NCBI GenBank assembly: GCA_903824665.1
Contig: CAIJXT010000015.1
Span: 124,001 to 188,000 of the forward strand
Reading direction: 5' to 3'
From: an uncultured Bacteroidota bacterium
Lineage (GTDB): Bacteria; Bacteroidota; Bacteroidia; Chitinophagales; Chitinophagaceae
Length of the DNA: 64,000 nucleotides
Under the pieces are notes generated by a model that had not been told where the DNA came from, did no database searches, and worked only from the letters and a program-made list of their open reading frames with translations. Numbering within the stretch: the stretch's first letter is position 1; each line of letters opens with the position of its first letter. Shown one piece after another: positions 1-64,000 of this stretch. The translations under genes were made by a program, and so were the position numbers.

Positions 1-2
1 CC

Positions 3-149
3 ATTTGGGAAAAGGAATTTAGATTTGTAGTAATGAATATCAAGTACGGCAATAAAGCAACCGAGAACTCTGACATCACTACTTATATATTAGTGGCGTT
101 TGTGTTGCTAACAGTGGTCGTTGGATCACTGAAGATTTTATTCCTGTAA
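3..149 (+). CDS. C-terminal fragment of a small membrane protein (partial)
   Basis: An open frame enters from the left edge and stops at 147-149. Its last ~21 residues are a strongly hydrophobic stretch (YILVAFVLLTVVVG...), so the protein would end in a single membrane helix. An internal ATG at 33 could instead start a 38-residue membrane peptide. I do not recognise the family. The frame could be chance, since only 48 codons are visible. Confidence 0.35.
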   Translation: MWEKEFRFVVMNIKYGNKATENSDITTYILVAFVLLTVVVGSLKILFL

Positions 150-156
150 TTCCCTC

Positions 157-1842
157 CTACTTACGCGGCTTCAGCAAGTTGGTATATTCAGCCGGTGAAT
201 TGATTAATGCCACGGCTTTCTCTAACTCTTTATCGTACTGCATACCTTGCGCCATACGACCTCTGGTATAATAGTAACGTGATGCTATTTCACTTTCCAA
301 TACGTGCCTTACCTGTTCTTTATGCTTCAGCAGATCTTGCTTTTTGTCGTGTGCAAGTTTGTTTTTCAGCGCGTCAAATTCAGCTTTGGCATTGTCAAAA
401 TATTTCTCTTTAAGCGCAATTTTTTTCAATGAATCCAGCTGCAGTTCGGTTTCCGTTTTGTAAGAGAAATCTTTGTTCTCCAACCATTTCGCAAACTGCT
501 CGAACTCTGATTCTGTAAGTGCAAATTTGGTTGGGTCTGCAATGGTTGGGTGTTTTGAAGCGTATTCTGTGGCATAGTCAAACACATAATTCTTGCTGTA
601 GAGCGTCACAGCAACCATGCTCATGGGCTCATCAGTAACGGTCACGTCAGGCGACACCCCACCACCACTCAGCACATTACGTCCACCACGGGTCTTAAAT
701 GTCTTTTTCAGCGAGTCGGCTATAAGCCCTACGCTACCATCAGCGTTACGGTGTGTATAGTCGAGCGCTTGTATACACCTTCCGCTGGGAGTGTAATACC
801 GGGCTACTGTAAGCTTGAGGTGCGATTTGAAGCCGAGTGGCCTGGTCACCTGCACCAGCCCTTTTCCATAAGATCGCTCTCCGATAATAACACCCCGGTC
901 AAGGTCCTGAATGGTACCGGCAACAATTTCTGAGGCCGAAGCTGATGACTTGTTAACCAATACTGTGAGTGGAAGATCTTTGTTCCATGCAGGCAAAGTG
1001 GTCTTGTATTCCTTATCCATCTCCGGTATCTTGTACTTAGTGCTTACTACCGGCTGCCCTTTGTCTACAAAAATGTTGCAAATATTTACGGCTTCGTCCA
1101 GCAAACCACCGGGATTATTGCGCAGGTCCAGAACCAGACCTTTAAGCGAGGGCTGCACTTTTTTCAGACTGTCGTATGCATCCTTTACCATATTGCCGCA
1201 CTGCTGTGTAAACTGTGTGAGGCGCACATACGCGATATTGTTTTGCGGACCCACCAGCCCTGCATAAGGAACGCTTGATATTTCTATTTCACCACGTGTT
1301 ATCAGCTTTTCAGAACTGATCTGTGTGTAGGCATCTTTCACCTTCATCTTTAGCTGGGTGCCCGGTGAGCCCTTCAGCAAAGAGCCCAGATCATCAACAC
1401 TTTTACCTTTCAGCAACTGGCCATCAATAGCTTCTACCAGATCTCCCGGATGCAAACCTGCAATATGTGCAGGACTGTTTTCATACACATCAGCCACAAA
1501 AATATCATCTCCCTTCCGCTGCATGTTGGCACCTATACCACCATACTTACCAGTAGTCATAAACTCATACTCTTCAATATCAGCTTCGGTAATAAAATTG
1601 GTATAAGGGTCTAACTCCTGCAGCATTGCATCTACCCCGGTCTTGACCAATTTTCCGGGTTCGATAGGGTCTACATAAAACGAATTGAGTTCTTTAAACA
1701 GATTCGTATATATATCCAGATTCTTCGATATCTCGAAGTAGGGATCTGCTGTAGTAGCCCGAATGAAGAAAAATGCAGTTGCAGAAAGAAGCGCACCGGC
1801 AAGAAACCCTTTGGCACCAATACTGTTTTTGAAACGATTCAT
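157..1842 (-). CDS. S41-family C-terminal processing peptidase (CtpA/Prc type)
   Basis: Periplasmic serine protease that trims or degrades proteins from their C-termini. From the ATG at 1842 the 561-residue protein has an N-terminal hydrophobic signal/anchor (GAKGFLAGALLSATAFFF), a PDZ domain (GIGANMQRKGDDIFVADVYE to LKMKV) for substrate binding, and the S41 core. The core shows the LDLRNNPGGLL motif, the nucleophile region SSASASEIVAGT and the general-base lysine region GERSYGKGLVQ, so the Ser-Lys dyad is intact. A longer reading frame reaches 1968, but its extra 42 residues look like untranslated leader; the ATG followed by the signal sequence is the better start. A charged helical tail of ~130 residues follows the core. 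The gene stands alone and diverges from the gene at 2019. Family is certain; substrate is unknown. Confidence 0.93.
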   Translation of the reverse strand: MNRFKNSIGAKGFLAGALLSATAFFFIRATTADPYFEISKNLDIYTNLFKELNSFYVDPIEPGKLVKTGVDAMLQELDPYTNFITEADIEEYEFMTTGKYGGIGANMQRKGDDIFVADVYENSPAHIAGLHPGDLVEAIDGQLLKGKSVDDLGSLLKGSPGTQLKMKVKDAYTQISSEKLITRGEIEISSVPYAGLVGPQNNIAYVRLTQFTQQCGNMVKDAYDSLKKVQPSLKGLVLDLRNNPGGLLDEAVNICNIFVDKGQPVVSTKYKIPEMDKEYKTTLPAWNKDLPLTVLVNKSSASASEIVAGTIQDLDRGVIIGERSYGKGLVQVTRPLGFKSHLKLTVARYYTPSGRCIQALDYTHRNADGSVGLIADSLKKTFKTRGGRNVLSGGGVSPDVTVTDEPMSMVAVTLYSKNYVFDYATEYASKHPTIADPTKFALTESEFEQFAKWLENKDFSYKTETELQLDSLKKIALKEKYFDNAKAEFDALKNKLAHDKKQDLLKHKEQVRHVLESEIASRYYYTRGRMAQGMQYDKELEKAVALINSPAEYTNLLKPRK

Positions 1843-2018
1843 TATTTTATCCTTTACACAAATTGAAAACAGGTACGAATTTACGGTATTTCGGGTGCGA
1901 AGGAATAAATAAATTGTCTGCAAACAGACACTAGTTGTTATAATATTGGTAATTTGTAACCCAAACATATTACCCCTCAGGCCTGCACCACCAAAACACT
2001 ATAACACGCTCTGCCTTT

Positions 2019-2672
2019 ATGAGATACCTTAATGTTTGCATGGTACTGTTCACCGTTCTGATAATGACGGCCGGGGCTGCTGCACAAAAACCGTTTACTG
2101 AAGGGGTACTTGTATACAAAGTAACACTGACAACACCCGACAATGCTGCATATAAGGGTACATATGTTTTTTCTTTCAAAGGAGCCGAAATCAAAAAAGA
2201 GCTGCTACTAGACAATGGGTTCAAAGATGTGACATTGTACAACTGCGCTACCAACAAAATATACACACTGCAAAGAGGCAACGAAAAGCAATATGCAATT
2301 CAGCTCAGTATGGATGATCTGCTACTCAAGCAACAGAAGTTTACAGGATTCCGAATCAGGAATGAAGAAAAAGATGTGAAGGAACTGGCAGGCTATAAAG
2401 TGTACAAAGGCACTGTTGTTTACCGCAATGGCAGCCAGACAGACATATTCTATACAAAAGAATGGAAGCCGGTGCAATCTATAACTTACAACCGTTTTCC
2501 GGGTGCACAGTTCTTCCCTTTGTACTTTGCCTACAGCGAAGAAAACGGTACCGCAATGACATTTGAAGCAGAAAAAATGGAGGCTGTTCCGGTTGCATCG
2601 TCCGTGTTCGAAATACCTAAAGACTTTATCATGATTTCCTACGAAGAGTATAAGCAGCTACGCAACGAATGA
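2019..2672 (+). CDS. secreted protein of unknown function
   Basis: A 217-residue protein with a clear signal peptide (YLNVCMVLFTVLIMTAGAAAQ, cleavage after AAAQ). The mature part is rich in beta-strand-like alternation (YKGTYVFSFKGAEIKKELLL; YKVYKGTVVYRNGSQTDIFY) and resembles the lipocalin/DUF4412-like secreted proteins common in Bacteroidota, but I cannot assign it to a family. The last codons overlap the start of the L,D-transpeptidase gene in an ATGA arrangement, so the two are almost certainly co-transcribed and may both act in the cell envelope. Confidence 0.75.
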   Translation: MRYLNVCMVLFTVLIMTAGAAAQKPFTEGVLVYKVTLTTPDNAAYKGTYVFSFKGAEIKKELLLDNGFKDVTLYNCATNKIYTLQRGNEKQYAIQLSMDDLLLKQQKFTGFRIRNEEKDVKELAGYKVYKGTVVYRNGSQTDIFYTKEWKPVQSITYNRFPGAQFFPLYFAYSEENGTAMTFEAEKMEAVPVASSVFEIPKDFIMISYEEYKQLRNE

Positions 2673-3385
2673 TACAAGTTATTTCGCGCTTCAGACAATC
2701 AGGTCAAACAAGATCTTTGTTTTGGTTGTTCGCTTTCCTGTTTATGGTGCATCAGGCGGCCGGGCAAAACAAAAACGCAGACAAACCCAGTGATATCAGG
2801 ATTCTCGAAGAGCACAAAGATGCCAATGGGAACACTGTTCGTACCATTCAATATTATCAGGCGGGTACACGTGTGACGGAAACAAGGGTGATCAGTTCGT
2901 TCAAGAGTCTTAATGCTCCAATAGATCCGGATACACTAAACAAAGACTCACTGATGCTGATCGTCAACAAGTCGCGATATGTACTGGATATGTACTACCG
3001 TAAAAAAAAGATACGTACTTACAAGGTGGTATTTGGGCCTAAGCCGCAGGAAAACAAAATGATGAAAGGCGACAGGCGCACACCGGAGGGCTGGTTCAAC
3101 ATTTCAGAAAAACATGCCAGTGCGCGGTACCAGAAATTCATTCATATCGACTATCCGAATGACTCTGCCAGAAAACGCTTTGCCGTGCTAAAGCAGAAAG
3201 GACTGGTACCGCCAGACGCTGAAATAGGCGGCGACGTGGGAATACATGGTGTATGGAAGGGCGGCGATGATATGATTGAAATGGGGGTAGGCTGGACGGA
3301 CGGGTGCATAGCAATGAAAAACAAGGATATCGAAGACCTGTACCGATTGGTAGACCAGGGCGTAAGGGTGCTGATCAGAAAGTAA
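2669..3385 (+). CDS. L,D-transpeptidase (YkuD domain), secreted
   Basis: Enzyme that forms L,D-crosslinks in peptidoglycan or attaches proteins to it. The 238-residue protein has an N-terminal hydrophobic segment (SLFWLFAFLFMVHQAAGQ) and a YkuD domain in the C-terminal 140 residues. The domain contains the family's histidine block GIHGVWKGGDD and the catalytic cysteine block GWTDGCIAMKNKDIEDLY, close to the usual HG...SxGCxR/xM pattern; the usual Ser-x-Gly before the cysteine is Thr-Asp-Gly here. The start overlaps the preceding gene by four bases, pointing to translational coupling. Confidence 0.88.
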   Translation: MIQVISRFRQSGQTRSLFWLFAFLFMVHQAAGQNKNADKPSDIRILEEHKDANGNTVRTIQYYQAGTRVTETRVISSFKSLNAPIDPDTLNKDSLMLIVNKSRYVLDMYYRKKKIRTYKVVFGPKPQENKMMKGDRRTPEGWFNISEKHASARYQKFIHIDYPNDSARKRFAVLKQKGLVPPDAEIGGDVGIHGVWKGGDDMIEMGVGWTDGCIAMKNKDIEDLYRLVDQGVRVLIRK

Positions 3386-3450
3386 TACATTGCTGGTCGT
3401 TGCATTGGTTTTCAAAACTATCTGCTAATTTCGCAAACAAATACTCATCG

Positions 3451-4152
3451 ATGAACAAAGTAGTGGAAGGCGCTGATGTTGCAGTGCAGGACATACATTC
3501 CGGAGCAACGATAATGCTCGGAGGATTTGGACTATGTGGCATACCGGAAAATTGCATTGCTGCACTCGTAAGAAAAGGTGTAAATAACCTTACCTGTATT
3601 TCCAATAATGCAGGGGTAGACGACTTCGGCATTGGGCTGATGCTGCAACAAAAACAGGTCAAAAAAATGATCTCTTCGTATGTGGGTGAGAATGCAGAGT
3701 TCGAGCGGCAACTGCTGAGTGGTGAGCTGGAGGTGGAACTGATACCACAGGGCACACTGGCTACACGCTGCATGGCCAGCGGCTATGGCATGCCGGCTGT
3801 GTATCTGCTGGCAGGTGTGGGTACAGAAGTAGCAGAAGGAAAAGAAGTGCGTGAATTTAATGGCAGACCATACCTTATGGAATATGCGTTCGATTCTGAC
3901 TTTGCGATAGTGAAAGCCTGGAAAGGTGATCGGTTGGGCAACCTGATATTTAAGGACACTGCACGCAACTTCAACCCGATGATGGCTATGGCAGGTAAAA
4001 TTACCATAGCAGAAGTAGAAGAGCTGGTAGAGCCTGGCGAACTGGATCCAAACTTCATTCACGTACCCGGTATATATGTGCACAGGATATTTGAGGGCAA
4101 AGATTACGAGAAGCGCATAGAGCAAAGGACGGTGAGGAAAAGAAATGTGTGA
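3451..4152 (+). CDS. scoA: 3-oxoacid CoA-transferase subunit A
   Basis: Alpha subunit of a class I CoA-transferase (succinyl-CoA:3-oxoacid CoA-transferase type), which moves CoA between succinyl-CoA and acetoacetate. The 233-residue protein carries the family signature GGFGLCGIPENCI near the N-terminus and conserved NNAGVDDFGIG and EFNGRPYLMEYAF blocks. The frame is open upstream to 3304, but that part overlaps the transpeptidase gene and has no homologous character, so ATG 3451 is chosen. A sequence near the Bacteroidota -7 consensus (TAATTTCG, 3426-3433) lies just ahead. The B subunit follows after 107 bases, which contain no gene. Confidence 0.95.
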   Translation: MNKVVEGADVAVQDIHSGATIMLGGFGLCGIPENCIAALVRKGVNNLTCISNNAGVDDFGIGLMLQQKQVKKMISSYVGENAEFERQLLSGELEVELIPQGTLATRCMASGYGMPAVYLLAGVGTEVAEGKEVREFNGRPYLMEYAFDSDFAIVKAWKGDRLGNLIFKDTARNFNPMMAMAGKITIAEVEELVEPGELDPNFIHVPGIYVHRIFEGKDYEKRIEQRTVRKRNV

Positions 4153-4259
4153 TCCTGATCTGAATTGCCGAACCAATATTATTCAAAATAACAATTTCCT
4201 TTACCTCGCAAGTATACAAAATATAAGGAAGCCCGTTAAGGGTAGTGGGGGTTTAGATT

Positions 4260-4916
4260 ATGGCACTGAATAAAGAACAAATCGCAAAAAGAATAGCAAA
4301 AGAACTGCGTGATGGTTTCTATGTGAACCTGGGAATAGGTATTCCTACACTGGTGGCCAATTACATACCTGAAGGTGTAAACGTGATCCTGCAAAGCGAG
4401 AACGGATTGCTGGGTATGGGACCTTTCCCATGGGAAGGCGAGGAAGATCCGGACCTGATCAATGCGGGTAAACAGACCGTTACGACACTACCGGGATCTG
4501 CTTTTTTTGATAGTGCTATGAGCTTTGGCATGATCCGTGCCGGCAAGGTGAACCTGACTGTGCTGGGAGCTATGGAAGTGTCTGAAACCGGCGATATTGC
4601 CAACTGGAAAATACCCAACAAAATGGTGAAAGGCATGGGCGGTGCTATGGACCTTGTGGCTGCGGCCAAAAACATCATAGTAGCCATGCAGCACACCAAC
4701 CCTAAGGGGGAAAGCAAGCTGTTGCCCAAATGCTCCTTGCCACTGACCGGCGTTGCCTGCGTGAAGAAGATAGTTTCGGATCTCGGCGTGTTTGATGTGA
4801 CACCTGATGGCTTTGTATGCATAGAGTATGCACCGGGTGTAACAATAGACGAGATCAAGGCAAAAACTGCAGGCAGACTATCTATAGCACCTGATGTGAA
4901 AGAAATGGAATTGTAA
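4260..4916 (+). CDS. scoB: 3-oxoacid CoA-transferase subunit B
   Basis: Beta subunit of the class I CoA-transferase; it carries the catalytic glutamate that forms the glutamyl-CoA thioester. The 218-residue sequence contains the active-site block [12 protein letters not shown] (Glu of SENG) and the conserved [22 protein letters not shown] and [19 protein letters not shown] segments. Length matches the family. It follows scoA on the same strand and points toward the convergent fatty-acid oxidation gene at 4981-7386, so this segment looks like a small acyl-CoA/ketone-body metabolism locus. Confidence 0.95.
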
Positions 4917-4980
4917 GTTCCTGATTTCGCACCGGATGGCTGTTTTTATATCATGCCATTCAACTGATAAATGCTTTGGC

Positions 4981-7386
4981 CTAATTCCTGAGGGGCTTAC
5001 CGGACACCAGTATGCTCTGCAGGCGCTCCAGTGTTTTCTTCTGTCCGCACAGGCTCAGGAATGCTTCGCGTTCTATGTCCAGCAGGAATTGCTCAGATAC
5101 CAGAGTGGGTTGTGACAGGTCGCCGCCACACATTACGTAGGCCAGTTTCTCGGCAATCAGTTTATCGTGCTCGGTGATGTAGTTGCCGCGCCACATGCCA
5201 TGTATACCTGCCATAAGCCCACCCAGGCCGCCACGACCCTGCACCTTCACATCATTACGTGGTGCAGGTTGAGTATATCCCTGATCCCACAGTGAAAGCA
5301 CCTTTTGCTTTGCATCGCCTATGCGCCTGTCCTGATGGATGGATATACCATCGAAACCCGGCCGCAGCACAAAATTTTCGAATGCCTCGTGTGCAGAGGT
5401 AGATACTTTTGCGGTGCCTACGTTGATGAACAACTGCTGCAGATAATTGACTTCAATATCTTCCTTGATGTTGCGGTCGCCGGCGCGTAGTGCCATCTCC
5501 TTGGTGCCACCGCCACCGGGTATGAGCCCCACACCTACCTCTACCAGACCGATGTAGCTCTCGGCAGCTGCCTGTACCGCATCGGCATGGAGGCACATCT
5601 CGCAACCACCGCCCAGTGTGAGGCCATGAGGGGCTACTATCACCGGTATACTGCTGTAGCGCATTCGCATAGTGGTGCGCTGAAACATCCGGATTGCCAT
5701 ATCGAGCTCATCGTACTCCTGCTCTACTGCGAACATAAATATGAGTCCTACATTGGCACCGGCACTGAAATTGGCACCACTGTTGGCAATCACCAATCCT
5801 TTGTACTGTTCCTCGGCGATCTGTATCGACTGCTGTACGCCAGCCAGTACCTCTCCACCAATGGTATTCATCTTGGTGTTCCAGCTCAGGGCTACTACGT
5901 CATCGCCGATATCGTATAGCTTACAGGAGCTGTTTTTCCATACCACTTTTTCATTCAGCCGGTCGAGGATGATGAAGGTATCTGCGCCCGGTATCTCGCG
6001 ATAAGCCTGAGTGGTGATATCGTAGTACAGCCTGCGGCCTTTTTCAGTTTTGTAAAAAGTGGTTATCCCCTTATCCAGCATTTGCTGCACCCATGGTGCA
6101 ACAGTTATGCCGGCGGCAGTCATTTTGTCCAGCACCTTTTTCACGCCGAGTACATCCCAGCTTTCGAAGGCGCCTATCTCCCAGCCAAAGCCCGCCTTCA
6201 GCGCATCGTCTATCTTGTAGAGATCGTCGGTGATCTCGGGTATGCGGTTGGAGATATAGGCAAACAACAGGTGGTGGAACTGCTTGTAAAACTCCCCAGC
6301 CTTGTCTGTACCATTATACAATACTTTGAGGCGTGCGGCCAGATCGTCGGTCTGCTTCGCAGCATCTATAGTGGCATACTTTGTCTTCACCTTGGGGCCA
6401 TACTCCATGGTCGCCAGGTTGAGGGTCAGTATCTCTGATTTTACACCCTTGCCTGATGGTGTTTTCTTATAGAATCCCTGTCCTGTTTTATCGCCCAGCC
6501 ACTTGTTGGCGAGCATGGTATCTATGAATGCAGGTATGGCAAAAATGTCCTTCGCCTCATCGTTGGGCACGTTGGCAGGCAGGGCTTTTGCAACCAGCAC
6601 CAGTGTATCGAGCCCTACCACATCGCCGGTGCGGAACGTGGCCGACTTGGGCCTGCCCATGATGGTACCGGTGAGTGTGTCTACCTCATCGACAGTGAGG
6701 CCGAGCGCCTGCATGGCCTTGAACACCGCCATGAAGCCGAACACCCCTACCCGATTGGCAATAAATGCCGGAGTGTCTTTGCACAATACTGTTGTCTTGC
6801 CCAGAAAGCGGCTGCCATAATCGGCCAGGAAGGCTGTGACTGCTGGCAGCGTGTCGGGGCCGGGTATGATCTCGAGCAGGCGCAGGTAGCGGGGCGGGTT
6901 GAAGAAGTGGGTGCCGCAGAAATGCCGGCGGAAATCTTCGCTGCGCCCTTCGTTCATCAGGTGTATCGGTATGCCCGATGTGTTGGACGAAATGATAGTT
7001 CCTGGTTTGCGGTACTGCTCTATGCGGGCAAAAAGCTGCTGCTTGATATCGAGCCGCTCTACTACTACTTCTATAATCCAGTCGCAATCAGCTATTTGCG
7101 GCAGGTTGTCGTCTATGTTGCCGGTGGTAATCCGAGCTGCTACGGCTTTGGTGTACACTGCCGACGGCTTGCTTTTGAGGGTGGCCTGCAGCGCATCGTT
7201 GACGATGCGATTGCGCACCTGGCGGTCTGTGAGCGACAGCCCCTTTGCTGTCTCGGCATCGGTGAGGGTGGCGGGTGCAATATCGAGCAGGAGCACCTGA
7301 ACCCCTATGCCTGCAAAGTGGCAAGCGATACGCGAACCCATAACACCACTGCCTATTACTGCTACCTTCCGGATACTCCTGTTCAT
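4981..7386 (-). CDS. 3-hydroxyacyl-CoA dehydrogenase / enoyl-CoA hydratase fusion (FadN type)
   Basis: Bifunctional beta-oxidation enzyme of 801 residues. The N-terminal half is an NAD-binding 3-hydroxyacyl-CoA dehydrogenase with the Rossmann motif VAVIGSGVMGSRIA at residues ~8-21, the SSNTSGIPI block, and the GTHFFNPP motif with the catalytic histidine, followed by the C-terminal dimerisation domain. The last ~300 residues are a crotonase domain with the oxyanion-hole segment ANSGANFSAGANVG and APHGLTLGGGCE. The order dehydrogenase-then-hydratase matches FadN of Bacillus, the reverse of FadB. The usual partner thiolase and acyl-CoA dehydrogenase are not next to it; the CoA-transferase pair lies convergently on the other side. 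Confidence 0.93.
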   Translation of the reverse strand: MNRSIRKVAVIGSGVMGSRIACHFAGIGVQVLLLDIAPATLTDAETAKGLSLTDRQVRNRIVNDALQATLKSKPSAVYTKAVAARITTGNIDDNLPQIADCDWIIEVVVERLDIKQQLFARIEQYRKPGTIISSNTSGIPIHLMNEGRSEDFRRHFCGTHFFNPPRYLRLLEIIPGPDTLPAVTAFLADYGSRFLGKTTVLCKDTPAFIANRVGVFGFMAVFKAMQALGLTVDEVDTLTGTIMGRPKSATFRTGDVVGLDTLVLVAKALPANVPNDEAKDIFAIPAFIDTMLANKWLGDKTGQGFYKKTPSGKGVKSEILTLNLATMEYGPKVKTKYATIDAAKQTDDLAARLKVLYNGTDKAGEFYKQFHHLLFAYISNRIPEITDDLYKIDDALKAGFGWEIGAFESWDVLGVKKVLDKMTAAGITVAPWVQQMLDKGITTFYKTEKGRRLYYDITTQAYREIPGADTFIILDRLNEKVVWKNSSCKLYDIGDDVVALSWNTKMNTIGGEVLAGVQQSIQIAEEQYKGLVIANSGANFSAGANVGLIFMFAVEQEYDELDMAIRMFQRTTMRMRYSSIPVIVAPHGLTLGGGCEMCLHADAVQAAAESYIGLVEVGVGLIPGGGGTKEMALRAGDRNIKEDIEVNYLQQLFINVGTAKVSTSAHEAFENFVLRPGFDGISIHQDRRIGDAKQKVLSLWDQGYTQPAPRNDVKVQGRGGLGGLMAGIHGMWRGNYITEHDKLIAEKLAYVMCGGDLSQPTLVSEQFLLDIEREAFLSLCGQKKTLERLQSILVSGKPLRN

Positions 7387-7470
7387 AACAACCTGATTAT
7401 AGCATGTAAGTTAAGATATTCTGCCAACAGGTGATGCAGCATGTATGCATTGCCGTTGGGAGCATGGTGT

Positions 7471-7881
7471 TGCGCAATTTTGCGCAGTTGCCCTGATTTT
7501 TTTGCCTTAACACACAAATCGTTGTCAATCAGTTATTTATTCAAATTTTGGCCCAGAAGTTTTGCGCAAAAATTGCGCACTCTCTTCCCACTTTGCGCAG
7601 TGGCGTACATGCAAATCAGATTTTTCAGGGGTCTGCTTTTATAGCTACAAATACTGCGCCCAAAAAGCGAACTCTGCTCTTCCGATAGGTATCGTGATCT
7701 CCAAAACTGGCTGGCCGCGGCCAGGGGAACTGCTGTCTGGTTGGCAGACAGGCGAACGCCGGGAAGAGGGTTTGGGGGCTGTGCAGGCAAAATTGCGCAC
7801 CGTGCGCAATTATTTTTTGAAAAACACTAAATGATTGATTATCAGCTGTTTAGTTCTGTAAAATTGCGCACTTTTTGCGCA
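7471..7881. repeat. Intergenic cluster of nine TGCGCA sites, mostly in close pairs
   Basis: The ~700 bases between the genes at 7386 and 8084 hold no believable gene. They contain nine copies of the self-complementary hexamer TGCGCA, starting at 7471, 7481, 7563, 7574, 7594, 7794, 7803, 7865 and 7876, usually preceded by T or followed by A runs. Pairs are spaced 9-11 bases, about one helical turn. The same motif recurs at 22982-23068. It may be a protein-binding array or the relic of a mobile element; no function is known to me. Confidence 0.6.
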
Positions 7882-8083
7882 CTTTTGCCCACTCACCCAG
7901 TGTGCCCAACTGGAAAATTGCCCACCTTGCGGCACTGTATAATACTGCCACAAAAATCGAGCCGGAAATTGTCGGGAAGGGGAAATTTGTGTACTCTTAT
8001 TGCATTGATTTGTGGGAGGGGCAAGACCATACGCAATGGCTATGGTGGCTGAGGAGGTGAAGAACGGGAATGGGTATACTGTT

Positions 8084-9409
8084 TTACTCCACTATCCATT
8101 TGGCGGTGATGTGCCGCCCGTCTATAGTAGTGCTGATGATATAAGTACCTTTTGCCCAGTTTGTCTGTATCGTTTGGGCCTTGTTGGTTACGGTGGTGTA
8201 TCTATAAACCTCCATGCCTGCAAGATTACTGATAACAACGGCGACATTTTCGTTTGTGACGCTAACTATCGTGATATTACACTGTGTGCGGCCAGGATTG
8301 GGGGATATTTGTATGGAGGCTGTACCTGCTGAATAGAATACATTATCTACTTTATCAATCAAATGGCTGGTTATTTTCCGTACTACGTGATTGCCCACAT
8401 CGCCTATGTACACATCGCCGTTTTTGCCTACAGCAATACCCTGTGGTCCTTTTAACTGTGCAAATACTGGATTTCCGCCATCGCCCGAATAACCGCCCGA
8501 GCCATTCCCTGCTATAGTTGTAATTGTTCCATCAGTAGATATTTTCCTGATGCGGTGATTGTTTGTTGCCTGAGCCAAGTAGAGATTACCCGATGTGTCG
8601 ATCGCAATCACACCATTTGAAATCATAGCTGCTGTAGCTGGCCCGTTATCGCCGCCGTAGCCACTTATTCCATTACCTGCATATGTAGATAAAATAGAAA
8701 AGGCATTGATTTTGCGGATACGGCTATTAGCGACAAAATACAACGAACCTGTTTTATCTAAACATATGCTAATAAGCGAATCAAATTTCGCAGTGTCTTT
8801 ATGTGTACCGTCGGCACTAAACCCTTGTACACCTGTTCCTGCGATCGTTGTAATTATCCCAAATGTATCTACTTTGCGAATGCGAAAATTGCGTGCATCC
8901 ATGATATATACATTACCAGTATCATCAACTGCCACACCACTAGCGTCATTCAGCATGGCTGTAGTAGCAGGTATACCATCGCCATTGTAGCCAGCTGTGT
9001 CCATACCCGCAATGGTTGTAATGATACCAGCAGTACTAATTTTTCTTATTCTGTTGTGGTCTATTATGTATACGTTTTTGTTGCGGTCAACAGTTATTGT
9101 TGCGCATGCCTTAATACTGGCAAATATTGCAGGCCCACCATCGCCACTAAAACCGTTGATGCCATTGCCGGCAAATGTGGTTATCATCCCGGTGGTGTTT
9201 ACCATCCTTATTCGATGATTAAATGCATCGCAGATATACAGATTGCCATCACCGTCTACAGCTACACCGTAAGGGTAATCGAAACTGGCTGCAGTAGCAG
9301 GCCCACCATCGCCAGAAAATCCTTCGGCACCGCTACCTGCCACCGTAACAATAACCTGGGCCCGCAGCACAAGTGGGAGTAAAAGGAGGGAAAGAAAGAG
9401 CGTTTTCAT
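8084..9409 (-). CDS. secreted NHL-repeat beta-propeller protein, type IX sorting tail
   Basis: A 441-residue extracellular protein. After the signal peptide MKTLFLSLLLLPLVLRAQ come about six NHL-type repeats, each with the pattern TIAGxGxxGYSGDGGPATAA...GVAVDxxGNLYIxDxxNxRIRK. The last ~80 residues (ISPNPGRTQCNITIVSV to ITAKWIVE) look like a secretion/sorting domain of the type IX family. The frame is open to 9448, but ATG 9409 directly precedes the signal peptide. Only 23 bases separate it from the similar upstream gene, so the two are a tandem duplicate in one transcript. The ligand or enzymatic role, if any, cannot be read from the sequence. Confidence 0.88.
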   Translation of the reverse strand: MKTLFLSLLLLPLVLRAQVIVTVAGSGAEGFSGDGGPATAASFDYPYGVAVDGDGNLYICDAFNHRIRMVNTTGMITTFAGNGINGFSGDGGPAIFASIKACATITVDRNKNVYIIDHNRIRKISTAGIITTIAGMDTAGYNGDGIPATTAMLNDASGVAVDDTGNVYIMDARNFRIRKVDTFGIITTIAGTGVQGFSADGTHKDTAKFDSLISICLDKTGSLYFVANSRIRKINAFSILSTYAGNGISGYGGDNGPATAAMISNGVIAIDTSGNLYLAQATNNHRIRKISTDGTITTIAGNGSGGYSGDGGNPVFAQLKGPQGIAVGKNGDVYIGDVGNHVVRKITSHLIDKVDNVFYSAGTASIQISPNPGRTQCNITIVSVTNENVAVVISNLAGMEVYRYTTVTNKAQTIQTNWAKGTYIISTTIDGRHITAKWIVE

Positions 9410-9432
9410 ACAATTGGTTTTAGGTGGGTGAT

Positions 9433-10755
9433 TTATTCTATGATCCACTTGGCGGTGAGCTGCTGCCCGCCAATTGTAGTGCTTATGAAGTATGCGCCAC
9501 AGGGTAGGTGAGCAGCAGGCAGCGCTACTGCACGGTTGGTAGGAGATTCAAATTCCAGCACGGTGGTGCCCGTTGCATCGGCAACTGTTATCCACGCCTG
9601 CACATTAATGGGAGTGCTCACCATCAGATTGCCGAATCCCCTGCCTGGGTTGGGATACACCAACATACTTCCATCGGGCGCCATCACTCCATCCACTTTA
9701 TCTACCATTCCGGTAGTTATCATCCGCACACGGTTATCACCCATTACCCCTATGAAAATGTCGCCGGAAGGGCTAACTGCTACGCCACTTGGCAACCAAA
9801 TATTTGCAAGCAAAGGGTGTATCCCGTCGCCGTTGAATGACCCTGACCCGGTACCAGCTATTGTTAAAATCACACCTGCCGCATTTATTTTTCGTATTCG
9901 CCCGTCACCCGCAATTAACATATTGCCAGATGTATCAAAGGCTATTGCTGCGGGTTTGATCTCTGCTGCTGTTGCCGCACCACCATCGCCACTATAGCCT
10001 GCTGTAGCTACCCCGGCAACCGTGGAGATAATACCTGACGCATCTATACAGCGAACACGGGTACTGTCGGAAAAATAGAGTACGCCCGCTTTGTTGAATG
10101 CAATAGCTAATGGTCCGTGTAGGGTTGCCGTGTCGGCCATACCCCCATCGCCACTAAATCCTTTTACCCCGGTACCGGCTATTGTAGTGATGATACCAGC
10201 AGCATCTATTTTGCGTACCCGACGGTTCATGCGATCCGTGAAGTATGCATTGCCGGATTCGTCCAGAGTTATTCCCATTGGGCTATTTAGCTGTGCTGCT
10301 GTAGCAGGTATACCGTCACCATTGTAACCGGCAATACCAGTGCCGGCAATGGTGCGGATAATACCATCTGCTGCGGAAACCTTGCGTATTCTGTTGTTAC
10401 CCGCATCTGCCAGATATATATTATCAAATTGATCTATCGCTACATCATATACACCGTTGACTTTTGCAAAATAGGCTGCCCCTCCGTCGCCATCATAACC
10501 ACCAACACTTGTACCGGCCACTGTAGTAATTAGACCATTATATGCCGGACTTATTTTACGAACACATGTCAAGTCGCAAACGTATAAATTACCATTGGCA
10601 TCAAGCGTAACACCACTAGGGTGCCTAAGCATACCTGACGTGGCATTGCCGCCATCGCCACTATAACCGTAAACACCCGTACCCGCCACTGTAACAATAA
10701 CTTGGGCCTGCAACATCAACGGGAGTAAAAGGAGGGAAAGAAAGAGCGTTTTCAT
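9433..10755 (-). CDS. secreted NHL-repeat beta-propeller protein, type IX sorting tail (paralogue)
   Basis: A 440-residue paralogue of the next gene downstream. The signal peptide MKTLFLSLLLLPLMLQAQ differs by two residues from that of the neighbour, and the bases around both starts are also nearly the same, showing a fairly recent duplication. It has about six NHL repeats with GDGG(P/A)ATAA blocks and a C-terminal tail (LVYPNPGRGFGNLMV to LTAKWIIE) of the type IX sorting kind. A TTG codon just before the ATG at 10755 extends the frame by one residue; the ATG is preferred. Confidence 0.88.
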   Translation of the reverse strand: MKTLFLSLLLLPLMLQAQVIVTVAGTGVYGYSGDGGNATSGMLRHPSGVTLDANGNLYVCDLTCVRKISPAYNGLITTVAGTSVGGYDGDGGAAYFAKVNGVYDVAIDQFDNIYLADAGNNRIRKVSAADGIIRTIAGTGIAGYNGDGIPATAAQLNSPMGITLDESGNAYFTDRMNRRVRKIDAAGIITTIAGTGVKGFSGDGGMADTATLHGPLAIAFNKAGVLYFSDSTRVRCIDASGIISTVAGVATAGYSGDGGAATAAEIKPAAIAFDTSGNMLIAGDGRIRKINAAGVILTIAGTGSGSFNGDGIHPLLANIWLPSGVAVSPSGDIFIGVMGDNRVRMITTGMVDKVDGVMAPDGSMLVYPNPGRGFGNLMVSTPINVQAWITVADATGTTVLEFESPTNRAVALPAAHLPCGAYFISTTIGGQQLTAKWIIE

Positions 10756-10960
10756 CAATAGGAATTGGTTTTGGCATGATGAAGTTATGAAGCATGTTAT
10801 AAAAAATGCAAAGATTTTTATGTGATTTTTTGTATTTCGTGGAAAATACCTAAAAGCGCTGCAACAGCATAATATTGGATGGTGAATTGTACTTGTGGTA
10901 TCTGTGCTAGCTGCTGAGTGGTTTTGGTATACTGGCCAGGATAGAATCGGAATTTCGGAA

Positions 10961-10976
10961 CCTGCCTTTCGGCAGG
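10961..10976. other. GC-rich hairpin in the NHL intergenic region
   Basis: CCTGCC-TTTC-GGCAGG forms a perfect 6-bp stem with a four-base loop. It lies in the 379-base gap between the divergent NHL genes, which holds no gene but contains the promoter and inverted repeat listed next. Its role is unknown. Confidence 0.4.
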
Positions 10977-11029
10977 CAAGGGACAGGGAGCGGCTGAATG
11001 AGCCTGTAGTCGCAAAGCGGAGGACAAAT

Positions 11030-11060
11030 TTGCATTTTGAATTTTTTATGCATATATTTG
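11030..11060 (+). promoter_or_regulatory. Bacteroidota promoter for the 613-residue NHL gene
   Basis: TTTG ends at 11032 and TATATTTG spans 11053-11060, separated by exactly 20 bases. This is an exact match to the TTTG-N19/20-TAnnTTTG form used by the Bacteroidota primary sigma factor. It predicts a transcript start near 11066 and an untranslated leader of about 70 bases before ATG 11135. Confidence 0.7.
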
Positions 11061-11071
11061 TTTATCAGAAT

Positions 11072-11089
11072 ATTGTAAAATATTACAAT
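11072..11089. promoter_or_regulatory. Inverted repeat just downstream of the predicted transcript start
   Basis: ATTGTAA-AATA-TTACAAT is a perfect 7-bp inverted repeat lying a few bases after the predicted start of transcription of the gene at 11135. A second short palindrome (ATTGAA-A-TTCAAT) follows at 11092-11104. The position suits an operator or a leader hairpin, though the sequence is AT-rich and chance cannot be excluded. Confidence 0.4.
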
Positions 11090-11134
11090 GCATTGAAATT
11101 CAATTAGTTCAAGCAAAATACACCAGCCCAAATC

Positions 11135-12976
11135 ATGAAAACACACCCATATTCAATTTTGCTGGGTTGCCTGATGGCAGCGACAATGTGGAATAGCACT
11201 CCAGCCAGCAGCCAGAACATCAATACGATAGCGGGCAATGGCACGGCGGGGTATGCAGGCGATGGCGGACCGGCAACAGCCGCTATGCTGAACAGCCCAT
11301 TCAACGTGCTGGCAGACAATGCGGGCAATATATATATTGCAGACTATGGCGGCCACCGATTGCGCAAAATGTCGGCAGACGGAATAATAACAACGATAGC
11401 CGGAACAGGGATGGGCGGCAGCATGGGAGATGGCGGCCCTGCCACTGCCGCGTATCTTTTTCACCCAACAGATGTGGACATAGACGACGCAGGCAACCTG
11501 TACATATGCGACTATGCTAATGGCAGGATAAGAAAGATAAACACTGCGGGCATTATTACGACTATAGCCGGTACCGGCTTTGGCGGATTCAGTGGCGATG
11601 GCGGACCATCGACCGCTGCACAACTGATGCTGCCCTATGGAGTAAAGGTATTGGCAGACGGGTCGGTGTTTATCACCGACCAGGGTAATAACCGAATCCG
11701 CAAAATAAGTCCATCGGGTATCATCAGTACGATAGCCGGTACAGGGGTATATGCAAACACAGGCGATGGCGGACCCGCAACGGCAGCAAACCTAAAAAAC
11801 CCAACCGGCATTGAAATAGACCCTGCGGGAAATTTGTATGTCTCGTCGGGAAACGGATACACCGTGCGCAAGATCTCGCCTGCGGGTATTATTACTACCA
11901 TAGCGGGAGTAGGGAGCATAGGTACGGGTGGTGATGGCGGCCCTGCCACTGCAGCCAGTCTTGGCCCTGTTTTTGGCCTGTCGGCAGACCATGCAGGCAA
12001 TGTGTACATTGCCGACCGTGGAGCGAGTAAAATACGTAAAATAAGCGCTGCGGGAATGATAACGACGGTAGCTGGTACCGGTGCCCTTGCCTACAGTGGC
12101 GACGGAGGCCCTGCCACAGCGGCAGATCTGTTTGCCACAACCGGCGTATATGCCCTGCCTGACGGCAGCAAGGTATACATAGCCGATAAAGAGAACAACA
12201 GGATACGGCTGGTGTCGTGTCCGCTGCCGCCGATAACCGGCGTGGCGGCTACGGCATGTGCCGGAACAGCGTGGACGCTAACCAACGCATCGCCGGGCGG
12301 CAAATGGACGAGCAGTGATACCACAATAGCAACAGTAGATTCTGTAACCGGCGCACTGGCACTGCTGGACCATGGCTCGGTAACCATCAGTTACAAAGAC
12401 ACCACTGTTTGCGGCCTGTCTGAGGCTACTACTATGATTGTCATCAATCAGGCTCCCGATGCCGGTACTATTACCGGGCCATATGGTGCGTGCCCGGGCG
12501 ATACTGTGACACTATCTGACACAGTTTCCGGAGGCGCATGGAGTAATAAGCAGCCAACAGTAGCGTCGGTATCGGCAACAGGGATAGTAGCAGCGCTGGT
12601 ACCGGGTATGGATACGATACTGTATGTAGTGTCTAACTCCTGCGGATCAGACACAGCTACCTTTGTATTTGCAACACTGTACCCTGAAAGCTGCCCAACT
12701 ACGGCAGTGCTGCACGCTGCAGCTGCTGCGGGTATAACCGTTAGCCCCAACCCCTTCTGCGACCGGATATCGATACAAATAACGGGGGGCAATGTGGGCA
12801 AGGTTCAACTAAATGTGTACGATCTATTGGGGCGAATTGTTGCTGAGCAAACGGCACTATTGGCCAGCGGGATCGAATTGGGGTTGGCAGCACTGCCTGA
12901 TGGTGTATACCTGCTGCAGGTAACAACCAGCACCGCTGAAAAAAGAATAAGAATAGTGAAGGAAGGCCGGCAATAA
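11135..12976 (+). CDS. secreted NHL-propeller protein with Ig-like repeats and type IX sorting domain
   Basis: A 613-residue extracellular protein. A signal peptide (SILLGCLMAATMWNSTPASSQ) is followed by six or more NHL repeats to about residue 360 (TIAGTG...GDGGPATAA...NRIRKIS), then two Ig-like/BIG2-type segments (KWTSSDTTIATVDSVTGALA; AWSNKQPTVASVSATGIVAA), and a classic C-terminal type IX sorting domain (ITVSPNPFCDRISIQ to LPDGVYLLQVTTS...KRIRIVKEG). It is divergent from the two smaller NHL genes and shares their repeat type, so the three form one family locus. Strong promoter at 11030-11060. Confidence 0.9.
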   Translation: MKTHPYSILLGCLMAATMWNSTPASSQNINTIAGNGTAGYAGDGGPATAAMLNSPFNVLADNAGNIYIADYGGHRLRKMSADGIITTIAGTGMGGSMGDGGPATAAYLFHPTDVDIDDAGNLYICDYANGRIRKINTAGIITTIAGTGFGGFSGDGGPSTAAQLMLPYGVKVLADGSVFITDQGNNRIRKISPSGIISTIAGTGVYANTGDGGPATAANLKNPTGIEIDPAGNLYVSSGNGYTVRKISPAGIITTIAGVGSIGTGGDGGPATAASLGPVFGLSADHAGNVYIADRGASKIRKISAAGMITTVAGTGALAYSGDGGPATAADLFATTGVYALPDGSKVYIADKENNRIRLVSCPLPPITGVAATACAGTAWTLTNASPGGKWTSSDTTIATVDSVTGALALLDHGSVTISYKDTTVCGLSEATTMIVINQAPDAGTITGPYGACPGDTVTLSDTVSGGAWSNKQPTVASVSATGIVAALVPGMDTILYVVSNSCGSDTATFVFATLYPESCPTTAVLHAAAAAGITVSPNPFCDRISIQITGGNVGKVQLNVYDLLGRIVAEQTALLASGIELGLAALPDGVYLLQVTTSTAEKRIRIVKEGRQ

Positions 12977-13074
12977 CTGCAATGTGCCCGGTGAACAACG
13001 CATGCTGCTACCGGCAGGAAACGGTGGATAGACTGCTACAGAACGTGCAACCTGGCTGGCTGACAGAAATACAA

Positions 13075-13102
13075 ATAGCCGACACCCCGGGGTATCGGCT
13101 AT
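13075..13102. terminator. Probable bidirectional terminator between NHL gene and rplT
   Basis: ATAGCCGA pairs with TCGGCTAT around a self-complementary ACCCCGGGGT centre. It lies between two convergent genes (ending at 12976 and 13125). The U-tract is weak on both strands (TATTTGTATTTC on the minus side), so the call is moderate. Confidence 0.5.
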
Positions 13103-13124
13103 CATAAATATTATGAAGCAATGC

Positions 13125-13469
13125 TTATTTTACCTGAGCAACCAGATTCTTGAAAGACTCAGGCTCGTTCATAGCGAGATCGGCCAGCACTTTACGGTTG
13201 AGGTCGATGCCTTTAGCAGCGAGCTTGCCTATGAACTGTGAGTAGCTCAGACCTTCTTCGCGTACAGCGGCGTTGATACGCACGATCCACAAAGAGCGAT
13301 AATCGCGCTTTTTCAGTTTACGACCGGTATATTTGTAACCGAGGCCTTTCTCCAGTACGTTTTTGGCTACGGTATAAACGTTTTTACGCTTACCATAGAA
13401 GCCTTTGGCTCCTTTCAGTATTTTCTTTCTTCTCGCGCGTGATGCAACTGCATTTACGGAACGTGGCAT
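13125..13469 (-). CDS. rplT: 50S ribosomal protein L20
   Basis: A 114-residue protein that binds 23S rRNA early in assembly of the large ribosomal subunit. The start [19 protein letters not shown], the ARGFYGKRK-like stretch [17 protein letters not shown] and the block [22 protein letters not shown] are diagnostic. It follows rpmI (L35) with 93 bases between, the usual gene order. infC, which commonly precedes rpmI, is not present upstream here. Confidence 0.98.
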
Positions 13470-13562
13470 AACTTAGAATTTTTATTCCCCTTTTACTCCG
13501 GATACCGGAAAGGATATGATTGTATTACAAAATTGAATTTCAATTACTATCGGCAATCAGGC

Positions 13563-13760
13563 TTATGCCATTACCAGCATCTTCTTCACCAGGCGGGCAT
13601 TGCTAGGATGCACCAGACCATGTATGCGCAGATGGCGCTTACGGCTTTTAGATTTTTTGGTAAGCAGATGGCTCTTAAAAGCCTTGTACCTGCGTATTTT
13701 GCCAGTTCCTGTTACTCTGAACGTTTTTTTCGCACGTGAGTGCGTCTTTATTTTTGGCAT
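13563..13760 (-). CDS. rpmI: 50S ribosomal protein L35
   Basis: A 65-residue, highly basic protein of the large subunit with the diagnostic start MPKIKTHSRAKKTFRVTGTG and central KSHLLTKKSKSRKRHLR. It is the first gene of the rpmI-rplT pair. On the minus strand a -7-like TACCTTTG lies at 13781-13788, about 20 bases ahead of the start, but no matching -33 element is present at the standard distance. Confidence 0.98.
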   Translation of the reverse strand: MPKIKTHSRAKKTFRVTGTGKIRRYKAFKSHLLTKKSKSRKRHLRIHGLVHPSNARLVKKMLVMA

Positions 13761-13877
13761 GGTATTTTAAATTTGGACGGCAAAGGTAAGTAAATTTTTG
13801 TATCGAATATTAAATAACGGACTTTTTTATTTTTTCCGGCTTTTTCAGCCCGTTACATCGGGTAGTTTTCAAAGCGA

Positions 13878-14060
13878 TTAAGGCATGTAGTCGTCTTCAG
13901 GTGCACTTTTGCCCTTGTCTGCAAAGAAATTGTTTACCGTTCCACGAAACATAGCCGGCACCTTTCCGTCTATGAATTCTTTCATGGCCAGTACCGCTTT
14001 CATGGCCTGCTCATCAGTAAGGCCTGCTTTTTCTTTTAGAATCTGTATGAGTTCCTGCAT
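13878..14060 (-). CDS. small conserved-looking protein of unknown function
   Basis: A 60-residue protein, MQELIQILKEKAGLTDEQAM..., predicted to be helical (two helices around a GLTDEQA turn), ending with an acidic, proline-containing tail. The pattern 'ITDEQAxKAVxxMxxFxxGKVP' resembles small DUF2267-like or DUF2780-like helical proteins, but I cannot place it firmly. The frame extends upstream to 14108, yet ATG 14060 gives the compact form. It lies on the same strand as clpX, 64 bases downstream, and could share its transcript. Confidence 0.65.
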   Translation of the reverse strand: MQELIQILKEKAGLTDEQAMKAVLAMKEFIDGKVPAMFRGTVNNFFADKGKSAPEDDYMP

Positions 14061-14124
14061 AATGTGGGTGATTTTTGGGAACAACTTAGTATTAAAAATT
14101 TTCAACAAACACGAAAAGCATACA

Positions 14125-15381
14125 CTAAGCAGCCTTTTTGATCTGTGCCAGCTTAGAGTGCTCTATCATATGCTCGGCATACTCCAGCGTGAGGTGGAAT
14201 GTACCATCATGTTCTTCAGAAGGCATATCGAACATGGCATCGGTCAATATCATTTCGCAGATAGCGCGAAGACCACGGCCACCCAGCTTGTACTGCACGG
14301 CTTTCTTCACCATATAGTCGAGCGCCTCGTCTTCTACGGTGAGGGTGATTCCTTCGAATTCGAAGAGGCGTGCATACTGCTTCACCAATGCGTTCTTAGG
14401 CTCGGTAAGTATCCGCTTCAGCGAGGCTTCGTCGAGCGGATTGAGGTAGGTAACCACCGGCAACCTGCCCAGCAACTCGGGTATGAGACCGAAGGTGCGC
14501 AGATCCTGTGCATTGACGTATTGCAGCAGGTTGGCACGATCGAGATCTTTGGTAGCCTTGATTGCATTATAACCTATAGAGCTGGTCTGTATGCGGCGGG
14601 CGATCATCTTGTCGATACCCTCGAACGCACCACCGCAGATGAACAGTATATTCTGGGTATTCACTTTGATCATTTTCTGCTCAGGATGCTTGCGGCCGCC
14701 CTGTGGTGGCACGAGCACTTCTGACCCCTCCAGCAGCTTGAGCATAGCCTGCTGCACTCCTTCGCCGCTCACATCGCGGGTAATGGATGGGTTGTCGCTT
14801 TTGCGGCCTATTTTATCGAGCTCGTCGATGTAAACGATACCACGCTCGGCAGCAGCCACATCGTAGTTGCTGGCCTGCAGCAGGCGGGACAGAATGCTCT
14901 CCACATCCTCGCCCACATAACCAGCTTCTGTAAACACAGTGGCATCAACTATTGCAAACGGCACCTGCAGCAAGCGCGCAATGGTTTTGGCCAGCAAGGT
15001 TTTGCCGGTACCTGTTTCGCCTACCATCATGATGTTGGATTTTTCGATCTCCACATCATCCTGCTTTGGCATAGTGAGGCGCTTGTAGTGGTTGTAAATG
15101 GCTACAGACAGTACTTTTTTGGCATCTACCTGCCCTATTACGTACTGATCGAGAAAAGCCATAATTTCTCTTGGCTTGTACAGTTTGTTTTTGTGTATCT
15201 CAGCAGGCTTGGCCGCTGTTGCTTCTGCCTTTTCCTTATCGCCGGTGGCTTCGAGCAGCAAAGTATGCGCGTTTTCGATACACTGGTCGCAGATATTGCC
15301 TTTGATACCGGTGAAGAGAATATTAACATCCGTTTCGCCACGGTCGCAGAAAGAACACCTTTTTTCAGTTAGCTTGGCCAT
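14125..15381 (-). CDS. clpX: ATP-dependent Clp protease ATP-binding subunit ClpX
   Basis: AAA+ unfoldase that feeds substrates to ClpP. The 418-residue protein has the N-terminal zinc-binding domain (CSFC at 9-12 and CDQC), Walker [14 protein letters not shown], Walker [13 protein letters not shown], the pore region and the C-terminal D2 domain ([23 protein letters not shown]). Length matches the family. clpP is not adjacent. A minus-strand -7-like element TACCTTTG lies at 15414-15421; the nearest TTG upstream is 22 bases away, slightly long for the consensus. Confidence 0.98.
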
Positions 15382-15598
15382 TTAATCTAAAGTATATGAT
15401 TATTTTGAGGGTGCAAAGGTACGGAAAAGGTACATCTGTCCATCAACTGTTTGGGTGTGCGGCAGTGTGCCTGCCTGTGGGAAGGCAGTAGCCGCCAATG
15501 ATATCAAAAAGCCCCTCTCTGATCAACAAAAACAAAATGTGCTGCGTAAAAAGCGGCAGAAAGGGACGAAAAACAGAATTTATCCACAAATTATTTTA

Positions 15599-15668
15599 CC
15601 GGATGTGCAGCCAACAGTTGGATCCAAACCCGCACCAGAAAGGCGTTGCAGACGCTTGGCACATCCGG
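15599..15668. other. Cloverleaf-like inverted-repeat element
   Basis: The arms CCGGATGTGC (15599-15608) and GCACATCCGG (15659-15668) are perfectly complementary and enclose 50 bases containing further hairpin potential (CCAAC-A-GTTGG, and GGCGT/ACGCT-like arms). It lies in the 356-base gap between clpX and the gene at 15738, which has no credible gene. It may be a small structured RNA or a mobile-element relic. The -7-like TATCTTTG for the next gene is downstream at 15710-15717, so the element is not in that gene's leader. Confidence 0.4.
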
Positions 15669-15737
15669 TTTGCGATACCCTACGCAAAAAGGGAATGGGG
15701 TGGGTAATCTATCTTTGCGGTCTAAATTCTATCTCCT

Positions 15738-16046
15738 ATGCGCGGTCAAAGAACCTATAATGAACTCGTGAAAGACAGCACTATCAGCGGCACAGTACGC
15801 AAAGGCCGAAGCAACGCGCTGGTGTTCAGGCGAAATGAATGTATGCTGGCCCGGTATTTCTATTATGGCTACCTGAAAAACAAGAGCTATGAAGAGATCA
15901 TGCGACTGCTGGCAGCTGAGTTTTTTCTGTCTCCTGCTACCATATCGATGCGGGTGCAGCAAAACACAGATAAGCTGAAGACGCTGAAACGCAGTGGCCC
16001 GTCGATGTACTACTTTCAGAGCCGGTGGCCCCACCTGAAATGGTAG
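15738..16046 (+). CDS. small basic protein with a possible helix-turn-helix
   Basis: A 102-residue protein, pI clearly basic. The middle (KNKSYEEIMRLLAAEFFLSPATISMRVQQN) reads like a helix-turn-helix: helix, tight turn at LSPATI, recognition helix. This hints at DNA binding, but I do not recognise the family. TATCTTTG at 15710-15717 provides a plausible -7 element about 20 bases before the ATG. It stands alone between clpX and a DUF1569 gene. Confidence 0.65.
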   Translation: MRGQRTYNELVKDSTISGTVRKGRSNALVFRRNECMLARYFYYGYLKNKSYEEIMRLLAAEFFLSPATISMRVQQNTDKLKTLKRSGPSMYYFQSRWPHLKW

Positions 16047-16140
16047 TGCTATAAACCTATTATTAAATATCCGGTTAAACCAGCGGGGCACATACAACTC
16101 TGCGGGAAAATGTTCACTTTTGCGGAAAAAATAATAGATC

Positions 16141-16599
16141 ATGGCACTACCGAATATTTTCACAAAAGATGTAGCAGAAAAGATGGTGAGCAGAATAAAT
16201 ATGCTGACCGATAAAAGCCAGCCCAAATGGGGTAAAATGTCGGTATCTCAGATGCTGGCGCACTGCTGCGTATCGTATGAGTATGTGTACGAAAATAAAC
16301 ATCCCAAAGCAGGATTTGTGATGGGACTTGTATTGAAGTATCTGGTGAAGAACAAGGTTGTGAATGAGGAACCCTACAAGCCCAGTCAACCTACCGGCCC
16401 TGACTTTGTGATAAAAGATACGCGCGACTTTGCGAAGGAGCAGCAGCGCCTTATAGGATACATCAGGCAGACACAGCAACATGGCGAGGCATACTTTGAT
16501 GGCAAGGCGTCGCACTCGTTTGGTGTGCTCAATAAGACCGAGTGGAATAATATGTTTTACAAACATCTGGATCACCATCTGAACCAGTTTGGGGTATAA
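16141..16599 (+). CDS. DUF1569 (DinB-like) protein
   Basis: A 152-residue protein matching the DUF1569 group of the DinB/YfiT four-helix bundle superfamily: WGKMSVSQMLAHCCVSYEYVYE near the N-terminus and a C-terminal FGVLNKTEWNNMFYKHLDHHLNQFG with the histidines that bind metal in this superfamily (KHLDHHL). The biochemical role of DUF1569 proteins is not settled. It ends at a strong bidirectional terminator shared with the convergent Fic gene. Confidence 0.85.
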   Translation: MALPNIFTKDVAEKMVSRINMLTDKSQPKWGKMSVSQMLAHCCVSYEYVYENKHPKAGFVMGLVLKYLVKNKVVNEEPYKPSQPTGPDFVIKDTRDFAKEQQRLIGYIRQTQQHGEAYFDGKASHSFGVLNKTEWNNMFYKHLDHHLNQFGV

Positions 16600-16620
16600 C
16601 AATGTATGCGGATTGAGAAA

Positions 16621-16656
16621 AAAACCTGCACGGCATTTTTGAAACGTGCAGGTTTT
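16621..16656. terminator. Bidirectional rho-independent terminator
   Basis: AAAACCTGCACG pairs perfectly with CGTGCAGGTTTT around a 12-base loop, with A-runs before and T-runs after, so it can end transcription from both sides. It sits between the convergent DUF1569 gene (ends 16599) and Fic-family gene (ends 16664). Confidence 0.85.
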
Positions 16657-16663
16657 TTTGTGA

Positions 16664-17266
16664 TTAGTTCCGGGCAAATTCTATCAACGGTTGGTAATCG
16701 CCTTTGTCTGCCGCACGGATTGCAGTGAGGTATGCTTTTCTGTGACTTTCGTCATCAGCAGCACTGCGGGCTCCCCAGGAAAAAACCGGCACGCTGAGTA
16801 TCTTTTCAGCAATAATATCTGCTATGAGGCGCGAATGCCTGCCATTACCGTTGGCGAAACAATGAATAGATACAATACGGTGCTTGAACCTCAATGCCAA
16901 CTCATCTGGCGGAAATGTATGCTGCGATATCCAGAACTGGCCGTCATCGAGCAGGTTTCTGAGCGCCATGGGTATTTCATACTTATCTACACCCAGATTC
17001 TTATTCGTTTTCCTGAAATCGCCTGCCCATGCCCAAACGTTTCCGAACATTTTGCGATGCAGTAGGCGTATGAATTCGGAGGTGAGTACCTCCTGTTCCG
17101 TAAAAGCCTTTCTGCGAAACATGACCCAGCGGATGGCCTCCTCAATATTGTGCTGCTCCAGCTCATCGAGCTGCTCTTTGGTGTCAACACCCTTTACGAG
17201 CAAGCCGTCGCGCTCGTCATCATCAAGCGGTGTTTGCCCATGTCTGTATTGAAGTATTAATCCCAT
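16664..17266 (-). CDS. Fic/DOC-family protein (mobile mystery protein B type)
   Basis: A 200-residue Fic-domain protein. Fic enzymes modify target hydroxyl groups, most often by AMP transfer. The catalytic loop HCFANGNGRHSR is at residues 135-146: the catalytic His and the GNGRxxR phosphate-binding part are intact, but the acidic residue usually between Phe-x and Gly-Asn is Asn. An N-terminal VWAWAGDFRKTNKNLGVDKYEIP block, seen in Fic proteins of this group, is present. The sequence matches my recollection of the family named mobile mystery protein B, typically paired with mobile mystery protein A on genomic islands. It overlaps the upstream HTH gene by 10 bases, so the pair is co-translated, as in toxin-antitoxin units. 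Confidence 0.88.
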   Translation of the reverse strand: MGLILQYRHGQTPLDDDERDGLLVKGVDTKEQLDELEQHNIEEAIRWVMFRRKAFTEQEVLTSEFIRLLHRKMFGNVWAWAGDFRKTNKNLGVDKYEIPMALRNLLDDGQFWISQHTFPPDELALRFKHRIVSIHCFANGNGRHSRLIADIIAEKILSVPVFSWGARSAADDESHRKAYLTAIRAADKGDYQPLIEFARN

Positions 17267-17721
17267 AATTTTCCGGGCATATCTCTGACAATTTCACCGG
17301 CAAGCTCTCTGGTAGCGTCCTTCAGCCGCTGTTCGGTGTTTCCCTGCCCTTCCAGTGTCATGGTTGTGTGGGTGCGACTCACTATTCTGGCAGCGGCTTC
17401 GTAAGCTTTGCGCTCTATCATTTGCTCCAGACTGCCGTCTTTGGGTACAAACCCGTAGACAAAGTGCATATCCAGTGCTTCTGCAGCTTCTTTGAGCATT
17501 TTTATGGACACAGTGCCTTCCTTTTCGCGGCGCTCCATATCCAGTACGCTTTGTGGTGTAATAGACATACGAACCCCTAACTGGCGCATTGACATATTGA
17601 GCGCAGCACGTATCATACGCAGCCAACCCTCGGTAGGGGGTACAAACTGCACCAACGGGGTGAGTGCAGTCATCTTGTTGCTGGCCTGCTTAGCAAGTAA
17701 GTTGTTATTTCTTATTTTCAT
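17257..17721 (-). CDS. HTH protein (mobile mystery protein A type), partner of the Fic protein
   Basis: A 154-residue protein with an XRE-type helix-turn-helix at residues ~35-95 (LRMIRAALNMSMRQLGVRMSITPQSVLDME followed by MLKEAAEALDMHFVYGFVP). The C-terminal half is helical and charged. It belongs to the type known as mobile mystery protein A, always seen next to protein B. The likely role is to repress the shared promoter and perhaps to restrain the Fic protein. An array of CTATAGTCTTA-like sites lies across its promoter and start codon (17721-17799). Confidence 0.88.
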   Translation of the reverse strand: MKIRNNNLLAKQASNKMTALTPLVQFVPPTEGWLRMIRAALNMSMRQLGVRMSITPQSVLDMERREKEGTVSIKMLKEAAEALDMHFVYGFVPKDGSLEQMIERKAYEAAARIVSRTHTTMTLEGQGNTEQRLKDATRELAGEIVRDMPGKLWD

Positions 17722-17799
17722 AAGACCATAGCTTTAATAACTATGCACAAATTTAAGACTATAGACTTACAATAACAAAATTATCAGCCTATAGTATTA
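17721..17799 (-). promoter_or_regulatory. Promoter and operator array of the HTH/Fic pair
   Basis: Reading the minus strand, TTTG (17776-17779) and TAAATTTG (17748-17755) are separated by 20 bases, an exact Bacteroidota promoter. Three related 11-mers are laid over it: TAAGACCATAG (17721-17731, covering the start codon), TAAGACTATAG (17754-17764, at the -7 region) and the inverted copy CTATAGTATTA (17789-17799, upstream of -33). The first two are 33 bases apart, about three helical turns. This layout suggests autorepression by the HTH protein. Confidence 0.65.
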
Positions 17800-17817
17800 A
17801 ATTCTATTAATCCGGCT

Positions 17818-19290
17818 CTATTCTTCAATTTTCCTGTTTGCCAGTTTTTTGATGTTTTCGAGGGAGACAAACCTGAAAACAAAAATCAGGGCACAACAGA
17901 CGAGCCCGAAAACCAACAGCTGAGCCGGCTTGTTGATGCCGGGGAGATGGGTGATGCTATAACCGAGGATTGCAACCAGAACAATGTAACCGAGATGCGC
18001 CAATACCCACCTGATATTGAGCGGCAACCGGATGATACGGGTAGCATACACAATGAACACAAGTGCAAGCCCGGTCTGGGTGGCCAGCGAAGTGATAGCG
18101 CCCCCGAATGCCTTGTACCGTGGTACGAGGTAGTAGTTGAGTGCAAGGTTGAATAGTACACCGCCAAATGCGATGATATTGAGTGTGCGCAGGCTGCCAT
18201 TGGCGGTGAGCAGCGTAGAGTATACATACATGAGGCACCAGGCAGGGAAAGACAACATGAGGCAGGAAAACACCCACTGGTATTGAGTGGCCTGCGAGTG
18301 ATAGAGCTCGCTTTTGTGATAGAGCAGGTACATGACGTCGCCACCAAAAAACAGGCCGGCCACTGCCACCATTACCGAAAAAGGTAGCATCATATTCACA
18401 CATAGCTTTACAATGGGCTGCACATCAGTTTTTTGTGCCAGCATGCGACCAAACAGCGGCAGCAGCATGGTGGCGAACATGAGTCCGAAGATATTGGCCA
18501 TATCGAGCTGGCGGAAGGCGGCGGCCCAAATACCTGCCTGCGCCTTACCATCGACACAAAGGCGCTCTATCATAATGGCATCGGCACGGTTGTAGATGGA
18601 CATTAGGAAGATGAGCAACGCATAAGGGAAGCTGCTCTTTATGATACCGCCAATCTCAGCGGTGTTGAATGAAAATTTCAGTTTTACCCGGCCTATGCGG
18701 CGGAGTACCAGGTACCCAGCCACTGCGGCGATAAAGTAACAAGTGATCTGGGTAATGACAAACCACTGGATTTTGAAGGCGTGTGCGGTAGGCGGATATA
18801 TCAGCAGAAAACCACAGATCAGTATCATGAGCAGGCGGTCGGTGACAGACAGTACGGCATCTGTTTTGAACCGGTGGAGCGCGGCCACATTGCTACGGAT
18901 AAAGGAAAGGAGTGCATTGAGTGCATGGATAAGCAATATACCCAAGAGCAATACGAGCTCCCAGCCCCGGTACCCGAGTAAGTAGCCCCATGCGTATGCC
19001 ATAACAAGATATGCAGACATGAGCACCAGCCGGGCAGTAAGCATGGCGGGGAAAAGGTCAGGGAGCTTTTCGGGGTGCTGGGAGATGGTGCGGCTGTTGT
19101 AATTACTGATACCAAAGTCGAGAATGGTCTGGAAAATAATACCCAGGCTGAATAGCGCCTGGTAGGTACCGTATGATGCTGCAGGAACCGTGTTTTGTAC
19201 AGTACGATCAATAAAAAGTACCCATATAGGTTTTACAAGCAGGTTTACCGCTATGATAAAAAGTATATTTTTTACAAAAAAGCGCTGCAT
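17818..19290 (-). CDS. polysaccharide flippase (Wzx/oligosaccharide exporter type)
   Basis: An integral membrane protein of 490 residues with about 12-14 predicted helices and the MOP-superfamily pattern of a cell-surface polysaccharide flippase (N-terminal YGTYQALFSLGIIFQTILDFGISNYNSR; conserved ADAIMIERL in the middle). It would move lipid-linked oligosaccharide across the inner membrane. The frame is open to 19386, but that overlaps the divergent glycosyltransferase start; the ATG at 19290 is the likely start. The neighbouring glycosyltransferase supports a role in surface glycan assembly. Confidence 0.85.
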   Translation of the reverse strand: MQRFFVKNILFIIAVNLLVKPIWVLFIDRTVQNTVPAASYGTYQALFSLGIIFQTILDFGISNYNSRTISQHPEKLPDLFPAMLTARLVLMSAYLVMAYAWGYLLGYRGWELVLLLGILLIHALNALLSFIRSNVAALHRFKTDAVLSVTDRLLMILICGFLLIYPPTAHAFKIQWFVITQITCYFIAAVAGYLVLRRIGRVKLKFSFNTAEIGGIIKSSFPYALLIFLMSIYNRADAIMIERLCVDGKAQAGIWAAAFRQLDMANIFGLMFATMLLPLFGRMLAQKTDVQPIVKLCVNMMLPFSVMVAVAGLFFGGDVMYLLYHKSELYHSQATQYQWVFSCLMLSFPAWCLMYVYSTLLTANGSLRTLNIIAFGGVLFNLALNYYLVPRYKAFGGAITSLATQTGLALVFIVYATRIIRLPLNIRWVLAHLGYIVLVAILGYSITHLPGINKPAQLLVFGLVCCALIFVFRFVSLENIKKLANRKIEE

Positions 19291-19345
19291 TCTGACAAAT
19301 AACGGGGTATAAAGCGGTAAAAGTATATTTTTGTCGGCATAAGGT

Positions 19346-20476
19346 ATGCGAATAGCTGTAAATACACGGTTACTGTTAAAGGGCAAACTGGAGGGTATAG
19401 GTTGGTTTACTTATCAGACATTGGAACACATGGTCAGGTTGCATCCTGAGCATGACTTCTATTTTTTCTTCGACCGTCCGTATGATCCGCAATTTGTGTT
19501 CGCACCCAATGTGACGCCGGTAGTGGTGCACCCACAGGCAAGGCACCCGGTACTTTTCTACCTGTGGTTTGAGTGGAGCATACCCTTTATGCTGCGCAAA
19601 CATAAAATAGACCTGTTTCTGTCTACCGACGGCTATATGTCGCTGAGCACGAAGGTACCGACCTGCCTGGTGATACATGATCTGGCATTTGAGCACTATC
19701 CCGAGCATTTTGTACTGAGTCACCGGTTGTACTGGCGGCATTATTCTCCGTTATTTGCCCGCAAAGCAAGGCGGATCGCTACCGTATCGACATTTTCGAA
19801 GAACGATATCAGCAAGCGGTACGGTATCAGCCCGGACACTATAGATGTGGTATACAATGGTGCCCACAATGAATATCGCCCACTAAACAGCACAGAGCGG
19901 GATGCCGTGAAACAGCAATATGCCGATGGATGCGAGTATTTTGTATTTGCCGGTGCCCTGCACCCCCGCAAAAACATAGTGAACCTGCTGAAAGCATTCG
20001 CTATTTTCAAGAAGCGCCAGCCTACCAATATGAAACTGGTGATCGTCGGCCGGTTTGCATGGAAGTATGAAGAAGTAGAACTGATGCAAGCCACTATGCC
20101 CTATAAAGAAGAGGTAAAGTGGGTTGGTTACATGAATGTAGATGAACTGTCGGCGGTGATAGGCAGCGCGTATGCACTGGTATACGCATCGTTGTTTGAG
20201 GGCTTCGGGATACCGATACTGGAGGCGCTGCAATGCAATGTGCCTGCGATAGTGAGTAACACATCGTCTATGCCTGAGGTGGCGGGTGAAGCAGCTCTGC
20301 TGGTAGACCCTACCGACCCGGAAGACATAGCCAACAAAATGCACCAGCTGTATAAGGATGAAGCACTGAGAGCCCGACTAATAGCGCATGCCCCTGAACA
20401 GGTAAAGAAATTCAACTGGCAGTCATCATCAGACAAACTGTGGGATTGTATGATGAAATGCCTGAACACAAAGTAA
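19346..20476 (+). CDS. glycosyltransferase, GT4 family
   Basis: A 376-residue GT-B-fold glycosyltransferase, probably retaining. It starts MRIAVNTRLLLKGKLEGIGWFT, where the glycine-rich loop binds the donor, and has the C-terminal nucleotide-binding motif YASLFEGFGIPILEALQC with the E-x7-E glutamates, followed by NVPAIVSNTSSMPEVAGEAAL. The sugar donor is not readable. TATTTTTG at 19326-19333 gives a -7 element close to the start. It is divergent from the flippase gene. Confidence 0.9.
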   Translation: MRIAVNTRLLLKGKLEGIGWFTYQTLEHMVRLHPEHDFYFFFDRPYDPQFVFAPNVTPVVVHPQARHPVLFYLWFEWSIPFMLRKHKIDLFLSTDGYMSLSTKVPTCLVIHDLAFEHYPEHFVLSHRLYWRHYSPLFARKARRIATVSTFSKNDISKRYGISPDTIDVVYNGAHNEYRPLNSTERDAVKQQYADGCEYFVFAGALHPRKNIVNLLKAFAIFKKRQPTNMKLVIVGRFAWKYEEVELMQATMPYKEEVKWVGYMNVDELSAVIGSAYALVYASLFEGFGIPILEALQCNVPAIVSNTSSMPEVAGEAALLVDPTDPEDIANKMHQLYKDEALRARLIAHAPEQVKKFNWQSSSDKLWDCMMKCLNTK

Positions 20477-20488
20477 CCAACCAGCCAG

Positions 20489-20815
20489 ATGCCAGAACAA
20501 TCTATATCCGACGAAGCTACTGCAGCCCTACGGGCCGAATGGGGTATTGAGCACACAGGTGGCCTTAGCGAAGCTGCACTGCTACAACTGCTTGCCGACA
20601 GGATAGTGACCATCATGCAGCAGGGGTCGGAAACATTCTTTCAGCTGATGTACCGGCTGGACATACCAGAACGGAAACTAAATGAAGTGATGACAGCGGC
20701 CGATGCGCCGCAGAAAATAGCCCGCCTGATCTATGACCGCCAGATAGGAAAGATAAAAAGCCGGCAACAATACCGCCAAGACCCCAACGAAACAGACCCG
20801 GATCTGAAGTGGTAA
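20489..20815 (+). CDS. small protein of unknown function
   Basis: A 108-residue, helix-rich protein (LSEAALLQLLADRIVTIMQQ; FQLMYRLDIPERKLNEVMTAA), ending in a polar tail DPNETDPDLKW. It starts 12 bases after the glycosyltransferase gene, so it is probably co-transcribed. I do not recognise the family; the helices and the many charged residues suggest a cytoplasmic protein. Confidence 0.7.
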   Translation: MPEQSISDEATAALRAEWGIEHTGGLSEAALLQLLADRIVTIMQQGSETFFQLMYRLDIPERKLNEVMTAADAPQKIARLIYDRQIGKIKSRQQYRQDPNETDPDLKW

Positions 20816-20858
20816 ATGAATATACCGAGTATTAACAGCTATACCTACTTTTGAAACA

Positions 20859-21842
20859 ATGGAAGCTAGCACGAAGAAGCAATCAAGACTACGCACATTC
20901 TGGGATCTGCTGGTAGAGACGAGCGACGAGTTTGCGGAAGACCATGCCACGAAACTCAGTGCTTCGCTTGCTTACTATACGATATTTGCTATAGGGCCGT
21001 TGCTGCTGGTGATCGTGCATGTGCTGGGCCTGTTTTTCAGAAAGAAAGATGAGGCTACGACCAAGGTGTTTGAGCAGGTGGGACAGTACATAGGCAAGTC
21101 CGGAGCCGCACAACTGGAGAGTATACTGGCCAATATGAATACCAGCAGCAGCACGCTGTTTGGTATAATAGGCATTCTGGTGTTTATATTCAGTGCTACC
21201 AGCATTTTTACAGAGATGCAGAGCTCTATAAACTATATGTGGTCTGTGAAGGCCCGGCCCAAACGTGGCTGGCTTAAGTATATCACTGACCGTTTGTTGT
21301 CTTTTGTACTGATCATCGGCATTGGCGTGATGCTGATCGCATCGCTGCTGCTGAATGTGGTGGTGGACATGCTTGCCGGCCAGCTGCAACGGTTTGCATT
21401 GCTGCAGCAATACCTGGGTAAGGATAATATTTTTGTACTGACAAGTATCAATACGGGCGTACTGTACATCATTGTGACGCTGCTATTTGCCATTATTTTC
21501 AAGGTGCTGCCCGATGCACGGATCTCGTGGAAAGATACACTGGTAGGTGCTTCCTTTACTGGGGTGTTGTTCCTGATCGGGAAGTTTCTGATCACGCTGT
21601 ACCTTACCAACTCCAAACTGATATCGGCATACGGTGCTGCTGCATCGCTGATCATACTGCTTTCGTGGATCTACTATTCAGCCCTTATATTGTACTTCGG
21701 GGCTGAATTTACAGACGTATATGCACGAAAGTGCGGTGGCGGCGTGGTGGTGAAAAAAACCGCGGTATTTGTGATCAAGCGGGAAGCCAAGGAATTGCCG
21801 GGCCTTAAAACCCATATCGACGAAGATCTGGGTAAGGCATAA
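20859..21842 (+). CDS. YihY/virulence factor BrkB family membrane protein
   Basis: A 327-residue inner-membrane protein with six main hydrophobic segments. Family marks include LSASLAYYTIFAIGPLLLV near residue 31, and GASFTGVLFLIGKFLITLYL with AAASLIILLSWIYYSALILYFGAEFT near the C-terminus. The family was once thought to be ribonuclease BN; its real role is unsettled. A -7-like TACTTTTG lies at 20846-20853, so close to the ATG that the transcript may be nearly leaderless. Confidence 0.92.
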   Translation: MEASTKKQSRLRTFWDLLVETSDEFAEDHATKLSASLAYYTIFAIGPLLLVIVHVLGLFFRKKDEATTKVFEQVGQYIGKSGAAQLESILANMNTSSSTLFGIIGILVFIFSATSIFTEMQSSINYMWSVKARPKRGWLKYITDRLLSFVLIIGIGVMLIASLLLNVVVDMLAGQLQRFALLQQYLGKDNIFVLTSINTGVLYIIVTLLFAIIFKVLPDARISWKDTLVGASFTGVLFLIGKFLITLYLTNSKLISAYGAAASLIILLSWIYYSALILYFGAEFTDVYARKCGGGVVVKKTAVFVIKREAKELPGLKTHIDEDLGKA

Positions 21843-21877
21843 CTGCTTCCGGGAACAAACTTACGGGTTACAACGCC

Positions 21878-22651
21878 TTATTTAGCTGCTTTTGTCTTGA
21901 ACTTATTGATGGCGTTGCGGGTAAAGTCGCTGAGAACAAGGTGACCGCTGATGCCTGCACGCTCTGCGAGGAGCACATCCCAGTTTTCGGTACCATGCCA
22001 GAGAATCTTTTTGAGCTGAGCCATAGCCTGCGGACTGCTGTGTGCGAGGTTTTCGGCAAGACCGGCTACGGCGTCGTCGAGCTCAAGGGTGGTACTGTGT
22101 ACCTCTGAATAGAGGCCGTGGCGCTTGGCCCACTCTGCCGACCGCCAACCGGTGGCATCGATAGCGAGTTGCGACAAGCCAGATACACCAATTTTGCGCT
22201 CTACTGCCGGGCCTACAACAAACGGCCCAATACCCACTGCCAGCTCGCTGAGCTTAACAGAAGCTGAATCGGAGGCGATTGCATAGTCTGTAGCGGCTAT
22301 GAGACCTACCGCACCACCCACTGCCTTGCCCTGCACACGACCAATGATGAGCTTGTGGCATTTGCGCATGGCATTGATAACGTTAGCAAAGCCACTGAAG
22401 AATTTTTTACCCTCTGCGTCGTTGGTGATCGCCATCAACTCGTCGAAAGAGGCACCAGCACAAAAGGCACCGTCGCCGGCACTACGTATCACTATGACTT
22501 TCACACGGTTATCGATACCGATATCATTGATGGTTTTTGCAAGGTCAGAGAGAATTGCAGCCGGCAGCGCATTGCTGGACGGGTGAAAAAACTCGATGGT
22601 GGCAATACCATGATCAATCTCGTGGCTAACGTAACCTTCTGTGTGACGCAT
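21878..22651 (-). CDS. enoyl-CoA hydratase/isomerase family protein
   Basis: A 257-residue crotonase-fold protein. The two oxyanion-hole segments are visible: GDGAFCAGASFDELMA and VQGKAVGGAVGLIAATDYAIAS. The position of the second catalytic acid in hydratases is occupied by ELAVGIGPFVVGP, with no clear glutamate in the exact place, so it may be an isomerase or act on another acyl-CoA. It stands alone, convergent with the YihY gene. Confidence 0.88.
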   Translation of the reverse strand: MRHTEGYVSHEIDHGIATIEFFHPSSNALPAAILSDLAKTINDIGIDNRVKVIVIRSAGDGAFCAGASFDELMAITNDAEGKKFFSGFANVINAMRKCHKLIIGRVQGKAVGGAVGLIAATDYAIASDSASVKLSELAVGIGPFVVGPAVERKIGVSGLSQLAIDATGWRSAEWAKRHGLYSEVHSTTLELDDAVAGLAENLAHSSPQAMAQLKKILWHGTENWDVLLAERAGISGHLVLSDFTRNAINKFKTKAAK

Positions 22652-22981
22652 ATGCAGTAAGTTTTACTTTTTTATTTTATTGTTTCTGATCTGCTGCAAT
22701 GCTGTGAAAACTGTTGCTGCACTAACCGTCAGCAAATCACAATCTTAGTCACCAGCACTTGCAGGGGAAGTCAAAAATATAAATAAATTCGAAAAAACAA
22801 ACGATTATATAACCAATTGTATTAACACATGTAGTTTGCAGGGACTGAGCAGCGCGTAATCCCTGAGCACAAAAAGCGATTGCAGCAGCCAGAAAAAATA
22901 CCAGCAAACATGTGTTGCAGATACTCGTGTTTGAGCGGCGGAGGCAATACAACAAGCTGTGCCGGCAACCTCGCAGAAAAT

Positions 22982-23068
22982 TGCGCATTAAGTTCGCAAT
23001 TTTCTATTTTTGACTAACTAGTTGATATTCAAGTTGTTATCTTTTTATTTTTGCGCAGTTTTTGCGCA
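22982..23068. repeat. Second cluster of TGCGCA sites in a gene-free stretch
   Basis: The gap 22652-23258 has no credible gene. It carries TGCGCA at 22982, 23052 and 23063 (the last two 11 bases apart) within runs of T, the same pattern as at 7471-7881. Confidence 0.5.
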
Positions 23069-23258
23069 GTTCTTGCCTGCGAATAAATCCGGGACACACG
23101 GGCAGCACTACCGGGAGAGGTATAGACGTATAACCACAAAAACCGGGCCGGAATGGGGCGCGTGTTGGGCAACCGGACAAAAACGGTGTGGCTGATACCC
23201 AAAAACTATAGCGGCATTGATAAAACGTAACTCAGGGTGCTGTTGCTGCCCACGGACA

Positions 23259-24359
23259 TCAGAGTGCAAAGGTGGCCCAGACGCAAGCATGATCGGAGGC
23301 CTGGGTGACCTTGCTATCGACCTCGGGGAAGGTAGCATTGCCGCGCTTGTGGATACCACGACGCTCGATATCTGCTGCTGTGATCTTGTTGAATAAGGCC
23401 GTTGAAACCAAGAGGTAGTCTATCTGGTCGTTGCCGGAGTGGTAGGTCCAGCGGGGACCATTAAAACCTGTCCAGGAAAGAACATCGTGGAGACCGGGGT
23501 AGTTGATGAGATTGGCCAGCGGAGCACTGTCGGGGGTGTCATTGAAATCGCCAGCGACGACAACGAAGTCATTGGCCATATCGTAAGCGCTGAGCAATTC
23601 TGTGACTCTGTCGGCCTGGAGTTTGCGCTTGCGGTTGCTCTCGGCAGGGGCGCCATAACCTTTGCTCTTGAGGTGATTGCAAAGGAGGTAGATGTACTGG
23701 CCATTACCGATATTGATGGTATACTCAGGACAATCTCTGCTGAAAATCTTCTGCTGCCTGCCTGTGGCCGATACGGCAACATCATCAACATGGCTGGTGA
23801 TAGACTCTATAGGAAACTGCGACAGCACGCCTACATCGATACCGCGCTCATCGTTGCCGTCTATCACCATCACATGGCGGTAGGGAGTGGCTGCCTGCTT
23901 CAGAATGGTATCATTAAAATGCAGGAGCGCAGTGCGGCTGTCGACCTCTACGGTGCACATGATATCGGCATTGACGGCACTGATCACCCTGCCGGTGTTA
24001 TCAACACTTTTGCCATTGGTTTTCTGGCGGGTGAGTTCTACCCAGCCCACCCATGCATCGCGGCCCCGTGCCTTGAGTGTGAGCCCCGACCCATCGCGCT
24101 TGCGGGAAAACAGTTTTTCGCGGACCTCATTGATCGTAAACCATTTTTCGCCAGTCTGGGCGAGAAAGTACTTTTCGAGCAGGGCGGTAATCTCTGTACC
24201 CACAGTGCCGTCATAGCTTTCGTTTTCGAGCAGCTCGTTGAGGCGTGCAAGGTCTTTGAGCACTTCCTTGCCCTTTGCAGAAAAACCCTCGAGCTCCATA
24301 ACTGCGGCACGCTCGAAGAGGTTGTTGAGATTATATGAGGCGATTTTAAGGCTGGCCAT
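23259..24359 (-). CDS. endonuclease/exonuclease/phosphatase family protein
   Basis: A 366-residue cytoplasmic protein of the DNase I-like fold. It starts MASLKIASYNLNNLFERA (the SYNLxN metal-site motif), carries a central MCTVEVDSR (metal-binding Glu), the VVAGDFNDTPDSAPL block with catalytic Asp/Asn, and a C-terminal ASDHACVWATF with the catalytic His. All catalytic elements are present. An upstream in-frame ATG three codons earlier is possible. Substrate (nucleic acid, phosphoester or sphingolipid) cannot be read. Confidence 0.9.
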   Translation of the reverse strand: MASLKIASYNLNNLFERAAVMELEGFSAKGKEVLKDLARLNELLENESYDGTVGTEITALLEKYFLAQTGEKWFTINEVREKLFSRKRDGSGLTLKARGRDAWVGWVELTRQKTNGKSVDNTGRVISAVNADIMCTVEVDSRTALLHFNDTILKQAATPYRHVMVIDGNDERGIDVGVLSQFPIESITSHVDDVAVSATGRQQKIFSRDCPEYTINIGNGQYIYLLCNHLKSKGYGAPAESNRKRKLQADRVTELLSAYDMANDFVVVAGDFNDTPDSAPLANLINYPGLHDVLSWTGFNGPRWTYHSGNDQIDYLLVSTALFNKITAADIERRGIHKRGNATFPEVDSKVTQASDHACVWATFAL

Positions 24360-24547
24360 AAAGATCAATTTTTAGGTGTATTATAAAGTTATAGCTATCG
24401 AAATGAACTCAAATCAGAACTGGTGATATTTAATATTAACTTAAAACCACCGACACAAAGGTAGCTGGCGCGGACACCTGCGCATACGGGAAAAACACCC
24501 CTTTTGAGGAGGTGCCCGGATACAAAACAAATCAAGACTTTATATGC

Positions 24548-25288
24548 TTACAGCAGGATGATGGAGAGGCCGTAGTCGGCGCAGAGAATTAGGATGCAAC
24601 TGACGATAACCGAAGTGGTAGAAGCGCGCCCGATCTCCAGCGCACCGCCCTGCACGTAATAGCCATAATACGATGGTATGATGGAGATGATGAGTGAAAA
24701 CACAAAGGCCTTCATCATGGCAAAGAACAGATTGTAGGGCAGGAAACCCATGGTGAGGCCCTGAAAAAACTGCTGCTTGGTGAGGATGTTGGAAAACATG
24801 CCGGCAATATAACCACCCCAGATACTAACGGCTATAGAAACGATGATGAGTGAAGGTACCATGATCATAGCAGCGACGATCTTGGGGAGGATGAGGTATG
24901 TTTTGGTATTGATGCCCATGATCTCGAGCGCATCTATCTGCTCGCTGACGCGCATATTGCCAAGCTCAGAAGCGATCTTGGAACCAACAACACCGGCCAA
25001 CACGATACAGATAACGGTAGGTGAAAGCTCGAGGATGGTGGAGTCGCGGACGATGGATGCAACAACGGTTTTGGGGATCCAGGAGCTGACCAACTGGTAG
25101 GAGGTCTGGATAGTAAGCACCATGCCGAGAAACACGGAAATGATGAGCACTATGGGTAGTGACCGGATACCAATGTCGTTGCACTGGGCCATGAACTCTA
25201 TCCAATATACCCTGCCATTCTCGGGCTTACGGAATCCGCCCTTGACCATCAATACGATTCTGCCGAGGTGTTCGAAGAAAGATTTCAT
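24548..25288 (-). CDS. ABC transporter permease, MlaE family
   Basis: A 246-residue inner-membrane protein with five or six helices. It matches MlaE/YrbE permeases (DUF140): LPIVLIISVFLGMVLTIQTSYQL, a central ELGNMRVSEQIDALEIMGINTKTYLILPKI (coupling region), and the end YYVQGGALEIGRASTTSVI. These permeases move phospholipids between the two membranes. The partner ATPase and MCE-domain protein are not within the window on this strand upstream, so they may be elsewhere. Confidence 0.93.
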   Translation of the reverse strand: MKSFFEHLGRIVLMVKGGFRKPENGRVYWIEFMAQCNDIGIRSLPIVLIISVFLGMVLTIQTSYQLVSSWIPKTVVASIVRDSTILELSPTVICIVLAGVVGSKIASELGNMRVSEQIDALEIMGINTKTYLILPKIVAAMIMVPSLIIVSIAVSIWGGYIAGMFSNILTKQQFFQGLTMGFLPYNLFFAMMKAFVFSLIISIIPSYYGYYVQGGALEIGRASTTSVIVSCILILCADYGLSIILL

Positions 25289-25428
25289 GTGATTGCAAAA
25301 ATAGGGAATTCGGGGTTAGGGAATTGGGGTAACAGGGATTGGGTATTTGGGATCAGATGGATCAAGGGAACCGTTCAGGTAGTTTTCGCATACTGACGCT
25401 TGCATGAATAGTGGCGCAAAACGTGGTG

Positions 25429-26208
25429 CTATTTGCTTTTGTCCTGGACTTTTCTGGTTACTTTAACCACTATCGCTCTTGGCAAAAAACGGACTGAATT
25501 GGCCATGATATAATTAATCAGTCCATGAATAGCCACTACTTTGCCATTCATCATTGCTTTATAGCCATATTCGGCTACTTCGATTGCGGTGGGCAGCTTT
25601 TTGCCTTTTACCAATGCGCTTTCCTCCATTGCAGCTGCGGCCTGAAAACCGCTTGCTGTGGCACCGGGGCACAGTGTGGTAACCGTAACACCTTTATCGC
25701 CGACTTCATTGCTGATAGCCTCTGAGAAACTCAGGACGTAAGCCTTGGTAGCATAGTATACAGCCATTGTTGGTCCGGATTGAAATGCTGCTGTGGAGGC
25801 TACATTCATGATCTTTCCGTTCCGGCGCCCAACCATATCCTTCAAATACAGCTTTGTAAACTGTGTCAGTGTAGTGATATTGAGGTTTATCATCTGCAAC
25901 TCTTTGTTCCAGTCTGTTTCTACAAACATCCCAAAATCACCAAACCCTGCATTGTTGATGAGATAATCGATTTGAATGTTTTGCTTTTTTGTTTCATCGT
26001 ATACTTCCTGAGCGGAATTGTGTGCGGACAGGTCTTTGCCAATAGTGTACACTTTAACCTTGTATTGCTTTTCTAATTCCGCCTTTAATTCGTCCAACCT
26101 GGATTTGTTTCTAGCTACCAGGACCAGATCTCCTCCTTTTGAAGCATGAATTTTTGCCAATTCCAAACCTATTCCATTTGATGCTCCGGTAATTAATGCT
26201 GTGGCCAT
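25429..26208 (-). CDS. SDR-family oxidoreductase
   Basis: A 259-residue short-chain dehydrogenase/reductase of the classical type. It has the cofactor motif LITGASNGIGLELA, NNAGFGDFG, and the catalytic YYATKAYVLS (Tyr-x3-Lys) preceded by the MNVASTAAF serine. The next residues after the second strand (VARNKSR) suggest NADP(H). The frame extends to 26238, but ATG 26208 directly precedes the Rossmann strand. It is divergent from a MerR regulator with a shared control region, so it is the probable target of that regulator. Confidence 0.92.
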   Translation of the reverse strand: MATALITGASNGIGLELAKIHASKGGDLVLVARNKSRLDELKAELEKQYKVKVYTIGKDLSAHNSAQEVYDETKKQNIQIDYLINNAGFGDFGMFVETDWNKELQMINLNITTLTQFTKLYLKDMVGRRNGKIMNVASTAAFQSGPTMAVYYATKAYVLSFSEAISNEVGDKGVTVTTLCPGATASGFQAAAAMEESALVKGKKLPTAIEVAEYGYKAMMNGKVVAIHGLINYIMANSVRFLPRAIVVKVTRKVQDKSK

Positions 26209-26235
26209 TTCGTGTCTATATTTTGTTTTTCGCTG

Positions 26236-26317
26236 CAAAGCTATCGCAGCTATGCCAAACCTACAACAATAGAGTATAGTCTATACTTGTAATTTATTTT
26301 TCCGCATAGTATCTTTG
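26236..26317. promoter_or_regulatory. Divergent promoters with MerR-type palindrome
   Basis: On the plus strand TTG (26287-26289) and TATCTTTG (26310-26317) are 20 bases apart and serve the MerR gene. On the minus strand TTG (26264-26266) and TAGCTTTG (26236-26243) are also 20 bases apart and serve the SDR gene. The near-perfect palindrome AGTATAG-T-CTATACT (26273-26287) lies between and touches the plus-strand -33. It is the natural operator for the MerR-family protein. Confidence 0.7.
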
Positions 26318-26321
26318 TGTC

Positions 26322-26684
26322 ATGCTCATCAATGAACTTGCAAAGCGAACCGGTATTAGCACCCATACTATTCGGTTTTACGAAAAATCGGGGTTAATAA
26401 AAGGCAAAAGAGATGAAAATGTAAAGTCCAATAAATACTTTCATTATGATGATGAAACGGTTGAAAAGCTGGCCTTAATAATAGACGCAAAATCAATAGG
26501 CTTCACTATAAGCGAGATTGCGCAACTGATGGATGCGTGGTACAGCAACAAAATGACTGTTGCTGATAAATTATCGGTTCTGGAAGAAAAGCTGGTATCT
26601 ATAGAAGAGAAAATAAAACAGCTAAAGGAAATGAAAAAAATGATCGCTCAATTTAAGAAGAGTGTAGCAACAGAGGGCTGTTAG
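26322..26684 (+). CDS. MerR-family transcriptional regulator
   Basis: A 120-residue regulator with the N-terminal winged helix (MLINELAKRTGISTHTIRFYEKSGLIKGKRDEN) and a coiled-coil dimerisation helix (LSVLEEKLVSIEEKIKQLKEMKKMI). There is no cysteine set typical of the metal-sensing branch other than a final Cys, so the inducer is unclear; SDR neighbours often accompany stress- or aldehyde-type MerR regulators. The predicted transcript start is at or next to the ATG, so the mRNA may be leaderless. Confidence 0.93.
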   Translation: MLINELAKRTGISTHTIRFYEKSGLIKGKRDENVKSNKYFHYDDETVEKLALIIDAKSIGFTISEIAQLMDAWYSNKMTVADKLSVLEEKLVSIEEKIKQLKEMKKMIAQFKKSVATEGC

Positions 26685-26755
26685 GTGCGGCTCACAATTC
26701 TGGTTATGACAACAACAACTGATACATGCATCGCTAAGAGCCGACAATAATGAGA

Positions 26756-26819
26756 CAACCCGCGGCGAGGGGAGGTATTGATTTTCTACGGGCTGTAAGG
26801 GACAACTTTTGAATTTTTT
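26756..26819. repeat. Dispersed repeat, copy A
   Basis: Contains AACCCGC followed by a 35-base core at 26785-26819 (TACGGGCTGTAAGGGACAAC then TTTTGAATTTTTT). The core differs at only three positions from copy B at 28593-28628 and is related to copies at 30879-30914 and 48450-48495. In this copy the hairpin ahead of the core is degraded. Confidence 0.65.
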
Positions 26820-26881
26820 GTGGGGGGTATAAATGCAAACGTTGGGCGTTAATGCCTAAATTCACTAATCAAATGAATTAA

Positions 26882-27769
26882 ATGAATTTCTGGAAGCGCT
26901 TGTTTAGTAGAGGTGAATCAAAAAGCAAGGATACCACAAGCGAAGATGTGCCAAATCTGCTGGATATGGTAGAACCTGAACCTGGTTTTTTTATACCTAA
27001 GGCATTGGCCAATCATTGGGCAGATATCAAAAAAACGGCTCGTGAAACTGTTCGCATTGAGGCTACGCCCAGTAGCAACCTGACTTTGCGTCAGAGTAAA
27101 TTCGGACATTTTCCGTGTATTCCGAAAAACTTCAATTACCCTCTGGACCGGGATGGTAACTATATGTTCCCGCTCGCACAGATCAATTTCAGTGAGGTAC
27201 CGAAATTAAAAGGTTTCCCAGAAAGCGGCTACCTCCAATTCTATATCCAGGCCGGGGAGTGTTATGGTCTGAGCTTTGATGACCATATCCCGTCCGACTT
27301 CAAAGTTTTGTTTTTCGAAGAAAGTGACGTTGCTGAACATGAAGAAGACTTCTCGTTTTTAGAAGAAGTACTCAAGAACGAGTATGTTCCTGTCTTTTGC
27401 CCACATAGTCTGGTATTTGAACATAAACTGGAATATATAGGTCTCGGCGATATTAACGCAGAACTCAATCCCTATTTTAATCTCGACAACGTTTTAAAAC
27501 AATATGAGGCTATTGCTGATGAACTGGAAGATGCCATTTATGATATATTTCATTTTTCAGGCCATAAGATTGGAGGTTATGCTTATTTCGCACAGGCTGA
27601 CCCGCGCACTGATGGGAGCTATTTACAGCATTATCAGTTATTGTTTCAAATAGACTCTGGCGATGAAATCTGTTGGGGCGATGCAGGGGTAGCTAATTTT
27701 TTTATTCATCCTGATAAACTGGCAAAAAAAGATTTTACTGACGTTTACTACAACTGGGATTGTTTTTAA
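26882..27769 (+). CDS. DUF1963 (YwqG-like) protein
   Basis: A 295-residue soluble protein. It matches the DUF1963/YwqG family: SKFGHFPCIPKNFNYPLD, FPLAQINFSEVPKLKGFPESGYLQFYI, HKIGGYAYFAQADPR and the end GDEICWGDAGVANFFIHPDKLAKKDFTDVYYNWDC. Family members are usually lone proteins of unknown function, sometimes linked to polymorphic-toxin immunity. Codon choice appears more AT-rich than in the metabolic genes around. It lies between repeat copies A and B together with the next gene. Confidence 0.9.
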   Translation: MNFWKRLFSRGESKSKDTTSEDVPNLLDMVEPEPGFFIPKALANHWADIKKTARETVRIEATPSSNLTLRQSKFGHFPCIPKNFNYPLDRDGNYMFPLAQINFSEVPKLKGFPESGYLQFYIQAGECYGLSFDDHIPSDFKVLFFEESDVAEHEEDFSFLEEVLKNEYVPVFCPHSLVFEHKLEYIGLGDINAELNPYFNLDNVLKQYEAIADELEDAIYDIFHFSGHKIGGYAYFAQADPRTDGSYLQHYQLLFQIDSGDEICWGDAGVANFFIHPDKLAKKDFTDVYYNWDCF

Positions 27770-27829
27770 AACTGCGCCCGGTTAATCTTGTTTTTTTACA
27801 ATTAGTTTTGGGCTACTATCCTTTTTATT

Positions 27830-28507
27830 ATGAGTAAATTCATTACTACTGCTTCCAGCACAAGCAAGGCTCCATTGATGCATAACGGTTTTGTTTGGGT
27901 CCTGTTTGCAATATTTTTTACCTACTGGGTGTATGGTTGGTTTAATTGTTTGCTTTTGCAAGATTGGATTATCGAGAATCTTTTGGTAGTAATATGTTTG
28001 ACTTTACTGGTCATTTCTCATAAATGGCACAGATTAAGCGAACTAAGCTATTTGTGCATATTTGCCTTCGTAATGTTACACCTATATGGTGCTTTCTATG
28101 CTTATACAAAAAATAATCTGGGGCATTGGCTGCAATATACTTTTCACTTAGGTCGTAACCCTTACGATAGAATCGTGCATTTTAGCTTCGGTCTGTTTCT
28201 TGCATACCCGTTCAGGGAGATACTTGTTAACAAGTATAAATTATCAGGTAGGGGATCATGGTTGTTCCCAATAGAAATCGCGTTCTCATTAGGTACCATA
28301 TTTGAAATGATAGAATGGGGTGTTGCAGCCTTTACTGATTCTGAAACTGGCAATACGTATGTGGCTACGCAAGGCGATGTATGGGACGCTCATAAGGATA
28401 TATTGTTAGCTGCAATAGGGTCTGCTATATGTATGGCCTTGCTTTTTATGATTAAAAAAAGCATTTCAAAGGGTAAATTGGATATGGCTTATCACAAGAT
28501 TCGATAG
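27830..28507 (+). CDS. DUF2238 (YjdF-like) membrane protein
   Basis: A 225-residue inner-membrane protein with six predicted helices. DUF2238 marks include YAYTKNNLGHWLQYTFHLGRNPYDRIVHFSFGL and EMIEWGVAAFTDSETGNTYVATQGDVWDAHKDI with the conserved His/Glu/Asp residues. Function is unknown. TAGTTTTG at 27803-27810 could be a -7 element. It forms a pair with the DUF1963 gene, framed by the repeats. Confidence 0.9.
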   Translation: MSKFITTASSTSKAPLMHNGFVWVLFAIFFTYWVYGWFNCLLLQDWIIENLLVVICLTLLVISHKWHRLSELSYLCIFAFVMLHLYGAFYAYTKNNLGHWLQYTFHLGRNPYDRIVHFSFGLFLAYPFREILVNKYKLSGRGSWLFPIEIAFSLGTIFEMIEWGVAAFTDSETGNTYVATQGDVWDAHKDILLAAIGSAICMALLFMIKKSISKGKLDMAYHKIR

Positions 28508-28562
28508 TGTATAGGAAATTAAAGAGCGAATACTGATAGAGCAAACGAGACTCTTCAAACGA

Positions 28563-28628
28563 CAAAACCCGCACTTTGCGCGGGTAGTACATTCCTACGG
28601 GCTGAAAGGGACAACTTCTGAATTTTTT
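28563..28628. repeat. Dispersed repeat, copy B
   Basis: The hairpin ACCCGC-ACTTTGC-GCGGGT is followed by the 35-base core at 28593-28628 (CCTACGGGCTGAAAGGGACA and onward to AATTTTTT). It is nearly the same as copy A and in the same orientation. Confidence 0.7.
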
Positions 28629-28721
28629 AATAGAGGATTAGTGATTTGCACCTGAGCTTGCCGGAGTATGTTTTTCCCGTCTTTCATACATTTGCAACAC
28701 TGGCATACCGGACCATCAGCG

Positions 28722-29699
28722 ATGAAATTGTTTCAAATTTTACTGGTATTTATTTTGGGCATTAGCACCGCAGTAGAAGGTGCCGTGGTTTTTGGAGAGC
28801 AAATACCAACCTCTGATACTGTGTTGAAAATTGAGGCGCATCCTGAATTGGGTTTCAATTTTCCATATTATTTGAGAATACCCAAGGGTGTCAATAGTCA
28901 GCGTATTACTTACCTGCTGGTGGAAACCAATAATTCAGGCAACAACGACAGCTTTGCCCACCATGAGCGGGAAACCTATAAAGAGATCATTAAAAATTCT
29001 TTGGGTGCCAGCCTTTGTGAAGGTCTTGCGGTTCCCTTCTTAATGCCCGTGTTTCCGCGCCCTGCCAAAGAGTGGTGGATGTATACGCATGCCTACGACA
29101 AAGATGCTGCGCACATAAAGAAAGGCCCTATGAAAAGGCTGGACCTGCAACTTATAGCCATGACTGCGCATGCAAGAGGGATTTTGAAGGGGTATAGTAT
29201 CTCTATAGCTGAAAAGGTACTATTGAATGGGTTCTCGGCATCGGGAACTTTTGCCAACAGGTTTACGGCCATTCATCCCGAAACGGTGGCAGGCGTGGCT
29301 TGTGGAGGAATTAACGGCATTGCGATATTGCCGGTGAATAAGCTAAATGGCAAAGCGCTTGACTATCCGCTTGGTACTGCAGACTTAAAGCAACTCTTCG
29401 GCCAGGAATTTGATTTGAAGGTATATCGGGTAGTGCCGCAATTCATCTATATGGGTGCATTAGATGATAATGATGCGGTCACGTTTGACGATGCATACGG
29501 TAAAGCAGAGCGCGCGACCGTTTTCAATCAGCTTTCGCAAAAAATGTTGCCGGACAGATTTTCAAGGTGCGAAGCTATATATGCGGAAAATAAGGTGAAT
29601 GTTACATTTAAAACATACCCTCATATCGGGCATGGCACTGATCGCCTTATCTATACGGAGGTCCTTGCTTTTTTCAGACGGATAATGGAACATGAGTAG
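28722..29699 (+). CDS. secreted alpha/beta-hydrolase-like protein
   Basis: A 325-residue protein with a signal peptide (MKLFQILLVFILGISTAVEG). The nucleophile elbow is degenerate but visible as LNGFSASGTFANRF (Gly-Phe-Ser-Ala-Ser-Gly), with a late Asp (GALDDNDAVTFDD) and His (YPHIGHGTDR) in the right order, so the Ser-Asp-His triad of an esterase is plausible. It resembles PHB-depolymerase-like or esterase-like proteins that run in AT-rich accessory regions. Frame extends to 28668 but ATG 28722 precedes the signal. TACATTTG at 28687-28694 may be the -7 element. Confidence 0.75.
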   Translation: MKLFQILLVFILGISTAVEGAVVFGEQIPTSDTVLKIEAHPELGFNFPYYLRIPKGVNSQRITYLLVETNNSGNNDSFAHHERETYKEIIKNSLGASLCEGLAVPFLMPVFPRPAKEWWMYTHAYDKDAAHIKKGPMKRLDLQLIAMTAHARGILKGYSISIAEKVLLNGFSASGTFANRFTAIHPETVAGVACGGINGIAILPVNKLNGKALDYPLGTADLKQLFGQEFDLKVYRVVPQFIYMGALDDNDAVTFDDAYGKAERATVFNQLSQKMLPDRFSRCEAIYAENKVNVTFKTYPHIGHGTDRLIYTEVLAFFRRIMEHE

Positions 29700-29704
29700 G
29701 CCAG

Positions 29705-30694
29705 CTATTTGCGGTTCGCGTCTTTTGCCGCCAACATAGGCCGCCCTGCCGACCAGCTCATGGTATGCTGGTATGCCGCCAGCCTGTCCCACTCCTCGCT
29801 GTAGTCTCCGGCCATATCCAAGTAGCGGCTTGCACTATCCGGCATGTTCATCACCTCGAAACACCGCCCTGCCATGTAATTAGTGAATTGAGAGACCTCT
29901 TTGGCATTTTCATACCAGGTGCCGCGCATATGCTTCATTGCGAAGCCATGCGTTTTGTCCCAGTCCTTCCTTTTAAGCTTGGCACACCCAAAATAGCACT
30001 CCGGTGCCGGGCGCAGGCTCGCTATAGCCTGGGCATACTCTCCCATAAGGATCATCAACTTGAATTTCACAATGTCCACGTCCTCGGTCCCTTCGCTGTA
30101 TACATAGGTATACTTGGGCATAGGGTAGCCCCACAGTTGTTTAGCTATTCGCAACTTGGCAAAGTAATTTACGTCGTCCTTCGTTTTCCTGGCCATGCGA
30201 CTTTCAAAAATACCCATGTGAACGTCACGATATTCGATTGAGATGTTCCGGCTTTTTTTGTTAACGAGGTAGTCGTCCCCTTTCACAAGGGCGTACAAAG
30301 CGGCGGCATCCTCTCGCTCTATGGCATCGTTCGCAGACTCATTTAGCGCCGTAGTTTTCTTGTTGAGTACGGCGGTCTTTTGTTCTTCTGCTTTTCTTTT
30401 CCGGGCTTGCTCCGGTGTCTCAACTGGTGCTGCGGGTGGTGAATAGGTGTGAACCGGCTCGCTTGCTTCATTCCTCCGGCCGTATGTCCTTCCTGCCGCG
30501 CTCGAATTCATGTTTTGTTGCTGTTGCACGCGGTTCTGGTATGCCCGCTGGCTGTTCGCGGCCCGCTCGGCTGCCGCGTCTGCCGCCGATCTTGCACTTC
30601 CGTTGGAGTTGTATGGCGACACGTATTGCGCCTCTGTATCACCGGCAAGCGCAATAGCAATAATGGTGAAAAAAAGATACGTAATATGCTTCAT
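29705..30694 (-). CDS. secreted protein of unknown function with low-complexity N-domain
   Basis: A 329-residue protein with a signal peptide (YLFFTIIAIALAGDTEAQ), then an Ala/Ser/Gln/Asn-rich stretch (residues ~30-110, including QNRVQQQQNMNSS and a PPAAPVETPEQARKRKAEEQ segment), then a helical C-terminal domain with repeated short helices that recall Sel1/TPR-like proteins (MILMGEYAQAIASLRPAPECYFGCAKLKRK). No known family comes to mind. It is convergent with the esterase-like gene, five bases apart, and both lie between repeats B and C. Confidence 0.75.
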   Translation of the reverse strand: MKHITYLFFTIIAIALAGDTEAQYVSPYNSNGSARSAADAAAERAANSQRAYQNRVQQQQNMNSSAAGRTYGRRNEASEPVHTYSPPAAPVETPEQARKRKAEEQKTAVLNKKTTALNESANDAIEREDAAALYALVKGDDYLVNKKSRNISIEYRDVHMGIFESRMARKTKDDVNYFAKLRIAKQLWGYPMPKYTYVYSEGTEDVDIVKFKLMILMGEYAQAIASLRPAPECYFGCAKLKRKDWDKTHGFAMKHMRGTWYENAKEVSQFTNYMAGRCFEVMNMPDSASRYLDMAGDYSEEWDRLAAYQHTMSWSAGRPMLAAKDANRK

Positions 30695-30849
30695 GGCGGA
30701 GATTGTGCGTAAGTAAGAAGAAACAAGATGTCCTTTAACTGTAAAGGTGGCGCTATTTATTTGCGCTCACAATACTACTATCGTGTTATTCGATGTGTCC
30801 GGGCCATTTGCCGAATGGGTGCATAGTATACGCTGGACCAGGCAAAAGA

Positions 30850-30914
30850 TAACCCGCTCAATGAGCGGGTTTAGCATTCCAGCGGACTGTATGGGACAAC
30901 TTTCGAACTTTTTT
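30850..30914. repeat. Dispersed repeat, copy C
   Basis: A strong hairpin AACCCGCTC-AAT-GAGCGGGTT (30851-30871) is followed by a core at 30879-30914 (GCGGACTGTATGGGACAACT then TTCGAACTTTTTT) related to copies A and B. It can also act as a transcription terminator. Confidence 0.65.
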
Positions 30915-30954
30915 GTGGAGGATTTGAAGGTGATTCAGTGCTATTAGTTACTGA

Positions 30955-31911
30955 TTAATACCTGCTTCCAATTGTTACTATTGGCATAGAATTTTGAATA
31001 ACGGCGAGATCAGATCTAGTTAACTCAACGTTTAATGCACCTAAATTTTCTTCGAGACGATGAATATTTCTGGTACCTGGAATTGTTACGATTTCATCGT
31101 TTTGACTAAGTACCCAAGCCAGCGCAACTTGTGCTTTGGATACGTTTTTGCTCCGGGCAATTTGATCAATAACTTCAACAAACTTTAAATTCTCTCTAAT
31201 AGCTTCATCTGTAAAGCGGGGAAGCGTCAGACGCCAATCATTTGTTTCTAAATCTGCCCGACTTTTAATTGCTCCCGTTAAAAACCCTCTTCCCAGCGGG
31301 CTGTAAGCCACAAAGGTTATACCTAGTTCTTTACAAACATCAAAAAGCTCTTGTTCTGGTTCCCGACTCCATAAGGAATATTCGGTTTGGAGGGCAGTAA
31401 CAGGATGAACGGCGTGGGCCCGCCGAAGCGTTTCTGCATCAACTTCGGAAAGACCTATGTGTTTTACTTTTCCCAATTTAACCAGATCGCTCATTGCCCC
31501 AACAATTTCTTCAATTTCCACTTTTGGATCTTTCCGGTGCATGTAATACAAATCAATGGCGTCTGCCCCCAAATTTTTAAGGCTTTGGTCGCAAGCCTGC
31601 TTAACATATTCCGGTGTTCCGTTAAGCCCAAGAAATTCACCATTAGGGCCTCGCATTACAGCAAACTTGGTGGCTAAAATCACGTCATCCCACCGACCTT
31701 TAAATGCTTTTCCTATTAGTCGTTCATTCGCTCCCCAACCATACATATCAGCTGTGTCGAAAAAGTTGACCCCTAAGTCGATGGCTTTGTGTAATGTATT
31801 TACGGATTCTTTTTCATCAAAAGACCCATAAAACTCTGACATACCCATACAACCAAGCCCAATTCTATTAACCTCTAGGGCACTATGTCCTAATGTTGTT
31901 GTTTGATTCAT
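30955..31911 (-). CDS. aldo/keto reductase
   Basis: A 318-residue NADPH-dependent oxidoreductase of the AKR (beta/alpha)8 fold. Visible marks are LGLGCMGMSEFYG at the N-terminus, the catalytic block NFFDTADMYGWGANERLIGKAFKG (Asp and Tyr), the lysine in ILATKFAV, the DLYYMHRKDP segment with the catalytic His, and the cofactor loop YSPLGRGFLTG with IPGTRNIHRLEENLGAL. It resembles AKR13-type enzymes. It stands alone; the gap 31912-32507 on its upstream side contains nothing gene-like. Confidence 0.95.
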   Translation of the reverse strand: MNQTTTLGHSALEVNRIGLGCMGMSEFYGSFDEKESVNTLHKAIDLGVNFFDTADMYGWGANERLIGKAFKGRWDDVILATKFAVMRGPNGEFLGLNGTPEYVKQACDQSLKNLGADAIDLYYMHRKDPKVEIEEIVGAMSDLVKLGKVKHIGLSEVDAETLRRAHAVHPVTALQTEYSLWSREPEQELFDVCKELGITFVAYSPLGRGFLTGAIKSRADLETNDWRLTLPRFTDEAIRENLKFVEVIDQIARSKNVSKAQVALAWVLSQNDEIVTIPGTRNIHRLEENLGALNVELTRSDLAVIQNSMPIVTIGSRY

Positions 31912-32507
31912 TGTATTTGTATTTTAAAATCTCAACACTGCCAAGATAAAACAAAAAAACCTCACACTTCTGTTAAGCTTTGGGTGCACGCTGTAGGGGA
32001 CCGGAACCCTATTACAACCACAGCTACTGCCACAATACATGAAACGAGACTGCCCACAAATTTTTGCCGAAGGGGACTACTTCTTTTCCGGAATAAAGCA
32101 CTACGCCGCCAAAAAACTTCTTTGAGGTAAGCCGGGCGAATGTCGATGTGCCGAGCTTGTGTTTCAATCATACAGTGAAGAGTACGGTACTGCACACATG
32201 AGCCATTTTTGCGGGGAGGTATTGCTATTGCTGCTTCTTGCAAAAACAAAGGCAGCCTTCACAAATCCGAAGGTGTAAAATTTTTTTTGATTGAATATTC
32301 TAAATATCCTGCAGATAAAACGGCAACCTTAGCCTACCTGCGCAGTGCCGCCTCAACGACAGAATTGAAAAGGTGTGAAGTATGTAAATAAATAGCACGT
32401 GCATGTAATGGTGAGGCATAGCCAAACAATCACCTTTACATGAAACAGACGGCAGTGACGGATATCTGCTGCCAGATGATGTGCTCAACTGTTAATACTA
32501 CTACACT
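31912..32507. other. Gene-free stretch
   Basis: About 600 bases without a believable gene; only short frames without family character. A weak hairpin (CCTTC...GAAGG) followed by a T-run lies near 32251-32290 and could be a terminator. Nothing else is seen. Confidence 0.4.
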
Positions 32508-33539
32508 ATGCCAGAGGTAAAGAAAGAGGGTGTGCTACTTGTGAAGACGACACTGGCTTTTGAGGATGAAGGTGTACTGAACCCGGCAGCGATAGATGAT
32601 GGTGAGTTCATTCATCTCTTCTACCGGGCGGTAAGCAAGGGCAACTATTCGAGTATAGGCTACTGCAAACTAAAGGGCCCGCTGGTGATAAAGCAGCGAA
32701 GGAACACGCCAGTAATAGCGCCAGAATATGCCTATGAGTCGCATGGTGTAGAGGACCCGCGGATAGTGCTTATAGACGATCTGTACTACCTGACATATAC
32801 TGCCTATGATGGTGTGAATGCACTGGGGGCGCTGGCTGTATCGGCCGACTTGATACATTTTGAGAAAAAAGGGCTGATTGTACCACAGATCAGCTATGCT
32901 ACGTTTTGCAGCCTGACGGCACCGACCTGCCAAGTGAATGAAAAATACCTGAGGTATAATGAAAATGGCCGCCTTGCTGAAAAAAATGGCATTACTGTGC
33001 TTATCTGGGATAAGAACCTGATATTTTTTCCGGGCAGGATAAACGGCAAGATGTACTTCCTGCACAGAATAAAGCCAGACATTCAGATCGTATCGATAAG
33101 CGAACTATCGGAGCTTACCCCTGATTTCTGGATCAATTATTTCAGTCATTTTGATGAGCAGATAGTAATGACTGCAAAGTATGACCACGAAGTGAGCTAT
33201 ATAGGTGGCGGATGCCCGCCAATAAAAACAGATGCCGGGTGGCTGCTGATATATCACGGCGTGCACGACACGATTGACGGCTATGTGTATACTGCATGTG
33301 CCGCGCTGCTGGACCTGGATAACCCGGCAAAAGAAATTGCCCGGCTTCCGTACCCGTTATTTGAGCCAGAACAACAATGGGAAGTGGTGGGAGAGGTGAA
33401 TAATGTATGCTTTCCGACAGGTGCAATAGTGCATGACGATACACTATACATCTATTACGGCGCAGCAGACGAGCAGATAGCATGTGCCTCGGTGAGCATT
33501 GAATTACTATTAGGTGAATTATTTATAAACAGACTGTAA
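32508..33539 (+). CDS. glycoside hydrolase family 130-like protein (beta-mannoside phosphorylase type)
   Basis: A 343-residue five-bladed-propeller protein. GH130 enzymes phosphorolyse or hydrolyse beta-mannosides. Family marks are LNPAAIDDGEFIHLFYRAV, SHGVEDPRIVLIDDLYYLTYTAYDG (with the Asp proposed as general acid), FPGRINGKMYFLHRIKPDIQI and GGGCPPIKTDAGWLLIYHGVH. The product is followed without a gap by a glycosyltransferase, ATG directly after the stop, so the two are one operon. The substrate could be a beta-1,2- or beta-1,4-mannan; the phosphate-binding Arg/His pair needs alignment to decide between phosphorylase and hydrolase. Confidence 0.88.
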   Translation: MPEVKKEGVLLVKTTLAFEDEGVLNPAAIDDGEFIHLFYRAVSKGNYSSIGYCKLKGPLVIKQRRNTPVIAPEYAYESHGVEDPRIVLIDDLYYLTYTAYDGVNALGALAVSADLIHFEKKGLIVPQISYATFCSLTAPTCQVNEKYLRYNENGRLAEKNGITVLIWDKNLIFFPGRINGKMYFLHRIKPDIQIVSISELSELTPDFWINYFSHFDEQIVMTAKYDHEVSYIGGGCPPIKTDAGWLLIYHGVHDTIDGYVYTACAALLDLDNPAKEIARLPYPLFEPEQQWEVVGEVNNVCFPTGAIVHDDTLYIYYGAADEQIACASVSIELLLGELFINRL

Positions 33540-34775
33540 ATGAACATGGATATACTGAATGTATTTGAAAGCGGAAACATGGATACGTGGATCAGCACCA
33601 ATGACACTAATAGGTCTGATACAGTAGCCTCCCGTATGCTGCCTGAGATACTTGTCATTACCACCTACCCTCCCAGAGAATGTGGTATAGCTACCTACTC
33701 GCGCGACCTGATAGCAGCGCTCGACAACGGATTTGAAAACTCTTTCCGGATACAAGTATGCGCTTTAGAATCTGACACAGAGCAGTATTTCTATCCGGAT
33801 AACGTAAAATACACACTCAACACAGCCGATGCTTCGGACTTCGAAATACTGGCAGACAACATCAATAATGATGGTGCGATCAGCATAGTGATGATACAAC
33901 ATGAATTCGGACTGTTCAGGAATAATGAGGCGGCCTTTTATGAATTTCTGAACGCTATCAACAAACCGATATTGCTTGTATTTCACACGATACTGCCCAA
34001 TCCGGATGAAAGACTAAAAGTTTCGGTAAGCCAAATGGCTGAAGTGGCTCAGGGCATCATCGTAATGACCAAATCATCGGCTGAGCTACTGACTGCAGCC
34101 TATGGGATCTCTCCGGAAAAGATCAATGTAATTCCGCATGGCACCCATCTGGTACCGCATGCCGACAAACTGTTTCTGAAGCACAAATACCAGTTGACGG
34201 GGAGAAAAGTGCTGTCCACTTTTGGTCTGCTGAGCGCCGGTAAAAGTATTGAAACCACACTGGAAGCACTACCTGCAATTGTAGAAAAAGACAAGTCGGT
34301 ATTATTCCTGATCATAGGAAAGACACACCCCACTATTGTAAAACACGACGGTGGGGCATACCGCGATATGCTGATGGCAAAAGTAAACACGCTGGGATTG
34401 GGCAATCATGTGCGGTTTATCAACCACTTCCTGCCATTGCCAGAGCTACTTGAATACCTGCAGCTGACAGACATCTATCTGTTTACTTCAAAAGATCCAC
34501 ATCAGGCTGTAAGCGGCACATTTGCCTATGCTATAAGTTGCGGCTGTCCGATCATTTCCACTCCTATACCGCATGCGCTTGAAGTGCTGGGAAATGATAC
34601 CGGCATCATTATCGACTTTAATAACGCACTACAATTGGCCGGGGCGGTGAACCTGCTTTTGACTGACGAAGTAAAACGTAAAAATCTGATATCGAACGGC
34701 CTGCATCGCATGGCATCTACTGCCTGGGAAATGCAGCTATTGCACACGCGCTGTTGTTTGAGCAACATAGCATAA
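33540..34775 (+). CDS. glycosyltransferase (GT4-like), N-terminal part of a frameshifted two-domain gene
   Basis: A 411-residue GT-B glycosyltransferase: PPRECGIATYSRDLIAAL near the N-terminus, INVIPHGTHLVPH, the linker STFGLLSAGKSIETTLEALP, and SGTFAYAISCGCPIISTPIPHALEVL in the nucleotide-binding half. Up to residue ~397 (ASTAWE) it reads well, then it shifts into an unrelated 14-residue tail and stops at 34775. The minus-one frame continues with NAAIAHALLFEQHS into the next reading frame, so a single base appears to be missing near 34728-34732. Homologues I recall in Flavobacteriia are one polypeptide. It begins right after the GH130 stop codon. Confidence 0.85.
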   Translation: MNMDILNVFESGNMDTWISTNDTNRSDTVASRMLPEILVITTYPPRECGIATYSRDLIAALDNGFENSFRIQVCALESDTEQYFYPDNVKYTLNTADASDFEILADNINNDGAISIVMIQHEFGLFRNNEAAFYEFLNAINKPILLVFHTILPNPDERLKVSVSQMAEVAQGIIVMTKSSAELLTAAYGISPEKINVIPHGTHLVPHADKLFLKHKYQLTGRKVLSTFGLLSAGKSIETTLEALPAIVEKDKSVLFLIIGKTHPTIVKHDGGAYRDMLMAKVNTLGLGNHVRFINHFLPLPELLEYLQLTDIYLFTSKDPHQAVSGTFAYAISCGCPIISTPIPHALEVLGNDTGIIIDFNNALQLAGAVNLLLTDEVKRKNLISNGLHRMASTAWEMQLLHTRCCLSNIA

Positions 34776-35911
34776 ACAGAATGTCGCTCAACTACCGCAT
34801 TCAGGATATCAACTTTGACCACATGCGGAAAATGACCACTGATTTTGGCATGATCCAGTTTTCGAAGTTGAATACACCGGACATTGAATCGGGCTATACA
34901 CTGGATGACAATGCCAGAGCACTCATAGCCATGTGTCAGCACTTTGAACTTACGAAAGACGCTGAGAGTATAGCCTACATTTGTATCTACCTGTCGTTTA
35001 TAAAACACTGCCAGCAAAAAGATGGGCTGTTTCTGAACTACGTAAACGATTCCAAGCGTTTTACACCGCAAAATAGTGATTCGGATCTTGCGGACTCAAA
35101 CGGCAGAGCTATCTGGGCGCTGGGGTATCTGGTGTCGCTTGAAGACATACTGCCAGCTGACCTGGTGCGCGAAGCGGCCAGCATGGTACAAAAATCGCTT
35201 ACCAACTTAGACAAGACGTATGCCACAAGGGCCATGGCGTTTGTAATAAAGGGGCTGTACTACTACAACACCAAAATGGACGACCTCACGGTCAACAGCC
35301 TTATCGTAGTATTTGCCGACAGGCTGGTACAGATGTACCGGCACGAGGCAAGCGAAGAATGGGCATGGTTTGAAAGCTATCTTACCTACGGCAACAGCGT
35401 GCTGTCTGAAGCAATGCTATGTGCATGGCTTGCTACAGGCAACAGGGAATACAAAAACATTGCAAAATCCTCGTTTGATTTTCTGTTGTCGAAAACATTT
35501 GACGGCAACACGCTGAGAGCGATATCGAATAAGTACTGGCTGGCACGAGGGCGGGAAAACCATACGCAACAGGCAGGTGGAGAGCAGCCCATAGAAATAG
35601 CCTACACCATACTGGCACTGGACAAATTCAATGAAGTTTTTGACGGGCAGGTGTATGCAGACAAACTACGGATAGCATTCAGCTGGTTTTTAGGAAACAA
35701 CCATTTGCATCAGATAATGTACAACCCCTGCACGGGCGGCTGCTATGATGGGCTTGAAGAATGGTATGTGAACCTGAATCAGGGTGCCGAATCGACGCTC
35801 AGCTACCTGATAGCGCGCCAGATCGTTGCAAAAAATAATGTTGCGGCACAGAAACGGTATAACACCATGGAAATTGGCCATATAGCGGAGCGGGAACGTC
35901 ATTATACATAA
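34754..35911 (+). CDS. all-alpha domain, C-terminal part of the frameshifted glycosyltransferase gene
   Basis: A 385-residue frame that overlaps the end of the previous one by 22 bases. The sequence (MTTDFGMIQFSKLNTPDIESGYTLDDNARALIAMCQH..., DLADSNGRAIWALGYLVSLED..., EWAWFESYLTYGNSVLSEAMLCAWL...) is a helical repeat protein of the alpha/alpha-barrel kind seen in some glycan-active enzymes. Residues such as DDNARA, DSNGRAIWALG and FESYLTYGNS are highly patterned and likely form the active cleft. It belongs in frame behind the GT domain, giving an intact protein of about 780 residues. As it stands, it would be made only by reinitiation, frameshifting, or if the shift is a sequencing error. Confidence 0.8.
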   Translation: MFEQHSINRMSLNYRIQDINFDHMRKMTTDFGMIQFSKLNTPDIESGYTLDDNARALIAMCQHFELTKDAESIAYICIYLSFIKHCQQKDGLFLNYVNDSKRFTPQNSDSDLADSNGRAIWALGYLVSLEDILPADLVREAASMVQKSLTNLDKTYATRAMAFVIKGLYYYNTKMDDLTVNSLIVVFADRLVQMYRHEASEEWAWFESYLTYGNSVLSEAMLCAWLATGNREYKNIAKSSFDFLLSKTFDGNTLRAISNKYWLARGRENHTQQAGGEQPIEIAYTILALDKFNEVFDGQVYADKLRIAFSWFLGNNHLHQIMYNPCTGGCYDGLEEWYVNLNQGAESTLSYLIARQIVAKNNVAAQKRYNTMEIGHIAERERHYT

Positions 35912-36001
35912 ATGGCACTTGCTTGCCCTGCAGTAACCAAAGCGGGTACTTTTCAATTCAGACCATTGTTCAAACAATACATAAATACAAACTATCGAAT
36001 C

Positions 36002-36763
36002 ATGAAAAAATTAGCAAACAAAACGGTATTGATTACCGGCGGACTGTCTGGCATAGGCAAAGAATGCGCTATAGCTGCAGCAAAAGAAGGTGCCAACGTT
36101 GCGATCGTTGACATCAAATCGGGCGACATGGAAACCGCAATGACCGAAATAAAGACGCACAACCCAAAAGCCGTTTTCATTGAATGCAATGTATCGGACT
36201 TCGGGCTGGTGGCTGCAGCTATGCAACAGGTAGTGAGCACCTTCGGGACGATTGATGTAGCACTCAATAATGCAGGAATAGGTGGAGTGCCCAATAAAAC
36301 CGGTGATATGAGCGAGAAGGAATGGCAAGACGTGATCAACGTGAACCTGAATGGCGTGTTCTACTGCATGAAGCATGAGCTGACACAAATGGTACAACAG
36401 AAAAGCGGCGTTATTATAAACATGTCTTCGATATTGGGAAAGGTAGGATTTGCCGGCTCGCCACACTATGCTGCCGCCAAACATGGCGTAATAGGACTGA
36501 CCCAGTCGGCAGCGCTGGAATATGCAACAGAGGGGATACGCATCAATGCAATATGCCCGGGATTTATAGAAACACCCCTTCTGGCAAAGGCTGGCATCAC
36601 TGACCATCCGGATGTAAGGCAGCACATTGTAGACCTGCACCCCATGAAGCGGCTTGGCACCTCCCGCGAGATTGCGACCGGCTTCCTGTTTCTGGCGTGC
36701 GACGATAGCTCGTTCATGACCGGAGCGGCACTGGATATAGACGGAGGCTACCTGATGCAGTAA
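36002..36763 (+). CDS. SDR-family oxidoreductase (3-oxoacyl-ACP reductase-like)
   Basis: A 253-residue classical short-chain dehydrogenase with VLITGGLSGIGKECA, NNAGIGGVPNKTGDMSE, the serine in NMSSILGKVG, the YAAAKHGVIGLT catalytic pair, and the C-terminal GAALDIDGGYLMQ. The acid after the second strand (VDIKSGD) favours NAD(H). The frame is open from 35912, but the 30 extra residues overlap the end of the previous gene's region and lack homology; ATG 36002 is used. It follows the glycan genes on the same strand. Confidence 0.92.
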   Translation: MKKLANKTVLITGGLSGIGKECAIAAAKEGANVAIVDIKSGDMETAMTEIKTHNPKAVFIECNVSDFGLVAAAMQQVVSTFGTIDVALNNAGIGGVPNKTGDMSEKEWQDVINVNLNGVFYCMKHELTQMVQQKSGVIINMSSILGKVGFAGSPHYAAAKHGVIGLTQSAALEYATEGIRINAICPGFIETPLLAKAGITDHPDVRQHIVDLHPMKRLGTSREIATGFLFLACDDSSFMTGAALDIDGGYLMQ

Positions 36764-36812
36764 CTGGTGGTCAATATTGTGTAACGAAACTTTTATCTAC
36801 TGAAATGAGCAC

Positions 36813-36848
36813 AAGTCAGCATGGACCGTAATCGGTCTATGCTGACTT
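36813..36848. other. Long hairpin downstream of the SDR gene
   Basis: A 15-bp stem (arms 36813-36827 and 36834-36848, one G-T pair) with a six-base loop. It follows the SDR stop by ~50 bases, so it may stop or stabilise that transcript, but it has no U-tract. Confidence 0.5.
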
Positions 36849-36934
36849 ATGCCTAAGCCATAGCTGATAATAATATACTTGATGGGAAAGAGGAAATCGG
36901 TGATTACATCGTCTAACCTGACAAAAACGGGTAT

Positions 36935-39343
36935 ATGGCGAAATCAGCGGAGGGTTGCAACACTAACACAACACAATTAAGATCAATAACGTTTAAAACC
37001 TACCTGTTGGTTTTCCTTGCAAGTTTCCCGCTGATAGTAGCGGCACAGAACAACAAGCAGAATATAAGGGGGACTATTGCAGATAAACTGTCGCTGGTAC
37101 CGATACAGGGCGCATCGGTGCAGCTTGTTGCAGATAGCATATTACAGGCCGTGCTAACGGATGAGAAGGGCAGGTACGTCTTCAGCAATGTTGGACCGGG
37201 AAGGTATGAGCTGCAGGTAATCCATGACGGCTATAAACCGGTAGCAATACCCAATATTATTGTGACTTCGGGGAAGGAAACGATCCTTGATATCAGTATG
37301 GAAGAAAGCTTTAAACGGCTGAAGGAAGTGGTTATAAAAGCATCGTCCAAGGCGGGCGCTATCAACAAACTGGCAACAGTGAGTGCCCGCACCTTCTCGA
37401 TGGAAGAAGTGAACCGATATGCAGGCGGACGCAGTGACCCTGCCCGTCTTGTTGCCAATTTTGCCGGAGTGAGTGCACCAGACGACTCGAGAAATGATAT
37501 CGTGATCAGAGGTAACTCGCCAATTGGTGTGTCGTGGCGGATAGATGGCATGAATGTTACCAACCCCAATCATTTTGCGACTGTAGGCACAACTGGTGGC
37601 GCTGTGAGCGCGCTGAATACGAATATGCTGAGAAGTTCAGACTTCTTCACCTCTGCATTTCCGGCAGAGTATGGCAATGCGATAGCTGGTGTTTTCGATC
37701 TGGGTTTCAGAAATGGGAATGCAGAAAAACGGGAGCACACTATTCAGGTGGGTCTGGTTACAGGGCTTGAAGGCATGAGCGAAGGGCCGATTTCGAAGTC
37801 GAGCGGCGCATCCTACCTTGTTGCCTATCGCCAGTCTGTGGCATTTCTTGCATCTACTTTTGGCATCAATATAGGCACGGCGTCTACACCAACCTACAAA
37901 GACCTTTCGTTCAAGATAAACAGCGGCAATACCCGACTAGGCACGTTCAGCCTGTTTGGTATACTTGCCAACAGCGGCATTGCGATAACAGGTGGCAAAA
38001 CTGCGAATCTGTATGCCCCGCCTGATAATACCGATCTGTACAGTGAGATTGGAATAATAGGTGTGCGACACCTGAAAATACTGAATAAGCACTCCTATAT
38101 CACCTCGTCTGTTGGTGTTAATTATTCTAAAAATACACAGGAACAATCAACTGCTGACTCCAGCAACGCGAGTAGTAGCATAGAAGATGAAAAAGTAACC
38201 CAGACTGCCTATGTAGCATCTGTAGCTTACAACAACAAAATAAACACCCGCCTCTTCTTTAAGGTAGGTATACAAGACCAGTTGATCAATCTGGACCTCT
38301 ATTATCGCACCCGTCGCAATATGCCCAGCTGGATGCAGATCTGGGATAATAAAAGTACTACTCATCTGGCGCAAACCTATGCTCACCTCAAATACAATAT
38401 AGTGGAAAGGCTCACTGCCAATGTTGGGCTGCAGGCGCAAAAATTGTTCTTAAATACGAAGTCGATATCGCTGGAACCCAGGATAGCTCTGAAATATGAT
38501 GTGGGTAGCAAAAGTAGTTTCAGCATGGGTTTTGGACTGCATTCGCAAATGCAACCCGTGAACATGTATTACAATCAGATACAGAACGCATCGACAACCA
38601 ATAGCAATAAAGAACTAGGATTTACCAGGAGCCAGCACTATGTATTGGGTTACGACTGGCAACCACTGAAGGATTGGCGTGTGAAGGTAGAAGGGTACTA
38701 CCAGTATCTATATGATGTTCCGGTAGATTCTTTTGCCAGCAGCTATTCGATGCTCAATACCGGATCGAGCTTCAAACCAGACCTTTCGGTAAACCTAAAA
38801 AATAATGGCACCGGCCGCAACTATGGGGCAGAGCTGACTGTAGAAAAATTCTTCAGCAACAGCTATTACGGTCTGTTTACTGCGTCGGTATATGAATCGA
38901 AATATACGGGCAGCGATGGCGTGGAGCATAATACGGCCTTCAATGGCAACTATGTATACAACGTACTGCTGGGCAAGGAGTTTAAAGTGGGATCTGGCAA
39001 AAGAAATAAATTCTCAACGGATATCAAATTCACCAATGCAGGCGGGCGGCATTTTACCCCTATTGATTTAACTGCCTCACAAATGGCTGGGAATACCGTA
39101 CTAAAAGGCGATGATTATGCCTACACAAGCAGCTATGACAGCTATATGAGACTGGACTTCAAGGTGGGCTATGTGCTCAACAGCAAGTCGAAAAAGATAT
39201 CACAGACGTTTTCGCTGGACCTGCAAAATGTGACCAATAATCAGAATGTTTTTTCGCAGAGCTACGACAATGGCAGCAAAACCATTATGACTACCTACCA
39301 GCTCGGATTCTTTCCCAATTTTATATACAAGCTTCAGTTTTAA
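36935..39343 (+). CDS. TonB-dependent receptor with carboxypeptidase-regulatory-like N-domain
   Basis: An 802-residue outer-membrane receptor. A signal peptide (TFKTYLLVFLASFPLIVAAQ) precedes a CarboxypepD_reg-like domain (IRGTIADKLSLVPIQGASVQL to ILDISMEESF), a plug domain (SDPARLVANFAGVSAPDDSRNDIVIRGNSPIGVSWRIDGM, a typical RGNxPxGxxWxxDG run), and a 22-strand barrel that ends in FPNFIYKLQF with the terminal Phe. No SusD partner follows, so it is not a canonical SusC. The ligand is unknown; the closest neighbours are the GH130/glycosyltransferase genes. Confidence 0.92.
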   Translation: MAKSAEGCNTNTTQLRSITFKTYLLVFLASFPLIVAAQNNKQNIRGTIADKLSLVPIQGASVQLVADSILQAVLTDEKGRYVFSNVGPGRYELQVIHDGYKPVAIPNIIVTSGKETILDISMEESFKRLKEVVIKASSKAGAINKLATVSARTFSMEEVNRYAGGRSDPARLVANFAGVSAPDDSRNDIVIRGNSPIGVSWRIDGMNVTNPNHFATVGTTGGAVSALNTNMLRSSDFFTSAFPAEYGNAIAGVFDLGFRNGNAEKREHTIQVGLVTGLEGMSEGPISKSSGASYLVAYRQSVAFLASTFGINIGTASTPTYKDLSFKINSGNTRLGTFSLFGILANSGIAITGGKTANLYAPPDNTDLYSEIGIIGVRHLKILNKHSYITSSVGVNYSKNTQEQSTADSSNASSSIEDEKVTQTAYVASVAYNNKINTRLFFKVGIQDQLINLDLYYRTRRNMPSWMQIWDNKSTTHLAQTYAHLKYNIVERLTANVGLQAQKLFLNTKSISLEPRIALKYDVGSKSSFSMGFGLHSQMQPVNMYYNQIQNASTTNSNKELGFTRSQHYVLGYDWQPLKDWRVKVEGYYQYLYDVPVDSFASSYSMLNTGSSFKPDLSVNLKNNGTGRNYGAELTVEKFFSNSYYGLFTASVYESKYTGSDGVEHNTAFNGNYVYNVLLGKEFKVGSGKRNKFSTDIKFTNAGGRHFTPIDLTASQMAGNTVLKGDDYAYTSSYDSYMRLDFKVGYVLNSKSKKISQTFSLDLQNVTNNQNVFSQSYDNGSKTIMTTYQLGFFPNFIYKLQF

Positions 39344-39438
39344 GGGACTGGCATCGTGGGAGCTTTTCCGCTTGAATAGTGCGGCGAATGGATCGTCTTT
39401 GCATGGCAATGAGGTTGCCGTATAAATTTTGTGTAGTC

Positions 39439-39472
39439 AACTACGTAGTTTAATACTATTGTGTTACATTTG
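39439..39472 (+). promoter_or_regulatory. Control region of the MarR operon
   Basis: The perfect 12-base palindrome AACTACGTAGTT (39439-39450) lies just upstream of a -7 element TACATTTG (39465-39472), where the -33 region would be. No good -33 TTTG is present. The palindrome suits autoregulation by the MarR protein encoded next. Confidence 0.55.
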
Positions 39473-39493
39473 GGCCGCAACACAATTGGCATC

Positions 39494-39985
39494 ATGGCAG
39501 GAGAATTGAGCGATTTGCAGGGAGTAGCACTGGCCTCGAGGCTGATACGTCTCGGGGAGCAAATCCGTAAGGATGTGGGGCGCATATACAAAGAGCAGGG
39601 AATAGACTGGGAACCTAAATGGTCTCCGGTGTTGCTGATCCTTATCCGGAAGAGTCCCATGGGCATTCAGGAACTGGCAGATGAACTTGGGTATACTCAC
39701 CCATCTGTGATAGCGCTGGTGAAGGAAATGGAAGACAGAAAACTTATCCGGTCGCACATAGACAAGACGGACAAGCGAAAAAGGCTGCTGACGTTGACAC
39801 CAAGGGCGCTGGCATACAAAAACGAATTGCAGCCGGTATGTGATTTAATGAATGAAGTAGTACAAGAGATCACCAATACACAACACAATCTGCTGCTGGC
39901 GCTTGATGAAACCGAGCAACTACTGCAGTCTCAAAATTTCTATCAACGTTACGGAACAAAAACAGACAACAATGGAGGGATTTAG
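39494..39985 (+). CDS. MarR-family transcriptional regulator
   Basis: A 163-residue winged-helix regulator: SPVLLILIRKSPMGIQELADELGYTHPSVIALVKEMEDRKLIRSHIDKTDKRKRLLTLTPRALAYKN is the MarR DNA-binding core with the DxR-like wing DKTDKRKRL. N- and C-terminal helices would form the dimer. ATG 39494 lies 21 bases behind the -7 element. It overlaps the next gene by 14 bases, so the following genes are probably in the same operon and subject to it. Confidence 0.92.
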   Translation: MAGELSDLQGVALASRLIRLGEQIRKDVGRIYKEQGIDWEPKWSPVLLILIRKSPMGIQELADELGYTHPSVIALVKEMEDRKLIRSHIDKTDKRKRLLTLTPRALAYKNELQPVCDLMNEVVQEITNTQHNLLLALDETEQLLQSQNFYQRYGTKTDNNGGI

Positions 39986-40382
39986 AATCACCACCGATAG
40001 TGGAATAACAATAAGGTTCGCTTACTACAAAGATGCTCCGGCTACTGCCGCTGCCTTCGCGGCACTACTGCCTTTTACACGTATGTTTATGCATGCGCGC
40101 ACATCGGGCGAAGAGATATGGATAGCCGATGCGCCAGAACTGAATGTGATACAGGAGAACGCCTCTGTATTTACGATGCCCGGTGAAGTGGTGTATGGTC
40201 CGGCAACTGCTACCAGGTCTAAAACGCGCAACTGTATGGGCATCTACTATGGCGAAGGCCGTGGACTAGACTGCTGCAATATATTCGCAATGGTATATGA
40301 TGAAGACAGATTGCTGCTTGCGGATCTGGGCATGTCTATCTGGAAAGAAGGTTTTAAACAGTTGCGTTTTTCCCCACTTTAA
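39972..40382 (+). CDS. cyclophilin-like (DUF3830-like) protein
   Basis: A 136-residue protein beginning MEGFRITTDSGITIRFAYYKDAPATAAAFAALLPFTRMFMHARTSG, with a later GEVVYGPATATRSKTRNCMGIYYGEG and CNIFAMVYDEDR. The order of strand, APxTAxAFxxxLPF, MHARxSGEEIW, and FTMPGEVVYGP resembles the cyclophilin-like DUF3830 group. That match is from memory and uncertain. Start ATG 39972 lies within the end of marR; a longer frame would overlap marR by 83 bases. Confidence 0.65.
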   Translation: MEGFRITTDSGITIRFAYYKDAPATAAAFAALLPFTRMFMHARTSGEEIWIADAPELNVIQENASVFTMPGEVVYGPATATRSKTRNCMGIYYGEGRGLDCCNIFAMVYDEDRLLLADLGMSIWKEGFKQLRFSPL

Positions 40383-40385
40383 AGA

Positions 40386-40946
40386 ATGTGCTCTATGGTA
40401 CATAATGACATTGAATATAGAAAAGCCAACTGCAGCGATGCCAGAAAATTGGCCATTCTGTACAAACAAGTGTACATACAAACGTATGGCACTGAAGGGG
40501 TGTCTGATGAATTTGCTGATTTTATAACACCGCTTTTTTCACCGGAGCGTATTGTGAACACAATAACCGATGATCCGGACCAGATCATTGTGGCTGAATA
40601 TAAGGGCAATCTGGTGGGCGTAGCCGAGATAGGCAACAACAAACTGGCACCAATAGGCGCGCTAGTGGCGCCCGAACTGAATAAGCTGTATATACTGGAA
40701 TGGTTTTGCGGACGGGGTATAGGGTACCGGTTACTGCGAGAGGTGGAAGAGGTGATAGTGCAGCGGGGACACACACATATGTGGCTATGGGTGCTGGCAA
40801 GCAACCAGAGGGCTGTGGAATTTTACGAGCGGAATGAGTTTGAAGGTATTGGCTTTGCATCGTTTCAGATGGCGAAAAACGTGTACGAAAATCTGGTAAT
40901 GGTAAAGCAACTGAGGGATGACTCCCAACCCGGACACAATTTTTAA
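40386..40946 (+). CDS. GNAT-family N-acetyltransferase
   Basis: A 186-residue GNAT protein. The acetyl-CoA-binding motif A is LYILEWFCGRGIGYRLLREVEEVIVQRGHTHMWLWVLASNQRAVEFYERNEFEGIGFASFQMAKN (RGIGxxLL pyrophosphate loop followed by N...A..FYxxxGF-type end). Substrate unknown. It begins four bases after the previous stop, as part of the MarR operon. Confidence 0.93.
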   Translation: MCSMVHNDIEYRKANCSDARKLAILYKQVYIQTYGTEGVSDEFADFITPLFSPERIVNTITDDPDQIIVAEYKGNLVGVAEIGNNKLAPIGALVAPELNKLYILEWFCGRGIGYRLLREVEEVIVQRGHTHMWLWVLASNQRAVEFYERNEFEGIGFASFQMAKNVYENLVMVKQLRDDSQPGHNF

Positions 40947-40961
40947 TACTATCGCAATACT

Positions 40962-41132
40962 ATGTCTGACAGCTACCACGTAAACAGGACGGACCTAAAG
41001 CGGCTTTCGAAGAAAGAGCTTGATGATATGGCTTTAGACCCACACTCATTACTACAACAGTGGGCGGAAAAGTCATCGGTCAAAGCAGCCGTAAAAAAGA
41101 CAAGAAATACGAAAAAAAAACAAGATAAATGA
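40962..41132 (+). CDS. small lysine-rich protein
   Basis: A 56-residue frame, MSDSYHVNRTDLKRLSKKEL..., ending in a tail of Lys/Thr/Arg (VKKTRNTKKKQDK). It starts 15 bases behind the GNAT gene and reads without interruption; start, spacing and codon use fit a real gene at the end of the MarR operon. The charged tail suggests nucleic-acid binding. No known family. Confidence 0.5.
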   Translation: MSDSYHVNRTDLKRLSKKELDDMALDPHSLLQQWAEKSSVKAAVKKTRNTKKKQDK

Positions 41133-41289
41133 ATTAAACGATCAGGCCCCCGGAGTAGCTTAGAGCAAACATCTGGGAGTAAGCAAAATGTAACAAAGCG
41201 CATTCAGGTCGGTAAGTTGTTTGTGTCGTATCCTGAGTCTAATTGGTGTTTTACAAGTTTTTTGTGATGTCGTTTTGTCTGGTAATCGG

Positions 41290-41305
41290 TACGTCATATG
41301 ACGTA
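41290..41305. promoter_or_regulatory. Palindrome TACGTCATATGACGTA
   Basis: A perfect 16-base palindrome about 160 bases ahead of the gene at 41465. A near-identical site (one base different in the 16-mer) lies upstream of the gene starting at 47400, on the other side of the two-component genes. A dimeric LuxR/NarL-type regulator is the likely reader. No clean promoter follows; the gap 41133-41464 holds no gene. Confidence 0.6.
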
Positions 41306-41464
41306 TTGTAACGACGTGCTGTATTTGGCAGTTTTGCTTCCGGAAACCGATAGGTATTGCGTGGTAAAAGGTAGCGCGCATCCGAGTGGTTTCCGCTGGA
41401 GCAGAACCCAGTGCAAAAACGGGTGGAACCGAAAAACCACAGGAGTAGGGCAAAACAAATACCA

Positions 41465-42661
41465 ATGAAGAAGTTTACAAAATTCGCAATCGCTATGCTG
41501 CTTGCGGCAACGGCAAACACACCAACACAAGCCCAATGGGCACAGGAACCCAACGAGGCTCATCCATTCTTTCCTGTCTTTTTTGCTGCATCTTACGGAG
41601 GTAAGCTGTACGCTGTCGGCAACGGTGGGATTGCGTCCTCAGCCGACAACGGTGCATCCTGGACGAATCTCACTGCGATTTACTCGTGGGCAGGTGGCGG
41701 CGGCAACTCCAACAGGGAGGCGGTTTTTAGTGGATCTATGATTTATGTTAGAACCACAACCCAGGGTGTAATAAGATCGCTTGATGCCGGGGCAACCTGG
41801 GACGTAGATACCGTGGGCATAGGCTCGGGAAAGCAGGTAGACATGATCTATTTCGACGGCACGACTGTGTTTTGTACTACCAACTGGCCCGAATACGGTT
41901 TTTATAAAAAAACTCCTGCTTCGGCCTCATGGACAAAAGTAACAGGTATGTCTCCGGTGTTGGGCATGACGAAAAAGGGAACAAAGTTGTATGCATTTAC
42001 GGCTGCAGATATGCACACCTCAACTGACGGTGGTACCACCTGGGTAAATACGGCTACAGTGGCAACCAGCACCACTTATTCAGGGTCGCCTGTTCATGTA
42101 ATTGGCAGCGACCTCTATTCAAACGGCAAACGGTCTACAGACGATGGACTGACATGGACAAACCTTGCTTACTCTGGCAGTGCCTACTATACCGATGGGA
42201 CCAATTACTACATCGGTTTCGGGCCCATGGGTGGTAATGATTCAGTAGCTATGACATCGGATGGTGGTGCTACATGGACTGTCAGCGGAGGTGGTGGACT
42301 AAACGCTCTGGTGACATCAATAGTGAAACACAATGGAGCACTGTACGCGTCTGTATGGTCGAGAGGGCAATTGATAAAAAATGGCACGAATAGCTCGTCA
42401 GGTACAGCCATCACAGAACGGAATAGTAGTGTCATGATTGCGCCAAACCCTTCATCTGGTGTTTTCAGGGTAATGGTTCCAGGCCTCACAGATGGTGAAA
42501 TAGCGATATCAGATGCTCAGGGTAGGGTAGTGGCCAGGCTTCATACAGCAACACCAGAGTTTACAGTCGATATGGCAAATCAGTCACCGGGAGTATATTA
42601 TCTGCAGGTAGTAGATCAAAATCGTGTGCTTCGTTCCTTACCGATCACATTGAGCAAATAG
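41465..42661 (+). CDS. secreted BNR/sialidase-propeller-like protein with type IX sorting domain
   Basis: A 398-residue extracellular protein. Signal peptide MKKFTKFAIAMLLAATANTPTQAQ. The body has repeated Asp-box-like turns (SSADNGASWTNL, SLDAGATWDVD, STDGGTTWVNT, STDDGLTWTNL, TSDGGATWTVS), the SxDxGxTW signature of BNR propellers. The C-terminal ~80 residues (IAPNPSSGVFRVMVPGL...LPITLSK) form a type IX sorting domain. No catalytic residues of true sialidases can be claimed. ATG 41465 precedes the signal. It is probably controlled through the palindrome at 41290-41305. Confidence 0.88.
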   Translation: MKKFTKFAIAMLLAATANTPTQAQWAQEPNEAHPFFPVFFAASYGGKLYAVGNGGIASSADNGASWTNLTAIYSWAGGGGNSNREAVFSGSMIYVRTTTQGVIRSLDAGATWDVDTVGIGSGKQVDMIYFDGTTVFCTTNWPEYGFYKKTPASASWTKVTGMSPVLGMTKKGTKLYAFTAADMHTSTDGGTTWVNTATVATSTTYSGSPVHVIGSDLYSNGKRSTDDGLTWTNLAYSGSAYYTDGTNYYIGFGPMGGNDSVAMTSDGGATWTVSGGGGLNALVTSIVKHNGALYASVWSRGQLIKNGTNSSSGTAITERNSSVMIAPNPSSGVFRVMVPGLTDGEIAISDAQGRVVARLHTATPEFTVDMANQSPGVYYLQVVDQNRVLRSLPITLSK

Positions 42662-42699
42662 GCAATATCAAAACAGATTTATTCCAACTCAACATAGAT

Positions 42700-42723
42700 T
42701 CCCGGCCGCATTTTAGGCCGGGA
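42700..42723 (+). terminator. Rho-independent terminator
   Basis: TCCCGGCC pairs with GGCCGGGA around an eight-base loop and is followed by TTTTTA. It ends the BNR-like gene and faces the convergent response-regulator gene. Confidence 0.85.
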
Positions 42724-42748
42724 TTTTTATGGGTTGGCGGCTGATTTT

Positions 42749-43420
42749 TTATTTGTTGATTCCGTGTACAATGGCGATGTGTACTGCCTGGGCTTTTGAT
42801 GTTACATGGAGCTTCTCGTAAATGTTGCAAATATGTGTTCGCACAGTGTTGTGACTAATGTGTAGTTGCTCGCCAATTTCCCTATAGTCGCATCCTTCTA
42901 CCTGAAGTGATAAAATTTGCTTTTCTCTGTTTGTGAGTATTGCCAAAGGTTCAATGTTCTTTGTCTTTTCTTTCGTTGGCAGTGCGGCCCTGTTCAGTAG
43001 TTGCAATGCCTTGCGTGCTATGGACGGGCTCATTGGTGAACCTGTCATTTCCATTATGTCACTTATCAATTGCTGAATTACGTCTGTCGACTCGTCTTTG
43101 AGCAGGTATCCAGACGCGCCCGACTTAATAGCTTCAAAAATTTTGTCATCATCGTCAAACACAGTAAGTACTATAAATTTGATGGATGGATAAAGTACCG
43201 CGCCTACACTTATTGCATCAATTCCATTCATTTCAGGCATCTCAATATCCATCAGGGCAATGTCAGGAAGCTGGTCAGCATCCAATGCTCTTGCCATATC
43301 CAGAAACTCCCGTCCATTCGCTGCTTCAAGTACTACACGCCAATCACTGCGCGAAGCAATTTTTCCTTTGATCAGTTTTCTGATCGATGGTTTATCGTCG
43401 ATGATTGCTATTCTGGTCAT
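42749..43420 (-). CDS. LuxR/NarL-family response regulator
   Basis: A 223-residue regulator. The receiver domain (MTRIAIIDDKPSIRKLIKGK...) has the acidic pocket DD, phosphoacceptor Asp in IALMDIEMPEMNGID, and the Lys in YLLKDESTD. The C-terminal DNA-binding domain is LTNREKQILSLQVEGCDYREIGEQLHISHNTVRTHICNIYEKLHVTSKAQAVHIAI, a LuxR/FixJ-type helix-turn-helix. The start codon overlaps the kinase stop (ATGA, 43417-43420), so they are co-translated. Its probable binding sites are the palindromes at 41290-41305 and 47453-47472. Confidence 0.95.
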   Translation of the reverse strand: MTRIAIIDDKPSIRKLIKGKIASRSDWRVVLEAANGREFLDMARALDADQLPDIALMDIEMPEMNGIDAISVGAVLYPSIKFIVLTVFDDDDKIFEAIKSGASGYLLKDESTDVIQQLISDIMEMTGSPMSPSIARKALQLLNRAALPTKEKTKNIEPLAILTNREKQILSLQVEGCDYREIGEQLHISHNTVRTHICNIYEKLHVTSKAQAVHIAIVHGINK

Positions 43421-46362
43421 AGTTTGGTTTGATTTGTCTGTGTGATGATCAATAACATTCCACATTTTTCGCCATTGTCCACACTGAGATCCACTCCTGC
43501 ATCTGCAGCCCGCTGGCGCATGTTGTTCAGTCCATAGCTTTCCGGCTTTTGTTGTTGCCTGTTAAATCCGATACCATTGTCGGCATAGGCTATGTAGATT
43601 CCCTGTTTAGTTGAGAAAGTAATCTCTATTTCTGATGCTTCAGCATGTTTTAACGTGTTGTGTAAAGCCTCTTGCAATATGCGAAGGATATTCAGCGCCG
43701 TTGCGGGTTTCAACACGATTTCATTTGAGATGTCTTCCCTGAATTGTATTTTGATACCGGGGTAGCTTTTGAGTATGGTTTTGGCAAAGGCCTTATATCT
43801 GTCACATAGACTCGTTACGGAAATGTACTCGTTGTTGAGCGCCCATATACTCTCTCTAAGGTTTTGCATTATGCTTTTCCCCGTTTCTGCCACGCGTGCC
43901 AAAGCTGCATTGTCTGCATCAGGCAGTGCCATTGATTGCAGATCTCTTAGGTTTGCATTGAGTGTAGTGGCCTGTGCTCCGAGATTATCGTGTAGCTCCC
44001 TTGAGATGCGTTCACGCTCATTTTGCAGCGCATGTTGAAGTTGCAACTGTTGCATTATTTTTTTTATTTTATTGCGATGTATCAGATGGGCCGTAAGGTA
44101 GATTACCCCGGAGAATACAGCGAACTCCAATGCATAAAACCACCATTGCATCCAATACGGTTGGGCTATTGTCATTTTCAGTGTAGTTGAGGTGCTGAAC
44201 TTATTATTTTTGATATTGCCTGTTTGTATTTCCAATGAATAAGAACCGGGTTGTAGAGACAGCGAGAATTCGTTTCCGGCGCGTAATTCCTGCCATACAG
44301 AATCGCTCTCCGATAGCCGATACCTGAATAGTGCATGGTCTGGTGGGGTAAATGACAGATCGGCTACGGAGATCGTAATTCTGTGCCGTTTGTAAGGCAG
44401 TTTTAACTCAGATAAGTGCGGGTCAGCCGTGTCTGTTTTCAGGCCGGATCCCAGCGTATAGATTGCGGTAATTGCAGGTGGCAAAGGTGGTTCTGCGTTG
44501 TTTATGCTTTCTGGGTTAAACTCCGATATTCCGGCACTTGTGCCTGCCAGCATTCTGCCATCAGGTAGTCTGCAAAAGCAATTCGAGTTGCATTCGTTAC
44601 TTACAAAACCGTCGGCCGACGTAAATTGACGGCAGTTTTTTGTACGGTAGTCGTATGCCAGAATACCTTTGTTGGTTGTGAGCCACAGTTCGCTTCTACC
44701 CACGGGTATGATGTTATAAAAGTACCGTTCTGTTAAGCCGGATATTTTCTGTAACGTTTGCTTGTCAGTAGCTGTGTACAGGCCGTTGGTTGTGGCAATA
44801 AATAGTTTTCCGTCAGGTGTTTCTACGAAGTCTTTTACCCTTGCTTCTGGGTTATTGTTTAGCGAATAAGACCTGATGCGCGTTCCCGATAGTGTCAGTT
44901 CATCATATCCGCCACTGTATCCGGCGTAGATCCGATTGCCGGTTGTATAAGTTCCTGCGAGTGTTTTTTGGTTGGTGTAAATCGTCTTTGCTATTTTCTG
45001 TCGGTTGGCATCTTCAATGCGTAGCAGGTCATTCCGGGATGTGATCAGAAATTCGTGACTACCCAGTTTGGTTTGGCTTGAGTAATAGGTAAAGCCGTTT
45101 GACGGACGATTTCCGGAGATTGTAGCTTCCGTTATGGTTTTTTCCCTGAGGCTAAGTTGATAGAAACAAGGGTATTCTTCCGATACCAGTAAGTAGGTAT
45201 TGCTATCTGTCTGCAAAGCGTTGATCATGTTCTTGTTTGCAACGAGGTAGCTGTTGCTATATGCCCTATAGTCTTCGATTAAAGTGCCGTGGAGACCAAA
45301 GAATGCAAACCCACCATTATAGTACGTTGCGAGCACCCGATTATGCTTTTCGTCGTACTGCAGGCTCTTTACAAACGATCCCGTATGTGCTGAATGATCC
45401 CATGTCATAAAATGACTATCTTTTTGGTTTATTAACCAAAGTCCGGTGTTTGTGGAGCCGATCCAGAAATTGCCGCTACGGTCTTTGATCATTTTGGTAA
45501 CTGTGACACCAGTGCTAAAGTTTTTGCCAACCATATTCATCCATTGGTAACCATGATCATTTAGTATGTCATTCCGGAAATAGATCGAGCTGTCGGTAAG
45601 GGTGATTGTTGGGTATCCGGCGTTTTGTGCGGTGCTGCTCTTTGCAGTTGATAGTTTCAGCGCTGGTAGAATGGTCTTCCTTAACTCCTCGTTGAAAAAA
45701 AAATCGGCTTTTTTGCTTTTGGTATCCGTTTGCAGCAGCATCTGCTCGGTGTAGCTTTTTAGGTCGATGCAGAAAATGTGGTCATCCTGGTAGTACATGA
45801 ATCTACTGCTATCGGGTTGGGGTATTTCACAATACAGCGCATTTCCAGAAGTAAAGAAAAAAGGCCGTTTCCCTGCGTATCTAACGCTCAAACTGCCCGT
45901 ATTTATTTCATACAAACCTTCATTTTGCTTGTATATACTGATGGTTCCGGAACGGTTTCGGTTGAGAATAACGATGAAGTCTGACGCCAATTTTGCCGGG
46001 AACCATTTTATGATCCTTGCTTTCCGTGTTCTGAAATCGTAACAGGCGATGAGTACCGGCGATATAATCCAAACATTGCCCGCTTTGTCTGATACAAACT
46101 GTGCCGTTTGCAAGTCGCTGATAATTTGTCCGGTGGACCGCTGAAAATCATAGAAATGAACCCCGTCTGTTCTTCTCACTCCAGCCGCCGTTGACACCCA
46201 GATATACCCCTCGTCATCTTGCAAAAGGTCATTTACTGAGTTTTGTGGCAGCCCATTGTCAACTGTAAAATTGCGAACAAACACTTTTTTTGATAGACCT
46301 CCGAACATTCTGTTAGACGAACAGAAAAAGAACAAGAGCAAGATTATCAACAGCCTTGGCAT
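43417..46362 (-). CDS. sensor histidine kinase with periplasmic two-component propeller
   Basis: A 981-residue membrane kinase. After a signal/anchor (RLLIILLLFFFCSSNRMFGG) a large periplasmic part contains Reg_prop-type repeats (NGLPQNSVNDLLQDDEGYIWVSTAAGV; DRSGNFWIGSTNTGLWLIN) forming propellers, then a Y_Y_Y domain (VADLSFTPPDHALFRYRLSESDSVW). A single helix (YALEFAVFSGVIYLTAHLI) leads to a HisKA_3 domain (RERISRELHDNLGAQATTL, phospho-His in ELHDN) and an HATPase domain (LQEALHNTLKHA, ADNGIGFN). A TTG six codons upstream is possible, ATG 46362 is used. With the adjacent regulator it forms a complete two-component system of a kind common in Bacteroidota for sensing glycans or other external cues. 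Confidence 0.95.
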   Translation of the reverse strand: MPRLLIILLLFFFCSSNRMFGGLSKKVFVRNFTVDNGLPQNSVNDLLQDDEGYIWVSTAAGVRRTDGVHFYDFQRSTGQIISDLQTAQFVSDKAGNVWIISPVLIACYDFRTRKARIIKWFPAKLASDFIVILNRNRSGTISIYKQNEGLYEINTGSLSVRYAGKRPFFFTSGNALYCEIPQPDSSRFMYYQDDHIFCIDLKSYTEQMLLQTDTKSKKADFFFNEELRKTILPALKLSTAKSSTAQNAGYPTITLTDSSIYFRNDILNDHGYQWMNMVGKNFSTGVTVTKMIKDRSGNFWIGSTNTGLWLINQKDSHFMTWDHSAHTGSFVKSLQYDEKHNRVLATYYNGGFAFFGLHGTLIEDYRAYSNSYLVANKNMINALQTDSNTYLLVSEEYPCFYQLSLREKTITEATISGNRPSNGFTYYSSQTKLGSHEFLITSRNDLLRIEDANRQKIAKTIYTNQKTLAGTYTTGNRIYAGYSGGYDELTLSGTRIRSYSLNNNPEARVKDFVETPDGKLFIATTNGLYTATDKQTLQKISGLTERYFYNIIPVGRSELWLTTNKGILAYDYRTKNCRQFTSADGFVSNECNSNCFCRLPDGRMLAGTSAGISEFNPESINNAEPPLPPAITAIYTLGSGLKTDTADPHLSELKLPYKRHRITISVADLSFTPPDHALFRYRLSESDSVWQELRAGNEFSLSLQPGSYSLEIQTGNIKNNKFSTSTTLKMTIAQPYWMQWWFYALEFAVFSGVIYLTAHLIHRNKIKKIMQQLQLQHALQNERERISRELHDNLGAQATTLNANLRDLQSMALPDADNAALARVAETGKSIMQNLRESIWALNNEYISVTSLCDRYKAFAKTILKSYPGIKIQFREDISNEIVLKPATALNILRILQEALHNTLKHAEASEIEITFSTKQGIYIAYADNGIGFNRQQQKPESYGLNNMRQRAADAGVDLSVDNGEKCGMLLIITQTNQTKL

Positions 46363-46464
46363 CTGGCACAGGTGGTTCAAGCTTATGTATTAAACAGGTG
46401 CTAATATACTCGATTTTTCTTTCTGCTTGCCGGAGATGCTGTTTTGGTAAATGAGCTTTTCAGC

Positions 46465-47400
46465 TCATTTATTTCGCCTTGTGAAGAATTGAGAGATCAT
46501 GAAGGTGGCTCTCCATGTAAAGCAACCTGTAAACAGCGCTTTCTGCTCTTTGGTATGGTTGTAGGGTAGTAACGAAACATCAAAGTCCCAGCCTACACCT
46601 GAGTTTGAGATACCATAACCAAATCTGTATCCTGTTTTCTTGGCAGCCACACCGCTGGTATCCATGACAATGTTGTATTTGGGCATTGATACATCCACCG
46701 TTGGAAACAGCACATCAAAATAGAAGCGTTTTTTGTACACTGCTTTGTATATTTTGCCGCGGTATCCCACTTTCGAGTTCACTTTATCCTCCAGAGCAAT
46801 GCCTGCATAAGGGATGGTATAGATACTCTTCACGCGTAATTGATCATAGGGAAAGCCTGGTGTAGGCACGGTACTGTTTTCAACAAACAGTCCTTTTGGC
46901 GCTGTTCGTGCCAGCTCCAGGTGCATGTAGCCCACACGCGCGTTGAGACTGGTGTAGTGATCGAGGTACTCGTTTATGTAATACATGGCTCTGAACTTGT
47001 CCCCTTTGTTGATTGCAGACCTGCTTATTGCAACCTTTGTTTTGGAGTTGCTCTTACCGCCAAAAAGCGTCAGATTGATACCTGCGTCGTAGAATTGCTG
47101 GTCTGCTGGGTTTTCGTTTTTTAGTGAGTTGAAGATAGCAGGTGCCCAGGTGCCATAAGCCCCTATTCGCTTGAAAACAGGAGTTGTGACCTGCACGAAC
47201 AGGTTGAAATGAGTGAATCCGACCCCACCCAGTCCCAACGATGCTGAAAAGAAATCGTAACGGGGGTGACTGCTGATGACGCCCTCTTTGTAGCCGGATT
47301 TTTCTTTTGGAGTTTCTCCAATGCCTTTCTCTTTTTGTGCCAAAGCGTGTGAGGTCAATACGACGCTGATTAGAAATACTGTGAGTCTTTTCATGTTCAT
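46465..47400 (-). CDS. predicted outer-membrane beta-barrel-like protein
   Basis: A 311-residue protein with a signal peptide (LTVFLISVVLTSHALAQ) and a mature part rich in alternating aromatic strands (YDFFSASLGLGGVGFTHFNLF; FRAMYYINEYLDHYTSLNARVGYMHLEL; YRFGYGISNSGVGWDFDVSLLP). The pattern suits an outer-membrane barrel, though the sequence family is not known to me. It lies upstream of the kinase on the same strand (102 bases between), and the palindrome at 47453-47472 sits ~55 bases ahead of its start, so it is a likely target of the two-component system. An ATG at 47394 is an alternative start. Confidence 0.75.
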   Translation of the reverse strand: MNMKRLTVFLISVVLTSHALAQKEKGIGETPKEKSGYKEGVISSHPRYDFFSASLGLGGVGFTHFNLFVQVTTPVFKRIGAYGTWAPAIFNSLKNENPADQQFYDAGINLTLFGGKSNSKTKVAISRSAINKGDKFRAMYYINEYLDHYTSLNARVGYMHLELARTAPKGLFVENSTVPTPGFPYDQLRVKSIYTIPYAGIALEDKVNSKVGYRGKIYKAVYKKRFYFDVLFPTVDVSMPKYNIVMDTSGVAAKKTGYRFGYGISNSGVGWDFDVSLLPYNHTKEQKALFTGCFTWRATFMISQFFTRRNK

Positions 47401-47452
47401 AATTGCTGTTTTTTAATGAGTTGCAAAAATGCAGCGCTAGGGTTGCCTGGGG

Positions 47453-47472
47453 TATACGTTATATGACGTATA
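47453..47472. promoter_or_regulatory. Palindrome TATACGTTATATGACGTATA
   Basis: A 20-base near-perfect palindrome; its core TACGTTATATGACGTA differs by one base from the site at 41290-41305. It lies about 55 bases ahead of the gene starting at 47400 on the minus strand. Confidence 0.6.
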
Positions 47473-47751
47473 TCTTCGTTTTTGGCAGAGCAATACAAAA
47501 GCGATTAGTGTCATCCAGAGGAATCTGATGGACGCTGCCAGGATTCGCAGCATTCCTGATCTTCTTTTTTCAAACTTGGAAACTTTCAGAAAGTTAGTGA
47601 TACTGCCTACAGTAGCTGAAAAAATGGTATCAATCCATCTTTGGAAACATTTGACATAGATATTAGGATTGCTTAATTTCCATATTGCCTTATAAGCCAT
47701 TGTGATGATCATTCATATTATGAGTTCGTAATTTTGCATAAATCACAAATC

Positions 47752-48354
47752 ATGAAAGTCGTGTCAACAGTTATAGTTATCGCCATCGTATTATTTACAT
47801 TATTATCTTATATGTCATACGCATCTAGTAAAAAGGTAGAAAGGCAGAAATTTGATCTTATTAAGGATGAAAACGGCTTTGAAGTTCGTTTCTATCCCAA
47901 AGCTATAATGGCATCGGTATCTTCCGTTAAACATGGAAATGAAAAGAATGCCAACCAAAATTTCGGGCGATTAGCCAGCTACATATTTGGCGGCAACAAA
48001 GAGGATAAGAAAATAGCGATGACGGCACCTGTATATATGGAAAGGAATACGGAGGCAAACAAGATGAGTTTCGTACTACCTTCTGGATATAACATGAATG
48101 ATCTGCCACACCCTAATGACTCCACTATTACACTGCATTACTCGGATGAAGGATATTATGCCGCTTTGCGGTTCGGGGGATTTGCCAGTGAGCATAAAAT
48201 AGCCATAAAGGAAAATGAGCTGAAGGAATTATTGAAGAAGGCAGGTTATGAAACAGTGGGCAACTTCAACTACCTTGGGTACAACGCCCCCTGGGAAGTC
48301 ATCAACAGGGAAAACGACATAATCGTAAAGATTAAGTATGAAGGAAAGAAATAA
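47752..48354 (+). CDS. SOUL-type heme-binding family protein
   Basis: A 200-residue protein with an N-terminal membrane anchor (VVSTVIVIAIVLFTLLSYMSYA) and a SOUL domain: DENGFEVRFYPKAIMASVSS, NFGRLASYIFGGNKEDKKIAMTAPVYME (the classical MTxPV block), FVLPSGYNM and the end YLGYNAPWEVINRENDIIVKI. SOUL proteins bind heme or hydrophobic ligands in some cases; the role in bacteria is unknown. TAATTTTG at 47729-47736 is a -7 element close to the start. It is followed by the terminator hairpin of repeat copy D. Confidence 0.92.
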   Translation: MKVVSTVIVIAIVLFTLLSYMSYASSKKVERQKFDLIKDENGFEVRFYPKAIMASVSSVKHGNEKNANQNFGRLASYIFGGNKEDKKIAMTAPVYMERNTEANKMSFVLPSGYNMNDLPHPNDSTITLHYSDEGYYAALRFGGFASEHKIAIKENELKELLKKAGYETVGNFNYLGYNAPWEVINRENDIIVKIKYEGKK

Positions 48355-48421
48355 TGGTCCGATCAATAGCCCTTTGACATCTATTCGAATTAATTGCCTA
48401 AACAAATCCTCTAAAAACGAT

Positions 48422-48495
48422 GAAACCCGCAACAATCGCGGGTTTCATTTTCTACAAAGTCGGGACGACAGGACAAGTTTCGAACTTGTTTATCA
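48422..48495. repeat. Dispersed repeat, copy D, with terminator and tRNA 3'-end fragment
   Basis: GAAACCCGC-AACAATC-GCGGGTTTC (48422-48446) is a strong hairpin followed by ATTTTC, which can terminate the SOUL gene. After it comes GTCGGGACGACAGGA (48459-48473), identical to the 3' end of the tRNA-Pro genes nearby (read on the other strand), then ACAAGTTTCGAACTTGT, a T-arm-like hairpin. Copies A-C share the hairpin and a degenerate form of this core. Confidence 0.6.
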
Positions 48496-48592
48496 GAGAC
48501 TTGATAGCGTTGCAAGCATTAATGAGTAAGATCGGGCATTAATTGGTAGGAACGGTCTGATTCGTGTATAGATTGGCTGAACAATGTTCGAA

Positions 48593-48832
48593 TTATTCGT
48601 GATGCGTTTTTGCATAATCATACAAAAATTCCGGGCAAAAATCATAACCATTAGGCCAGGTAATGTAACCATCTTCCACTTTTACGGAATCGAAAAACGA
48701 CCGTTCTCTTAATGCACTAGAGACGCCAGATTTAATAAAAGGCTTAATATCAATGTTGAATATCTCTCCATTATTAAACCTGACACTCAGCATATTGTTC
48801 TCAAGGGGCAACGCTTGTGTAATCTCTTTCAT
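48593..48832 (-). CDS. DUF2442 protein, probable partner in a toxin-antitoxin-like pair
   Basis: A 79-residue protein (ALPLENNMLSVRFNNGEIFNIDIKPFI...FFDSVKVEDGYITWPNGYDFCPEFLYDYAK) with the DUF2442 pattern, in particular the ITWPNGYDFCPEFLY end. DUF2442 and DUF4160 genes are frequently neighbours and were predicted as toxin-antitoxin partners. It lies five bases behind the DUF4160 gene and is surely in the same operon. Confidence 0.9.
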   Translation of the reverse strand: MKEITQALPLENNMLSVRFNNGEIFNIDIKPFIKSGVSSALRERSFFDSVKVEDGYITWPNGYDFCPEFLYDYAKTHHE

Positions 48833-48837
48833 AATTA

Positions 48838-49098
48838 TTAAGTTAATGGCTCAATTGGTTGCGGCGGGGTATCGTTCCTCAATAGTTCCCAATCTTTTTT
48901 AAGTTCGTCTTTATGATCAACCGCCCATTCCACTACCAACTTATAGACACGTTTTGGCAAATTTCCCGCCAGTATTTCTAGTGTTTCGATAGATACCTCT
49001 GCTTTAAAATCGTTATAATAAGCATGAAAATGAGGCGGGTTATGCTCATTATAGAACATCCGTATAATAATTCCCAAAAATCTACTTATTTCAGGCAT
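48838..49098 (-). CDS. DUF4160 protein, probable partner in a toxin-antitoxin-like pair
   Basis: An 86-residue protein with the DUF4160 signature MPEISRFLGIIIRMFYNEHNPPHFHAYY (the PEIxRFxGIxIxMxxxEHxPPHFHAxY motif) and the end VVEWAVDHKDELKKDWELLRN. Upstream frame beyond ATG 49098 would run through the tRNA-Pro and its terminator, so it is not real. A -7-like TATTTTTG lies on the minus strand at 49103-49110, directly behind the tRNA terminator, giving a leaderless or nearly leaderless message. Role within the pair (toxin or antitoxin) is not settled. Confidence 0.9.
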   Translation of the reverse strand: MPEISRFLGIIIRMFYNEHNPPHFHAYYNDFKAEVSIETLEILAGNLPKRVYKLVVEWAVDHKDELKKDWELLRNDTPPQPIEPLT

Positions 49099-49113
49099 TG
49101 TACAAAAATAAAA

Positions 49114-49141
49114 TAAAAAAAGCAGTTCTGTTCGAACTGCT
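49114..49141 (-). terminator. Terminator of the first tRNA-Pro gene
   Basis: On the minus strand AGCAGTTC-GAACA-GAACTGCT is followed by seven T. It lies 10 bases behind the 3' end of the tRNA gene. Confidence 0.85.
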
Positions 49142-49151
49142 CTGATTAATG

Positions 49152-49226
49152 TCGGGACGACAGGATTCGAACCCGCGACCACATGACCCCCCAGCCATAT
49201 ACGCTACCGGGCTGCGCTACGTCCCG
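49152..49226 (-). tRNA. tRNA-Pro-like gene (GGG) with expanded anticodon loop
   Basis: A 75-base cloverleaf: acceptor CGGGACG/CGTCCCG + A73, D-stem GCGC/GCGT, anticodon stem TATGG/TCATG, T-arm GCGGG-TTCGAAT-CCTGT. The anticodon loop is CTGGGGGG, eight bases instead of seven, because there are six C in a row on the plus strand where the copy at 51296 has five. Two stem positions also differ from that copy and turn Watson-Crick pairs into G-U pairs. It has its own terminator. It may be a +1 frameshifting tRNA, a decaying duplicate, or a homopolymer sequencing error. Confidence 0.75.
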
Positions 49227-49421
49227 AAAAAAATACAGGAACTAAATAAAGAAATAATTGAAATCACGAAACAGAGCGCTCGAAATTGCAATCTGCCCAG
49301 AACGGGAAATGGAGCCAACCGGAATAAATGATACCTTATCTACGTTTGTAACAAGCTTAAAAGTGCAGGGCCTTACAAATACACTATCTTAGCTATTGCA
49401 TAAAAAACATGCAACCCAGCT

Positions 49422-50033
49422 ATGGGCAACAAATTATCCGATTCCTTCGGCGACATAGATATTTATCTCTTCGACCAATTGCTGAAGGGTAGGTATGATA
49501 ATTGCAAAGATGTTATTGATGTGGGCTGTGGCAATGGTAGAAACATTGTCTATTTCCTGAAAAATGATTTCAATGTCTTTGGGATCGATGCAAACGCCAG
49601 CGCTGTAGAAACCGTAAAAGAGATGGCCCGGCAATTGGCACCAGGCGTGCCGGCAGGCCACTTTGTTGTTGCAAAAGCAGAGGATATACCGTTCGGCGAT
49701 GCGTCTTTTGATCTTGTTATATGCAGCGCTGTGTTGCACTTTGCAGATAACAAGGCTCATTTTGAGCAGATGGTACACTCCATGTGGCGCGTTTTAAGGC
49801 CGGGTGGCTTTTTCTTTGCAAGGCTCGCTTCTGATATCGGCATTGAAGACCGTGTAAAGAATGTCGGGGACGGAAGATACCTATTGCCGGACGGCTCAAC
49901 GCGCTACCTGGTCGGCCACGACTCCCTGCTGCACTATACGCAGCAGTTTGGCGGCGAGTTATACGAGCCCATAAAAACAACCAATGTCAACAACCTTCGT
50001 GCAATGACTACATGGTGCATGAGGAAGAAATAG
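49422..50033 (+). CDS. class I SAM-dependent methyltransferase
   Basis: A 203-residue methyltransferase with motif I VIDVGCGNGRNIVYFL, motif II area FGIDANASAVE, ASFDLVICSAVLHFADN (post-motif), and WRVLRPGGFFFARL. It is of the UbiE/Methyltransf_11 type; substrate unknown. It lies between the two tRNA-Pro genes and directly ahead of the beta-lactamase gene, with no gap suggestive of separate transcription. Confidence 0.9.
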   Translation: MGNKLSDSFGDIDIYLFDQLLKGRYDNCKDVIDVGCGNGRNIVYFLKNDFNVFGIDANASAVETVKEMARQLAPGVPAGHFVVAKAEDIPFGDASFDLVICSAVLHFADNKAHFEQMVHSMWRVLRPGGFFFARLASDIGIEDRVKNVGDGRYLLPDGSTRYLVGHDSLLHYTQQFGGELYEPIKTTNVNNLRAMTTWCMRKK

Positions 50034-50083
50034 TGCAGCATTTCAATTGCCCAGATTCTCTCTACATTTATGAAAAACAACGG

Positions 50084-50980
50084 ATGAATATAGCCAGGAA
50101 AATACTGTTCATTTTGATAGCTTTCGTGCTGATGCCGCATATGGCATCATCCCAGCCTGGTCTCCGCGAAAAAATACAAACCGTCATTGACACATCAAAA
50201 GCAAAGATAGGTGTAGGCATATTGGGGCTCGATTTTAAGGATAGCCTTGTGATAAATAATGATACACACTATCCTATGCTGAGCGTGTATAAATCTCCAT
50301 TGGCAATAATGATACTTCACCAGGTGGATATAGGCAAGCTATCACTTGAACAAAACATCCACATAACACGCGAAGAGCTTGATACCAATACCTGGAGCCC
50401 GATCGCCCGTGACTTTCCCAACCAGGACGTGGACATGAAACTATCTGACCTGCTGATATATACTGTGTCAAAGAGCGACAACAATGGCTGCGATGTCCTT
50501 TTCAGTCTGGCAGGCGGTACCGCGGCAGTTGAGAAGTACATACACGATTTAGGGGTGAAAGACCTAGCCATAAAGGCAACAGAGGAAGAAATGGGCGGGA
50601 AGTGGAAAGTGCAATACCGCAACTGGTGCAAACCCTCTGCCATGCTGCAGTTGCTGCAAATACTTTATGAAGGTAAAGTGCTGTCTAAGTCTTCCAATGA
50701 CTTCCTGATGAAAGCAATGATAGAAAGCAGCAATTCACCGGCTCGGCTCAAGGGCTTGCTGCCTGCGGGCACAATTGTGGCGCATAAAACAGGTACGTCA
50801 AACACAAATAACAAGGGCATGAAAGCTGCCACCAACGATGCAGGCATAGTAACAACAGCCAATGCCCGCCACTATGCCATAGTAGTATATGTATCTGACT
50901 ATCCGGGAGGCACGGCGAGAGGTGAACATATGATAGCGGAAATTTCAAAAATAGTATTCGACCATTATGCAGGGAAATAA
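50084..50980 (+). CDS. class A beta-lactamase
   Basis: A 298-residue periplasmic serine beta-lactamase. A signal peptide (KILFILIAFVLMPHMASSQ) precedes the catalytic domain. All key motifs are present: SVYK at 67-70 (Ser nucleophile and Lys), SDN at 131-133, an omega-loop with acidic residues at 167-169 and Asn180, and KTGTS at 235-239. The spacing and the SVYKSPLAI block resemble the subclass A2 enzymes found in Bacteroidota (CepA/CfxA-like). The frame extends upstream inside the methyltransferase gene, but ATG 50084 precedes the signal peptide. It lies between duplicated tRNA-Pro genes. Confidence 0.93.
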   Translation: MNIARKILFILIAFVLMPHMASSQPGLREKIQTVIDTSKAKIGVGILGLDFKDSLVINNDTHYPMLSVYKSPLAIMILHQVDIGKLSLEQNIHITREELDTNTWSPIARDFPNQDVDMKLSDLLIYTVSKSDNNGCDVLFSLAGGTAAVEKYIHDLGVKDLAIKATEEEMGGKWKVQYRNWCKPSAMLQLLQILYEGKVLSKSSNDFLMKAMIESSNSPARLKGLLPAGTIVAHKTGTSNTNNKGMKAATNDAGIVTTANARHYAIVVYVSDYPGGTARGEHMIAEISKIVFDHYAGK

Positions 50981-51085
50981 ACCTATGGTTCTATCGATCA
51001 GCGTTGCAACGCCCTGAAACAACAAGAGTGAAAGTCACTCCGATAGCTATCGGAACTCCCGATCTGTTTCTTTAGCGCTCGGCAG

Positions 51086-51112
51086 TCGGGGAAGCAGGAT
51101 TTGAACCATGCC
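51086..51112 (-). pseudogene. tRNA 3'-end relic
   Basis: On the minus strand GGTTCAAATCCTGCTTCCCCGA reads like a T-arm plus acceptor end with a bulged T in the stem; no matching 5' half is found. Nearby lie a perfect palindrome CCGATAGCTATCGG (51040-51053) and GCGTTGCAACGC (51001-51012). The 315-base gap contains no gene. Confidence 0.4.
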
Positions 51113-51259
51113 CGCCTTGGAAACATATTTTGACTTCTATATCAGAAGACTGTGAAAAGGCCATGCCAGGTGCGGTAAACATGTGCCCAACCAGAAAAAA
51201 ATATTGTAGGTAATGAGCTACAGCCATATTGCACAAACTTAGGGATTAAATCACAACGC

Positions 51260-51286
51260 AAAAAAGCCCAGCATTGCTGCTGAGCT
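51260..51286 (-). terminator. Terminator of the second tRNA-Pro gene
   Basis: On the minus strand AGCTCAGCA-GCAA-TGCTGGGCT, with one mismatch, is followed by a T-run. It lies 9 bases behind the tRNA gene. Confidence 0.8.
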
Positions 51287-51295
51287 CTCTTAATG

Positions 51296-51369
51296 TCGGG
51301 ACGACAGGATTCGAACCTGCGACCACATGACCCCCAGCCATGTACGCTACCGGGCTGCGCTACGTCCCG
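51296..51369 (-). tRNA. tRNA-Pro (GGG)
   Basis: A normal 74-base cloverleaf: acceptor CGGGACG/CGTCCCG + A73, D-stem GCGC/GCGT, anticodon stem CATGG/TCATG, seven-base loop CTGGGGG (anticodon GGG, G37), T-arm GCAGG-TTCGAAT-CCTGT. CCA is not encoded. Confidence 0.95.
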
Positions 51370-51422
51370 AAAACCATTAGGTTTTCATTTAAAAGGGGCT
51401 GCAAAGATAGTCTAAAATTCTT

Positions 51423-52019
51423 TTACGACAAATCGGCTGATATGAGCTTTAGAAACTCTGACCGGGTGTTGTTTTTCAGAAACTCGCCGCTGAATGCTGA
51501 TGTGGTGGTAACACTGTTCTGCTTGTTTACGCCGCGCATCATCATGCACAGGTGCTGGGCTTCTATCACTACGCCTACACCCAGGGGGTTGAGGGTTTCC
51601 TGTATCACATCGAGTATCTGGTGGGTGAGGCGCTCCTGTACCTGCAGGCGGCGGCTATAACACTCTACCACATGTGCCAGCTTGCTAAGGCCCGTAATAA
51701 CACCATTAGGTATGTAGGCAATATGCGCCTTGCCAAAGAAAGGCAGCAGGTGGTGCTCGCACAGCGAATAGAGCTCTATGTTCTTTACCAGCACCATCTC
51801 GTTATAATCTTCATGAAACTTGGCTGAATTGAGAATATCTGCCGCATTCATGCTGTAGCCCTGGGTGATGAACTGCATGGCTTTTGCCATACGTTCTGGT
51901 GTTTTGAGCAAGCCCTCACGCTCAGGGTCTTCGCCTATAGCGCCTATTATAGACCGGTAACTGCCCTTGAGGCTTTCGGTGGCTTGCTCGTCGTAAAACT
52001 CTTGTTTGTGGTAGGCCAA
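51423..52019 (-). CDS. folE: GTP cyclohydrolase I
   Basis: First enzyme of tetrahydrofolate/pterin synthesis, turning GTP into dihydroneopterin triphosphate. The 198-residue protein shows [20 protein letters not shown], the zinc/active-site block [21 protein letters not shown] (Cys and His ligands), [24 protein letters not shown], and [22 protein letters not shown]. The start codon appears to be TTG at 52019, since no ATG fits in front of the conserved N-terminal part. It lies next to the 6-pyruvoyl-tetrahydropterin synthase-like gene, so both may supply queuosine or pterin precursors. Confidence 0.97.
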
Positions 52020-52099
52020 TGTATACGCTTTGGGTGAATAATACTGACTAAAATTACCTTTTATGCACCATCAGCATGCTATGGGCATATTGGTATAAG

Positions 52100-52510
52100 T
52101 TATCCGAAGTATTCCACATAAATATTGCGGGTCTCTACCAGCTTTACACAGTGCAGCAGCACTTCTCCTTTCTCGATATGTGGCTTCAGCTCGTTCCAGA
52201 TACCGATGGCGAAGTTCTCAGCGCTGGTGAACTTGCCCTGCATAAAATCCACATCAAGATTGAGGTTGCGGTGATCTACCTTTTCAACAACTACATTTTT
52301 GATGAGGTCTCCAAGTGTTTTGGCATTGAAGATGAACCCGGTCTCGGGGTGTGGCTCTCCCTTTATGGTGACATGCAGCTCGTAATTGTGCCCATGCCAG
52401 TTTTCATTGGCGCATTTCCCGAATACCGCGTTGTTCTCGGCGGCAGTCCAGGCTGGGTTCTGTAGTTTGTGAGCGGCGTTAAAATGCTCTATTCGTGTGA
52501 GGTAAACCAT
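52100..52510 (-). CDS. queD: 6-carboxytetrahydropterin synthase / PTPS-family protein
   Basis: A 136-residue T-fold enzyme with the zinc-binding histidines in FNAAHKL and HGHNYELHVTIKG, the catalytic cysteine in CANENWHGH, and the C-terminal CVKLVETRNIYVEYFG. It uses the product of FolE, and QueD-type members make the queuosine precursor. Located 80 bases upstream of folE on the same strand, so the two are likely one operon. Distinguishing QueD from a PTPS is not possible by eye alone. Confidence 0.9.
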   Translation of the reverse strand: MVYLTRIEHFNAAHKLQNPAWTAAENNAVFGKCANENWHGHNYELHVTIKGEPHPETGFIFNAKTLGDLIKNVVVEKVDHRNLNLDVDFMQGKFTSAENFAIGIWNELKPHIEKGEVLLHCVKLVETRNIYVEYFG

Positions 52511-52516
52511 TTTTTA

Positions 52517-52656
52517 AGTAGATAGTCGTTAGTAATTAGTAGATAGTCGAAAGTAGATAGTCGTTAGTAGATAGTCGTTAATAATTAGTCAAAAGTAGAA
52601 AGTCGTTAGTAGATAGTCGTTAGCGTTTGGTAATTAGTGTTTAGTAGAAAGTAAAC
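52517..52656. repeat. Heptameric tandem repeat, about 20 units
   Basis: Twenty consecutive 7-base units of form AGTNNNN, e.g. AGTAGAT, AGTCGTT, AGTAATT, AGTAGAA, with some drift toward the right end. It starts seven bases upstream of the queD start and lies in the gap to the next gene at 52794. No gene is contained. It may arise by slippage and its copy number is likely variable. Confidence 0.8.
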
Positions 52657-52793
52657 GTTTATCGGATATATACAAAAGCGTTCTTGCCCGGATTCCAGAT
52701 GTTATGGTTCTGAATTTTTTGCAAAATTAGGCTTAGTATGTGGTTTTCGCAAAATATTTGCCTGTAAACGTGGTTTTACTGATATGATATCGG

Positions 52794-53867
52794 CTACCGG
52801 GGGCGGCGTTTGGCACGCTCGTACTGCAGGGGCCAGGGCATACCGTCGTGACCAAGCACCGCGGCTGCACGAAGTGGAAAATAGGGATCGCGGAGCAACT
52901 CGCGCGCCATAAAAATTAGATCGGCCTGACCGGAGGCAAGTATCTGCTCTGCCTGGTCGGGCGATACGATGATGCCAACGGCACCGGTAAGGACGCCTGT
53001 TTTGCGCACGGCAGCTGCAAAGGGCACCTGATATCCCGGGGCGGCTGGGATCTTAACATCTGCGACATTGCCACCAGATGAGCAGTCTACCAGGTCTACA
53101 CCCATATCCTTTACGATAGTAGCAAGGCGCATGGAGTCTTCGATGGTCCAGCCTGTGTCGACCCAGTCGGTGGCAGATATGCGCAGAAATAAAGGCAGTG
53201 TATCTGGCCATTCAGATTGGGTAGCGGCTATGACCTGCAGTAGAAAGCGCATTCGGTTTTCGAAAGATCCGCCGTACTCGTCGGTGCGGGTGTTGCTGAG
53301 GGGTGAGAGGAATTCGTTGATGAGGTAGCCATGTGCGCCATGCAGCTCCAGCACACGGAAGCCAGCCTGGAGCGCTCTGCGGGCTGCTGCACCAAAAGCT
53401 GCTACAATCTGCGCTATGCCTGCGGTGGTGAGCTGCTGCGGCATTGCCCTGTCTGTGGCAAAGGGCAGCGGACTGGGAGCGAATGTCTGCCAGCCACCCT
53501 CGGCAGGTAACAGTTCGCGGTCGCCATTCCACGGCTGTGTGAGGCTGGCCTTGCGGCCTGCATGTGCCAACTGTATACCGGGCACGCTGCCCTGATCAGT
53601 GATAAACTGCGTGATGCGCCGGAGGTTTGCTATGTGGGCATCGTCCCAAAGACCCAGGTCATAGGGCGAAATCCTGCCTTCGGGGGTAACGGCAATAGCC
53701 TCTGTAAATACCAGCCCTGCACCTCCCACAGCCCGGCTGCCGAGATGCACCAGATGCCAGTCGGTGGCAAAACCATCGGTGGCTGAATACTGGCACATAG
53801 GCGATACCACTATGCGGTTGCGGAGGGTAACGGAGCGGATCTGTAGTGGTTCGAACAGAAGTGGCAT
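52794..53867 (-). CDS. NADH:flavin oxidoreductase, old yellow enzyme family
   Basis: A 357-residue FMN-dependent TIM-barrel oxidoreductase of the YqjM (thermophilic-like OYE) branch. Marks: LRNRIVVSPMCQYSATDGFATDWHLVHLGSRAVGGAGLVFTEA, QLAHAGRKAS, LHGAHGYLINEFLSPLSNTRTDEYGGSFENRMRF, and the GQADLIFMARELLRDPYFPLRAA end. It reduces activated alkenes; the natural substrate is unknown. It stands just ahead of an outer-membrane receptor gene on the same strand, 28 bases apart. Confidence 0.95.
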   Translation of the reverse strand: MPLLFEPLQIRSVTLRNRIVVSPMCQYSATDGFATDWHLVHLGSRAVGGAGLVFTEAIAVTPEGRISPYDLGLWDDAHIANLRRITQFITDQGSVPGIQLAHAGRKASLTQPWNGDRELLPAEGGWQTFAPSPLPFATDRAMPQQLTTAGIAQIVAAFGAAARRALQAGFRVLELHGAHGYLINEFLSPLSNTRTDEYGGSFENRMRFLLQVIAATQSEWPDTLPLFLRISATDWVDTGWTIEDSMRLATIVKDMGVDLVDCSSGGNVADVKIPAAPGYQVPFAAAVRKTGVLTGAVGIIVSPDQAEQILASGQADLIFMARELLRDPYFPLRAAAVLGHDGMPWPLQYERAKRRPR

Positions 53868-53895
53868 ACTGATTGTTTTTTGATTGAACTGTTAT

Positions 53896-56082
53896 TTACA
53901 TCCTTTTCGCCTCTTCAACAGCATGCTCTGCCCGCGCGGCCCGTCGCTCATCATTTCTGCCAAAGTTGTAAGTGACCACCATGGCACAAGTGCGTGTATT
54001 GCCCCGCAGCAGGCCGTAGTTGCTGAGCCCGGGCTGCTCATCTTTATTACCCGTGCGATTGAGGTAAAACGGGTCGTCGACATTGAGCCTGATGGTGGTA
54101 GTGTCATGAAAGAATTTGTGCGACACACCGAAGTTCATGTATATGCCGGAAATGGAAGCACTTACTGCAGAAGCTGCCATGGGGCTGTTGTAGCCTCCAT
54201 AACAATCGGCACCCCACTCTCCGAGCACAAAACTGCCATACATGGTCACCCTGTAACCAACACCTTCGTTCTCTACAGCCTTTTTGGCAACCATACCCCG
54301 ATACAGCGCATACAACCCGGTAGCATTGACCATAAGCTGACACCAGGGGGCGGGATTGCCATTGTAAGTGAACCCAAGACTGGCGTTGCGGTTGCTATTA
54401 AAGTTGACAGGCAGGCCAAATGTAGTACCGGCAACTGTGTCGGGCATGCTGATGTAGCTGATCGCATTCTTTGCTGTGCTGAGTTCGAGCTCTGTGGTGA
54501 AGCGGCCTGCATAAGAGTGTCGCAACTCGACATTGTGGGTGTATTGCGGCAGCAGATCAGGGTTGCCACGCTGATAGGTATTGTAAAATGTATAGTAGTT
54601 GAAGGGGTTGAGCATGGCATACTGTGGCCGCTGAATGCGTCGGCCATAGTTGACCTCGAAGGTATTGCTGCTATCGGCTTTGTAGTTCAGATACACTGTT
54701 GGGAAAATAGCCGGGAGTGTGCGGCTGAAGGCTATACCGGTAGCCTGCTGGGTACCATTGAGGAGGGCGAGCTCTGCGCGGAGGCCTGCCTGCAGCTGCA
54801 GCTTTTCGCCCAGACTGCCGGCAACATTGCCATATAGCGCACTTATGTGCTCTTTGTACAGAAACCGGTTGGTGCGCGTGGCATCGTCTGCCCATTGGCC
54901 GGCATTGTGCTGCATAAAGTAAGCGGCATTATCTACCGATACATAGCTGTGCTTGCCACCACACTCCAGCTTTGTGCCGTTTTCGAACGTTTTGGTGTAA
55001 TCGGCTTTGCCACTGTATACCGCAATATTCGTGGGCACACGGCCGCGCAACCTGAGCTGAGCCGGCAGCACGATGCCATTGCTATCGGCTCTGGTATCGA
55101 CATATTGGAAGAGGCGTTTTGTATACAGCAGGTAGTCCAGGTTTATATTCAGGTCGGCGGTTTTGCTGAACGTATGTTTCAGGTAGGCATTTGCTGTAGC
55201 GTTGCGGCGCAGGCTGTTCTCATTGGTGTGCCGCTCAGAGTGCAATACATCTCCACCCGGCAACGTTGTGAGGGTGTTTATGGGCGTATTCATCTCATTG
55301 GCATAGTATGCACCGGTGAGGGTGAAACCAGCTGAGGTGTTTTCTGAATAGGAGCGGTCGGCTCCGAAGCGCAGGTTGGTCTTCTCAAAGCGTTCTACCG
55401 GCGCAGAGGTCATCACCGAGCGGGCAATTGTCTTTCCGGCATTGTCGGTGAAGTGCATGTCCTGCCGCCAATCTACACCACTCATGGCATTGATATGGTT
55501 GACGCTGGTAAGCCAGTTTGTCTTGCCATGATTGTAGTTGACCAGTACTGTGCTGTTGGCACCCTCGTAACGCGATTTGGTGAGGACGGTATTTGCGTTG
55601 CCGTTCAGCCCCCTGCGGCGGGTTTTGCGTGTGCGGATATTAATGATACCCGAATTGCCCTCGGCATCGTACCGGGCAGATGGCTGGGTCATAAGCTCTA
55701 TCTGTGCCACCTCCTCGGAGGTCATGCTCTGCAGATAATCGCGCAGGTCATCCCCGGAGAGGTAGGTCTGGCGACCATTAACCAAAACGAGTATACCTTG
55801 CTTGCCTGTTACAGAGATGTTGCCCATACCATCGACGGTAATGCCGGGTAGTCTGCGCAACAGCTCGAGTGCATTTTTGCCCCCTGTTCCGGCAAGGGCA
55901 TTAACATTCAGTATCGTCTTACCCGGACTGGTCTCTATTGCGCTTTTGGTGGCCGTAAGGGTTACTTCCTTCAGCTCTTTGGCCTTCAGGGTTGTATCTG
56001 AGGAATTGTTTTCCTGAGCAACTGCTGAGAGTGTGCAGCCTAAAAATATGGCAGCAGCAAAGCATGTGAAAAACTGTGGCAT
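53896..56082 (-). CDS. TonB-dependent outer-membrane receptor-like beta-barrel protein
   Basis: A 728-residue outer-membrane protein. A signal peptide (FFTCFAAAIFLGCTLSAVAQ) is followed by a plug domain (ALELLRRLPGITVDGMGNISVTGKQGILVLVNGRQTYLSGDDLRDYLQSMTSEEVAQIELMTQPSARYDAEGNSGIINIRTRK), then a barrel of the outer-membrane beta-barrel family 3 kind, ending in CAMVVTYNFGRNDERRAARAEHAVEEAKRM. The final aromatic of usual barrels is displaced by a charged tail. No extended Carboxypeptidase-regulatory N-domain is present beyond KELKEVTLTATK. Substrate unknown. Confidence 0.9.
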   Translation of the reverse strand: MPQFFTCFAAAIFLGCTLSAVAQENNSSDTTLKAKELKEVTLTATKSAIETSPGKTILNVNALAGTGGKNALELLRRLPGITVDGMGNISVTGKQGILVLVNGRQTYLSGDDLRDYLQSMTSEEVAQIELMTQPSARYDAEGNSGIINIRTRKTRRRGLNGNANTVLTKSRYEGANSTVLVNYNHGKTNWLTSVNHINAMSGVDWRQDMHFTDNAGKTIARSVMTSAPVERFEKTNLRFGADRSYSENTSAGFTLTGAYYANEMNTPINTLTTLPGGDVLHSERHTNENSLRRNATANAYLKHTFSKTADLNINLDYLLYTKRLFQYVDTRADSNGIVLPAQLRLRGRVPTNIAVYSGKADYTKTFENGTKLECGGKHSYVSVDNAAYFMQHNAGQWADDATRTNRFLYKEHISALYGNVAGSLGEKLQLQAGLRAELALLNGTQQATGIAFSRTLPAIFPTVYLNYKADSSNTFEVNYGRRIQRPQYAMLNPFNYYTFYNTYQRGNPDLLPQYTHNVELRHSYAGRFTTELELSTAKNAISYISMPDTVAGTTFGLPVNFNSNRNASLGFTYNGNPAPWCQLMVNATGLYALYRGMVAKKAVENEGVGYRVTMYGSFVLGEWGADCYGGYNSPMAASAVSASISGIYMNFGVSHKFFHDTTTIRLNVDDPFYLNRTGNKDEQPGLSNYGLLRGNTRTCAMVVTYNFGRNDERRAARAEHAVEEAKRM

Positions 56083-56179
56083 GATGTGTGATTGTGTTTC
56101 AAAGGTACCAGATAGTCAATTTCGTTTCTGGTGAGCTGGTAAGTTTAACATTTTATCGCATAGGTGAATAGGGGTGTGG

Positions 56180-56210
56180 TTTGTGCACCTTGGGTAATAT
56201 TGTTAATTTG
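56180..56210 (+). promoter_or_regulatory. Probable promoter of the DUF1015 gene
   Basis: TTTG (56180-56183), 19 bases, then TTAATTTG (56203-56210), one mismatch from TAnnTTTG. ATG follows 41 bases later. Confidence 0.5.
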
Positions 56211-56250
56211 CGGGCTTATTCCATCCGGGTTCGGACTCAACTAAAAAAAC

Positions 56251-57492
56251 ATGGCAAAAATCACTCCTTTCAAAGGCTTAAGACCTTCAAAAGAACTGGC
56301 GGCACAGGTCGCGACACTACCTTACGATGTGGTAAGCGTGGCAGAGGCGCGTGAATTCAAAAAGTACCCGCACAATTTTTATCATGTTACCCGTTCAGAA
56401 ATCGACCTCCCGGATAACATAGATGTACACAGCGCACAGGTGTATGAAAAAGCCAATGAGAACTTTGACCAGATGGTACAAGACCGCATACTGGTGCAGG
56501 ACAATGAGCCCTGCTACTATATCTATGAACTGGTTATGGACGGAAGGTCTCAAACCGGACTGGTATGTGGCTCGTCGGTAGATGATTATAACAATGGTAT
56601 CATCAAGAAACATGAATTTACACGGCCTGAAAAAGAGCAGGACCGCATCAACCATATCACCACCACCGGTGCACAAACGGGCATCGTGTTTATGGCTTAT
56701 AACGACTGCGAAAGCGTACAGACCGTTATTGACACCTGGAAAAAGGATCATGCACCTGTATACGATTTCACTGCCGAAGACGGCATTCGCCATATCTTCT
56801 GGGTGCTGAACGACTATGCCAAAGTAGCTACAATAACCCGCAGCTTTGCCAGCGACGTGCCTTGCACCTACATTGCCGATGGGCATCACCGCGCGGCATC
56901 TGCAGCCAAGGTGTGCAAAGAGATGCGCGACAATGGCTACTCTGTAGACGGCGACGAAGCATTCAACTATTTTGTGACTTGTATATTCCCAGCCAGCCAA
57001 TGCCACATTATGGACTACAATCGGGTGGCAAAAGACCTGAACGGCCATACTGCAGCATCGCTGCTGGAGCTGCTTAATCAGGACTTTGAAGTAAGCACAG
57101 TGGGCACAGATGCATTCAAGCCCGCACAGCCACACGAGTTTGGAATGTATCTGGCGGGTACATGGTACAAGCTGGTTTCGCGTCCGGGCACCTACACTAC
57201 TGACCCAATAGGTATACTGGACGTGTCTATACTATCTAACAACGTACTGGACAAGCTGCTGGGCATTAAAGACCAACGGGTAGATAAGCGGGTAGACTTT
57301 GTGGGCGGTATACGTGGCATGGCTGCATTGCAACAGCGGGTAGACAGTGGCGATATGGCCGTTGCCTTCTCTATACACCCGGTAAGCATTCAGCAGTTGT
57401 TTGCAATAGCCGACAGCGGTAATGTAATGCCACCCAAGAGTACATGGTTTGAGCCAAAGCTGCGCGATGGGCTGGTGGTATATATGATCTGA
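56251..57492 (+). CDS. DUF1015 family protein
   Basis: A 413-residue soluble protein matching the DUF1015 family: ITPFKGLRPSKELAAQVATLPYDVVSVAEAREFKKYPHNFYHVTRSEIDLP at the N-terminus, CYYIYELVMDGRSQTGLVCGSSVDDY, and CTYIADGHHRAASAAKV with the diagnostic GHHR-type motif. Members are widely conserved with unknown chemistry, sometimes next to serine or phosphoserine metabolism genes. Not obviously linked to its neighbours here. Confidence 0.93.
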   Translation: MAKITPFKGLRPSKELAAQVATLPYDVVSVAEAREFKKYPHNFYHVTRSEIDLPDNIDVHSAQVYEKANENFDQMVQDRILVQDNEPCYYIYELVMDGRSQTGLVCGSSVDDYNNGIIKKHEFTRPEKEQDRINHITTTGAQTGIVFMAYNDCESVQTVIDTWKKDHAPVYDFTAEDGIRHIFWVLNDYAKVATITRSFASDVPCTYIADGHHRAASAAKVCKEMRDNGYSVDGDEAFNYFVTCIFPASQCHIMDYNRVAKDLNGHTAASLLELLNQDFEVSTVGTDAFKPAQPHEFGMYLAGTWYKLVSRPGTYTTDPIGILDVSILSNNVLDKLLGIKDQRVDKRVDFVGGIRGMAALQQRVDSGDMAVAFSIHPVSIQQLFAIADSGNVMPPKSTWFEPKLRDGLVVYMI

Positions 57493-57547
57493 GCAGTGCT
57501 ATAGGTACAATCAATAAAATGCAACTAGTGGATTAGACAATATTGCT

Positions 57548-58903
57548 ATGAGGATAAATGAACTTACCTTAGAAAACTACAAAGGATTTGAAAACGAAAC
57601 TTTCTACTTCAATCCAGGATTTAATGTAGTTATTGGCAAGAACGCTACCGGCAAAACAAGTTTGTTGGATGCCCTTTCTATTGCAGTTAGTGCCTATATC
57701 GCCGGGATTAACGGCATCGGGCGGCCAAAAATTATAGAAGAGGGTGAGATCAGAACGGTTACAATTGATGGACAACCTAAGCCCCAAATTCCAGTAAAAA
57801 TTCTACCAAATATTTTACTTCACGGTAAGAACTTAAACGCATATTTTGATGTTTCACGAATTGTGTATAACTCTCTTTTACCGGATGGGGTGAAAAATAG
57901 CAGCTTAATACGAGGGCAAAATATAGATGAAATTATTCGTGAGGCTGAGGAAGATTTACGAAAAAGCAGAACCATAGGGCAGAGAACAAATTTTCCACTC
58001 ATTGCATATTACCAGACTGGAAGATTGTGGAAACATAGAGGTGAAATAGGGTACCACAAACAACAGGAAGGAGTCTTTTATGGATATAATGGTTGTTTGA
58101 ATGCCTCTGCTTCAAGTTTCTTTTTTTTGTCATGGTACCGTACATACGAGAAAGAGATTGAACGATTCGAAAAAGATGAGGACAAGCTTCTGCTAACTAT
58201 CTTTAGACAAGCGATATCTTCTGTGATACCGGGATGGAACAATATGGCCTACAGTGAAAAAGATGGCGATTTGATGGGCGTCTTCACAGATGAAAACGGA
58301 AAAAATAATACACTCCCATTCTCTAATTTGAGTGATGGATACAAAAGTATGATTGGGATGGTTGCGGATATGGCGTACCGATGTATTCAACTTAACCCTG
58401 GTCTAAAGGAAAATGTGATAAAAGAGACAGAAGGAATTGTTTTGATAGACGAACTGGATCTTCACCTGCATCCTGAATGGCAAAGAACCTTGGTTACAGA
58501 CCTGAAAAAGACCTTCCCCAAAGTCCAGTTTATCGCAACTACACATTCACCGTTCATTGTACAGAGCCTTACCAAAGAAGAATTGATAAGTCTTGACAAA
58601 AACGCGCAAACGGGAGAAGACCCGTGGCGTAAAAGCGTGGAAGAAATAGCAGAGGATGAAATGCAGGTATCTGATATTCCTCGCAGCAACCGGTTCAGAG
58701 AAATGACAGAAATCGCTAAAGAGTATTACACACTTGTTAAGCAAAACGATGGTAAAGATTCATTACGGAATAAGATCAACGAGGCTAAACAACGGTTGGA
58801 TAAGCTTCGTATATTTTATTCGGATGACCCCGCTTATGTGGCAATGCTAGAAACCGAACTTGAAAAATCTGAACTAAATGCGGCCGATAGTCAAAACCAT
58901 TAA
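57548..58903 (+). CDS. PtuA-like AAA/ABC-type ATPase of a Septu-type defence pair
   Basis: A 451-residue ATPase of the SMC/RecF/ABC type (AAA_21/AAA_23). Walker A is IGKNATGKTSLLDALS (from residue 29), the ABC signature is LSDGYKS at 261-267, Walker B IVLIDELDLHLHPEW at 297-311 and the H-loop TTHSP at 331-335. The central helical part (residues ~120-230) is short, without a long coiled coil. The C-terminal ~60 residues are helical (LRNKINEAKQRLDKLRIF). The last 26 bases overlap the HNH gene, so both are co-translated. In combination this is the PtuA/PtuB pattern of the Septu antiphage system. The base composition is more AT-rich than that of the genes on either side, consistent with transfer. 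Confidence 0.88.
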   Translation: MRINELTLENYKGFENETFYFNPGFNVVIGKNATGKTSLLDALSIAVSAYIAGINGIGRPKIIEEGEIRTVTIDGQPKPQIPVKILPNILLHGKNLNAYFDVSRIVYNSLLPDGVKNSSLIRGQNIDEIIREAEEDLRKSRTIGQRTNFPLIAYYQTGRLWKHRGEIGYHKQQEGVFYGYNGCLNASASSFFFLSWYRTYEKEIERFEKDEDKLLLTIFRQAISSVIPGWNNMAYSEKDGDLMGVFTDENGKNNTLPFSNLSDGYKSMIGMVADMAYRCIQLNPGLKENVIKETEGIVLIDELDLHLHPEWQRTLVTDLKKTFPKVQFIATTHSPFIVQSLTKEELISLDKNAQTGEDPWRKSVEEIAEDEMQVSDIPRSNRFREMTEIAKEYYTLVKQNDGKDSLRNKINEAKQRLDKLRIFYSDDPAYVAMLETELEKSELNAADSQNH

Positions 58904-59576
58904 GGAAAACAGGGATGGCTCACCATTGACTTTCCGGCATTGGAAAGCTGCAAAAAATCTACTGCTTGCCGAATTAGGTAACTATTGTTCGTTCTGTGAA
59001 AGAGAAGGATACAAGTCATCACTTGATGTGGAGCATATTTTGCCAAAGGGTATTGATAAATATGACCACCTGCGAAATAGATGGGATAACTTTCTGTTGG
59101 CATGCAAAAACTGCAATTCAATAAAAGGCAGTAAGGATTTTGATTCAAATGAGACCTACCTACCGCACCAAGATAACCTGCTGACAACAATTGAAATATT
59201 GGATGGTGGCACCATTCGTATCAAACAAAATTTGTCAAATGAAGAAGAAAGAAAGACTAAAAATTTTATTGCTCTGGTAGGTATAGATCGCGACCCTTCT
59301 CATCCACTCTATTCAGATAAGGACGACAGATGGAACTCCAGAATGAAAATTTGGGACATAGCAAATGGCTTTTTGTCAGACTATCAAAATAACAACATCA
59401 GACTTGAGCGGATTATTCAGACTGCCGGATTCTCAGGATTCTGGTCAATATGGTTTACTGTTTTTCGGGAATTCCCAGAAGTCAAACGAGAGTTTATTTC
59501 CAGATTTCCGGGAACGGACGAAGCGTGTTTTGATGAACAATATCAACCATTACAACGTCCTCCGGCCCGTATTTGA
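58878..59576 (+). CDS. PtuB-like HNH endonuclease of a Septu-type defence pair
   Basis: A 232-residue HNH nuclease. The zinc/HNH layout is visible: C37-x2-C40, DVEHILPK at 50-57 with the catalytic His53, Asn71, C76-x2-C79 and NSIKGSK. N-terminal region (LTFRHWKAAKNLLLAELGNYCSFC) matches the TIGR02646-like retron/Septu HNH proteins. PtuB associates with PtuA and is thought to cut nucleic acid upon infection. ATG 58878 overlaps the ATPase gene; no further defence gene follows, as nth starts next. Confidence 0.88.
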   Translation: MRPIVKTIKENRDGSPLTFRHWKAAKNLLLAELGNYCSFCEREGYKSSLDVEHILPKGIDKYDHLRNRWDNFLLACKNCNSIKGSKDFDSNETYLPHQDNLLTTIEILDGGTIRIKQNLSNEEERKTKNFIALVGIDRDPSHPLYSDKDDRWNSRMKIWDIANGFLSDYQNNNIRLERIIQTAGFSGFWSIWFTVFREFPEVKREFISRFPGTDEACFDEQYQPLQRPPARI

Positions 59577-59599
59577 ACGACGGCTATTATCATGAATTT

Positions 59600-60253
59600 A
59601 TGACCAAGAAAGAACGATATTCATTTGTTATAGACTGGTTTCAGCGCAATGTGCCGAATGCTGAAACAGAGTTGCACTATGGCAACCCCTATGAGCTGTT
59701 GGTAGCGGTGATACTGTCTGCACAATGCACAGATAAGCGGGTGAATATTGTAACACCGGCATTGTTTCAGCAATACCCAACCGCTGGATTGCTGGCCAAA
59801 GCCAGCTTTGATGATGTAGAGCCCTTTATACGCAGCGTGACCTTTGCCAACAATAAGACCCGCCACCTGATAGGCATGGCGCAGATGCTCATTGAAAAAT
59901 TCAACGGAGCGGTACCGGACACTATAGAAGAACTGGTGCAACTGCCGGGCGTGGGCAGGAAGACCGCGAATGTGATTGTATCTGTGGTATTTGACAAGCC
60001 GGGCATGGCAGTAGATACGCATGTTTTCCGGGTATCGGCAAGGATAGGGCTGACCACTAATGCCAAAAACCCATTGCAGGCCGAAAAACAACTGGTGGCC
60101 AATATACCTGCATCTCTGTTGCCCATAGCCCACCACTGGCTGATACTGCACGGGCGCTATACCTGTGTGGCACGCAAGCCCAAGTGCGATACCTGCGGAC
60201 TGGTAAGCGTGTGTAAGTACTACAAGACAGATATGAAGCATCTGTTTGAATGA
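59600..60253 (+). CDS. nth: endonuclease III
   Basis: DNA-repair glycosylase/AP-lyase removing oxidised pyrimidines. The 217-residue protein has NPYELLVAVILSAQCTDKRVN, the helix-hairpin-helix LPGVGRKTANVIVSVVF with catalytic Lys, AVDTHVFRVSARIGL with catalytic Asp, and the 4Fe-4S cluster ligands in CVARKPKCDTCGLVSVC. Frame extends nine codons to a TTG at 59573, but ATG 59600 is preferred. It ends near a bidirectional terminator. Confidence 0.97.
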   Translation: MTKKERYSFVIDWFQRNVPNAETELHYGNPYELLVAVILSAQCTDKRVNIVTPALFQQYPTAGLLAKASFDDVEPFIRSVTFANNKTRHLIGMAQMLIEKFNGAVPDTIEELVQLPGVGRKTANVIVSVVFDKPGMAVDTHVFRVSARIGLTTNAKNPLQAEKQLVANIPASLLPIAHHWLILHGRYTCVARKPKCDTCGLVSVCKYYKTDMKHLFE

Positions 60254-60300
60254 AATCCTACCTGTAGTAAATACCAAAACTCAGACAAAGCACACATAAA

Positions 60301-60328
60301 ACAGCCTGCTGCATGAGCAACAGGCTGT
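60301..60328. terminator. Bidirectional terminator between nth and thioredoxin gene
   Basis: ACAGCCTGCTGC pairs with GCAACAGGCTGT (one mismatch) around ATGA and is followed by TTTATATATA; A-runs precede it. It lies between convergent genes. Confidence 0.8.
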
Positions 60329-60348
60329 TTATATATATTGGCTGATGC

Positions 60349-60960
60349 CTATTGGCCGGGAGGTGGTGTGCTTGCAGGCGCCCCTGCTTTGCTCCACCTG
60401 GACACATAGGTCTTTGAGTATTCGTCCCACGACTTGCGCCTGAACATATTGTCGCCGAAGTAGGTGAGGAAAGTCTCCATCTCGGCAACTGTGCGGTAAC
60501 CGGGCACCGGGGTGGGCGACTGGAAATTCTCGAGCAGGAATACGGTTTGAGGATAGGACATTTGTCCTCCTTTGGCCAGATAGTCTTTCAGCAACTCGAG
60601 CGCAAACCCATTGGCGCGGTATTGTGGTGCGAAAAAGTATGCTTTGCCCTGAAAATTGATTGTATCCTGACGCTCGGCATCAAATTTTACGGCGTAAAAA
60701 TTGTTGTTCACATACTTTACCAACGCAGGATTAGTGTACGTATCGGCATCCATTTTTTTGCACCAGCCACACCAGCCGGTATACATATCTACGATCACCT
60801 TTTTGGGTGCCTGCTGCATTTTCATCTGCAACTCTTCTATCGAAGTGATCCAGTGGATTTCTTCTGCAGGAGCCGCTGCGGAAGCGGGCGGGTCTTTTTT
60901 TGCCATTATCGCAGGGCTTAGAACCAGCATGGTCAAAGCAAACAGCAAAACACGTTTCAT
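60349..60960 (-). CDS. secreted thioredoxin-fold protein
   Basis: A 203-residue protein with a signal peptide (VLLFALTMLVLSPAIMA) and a thioredoxin domain with the redox motif WCGWCKKMDADTYTNPALVKYVNNNFYAVKFDAE (CxxC), similar to the thioredoxin_7/DUF255-type periplasmic proteins. It likely reduces or oxidises disulfides outside the cytoplasm. The C-terminal tail (SKAGAPASTPPPGQ) is proline-rich and probably disordered. Single gene. Confidence 0.9.
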   Translation of the reverse strand: MKRVLLFALTMLVLSPAIMAKKDPPASAAAPAEEIHWITSIEELQMKMQQAPKKVIVDMYTGWCGWCKKMDADTYTNPALVKYVNNNFYAVKFDAERQDTINFQGKAYFFAPQYRANGFALELLKDYLAKGGQMSYPQTVFLLENFQSPTPVPGYRTVAEMETFLTYFGDNMFRRKSWDEYSKTYVSRWSKAGAPASTPPPGQ

Positions 60961-61029
60961 ATATGCGTAATTTTAGAAGAACAAATTTACAAATAATCCA
61001 TGTAGTTTTGCCGGGTCAGCAATATTTTT

Positions 61030-61593
61030 ATGATAAAGATAGCAGTAGGGGTAACAGGAGCGAGTGGGTCGGTGTATGCTAAAATGCTGCTGCAGACGCT
61101 GGCGGGACTGGGCGGAAAAGTGGAAACCGGGCTTGTAATGAGCGACAATGCCGGTACCGTGTGGCAGCATGAATTGGGAAATGAAGATTACAAAGAGCTA
61201 CCCTTCAGACGATGGGATAAGAACGATTTTATGGCGCCATTTGCATCGGGTAGTGCTGACTATAGTGCCCTGATAATATGCCCGTGCAGCATGGGTACTC
61301 TGGGCCGCATAGCCGGGGGTATCAGCAACGACCTGATTACGAGGGCCGCCGATGTGATGCTGAAAGAGCGCAGGAAACTAATATGTGTGGTAAGAGAAAC
61401 ACCCTACAACCTGGTACACTTGCGCAACATGACCACTGTAACCGAAGCTGGTGGTATCATATGCCCTGCAACACCGTCGTTTTACAGCAGGCCCTCTACT
61501 ATAGACGACGTGGCGATGACTGTTGTGCACCGCGTGCTGCAACTGGCCGGTATAGATGCCGGCGGCTATAAGTGGGGGAGTAGTCAGGTATAG
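61030..61593 (+). CDS. ubiX: UbiX-family flavin prenyltransferase
   Basis: A 187-residue flavoprotein that prenylates FMN for UbiD-type decarboxylases. It has IAVGVTGASGSVYAKMLL (FMN-binding Gly-Ala-Ser-Gly), ALIICPCSMGTLGRIAGGISNDLITRAADVMLKERRKLICVVRETPYNLVHLRNM and the end RPSTIDDVAMTVVHRVLQLAG. All conserved segments are intact. TAGTTTTG at 61003-61010 serves as -7 element. No ubiD gene lies close in the window. Confidence 0.95.
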   Translation: MIKIAVGVTGASGSVYAKMLLQTLAGLGGKVETGLVMSDNAGTVWQHELGNEDYKELPFRRWDKNDFMAPFASGSADYSALIICPCSMGTLGRIAGGISNDLITRAADVMLKERRKLICVVRETPYNLVHLRNMTTVTEAGGIICPATPSFYSRPSTIDDVAMTVVHRVLQLAGIDAGGYKWGSSQV

Positions 61594-61722
61594 TACCTGA
61601 TAGCGTCCTGTTCCTTGCCATTGCTGCCGTCCGGATTCCCGGAATGGTCAAATGCAGAAAACAATTTCTAACTTTAGGTGCCCGTCCTTTTTCTAACCGG
61701 ACCGGGTACTTTCAACCAATCT

Positions 61723-62496
61723 ATGCAATATTCACAATCATTAGTCCGCCTGCGTACCATAATGGATGAGCTGCGGGAGCAGTGCCCATGGGATAAAAAA
61801 CAAACCATACATACGCTGCGTCAGCAAACACTTGAAGAAGTGTATGAACTCACGGACGCAATATCGAATGAAGACTGGAATGGTCTGAAGGAAGAGCTGG
61901 GCGATATGCTGCTGCACATCGTATTCTACAGTCGTATAGGCAGCGAGCAGGGACAGTTTACGCTGGATGAGGTGATAGAAGGCGTGTGCAACAAACTGGT
62001 GAGCCGTCATCCGCACATCTACAGCACTGTAAAAGTGGAGAATGAAACTGAAGTAAAACAAAACTGGGAACGGCTGAAGCAACAGGAAGGGAAGAAATCC
62101 GTTCTGTCGGGCGTGCCACCATCTATGCCCGCGCTGATGAAGGCATTGCGGCTACAGGAGAAAACAAAGCAGGTGGGTTTTGAATGGGATAATACCGCTC
62201 AGGTGCAGGATAAGGTGAGTGAAGAAATAGCGGAACTGTACGAAGCTGTGGCCGCGCAGGATCAGGATGCGATCGAGGATGAGTTTGGAGATGTGCTTTT
62301 TGCACTGATCAACTATGCACGGTTTGTAAAGGTAGACCCCGAACAGGCACTGGAACGTACCAATAAGAAATTCATCAGGCGATTTGTGCGAGTGGAAGAA
62401 ATGGCCGCGAGCGACGGCAAATCGCTGCACGACATGACCCTTGAAGAAATGGATGCACTATGGAACGAAGTTAAAAAAGAGGAACGTAACCAATAA
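61723..62496 (+). CDS. mazG: nucleoside triphosphate pyrophosphohydrolase MazG
   Basis: A 257-residue enzyme that cleaves NTPs to NMP and pyrophosphate. The tandem MazG domains are visible: LREQCPWDKKQTIHTLRQQTLEEVYELTDAI with EELGDMLLHIVFYSRI, and the second copy WDNTAQVQDKVSEEIAELYEAVAAQDQDAIEDEFGDVLFALINYARF. The EExxE/ExxD metal sites are intact. A GTG-led frame begins at 61678; ATG 61723 is preferred. The next gene starts directly after the stop codon. Confidence 0.95.
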   Translation: MQYSQSLVRLRTIMDELREQCPWDKKQTIHTLRQQTLEEVYELTDAISNEDWNGLKEELGDMLLHIVFYSRIGSEQGQFTLDEVIEGVCNKLVSRHPHIYSTVKVENETEVKQNWERLKQQEGKKSVLSGVPPSMPALMKALRLQEKTKQVGFEWDNTAQVQDKVSEEIAELYEAVAAQDQDAIEDEFGDVLFALINYARFVKVDPEQALERTNKKFIRRFVRVEEMAASDGKSLHDMTLEEMDALWNEVKKEERNQ

Positions 62497-64000
62497 ATGT
62501 TCAGGCGCTATCCATACTGGGGCTGGCTGGTACTTTGCGTACTGCTTTGGAGTGTAAATGGCTATTACTACCATATACACCGGCAGGAGATACTGCCAGA
62601 AAGAATGGCCCGCGATGTGAACCGCGACCTCAACGCCCGCGAAGACGCGCTGCAACAATTTACGTATGATAAAGAGCTGGTGAGCAGGATGTTTTCTGAC
62701 TCCCTCACGCTGGCCGAGGTGCAGCAGATCAGCGCATTACCGTTCTATGTATACGCATACGAAAACCGCTACCTCACTTTCTGGAATACCAATTCGATAC
62801 TGCCCGGGTGGGCCGAAAACAATGATGACAGTGTTTTCATTCTGCGCAATGATAAAGGTGTATTCCTTCAAAAAAATATATCGCTGAACAACCCCAACCG
62901 GTTGCTGGTTGTTTTGTTTCCGGTTGTGGTCACCTACCCCATCGAAAACGACTACCTGAAGTCGCACTTTGCAGCATCAGACCGCATACCGGTAAATACC
63001 AGGGTAATACCTGACAACGGTGCCTCAGCAGGTGCATACCGGATCGTGATGCGCGACAACAGTACTGCCTTCTACCTCCTGTTCAACATGCAGGATATCG
63101 TAAAATGGGTACCTGACCTGTTCTTTATCGTGTTGCTTATCGCGGCGCTGCTTGCCAGCATATCGTGGGTGCACCTGATGATCATCCATTTTACCCGAAA
63201 CGGATCTTCACTCACCGGCTTTATTACCACGCTTTCTGTGATCATACTGCTGCGTGCGTACCTGTACATTTTCGGCATACCTTTCAATCTCGATACACTG
63301 CTTTTCTTTTCACCGAGGTTGTATGCATCCAGTGCCTGGCTGTCATCGTTCGGCGACCTGTTTATCAATACACTTTGTGTGCTTTGGCTGGTGGTATTTA
63401 TCACGCGGCATACACCTTACAAGACCTACTTTGAAGGCATGCACAACAACAACCTGCGCAAATGGGCGCCGGTAGTGCTCGTGACACTGATGGTATCGTA
63501 CATGTACCTGTTCGTAAAGCTGATCCGCAGCCTGGTACTCGACTCCAGCATATCATTTGATGTGAGCCGTTTCTACTCCATTGATATCTATACGATTCTA
63601 GGGCTGCTGGTGATATGTACCATAACAGGTATATCCTGCATGATCATTTACCTGTTCAATTTTCAGCTAAGGCAACTGGTACCGGAAAGAGCGAAAAAAT
63701 ACGGCCTTGCTGCGCTGGCAGGCGTACTGTTGCTACTGGCAAATGGCACCTATACCGACTCTTTTCATTGGTATCTGCTGGGTTGGCTGATCCTGTTTCT
63801 TGTGTTTCTGGATATACCCAAACTCAAGCTCGTTTCAGATCTGTTTGAGCCACAAATGATCTTCTGGGCGTTGTTTATCTGCATCTTCTGTACAGGCATA
63901 CTGCAGTACTTTAATGCGTATAAAGAACGTGAGGCGCGCAAGGCTTTTGTGGAGCAGCGGCTGGCTCCACACCGAGACAATGTGCTGGAATATACCTTCG
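62497..64000 (+). CDS. large membrane protein, probably sensor kinase N-terminal part (truncated by window end)
   Basis: An open frame runs 501 codons to the right edge without a stop. The ATG overlaps the end of the mazG gene closely (one base gap). Starts with a short hydrophobic helix (WLVLCVLLWSVNGYYYHI), then a ~170-residue periplasmic part, then about eight helices (e.g. DLFFIVLLIAALLASISWVHL, AAL...GVLLLLANG). This layout resembles the membrane-rich sensor histidine kinases of Chitinophagales, but the kinase domains lie outside the window, so it is only inferred. Confidence 0.7.
   Translation, partial: MFRRYPYWGWLVLCVLLWSVNGYYYHIHRQEILPERMARDVNRDLNAREDALQQFTYDKELVSRMFSDSLTLAEVQQISALPFYVYAYENRYLTFWNTNSILPGWAENNDDSVFILRNDKGVFLQKNISLNNPNRLLVVLFPVVVTYPIENDYLKSHFAASDRIPVNTRVIPDNGASAGAYRIVMRDNSTAFYLLFNMQDIVKWVPDLFFIVLLIAALLASISWVHLMIIHFTRNGSSLTGFITTLSVIILLRAYLYIFGIPFNLDTLLFFSPRLYASSAWLSSFGDLFINTLCVLWLVVFITRHTPYKTYFEGMHNNNLRKWAPVVLVTLMVSYMYLFVKLIRSLVLDSSISFDVSRFYSIDIYTILGLLVICTITGISCMIIYLFNFQLRQLVPERAKKYGLAALAGVLLLLANGTYTDSFHWYLLGWLILFLVFLDIPKLKLVSDLFEPQMIFWALFICIFCTGILQYFNAYKEREARKAFVEQRLAPHRDNVLEYTF

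What the first reader, a model, noticed from the sequence alone, without database searches (positions are those of the whole stretch)
49152..49226. tRNA-Pro(GGG) with an eight-base anticodon loop, like +1 frameshift suppressors
The sequence shows six C in a row on the plus strand at the anticodon, where the canonical copy at 51296-51369 has five. All other parts of the cloverleaf remain pairable, and the two further differences each turn a Watson-Crick pair into a G-U pair, so the fold is kept. From established knowledge, an extra G next to G37 in tRNA-Pro (the Salmonella sufB2 type) makes the tRNA read CCC-N as four bases. A natural gene of this form beside a normal copy would be striking. 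Alternatives are a decaying duplicate or a homopolymer miscall.
Basis: partly seen in the sequence, partly recalled or inferred. Interest (0 to 1): 0.75.

Follow-up and report, generated by a model that had tools for sequence, protein, structure and literature searches.

The report
Spare proline tRNA with eight-base loop
This bacterium carries, beside its normal proline tRNA gene, a second copy with one extra base in the anticodon loop; it resembles laboratory frameshift-suppressor tRNAs, but it looks like a recent, probably silent duplicate rather than a working tool.

Summary
ARAGORN and Rfam both call a tRNA-Pro at 49152-49226 (-) whose anticodon loop is CUGGGGGG (8 nt) instead of CUGGGGG in the normal copy at 51296-51369. 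The cloverleaf is otherwise intact, and a terminator hairpin follows. The two further changes keep pairing, but that is weak evidence of constraint (chance 0.16-0.25 in a simple model).

The extra-base form occurs in 1 of 35 genomes of the genus and 1 of 394 of the family, this genome both times; a control pattern for ordinary tRNA-Pro hits 349 of the same 394. The copy lacks the TAnnTTTG-type promoter box that lies within 195 nt upstream of 29 of 37 tRNA genes read in this genome. CCC codons are common in the window and no CCC +1 frameshift site was found there.

Best reading: a recently diverged, probably untranscribed tRNA-Pro duplicate with one extra G, among tRNA-Pro fragments that suggest repeated insertions. 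If transcribed, it should act like sufB2. A side finding may matter more: tRNA copies with rebuilt anticodon arms lie beside small GIY-YIG nuclease genes, here and in relatives.

The parts
49152..49226 (-). tRNA-Pro copy with 8-nt anticodon loop CUGGGGGG
   Evidence: ARAGORN 'gggg'; Rfam RF00005 48.9 bits
49187..49192 (-). run of six G (tRNA sense), five in the canonical copy
   Evidence: sequence
49115..49141 (-). terminator-like hairpin plus T run just downstream of the variant, different in sequence from that of the canonical copy
   Evidence: 49100-49151 folds at -14.5 kcal/mol, z -5.4; ends counted by eye
49227..49421 (-). region upstream of the variant without a TAnnTTTG-type promoter box; shared with a divergent methyltransferase gene
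   Evidence: promoter matrix best 5.1 bits in 195 nt, reached by 40% of shuffles
51296..51369 (-). canonical tRNA-Pro(GGG), 7-nt loop
   Evidence: 7-nt loop in all 27 relatives whose Pro(GGG) gene was read
51402..51409 (-). -7 promoter box TATCTTTG of the canonical tRNA
   Evidence: 16.0 bits
51260..51286 (-). terminator-like hairpin of the canonical tRNA
   Evidence: 51255-51295 folds at -20.3 kcal/mol, z -4.7
48593..49098 (-). DUF2442 gene (48593-48832) and DUF4160 gene (48838-49098), a toxin-antitoxin-like pair downstream of the variant
   Evidence: Pfam; the DUF4160 product hits NCBIfam toxin_DhiT below its cut-off, 77.8 against 100 bits
48459..48473 (-). 15-nt stretch identical to the tRNA-Pro 3' end and the base after it, with a terminator-like hairpin beyond (48422-48446)
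   Evidence: model R1 71.6 bits, of which it is a seed
51085..51107 (-). decayed tRNA-Pro-like 3' end between the two tRNA genes
   Evidence: sequence; 51004-51113 matches DNA beside tRNA-Pro(TGG) in relative G006

Best explanation
It is an extra, recently diverged copy of the tRNA-Pro(GGG) gene, lying among fragments of tRNA-Pro 3' ends that suggest repeated insertions at tRNA-Pro genes. The copy gained one G in its G-run (most simply by replication slippage) and two substitutions. It is most likely not transcribed, or only weakly, and so has no role today. Shown: the copy, its three differences, its absence from the relatives searched, the missing promoter box, and the tRNA-Pro 3'-end fragments on both sides. 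Inferred: that the changes are derived, lack of transcription, slippage as the cause, insertion as the source of the fragments, and the duplication route. If some transcript is made, it should be charged with proline and slip into the +1 frame at CCC-[C/U], as SufB2 does.
For: Present in 1 of 35 genomes of the genus and 1 of 394 of the family, against 349 of 394 for the control pattern, which takes any ordinary tRNA-Pro. G034 and G009 carry the canonical tRNA letter for letter and no variant. In 7 of the 8 stretches of relatives compared, the canonical gene lies near folE and PTPS as here; in all 8 the variant's surroundings matched nothing beyond the tRNA and up to about 13 flanking bases. 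No promoter box: 5.1 bits, against 9.3-16.5 for 29 of 37 tRNA genes read. tRNA-Pro 3'-end fragments lie on both sides. Relatives hold partial or decayed Pro copies. Three other odd tRNA copies called by ARAGORN in this genome also lack a promoter box.
Against: The cloverleaf is still complete (48.9 bits), with a strong terminator-like hairpin. Both substitutions keep pairing, which two random ones would do in about 16-25% of cases. A promoter of another sigma factor would be missed. Odd tRNA copies need not be silent: in relative G025 an odd tRNA-Pro copy has a TAnnTTTG box upstream (L068). The route of duplication was not shown.
Confidence: 0.64

Rival explanations
1. [quoted passage not shown]
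For: Same tRNA species, same kind of extra G, intact body. In E. coli, SufB2 gave 8.2% +1 shifting at CCC-C against 1.4% for ProL (PMC7803779, passages seen). A terminator-like hairpin follows.
Against: No promoter box; found in no relative searched. CCC is used 161 times in 18,453 codons and in 50 of 59 window ORFs, so expression would be costly. No candidate site with in-frame CCC and a coding-like +1 extension in the window. In Salmonella, another group attributes the shift to ProM slipping when ProL is defective (PMC3617221, passages seen); with a normal GGG copy present, that route would not act here.
Confidence: 0.1
2. An extra tRNA copy altered at the anticodon loop because elements in this lineage target tRNA genes there. 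The changed loop would be a scar or a cleavage-resistant form left by a small GIY-YIG nuclease element.
For: Elsewhere in this genome, tRNA-Lys and tRNA-Asn are followed by a GIY-YIG ORF and then by tRNA copies whose anticodon arm is TCCCGC-loop-GCGGGA; similar layouts occur in relatives, also at tRNA-Pro(GGG).
Against: The motif search found no GIY-YIG ORF in the window. The Pro variant has the normal anticodon stem, not TCCCG/CGGGA. Where the nucleases cut is unknown.
Confidence: 0.1
3. Sequencing or assembly error: the copy really has five C.
For: The only loop difference is in a homopolymer; the genome is a 35-contig assembly; reads were not available.
Against: Homopolymers of six or more are common in the window (111, of which 74 inside the chosen ORFs; choosing open frames favours intact genes). 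The two unrelated substitutions show a separate copy.
Confidence: 0.08
4. An expressed copy that simply reads CCC/CCU triplets as a minor proline tRNA, or serves a non-translational role.
For: Enlarged loops do not always imply non-triplet reading (PMC5009743, passages seen).
Against: No promoter box; found in no relative searched.
Confidence: 0.08

Closest known systems
SufB2 tRNA-Pro (Salmonella proL with G37a)
   Same: tRNA-Pro(GGG) with one extra G in the anticodon loop, otherwise intact (PMC7803779 and PMC3617221, passages seen)
   Different: SufB2 is a selected laboratory mutant of the only proL gene and is expressed; here a normal GGG copy is kept and the variant lacks a recognisable promoter
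Natural tRNAs with non-standard anticodon loops (a yeast mitochondrial tRNA, tRNAs of a phage, a glass-sponge mitochondrial tRNA)
   Same: natural genes with loops of non-standard size (PMC5009743, passage seen)
   Different: those are mitochondrial or phage tRNAs; this is a bacterial chromosomal duplicate
Rubritalea marina tRNA-Pro-like locus (L084)
   Same: 8-nt loop CTGGGGGG on a tRNA-Pro-like body
   Different: read by eye, its T-stem and acceptor 3' side are broken, so it looks like a relic

Membership tests
SufB2-type +1 frameshift suppressor tRNA | tRNA-Pro(GGG) with one extra G at or next to position 37 (8-nt loop) | tested here: met
SufB2-type +1 frameshift suppressor tRNA | body, stems and anticodon G35/G36 kept, so that ProRS charging is plausible | tested here: met
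   all stems pairable; Rfam 48.9 bits. The identity role of G35/G36 is recalled
SufB2-type +1 frameshift suppressor tRNA | gene is transcribed | tested here: inconclusive
   no promoter box found, terminator-like hairpin present; no expression data
SufB2-type +1 frameshift suppressor tRNA | +1 frameshifting at CCC-N in vivo | not testable with these tools
   needs a reporter assay
SufB2-type +1 frameshift suppressor tRNA | m1G37 modification | not testable with these tools
   needs RNA
Functional, selectively kept tRNA gene | conserved in relatives | tested here: not met
   1 of 35 in the genus, 1 of 394 in the family, own genome both times
Functional, selectively kept tRNA gene | own promoter or place in an operon | tested here: not met
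   no box in 195 nt; the two genes between the tRNAs are on the other strand
tRNA pseudogene or relic duplicate | extra copy, changes in the copy only, no conservation | tested here: met
tRNA pseudogene or relic duplicate | loss of tRNA fold | tested here: not met
   fold kept; the copy would be young or partly constrained

The most novel reading that the evidence does not exclude
The variant belongs to a wider class of extra tRNA copies with rebuilt anticodon arms, made and kept by small elements that attack tRNA genes at the anticodon loop (GIY-YIG nuclease plus tRNA copies with odd loops). The six-G loop would be a cut-resistant form that, when transcribed, also shifts frame at CCC-C/U.
Probability: 0.08. 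Interest if true: 0.8.

Novelty: new member of a known kind. Interest (0 to 1): 0.36.

Why it matters
A natural, active sufB2-like gene beside a normal copy would show that bacteria can live with, and perhaps use, quadruplet-prone decoding; PMC9094753 (passages seen) expects such cases to be rare. As it stands, the case shows how a frameshift-suppressor-like tRNA can arise as a spare duplicate. The locus also led to a recurrent association of GIY-YIG nuclease genes with tRNA copies that have rebuilt anticodon arms, which is testable.

Tried and rejected
A conserved clade of six-G tRNA-Pro genes was looked for and not found: genus 1 of 35, family 1 of 394, viral contigs 0 hits, genome contigs 4 hits. 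Of those 4, only L084 has an 8-nt loop, on a broken tRNA. L081 is a Pro(GGG) gene with a normal loop and a longer variable loop. L082 and L083 are not called by ARAGORN and, read by eye, also carry the extra base in the variable loop. The genome contigs pattern was strict, its sensitivity was not measured, and the answer warns that the window's own records may be left out; rarity across all bacteria is therefore an estimate only.

Minimum-free-energy folds do not give a cloverleaf for either copy and were not used as evidence on the tRNAs. A first script for the substitution test had a mis-set D-stem and gave zeros; it was corrected. An IS66-like transposase with a RecB-like part between tRNA-Pro and a 3'-end repeat in G024 was followed as a possible mover; matches were found in 3 of 35 genomes, G024 among them, so it was dropped. 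A short frame conserved beside the 3'-end repeats was not identified.

Limits of counts. One search used 37 ARAGORN genes from 33 own-genome loci; by my comparison with the list, four of its 39 Rfam hits were not covered. Some of the 29 boxes within 195 nt belong to a neighbouring gene of a tRNA cluster; within 75 nt the count is 25 of 37. One search read Pro(GGG) in 27 of 34 relatives; for the other seven no Pro(GGG) gene was read. One search used the 44 strongest rows (44.1 bits or more; weaker rows were dropped) and a hand-typed list that left out its fragment hits and several weaker full-length hits. Of the 44, 13 are the seeds of the model, most of them found because they lie near tRNA-Pro; of the seeds 9 of 13 and of the others 15 of 31 lie within 4.5 kb of a listed tRNA-Pro. 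No random control was run; a rough expectation of about 1% is my own arithmetic. The search was a hand-made motif on fetched loci, not a profile search of whole genomes; three of its hits (L047, L122 and one of the two in L188) were judged spurious by eye.

Full report
What is there. The window holds two tRNA-Pro genes on the minus strand, about 2.1 kb apart. The copy at 51296-51369 is an ordinary tRNA-Pro(GGG) with loop CUGGGGG. The copy at 49152-49226 has CUGGGGGG, which ARAGORN reports as 'gggg'. They differ further by C27 to U and A51 to G, both of which turn a Watson-Crick pair into a G-U pair. In a simple simulation, two random substitutions leave all pairs and the chosen invariant bases intact in 16-25% of cases, so the kept fold is only weak evidence of constraint. 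The first C and last G of either loop could also pair. Neither copy encodes a full CCA end. The variant is followed by a strong hairpin and T run, different in sequence from that of the canonical copy.

Who has it. The genome (4.73 Mb, 35 contigs, 99.4% complete) also has tRNA-Pro TGG and CGG genes. A pattern for tRNA-Pro with one extra base between U33 and the variable loop was found in 1 of 35 genomes of the genus. A similar one was found in 1 of 394 of the family, this genome in both cases. The same pattern one base shorter, which takes any ordinary tRNA-Pro, hits 349 of those 394. In the 27 relatives in which a Pro(GGG) gene was read, all have a 7-nt loop, and two (G034, G009) have the canonical sequence letter for letter. 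The three changes therefore most likely arose in the extra copy. In the large species collection, 4 stretches matched a strict form of the pattern. One, in Rubritalea marina, has a true 8-nt loop on a tRNA whose T-stem and acceptor look broken. No viral contig matched a pattern of this kind.

Is it expressed? In this genome, tRNA promoters follow the -7 box TAnnTTTG known from flavobacteria (PMC9723704, passages seen). In a leave-one-out matrix test, 25 of 37 tRNA genes have a box of at least 9.3 bits within 75 nt upstream, and 29 of 37 within 195 nt. The other eight are Pro(CGG), which has TAnnTTTG but different following letters; Thr(GGT), Leu(TAA) and Gly(TCC), which lie downstream of other tRNA genes; and four odd copies, the variant among them. 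The variant's best score is 5.1 bits, reached by 40% of shuffled sequences. The two genes between the tRNAs are on the other strand, so read-through from them is not expected. Transcription is thus unlikely, but not excluded; in relative G025 an odd tRNA-Pro copy does have such a box.

Would it matter if expressed? SufB2 reads CCC in frame and slips during translocation; m1G37 prevents four-base pairing. It shifted at CCC-C in 8.2% of events against 1.4% for ProL in E. coli (PMC7803779, passages seen). In Salmonella, another group holds that wild-type ProM slips when ProL is impaired (PMC3617221, passages seen). Here the normal GGG copy is present, so only the first route could act. In 59 window ORFs, CCC occurs 161 times among 18,453 codons and in 50 of 59 ORFs; 47 are followed by C or T. 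Of the +1 candidates, only one had an in-frame CCC in the overlap, and its extension did not look coding. That test covers about 1.4% of the genome.

Surroundings. In 7 of 8 stretches of relatives (L062-L069), the canonical tRNA lies near folE and the PTPS gene, as here; around the variant, only the tRNA and up to about 13 flanking bases match. Homologues of the neighbouring genes do occur elsewhere in relatives. Between the tRNAs lie a methyltransferase and a class A (subclass A2) beta-lactamase gene, and a decayed tRNA-Pro-like 3' end at 51085-51107. Downstream of the variant lies a DUF4160/DUF2442 pair. Beyond it is an 18-nt direct repeat (17 of 18 identical) of the tRNA-Pro 3' end (48456-48473) with a terminator-like hairpin. 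A sequence-only model of such 3'-end repeats, built from 13 of them, gives 44 strong matches in the genus. Of these, 24 lie within 4.5 kb of a listed tRNA-Pro gene: 9 of the 13 seeds and 15 of the 31 others. Shorter matches without the tRNA part are scattered through the genomes. Relatives also hold partial Pro copies. I infer that insertions at tRNA-Pro genes are frequent in this genus and that the variant sits among their traces. What moves this DNA was not found.

Side finding. Elsewhere in this genome, extra copies near tRNA-Lys, tRNA-Asn and tRNA-Arg have an anticodon arm TCCCGC-loop-GCGGGA. Read as a 5-bp stem, the loops have 8, 6 and 7 nt; the last C-G can also pair, and ARAGORN draws the Lys and Asn copies with a shortened anticodon. 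Four of 12 TCCCGCN{3,8}GCGGGA sites of the genome lie in these copies. At Lys and Asn, a small GIY-YIG ORF lies between parent and copy. GIY-YIG ORFs lie beside tRNA genes in relatives too: L068, L188, L201 and L055 (Pro), L185 and L186 (Ala), L209 (Lys), L199 (Ser). A hairpin of this kind is nearby in all but L055; in L199, and for one of the hairpins in L188 and L209, it is the arm of a tRNA that ARAGORN calls as normal. Eight of these ORFs, from own genome and relatives, were sent to Pfam and all eight hit PF01541. The hairpin-plus-T-arm pattern matched in 38 of 197 relatives searched; some matches are ordinary tRNA genes or lie outside tRNAs, so this is not a count of the units. One paper search with the terms GIY-YIG, tRNA genes, homing endonuclease, anticodon and Bacteroidetes gave 67 papers; of the 15 listed, 13 are on fungal mitochondrial genomes. 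That is not proof that the association is unreported.

Literature on natural cases. A review names few natural tRNAs with non-standard loops: a yeast mitochondrial tRNA, tRNAs of a phage, and a glass-sponge mitochondrial tRNA (PMC5009743, passages seen). Searches for natural bacterial cases showed no bacterial chromosomal example in the titles and abstract starts listed; one search returned no paper, and the listing was capped at 20 of 10,613. This is limited to the held library.

Verdict. The most likely reading is a young, probably silent duplicate of tRNA-Pro(GGG) with an extra G in the loop. Bacteroidota membership of the host is inferred from promoter type, not from a taxonomy record.

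Noticed in passing
L005:1523-2078 (own genome C30, about 158588-159165): tRNA-Lys(TTT), then a GIY-YIG ORF, then two tRNA-Lys-like copies with anticodon arm TCCCGC-TTTTTT-GCGGGA (the first copy lacks its 5' part), each followed by a terminator-like hairpin.
   Followed up: partly
L017:1128-1574 (own genome C26): tRNA-Asn, GIY-YIG ORF, then a tRNA-Asn copy whose anticodon arm is TCCCGC-ATTT-GCGGGA.
   Followed up: partly
L026:1304-1574 (own genome C6): Beside tRNA-Arg(ACG) a copy of the same body with anticodon arm TCCCGC-ATTTG-GCGGGA, which ARAGORN reads as tRNA-Lys(TTT); no promoter box; no GIY-YIG ORF found by the motif search.
   Followed up: partly
L068:9963-10389, L188, L201, L185, L186, L209, L199, L055: In relatives small GIY-YIG ORFs lie beside Pro, Ala, Lys or Ser tRNA genes, in most cases with a TCCCGC/GCGGGA hairpin-armed tRNA or tRNA-like copy; in L068 a promoter box precedes the odd copy, then GIY-YIG, then the intact tRNA-Pro.
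   Followed up: partly
window 48456-48592; L062:6439-6453 and 7087-7101; other loci: Repeats that start with the tRNA-Pro 3' end and continue with a conserved stretch of about 70 nt; 24 of 44 strong matches (15 of 31 apart from the model's seeds) lie within 4.5 kb of a tRNA-Pro gene, some in series with ordinary genes between them, like cassettes.
   Followed up: partly
L203:63-468 (G009 C63): Six TCCCGC-hairpin tRNA-like units repeated in tandem with a period of 78 bases.
   Followed up: no
L128:1842-4625: A 927-aa ORF with a TM0106-type RecB-like nuclease part and an IS66-like transposase part, between tRNA-Pro(GGG) and a 3'-end repeat; matches in 3 of 35 genomes of the genus, its own among them.
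   Followed up: partly
window 41391-41455: DUF805 RNA (RF03081), 58.3 bits, overlapping the start of an ORF at 41411.
   Followed up: no
window 52502-52666: Imperfect 14-base tandem repeat (GTAGATAGTCGTTA-like) between the PTPS gene and the next gene.
   Followed up: no
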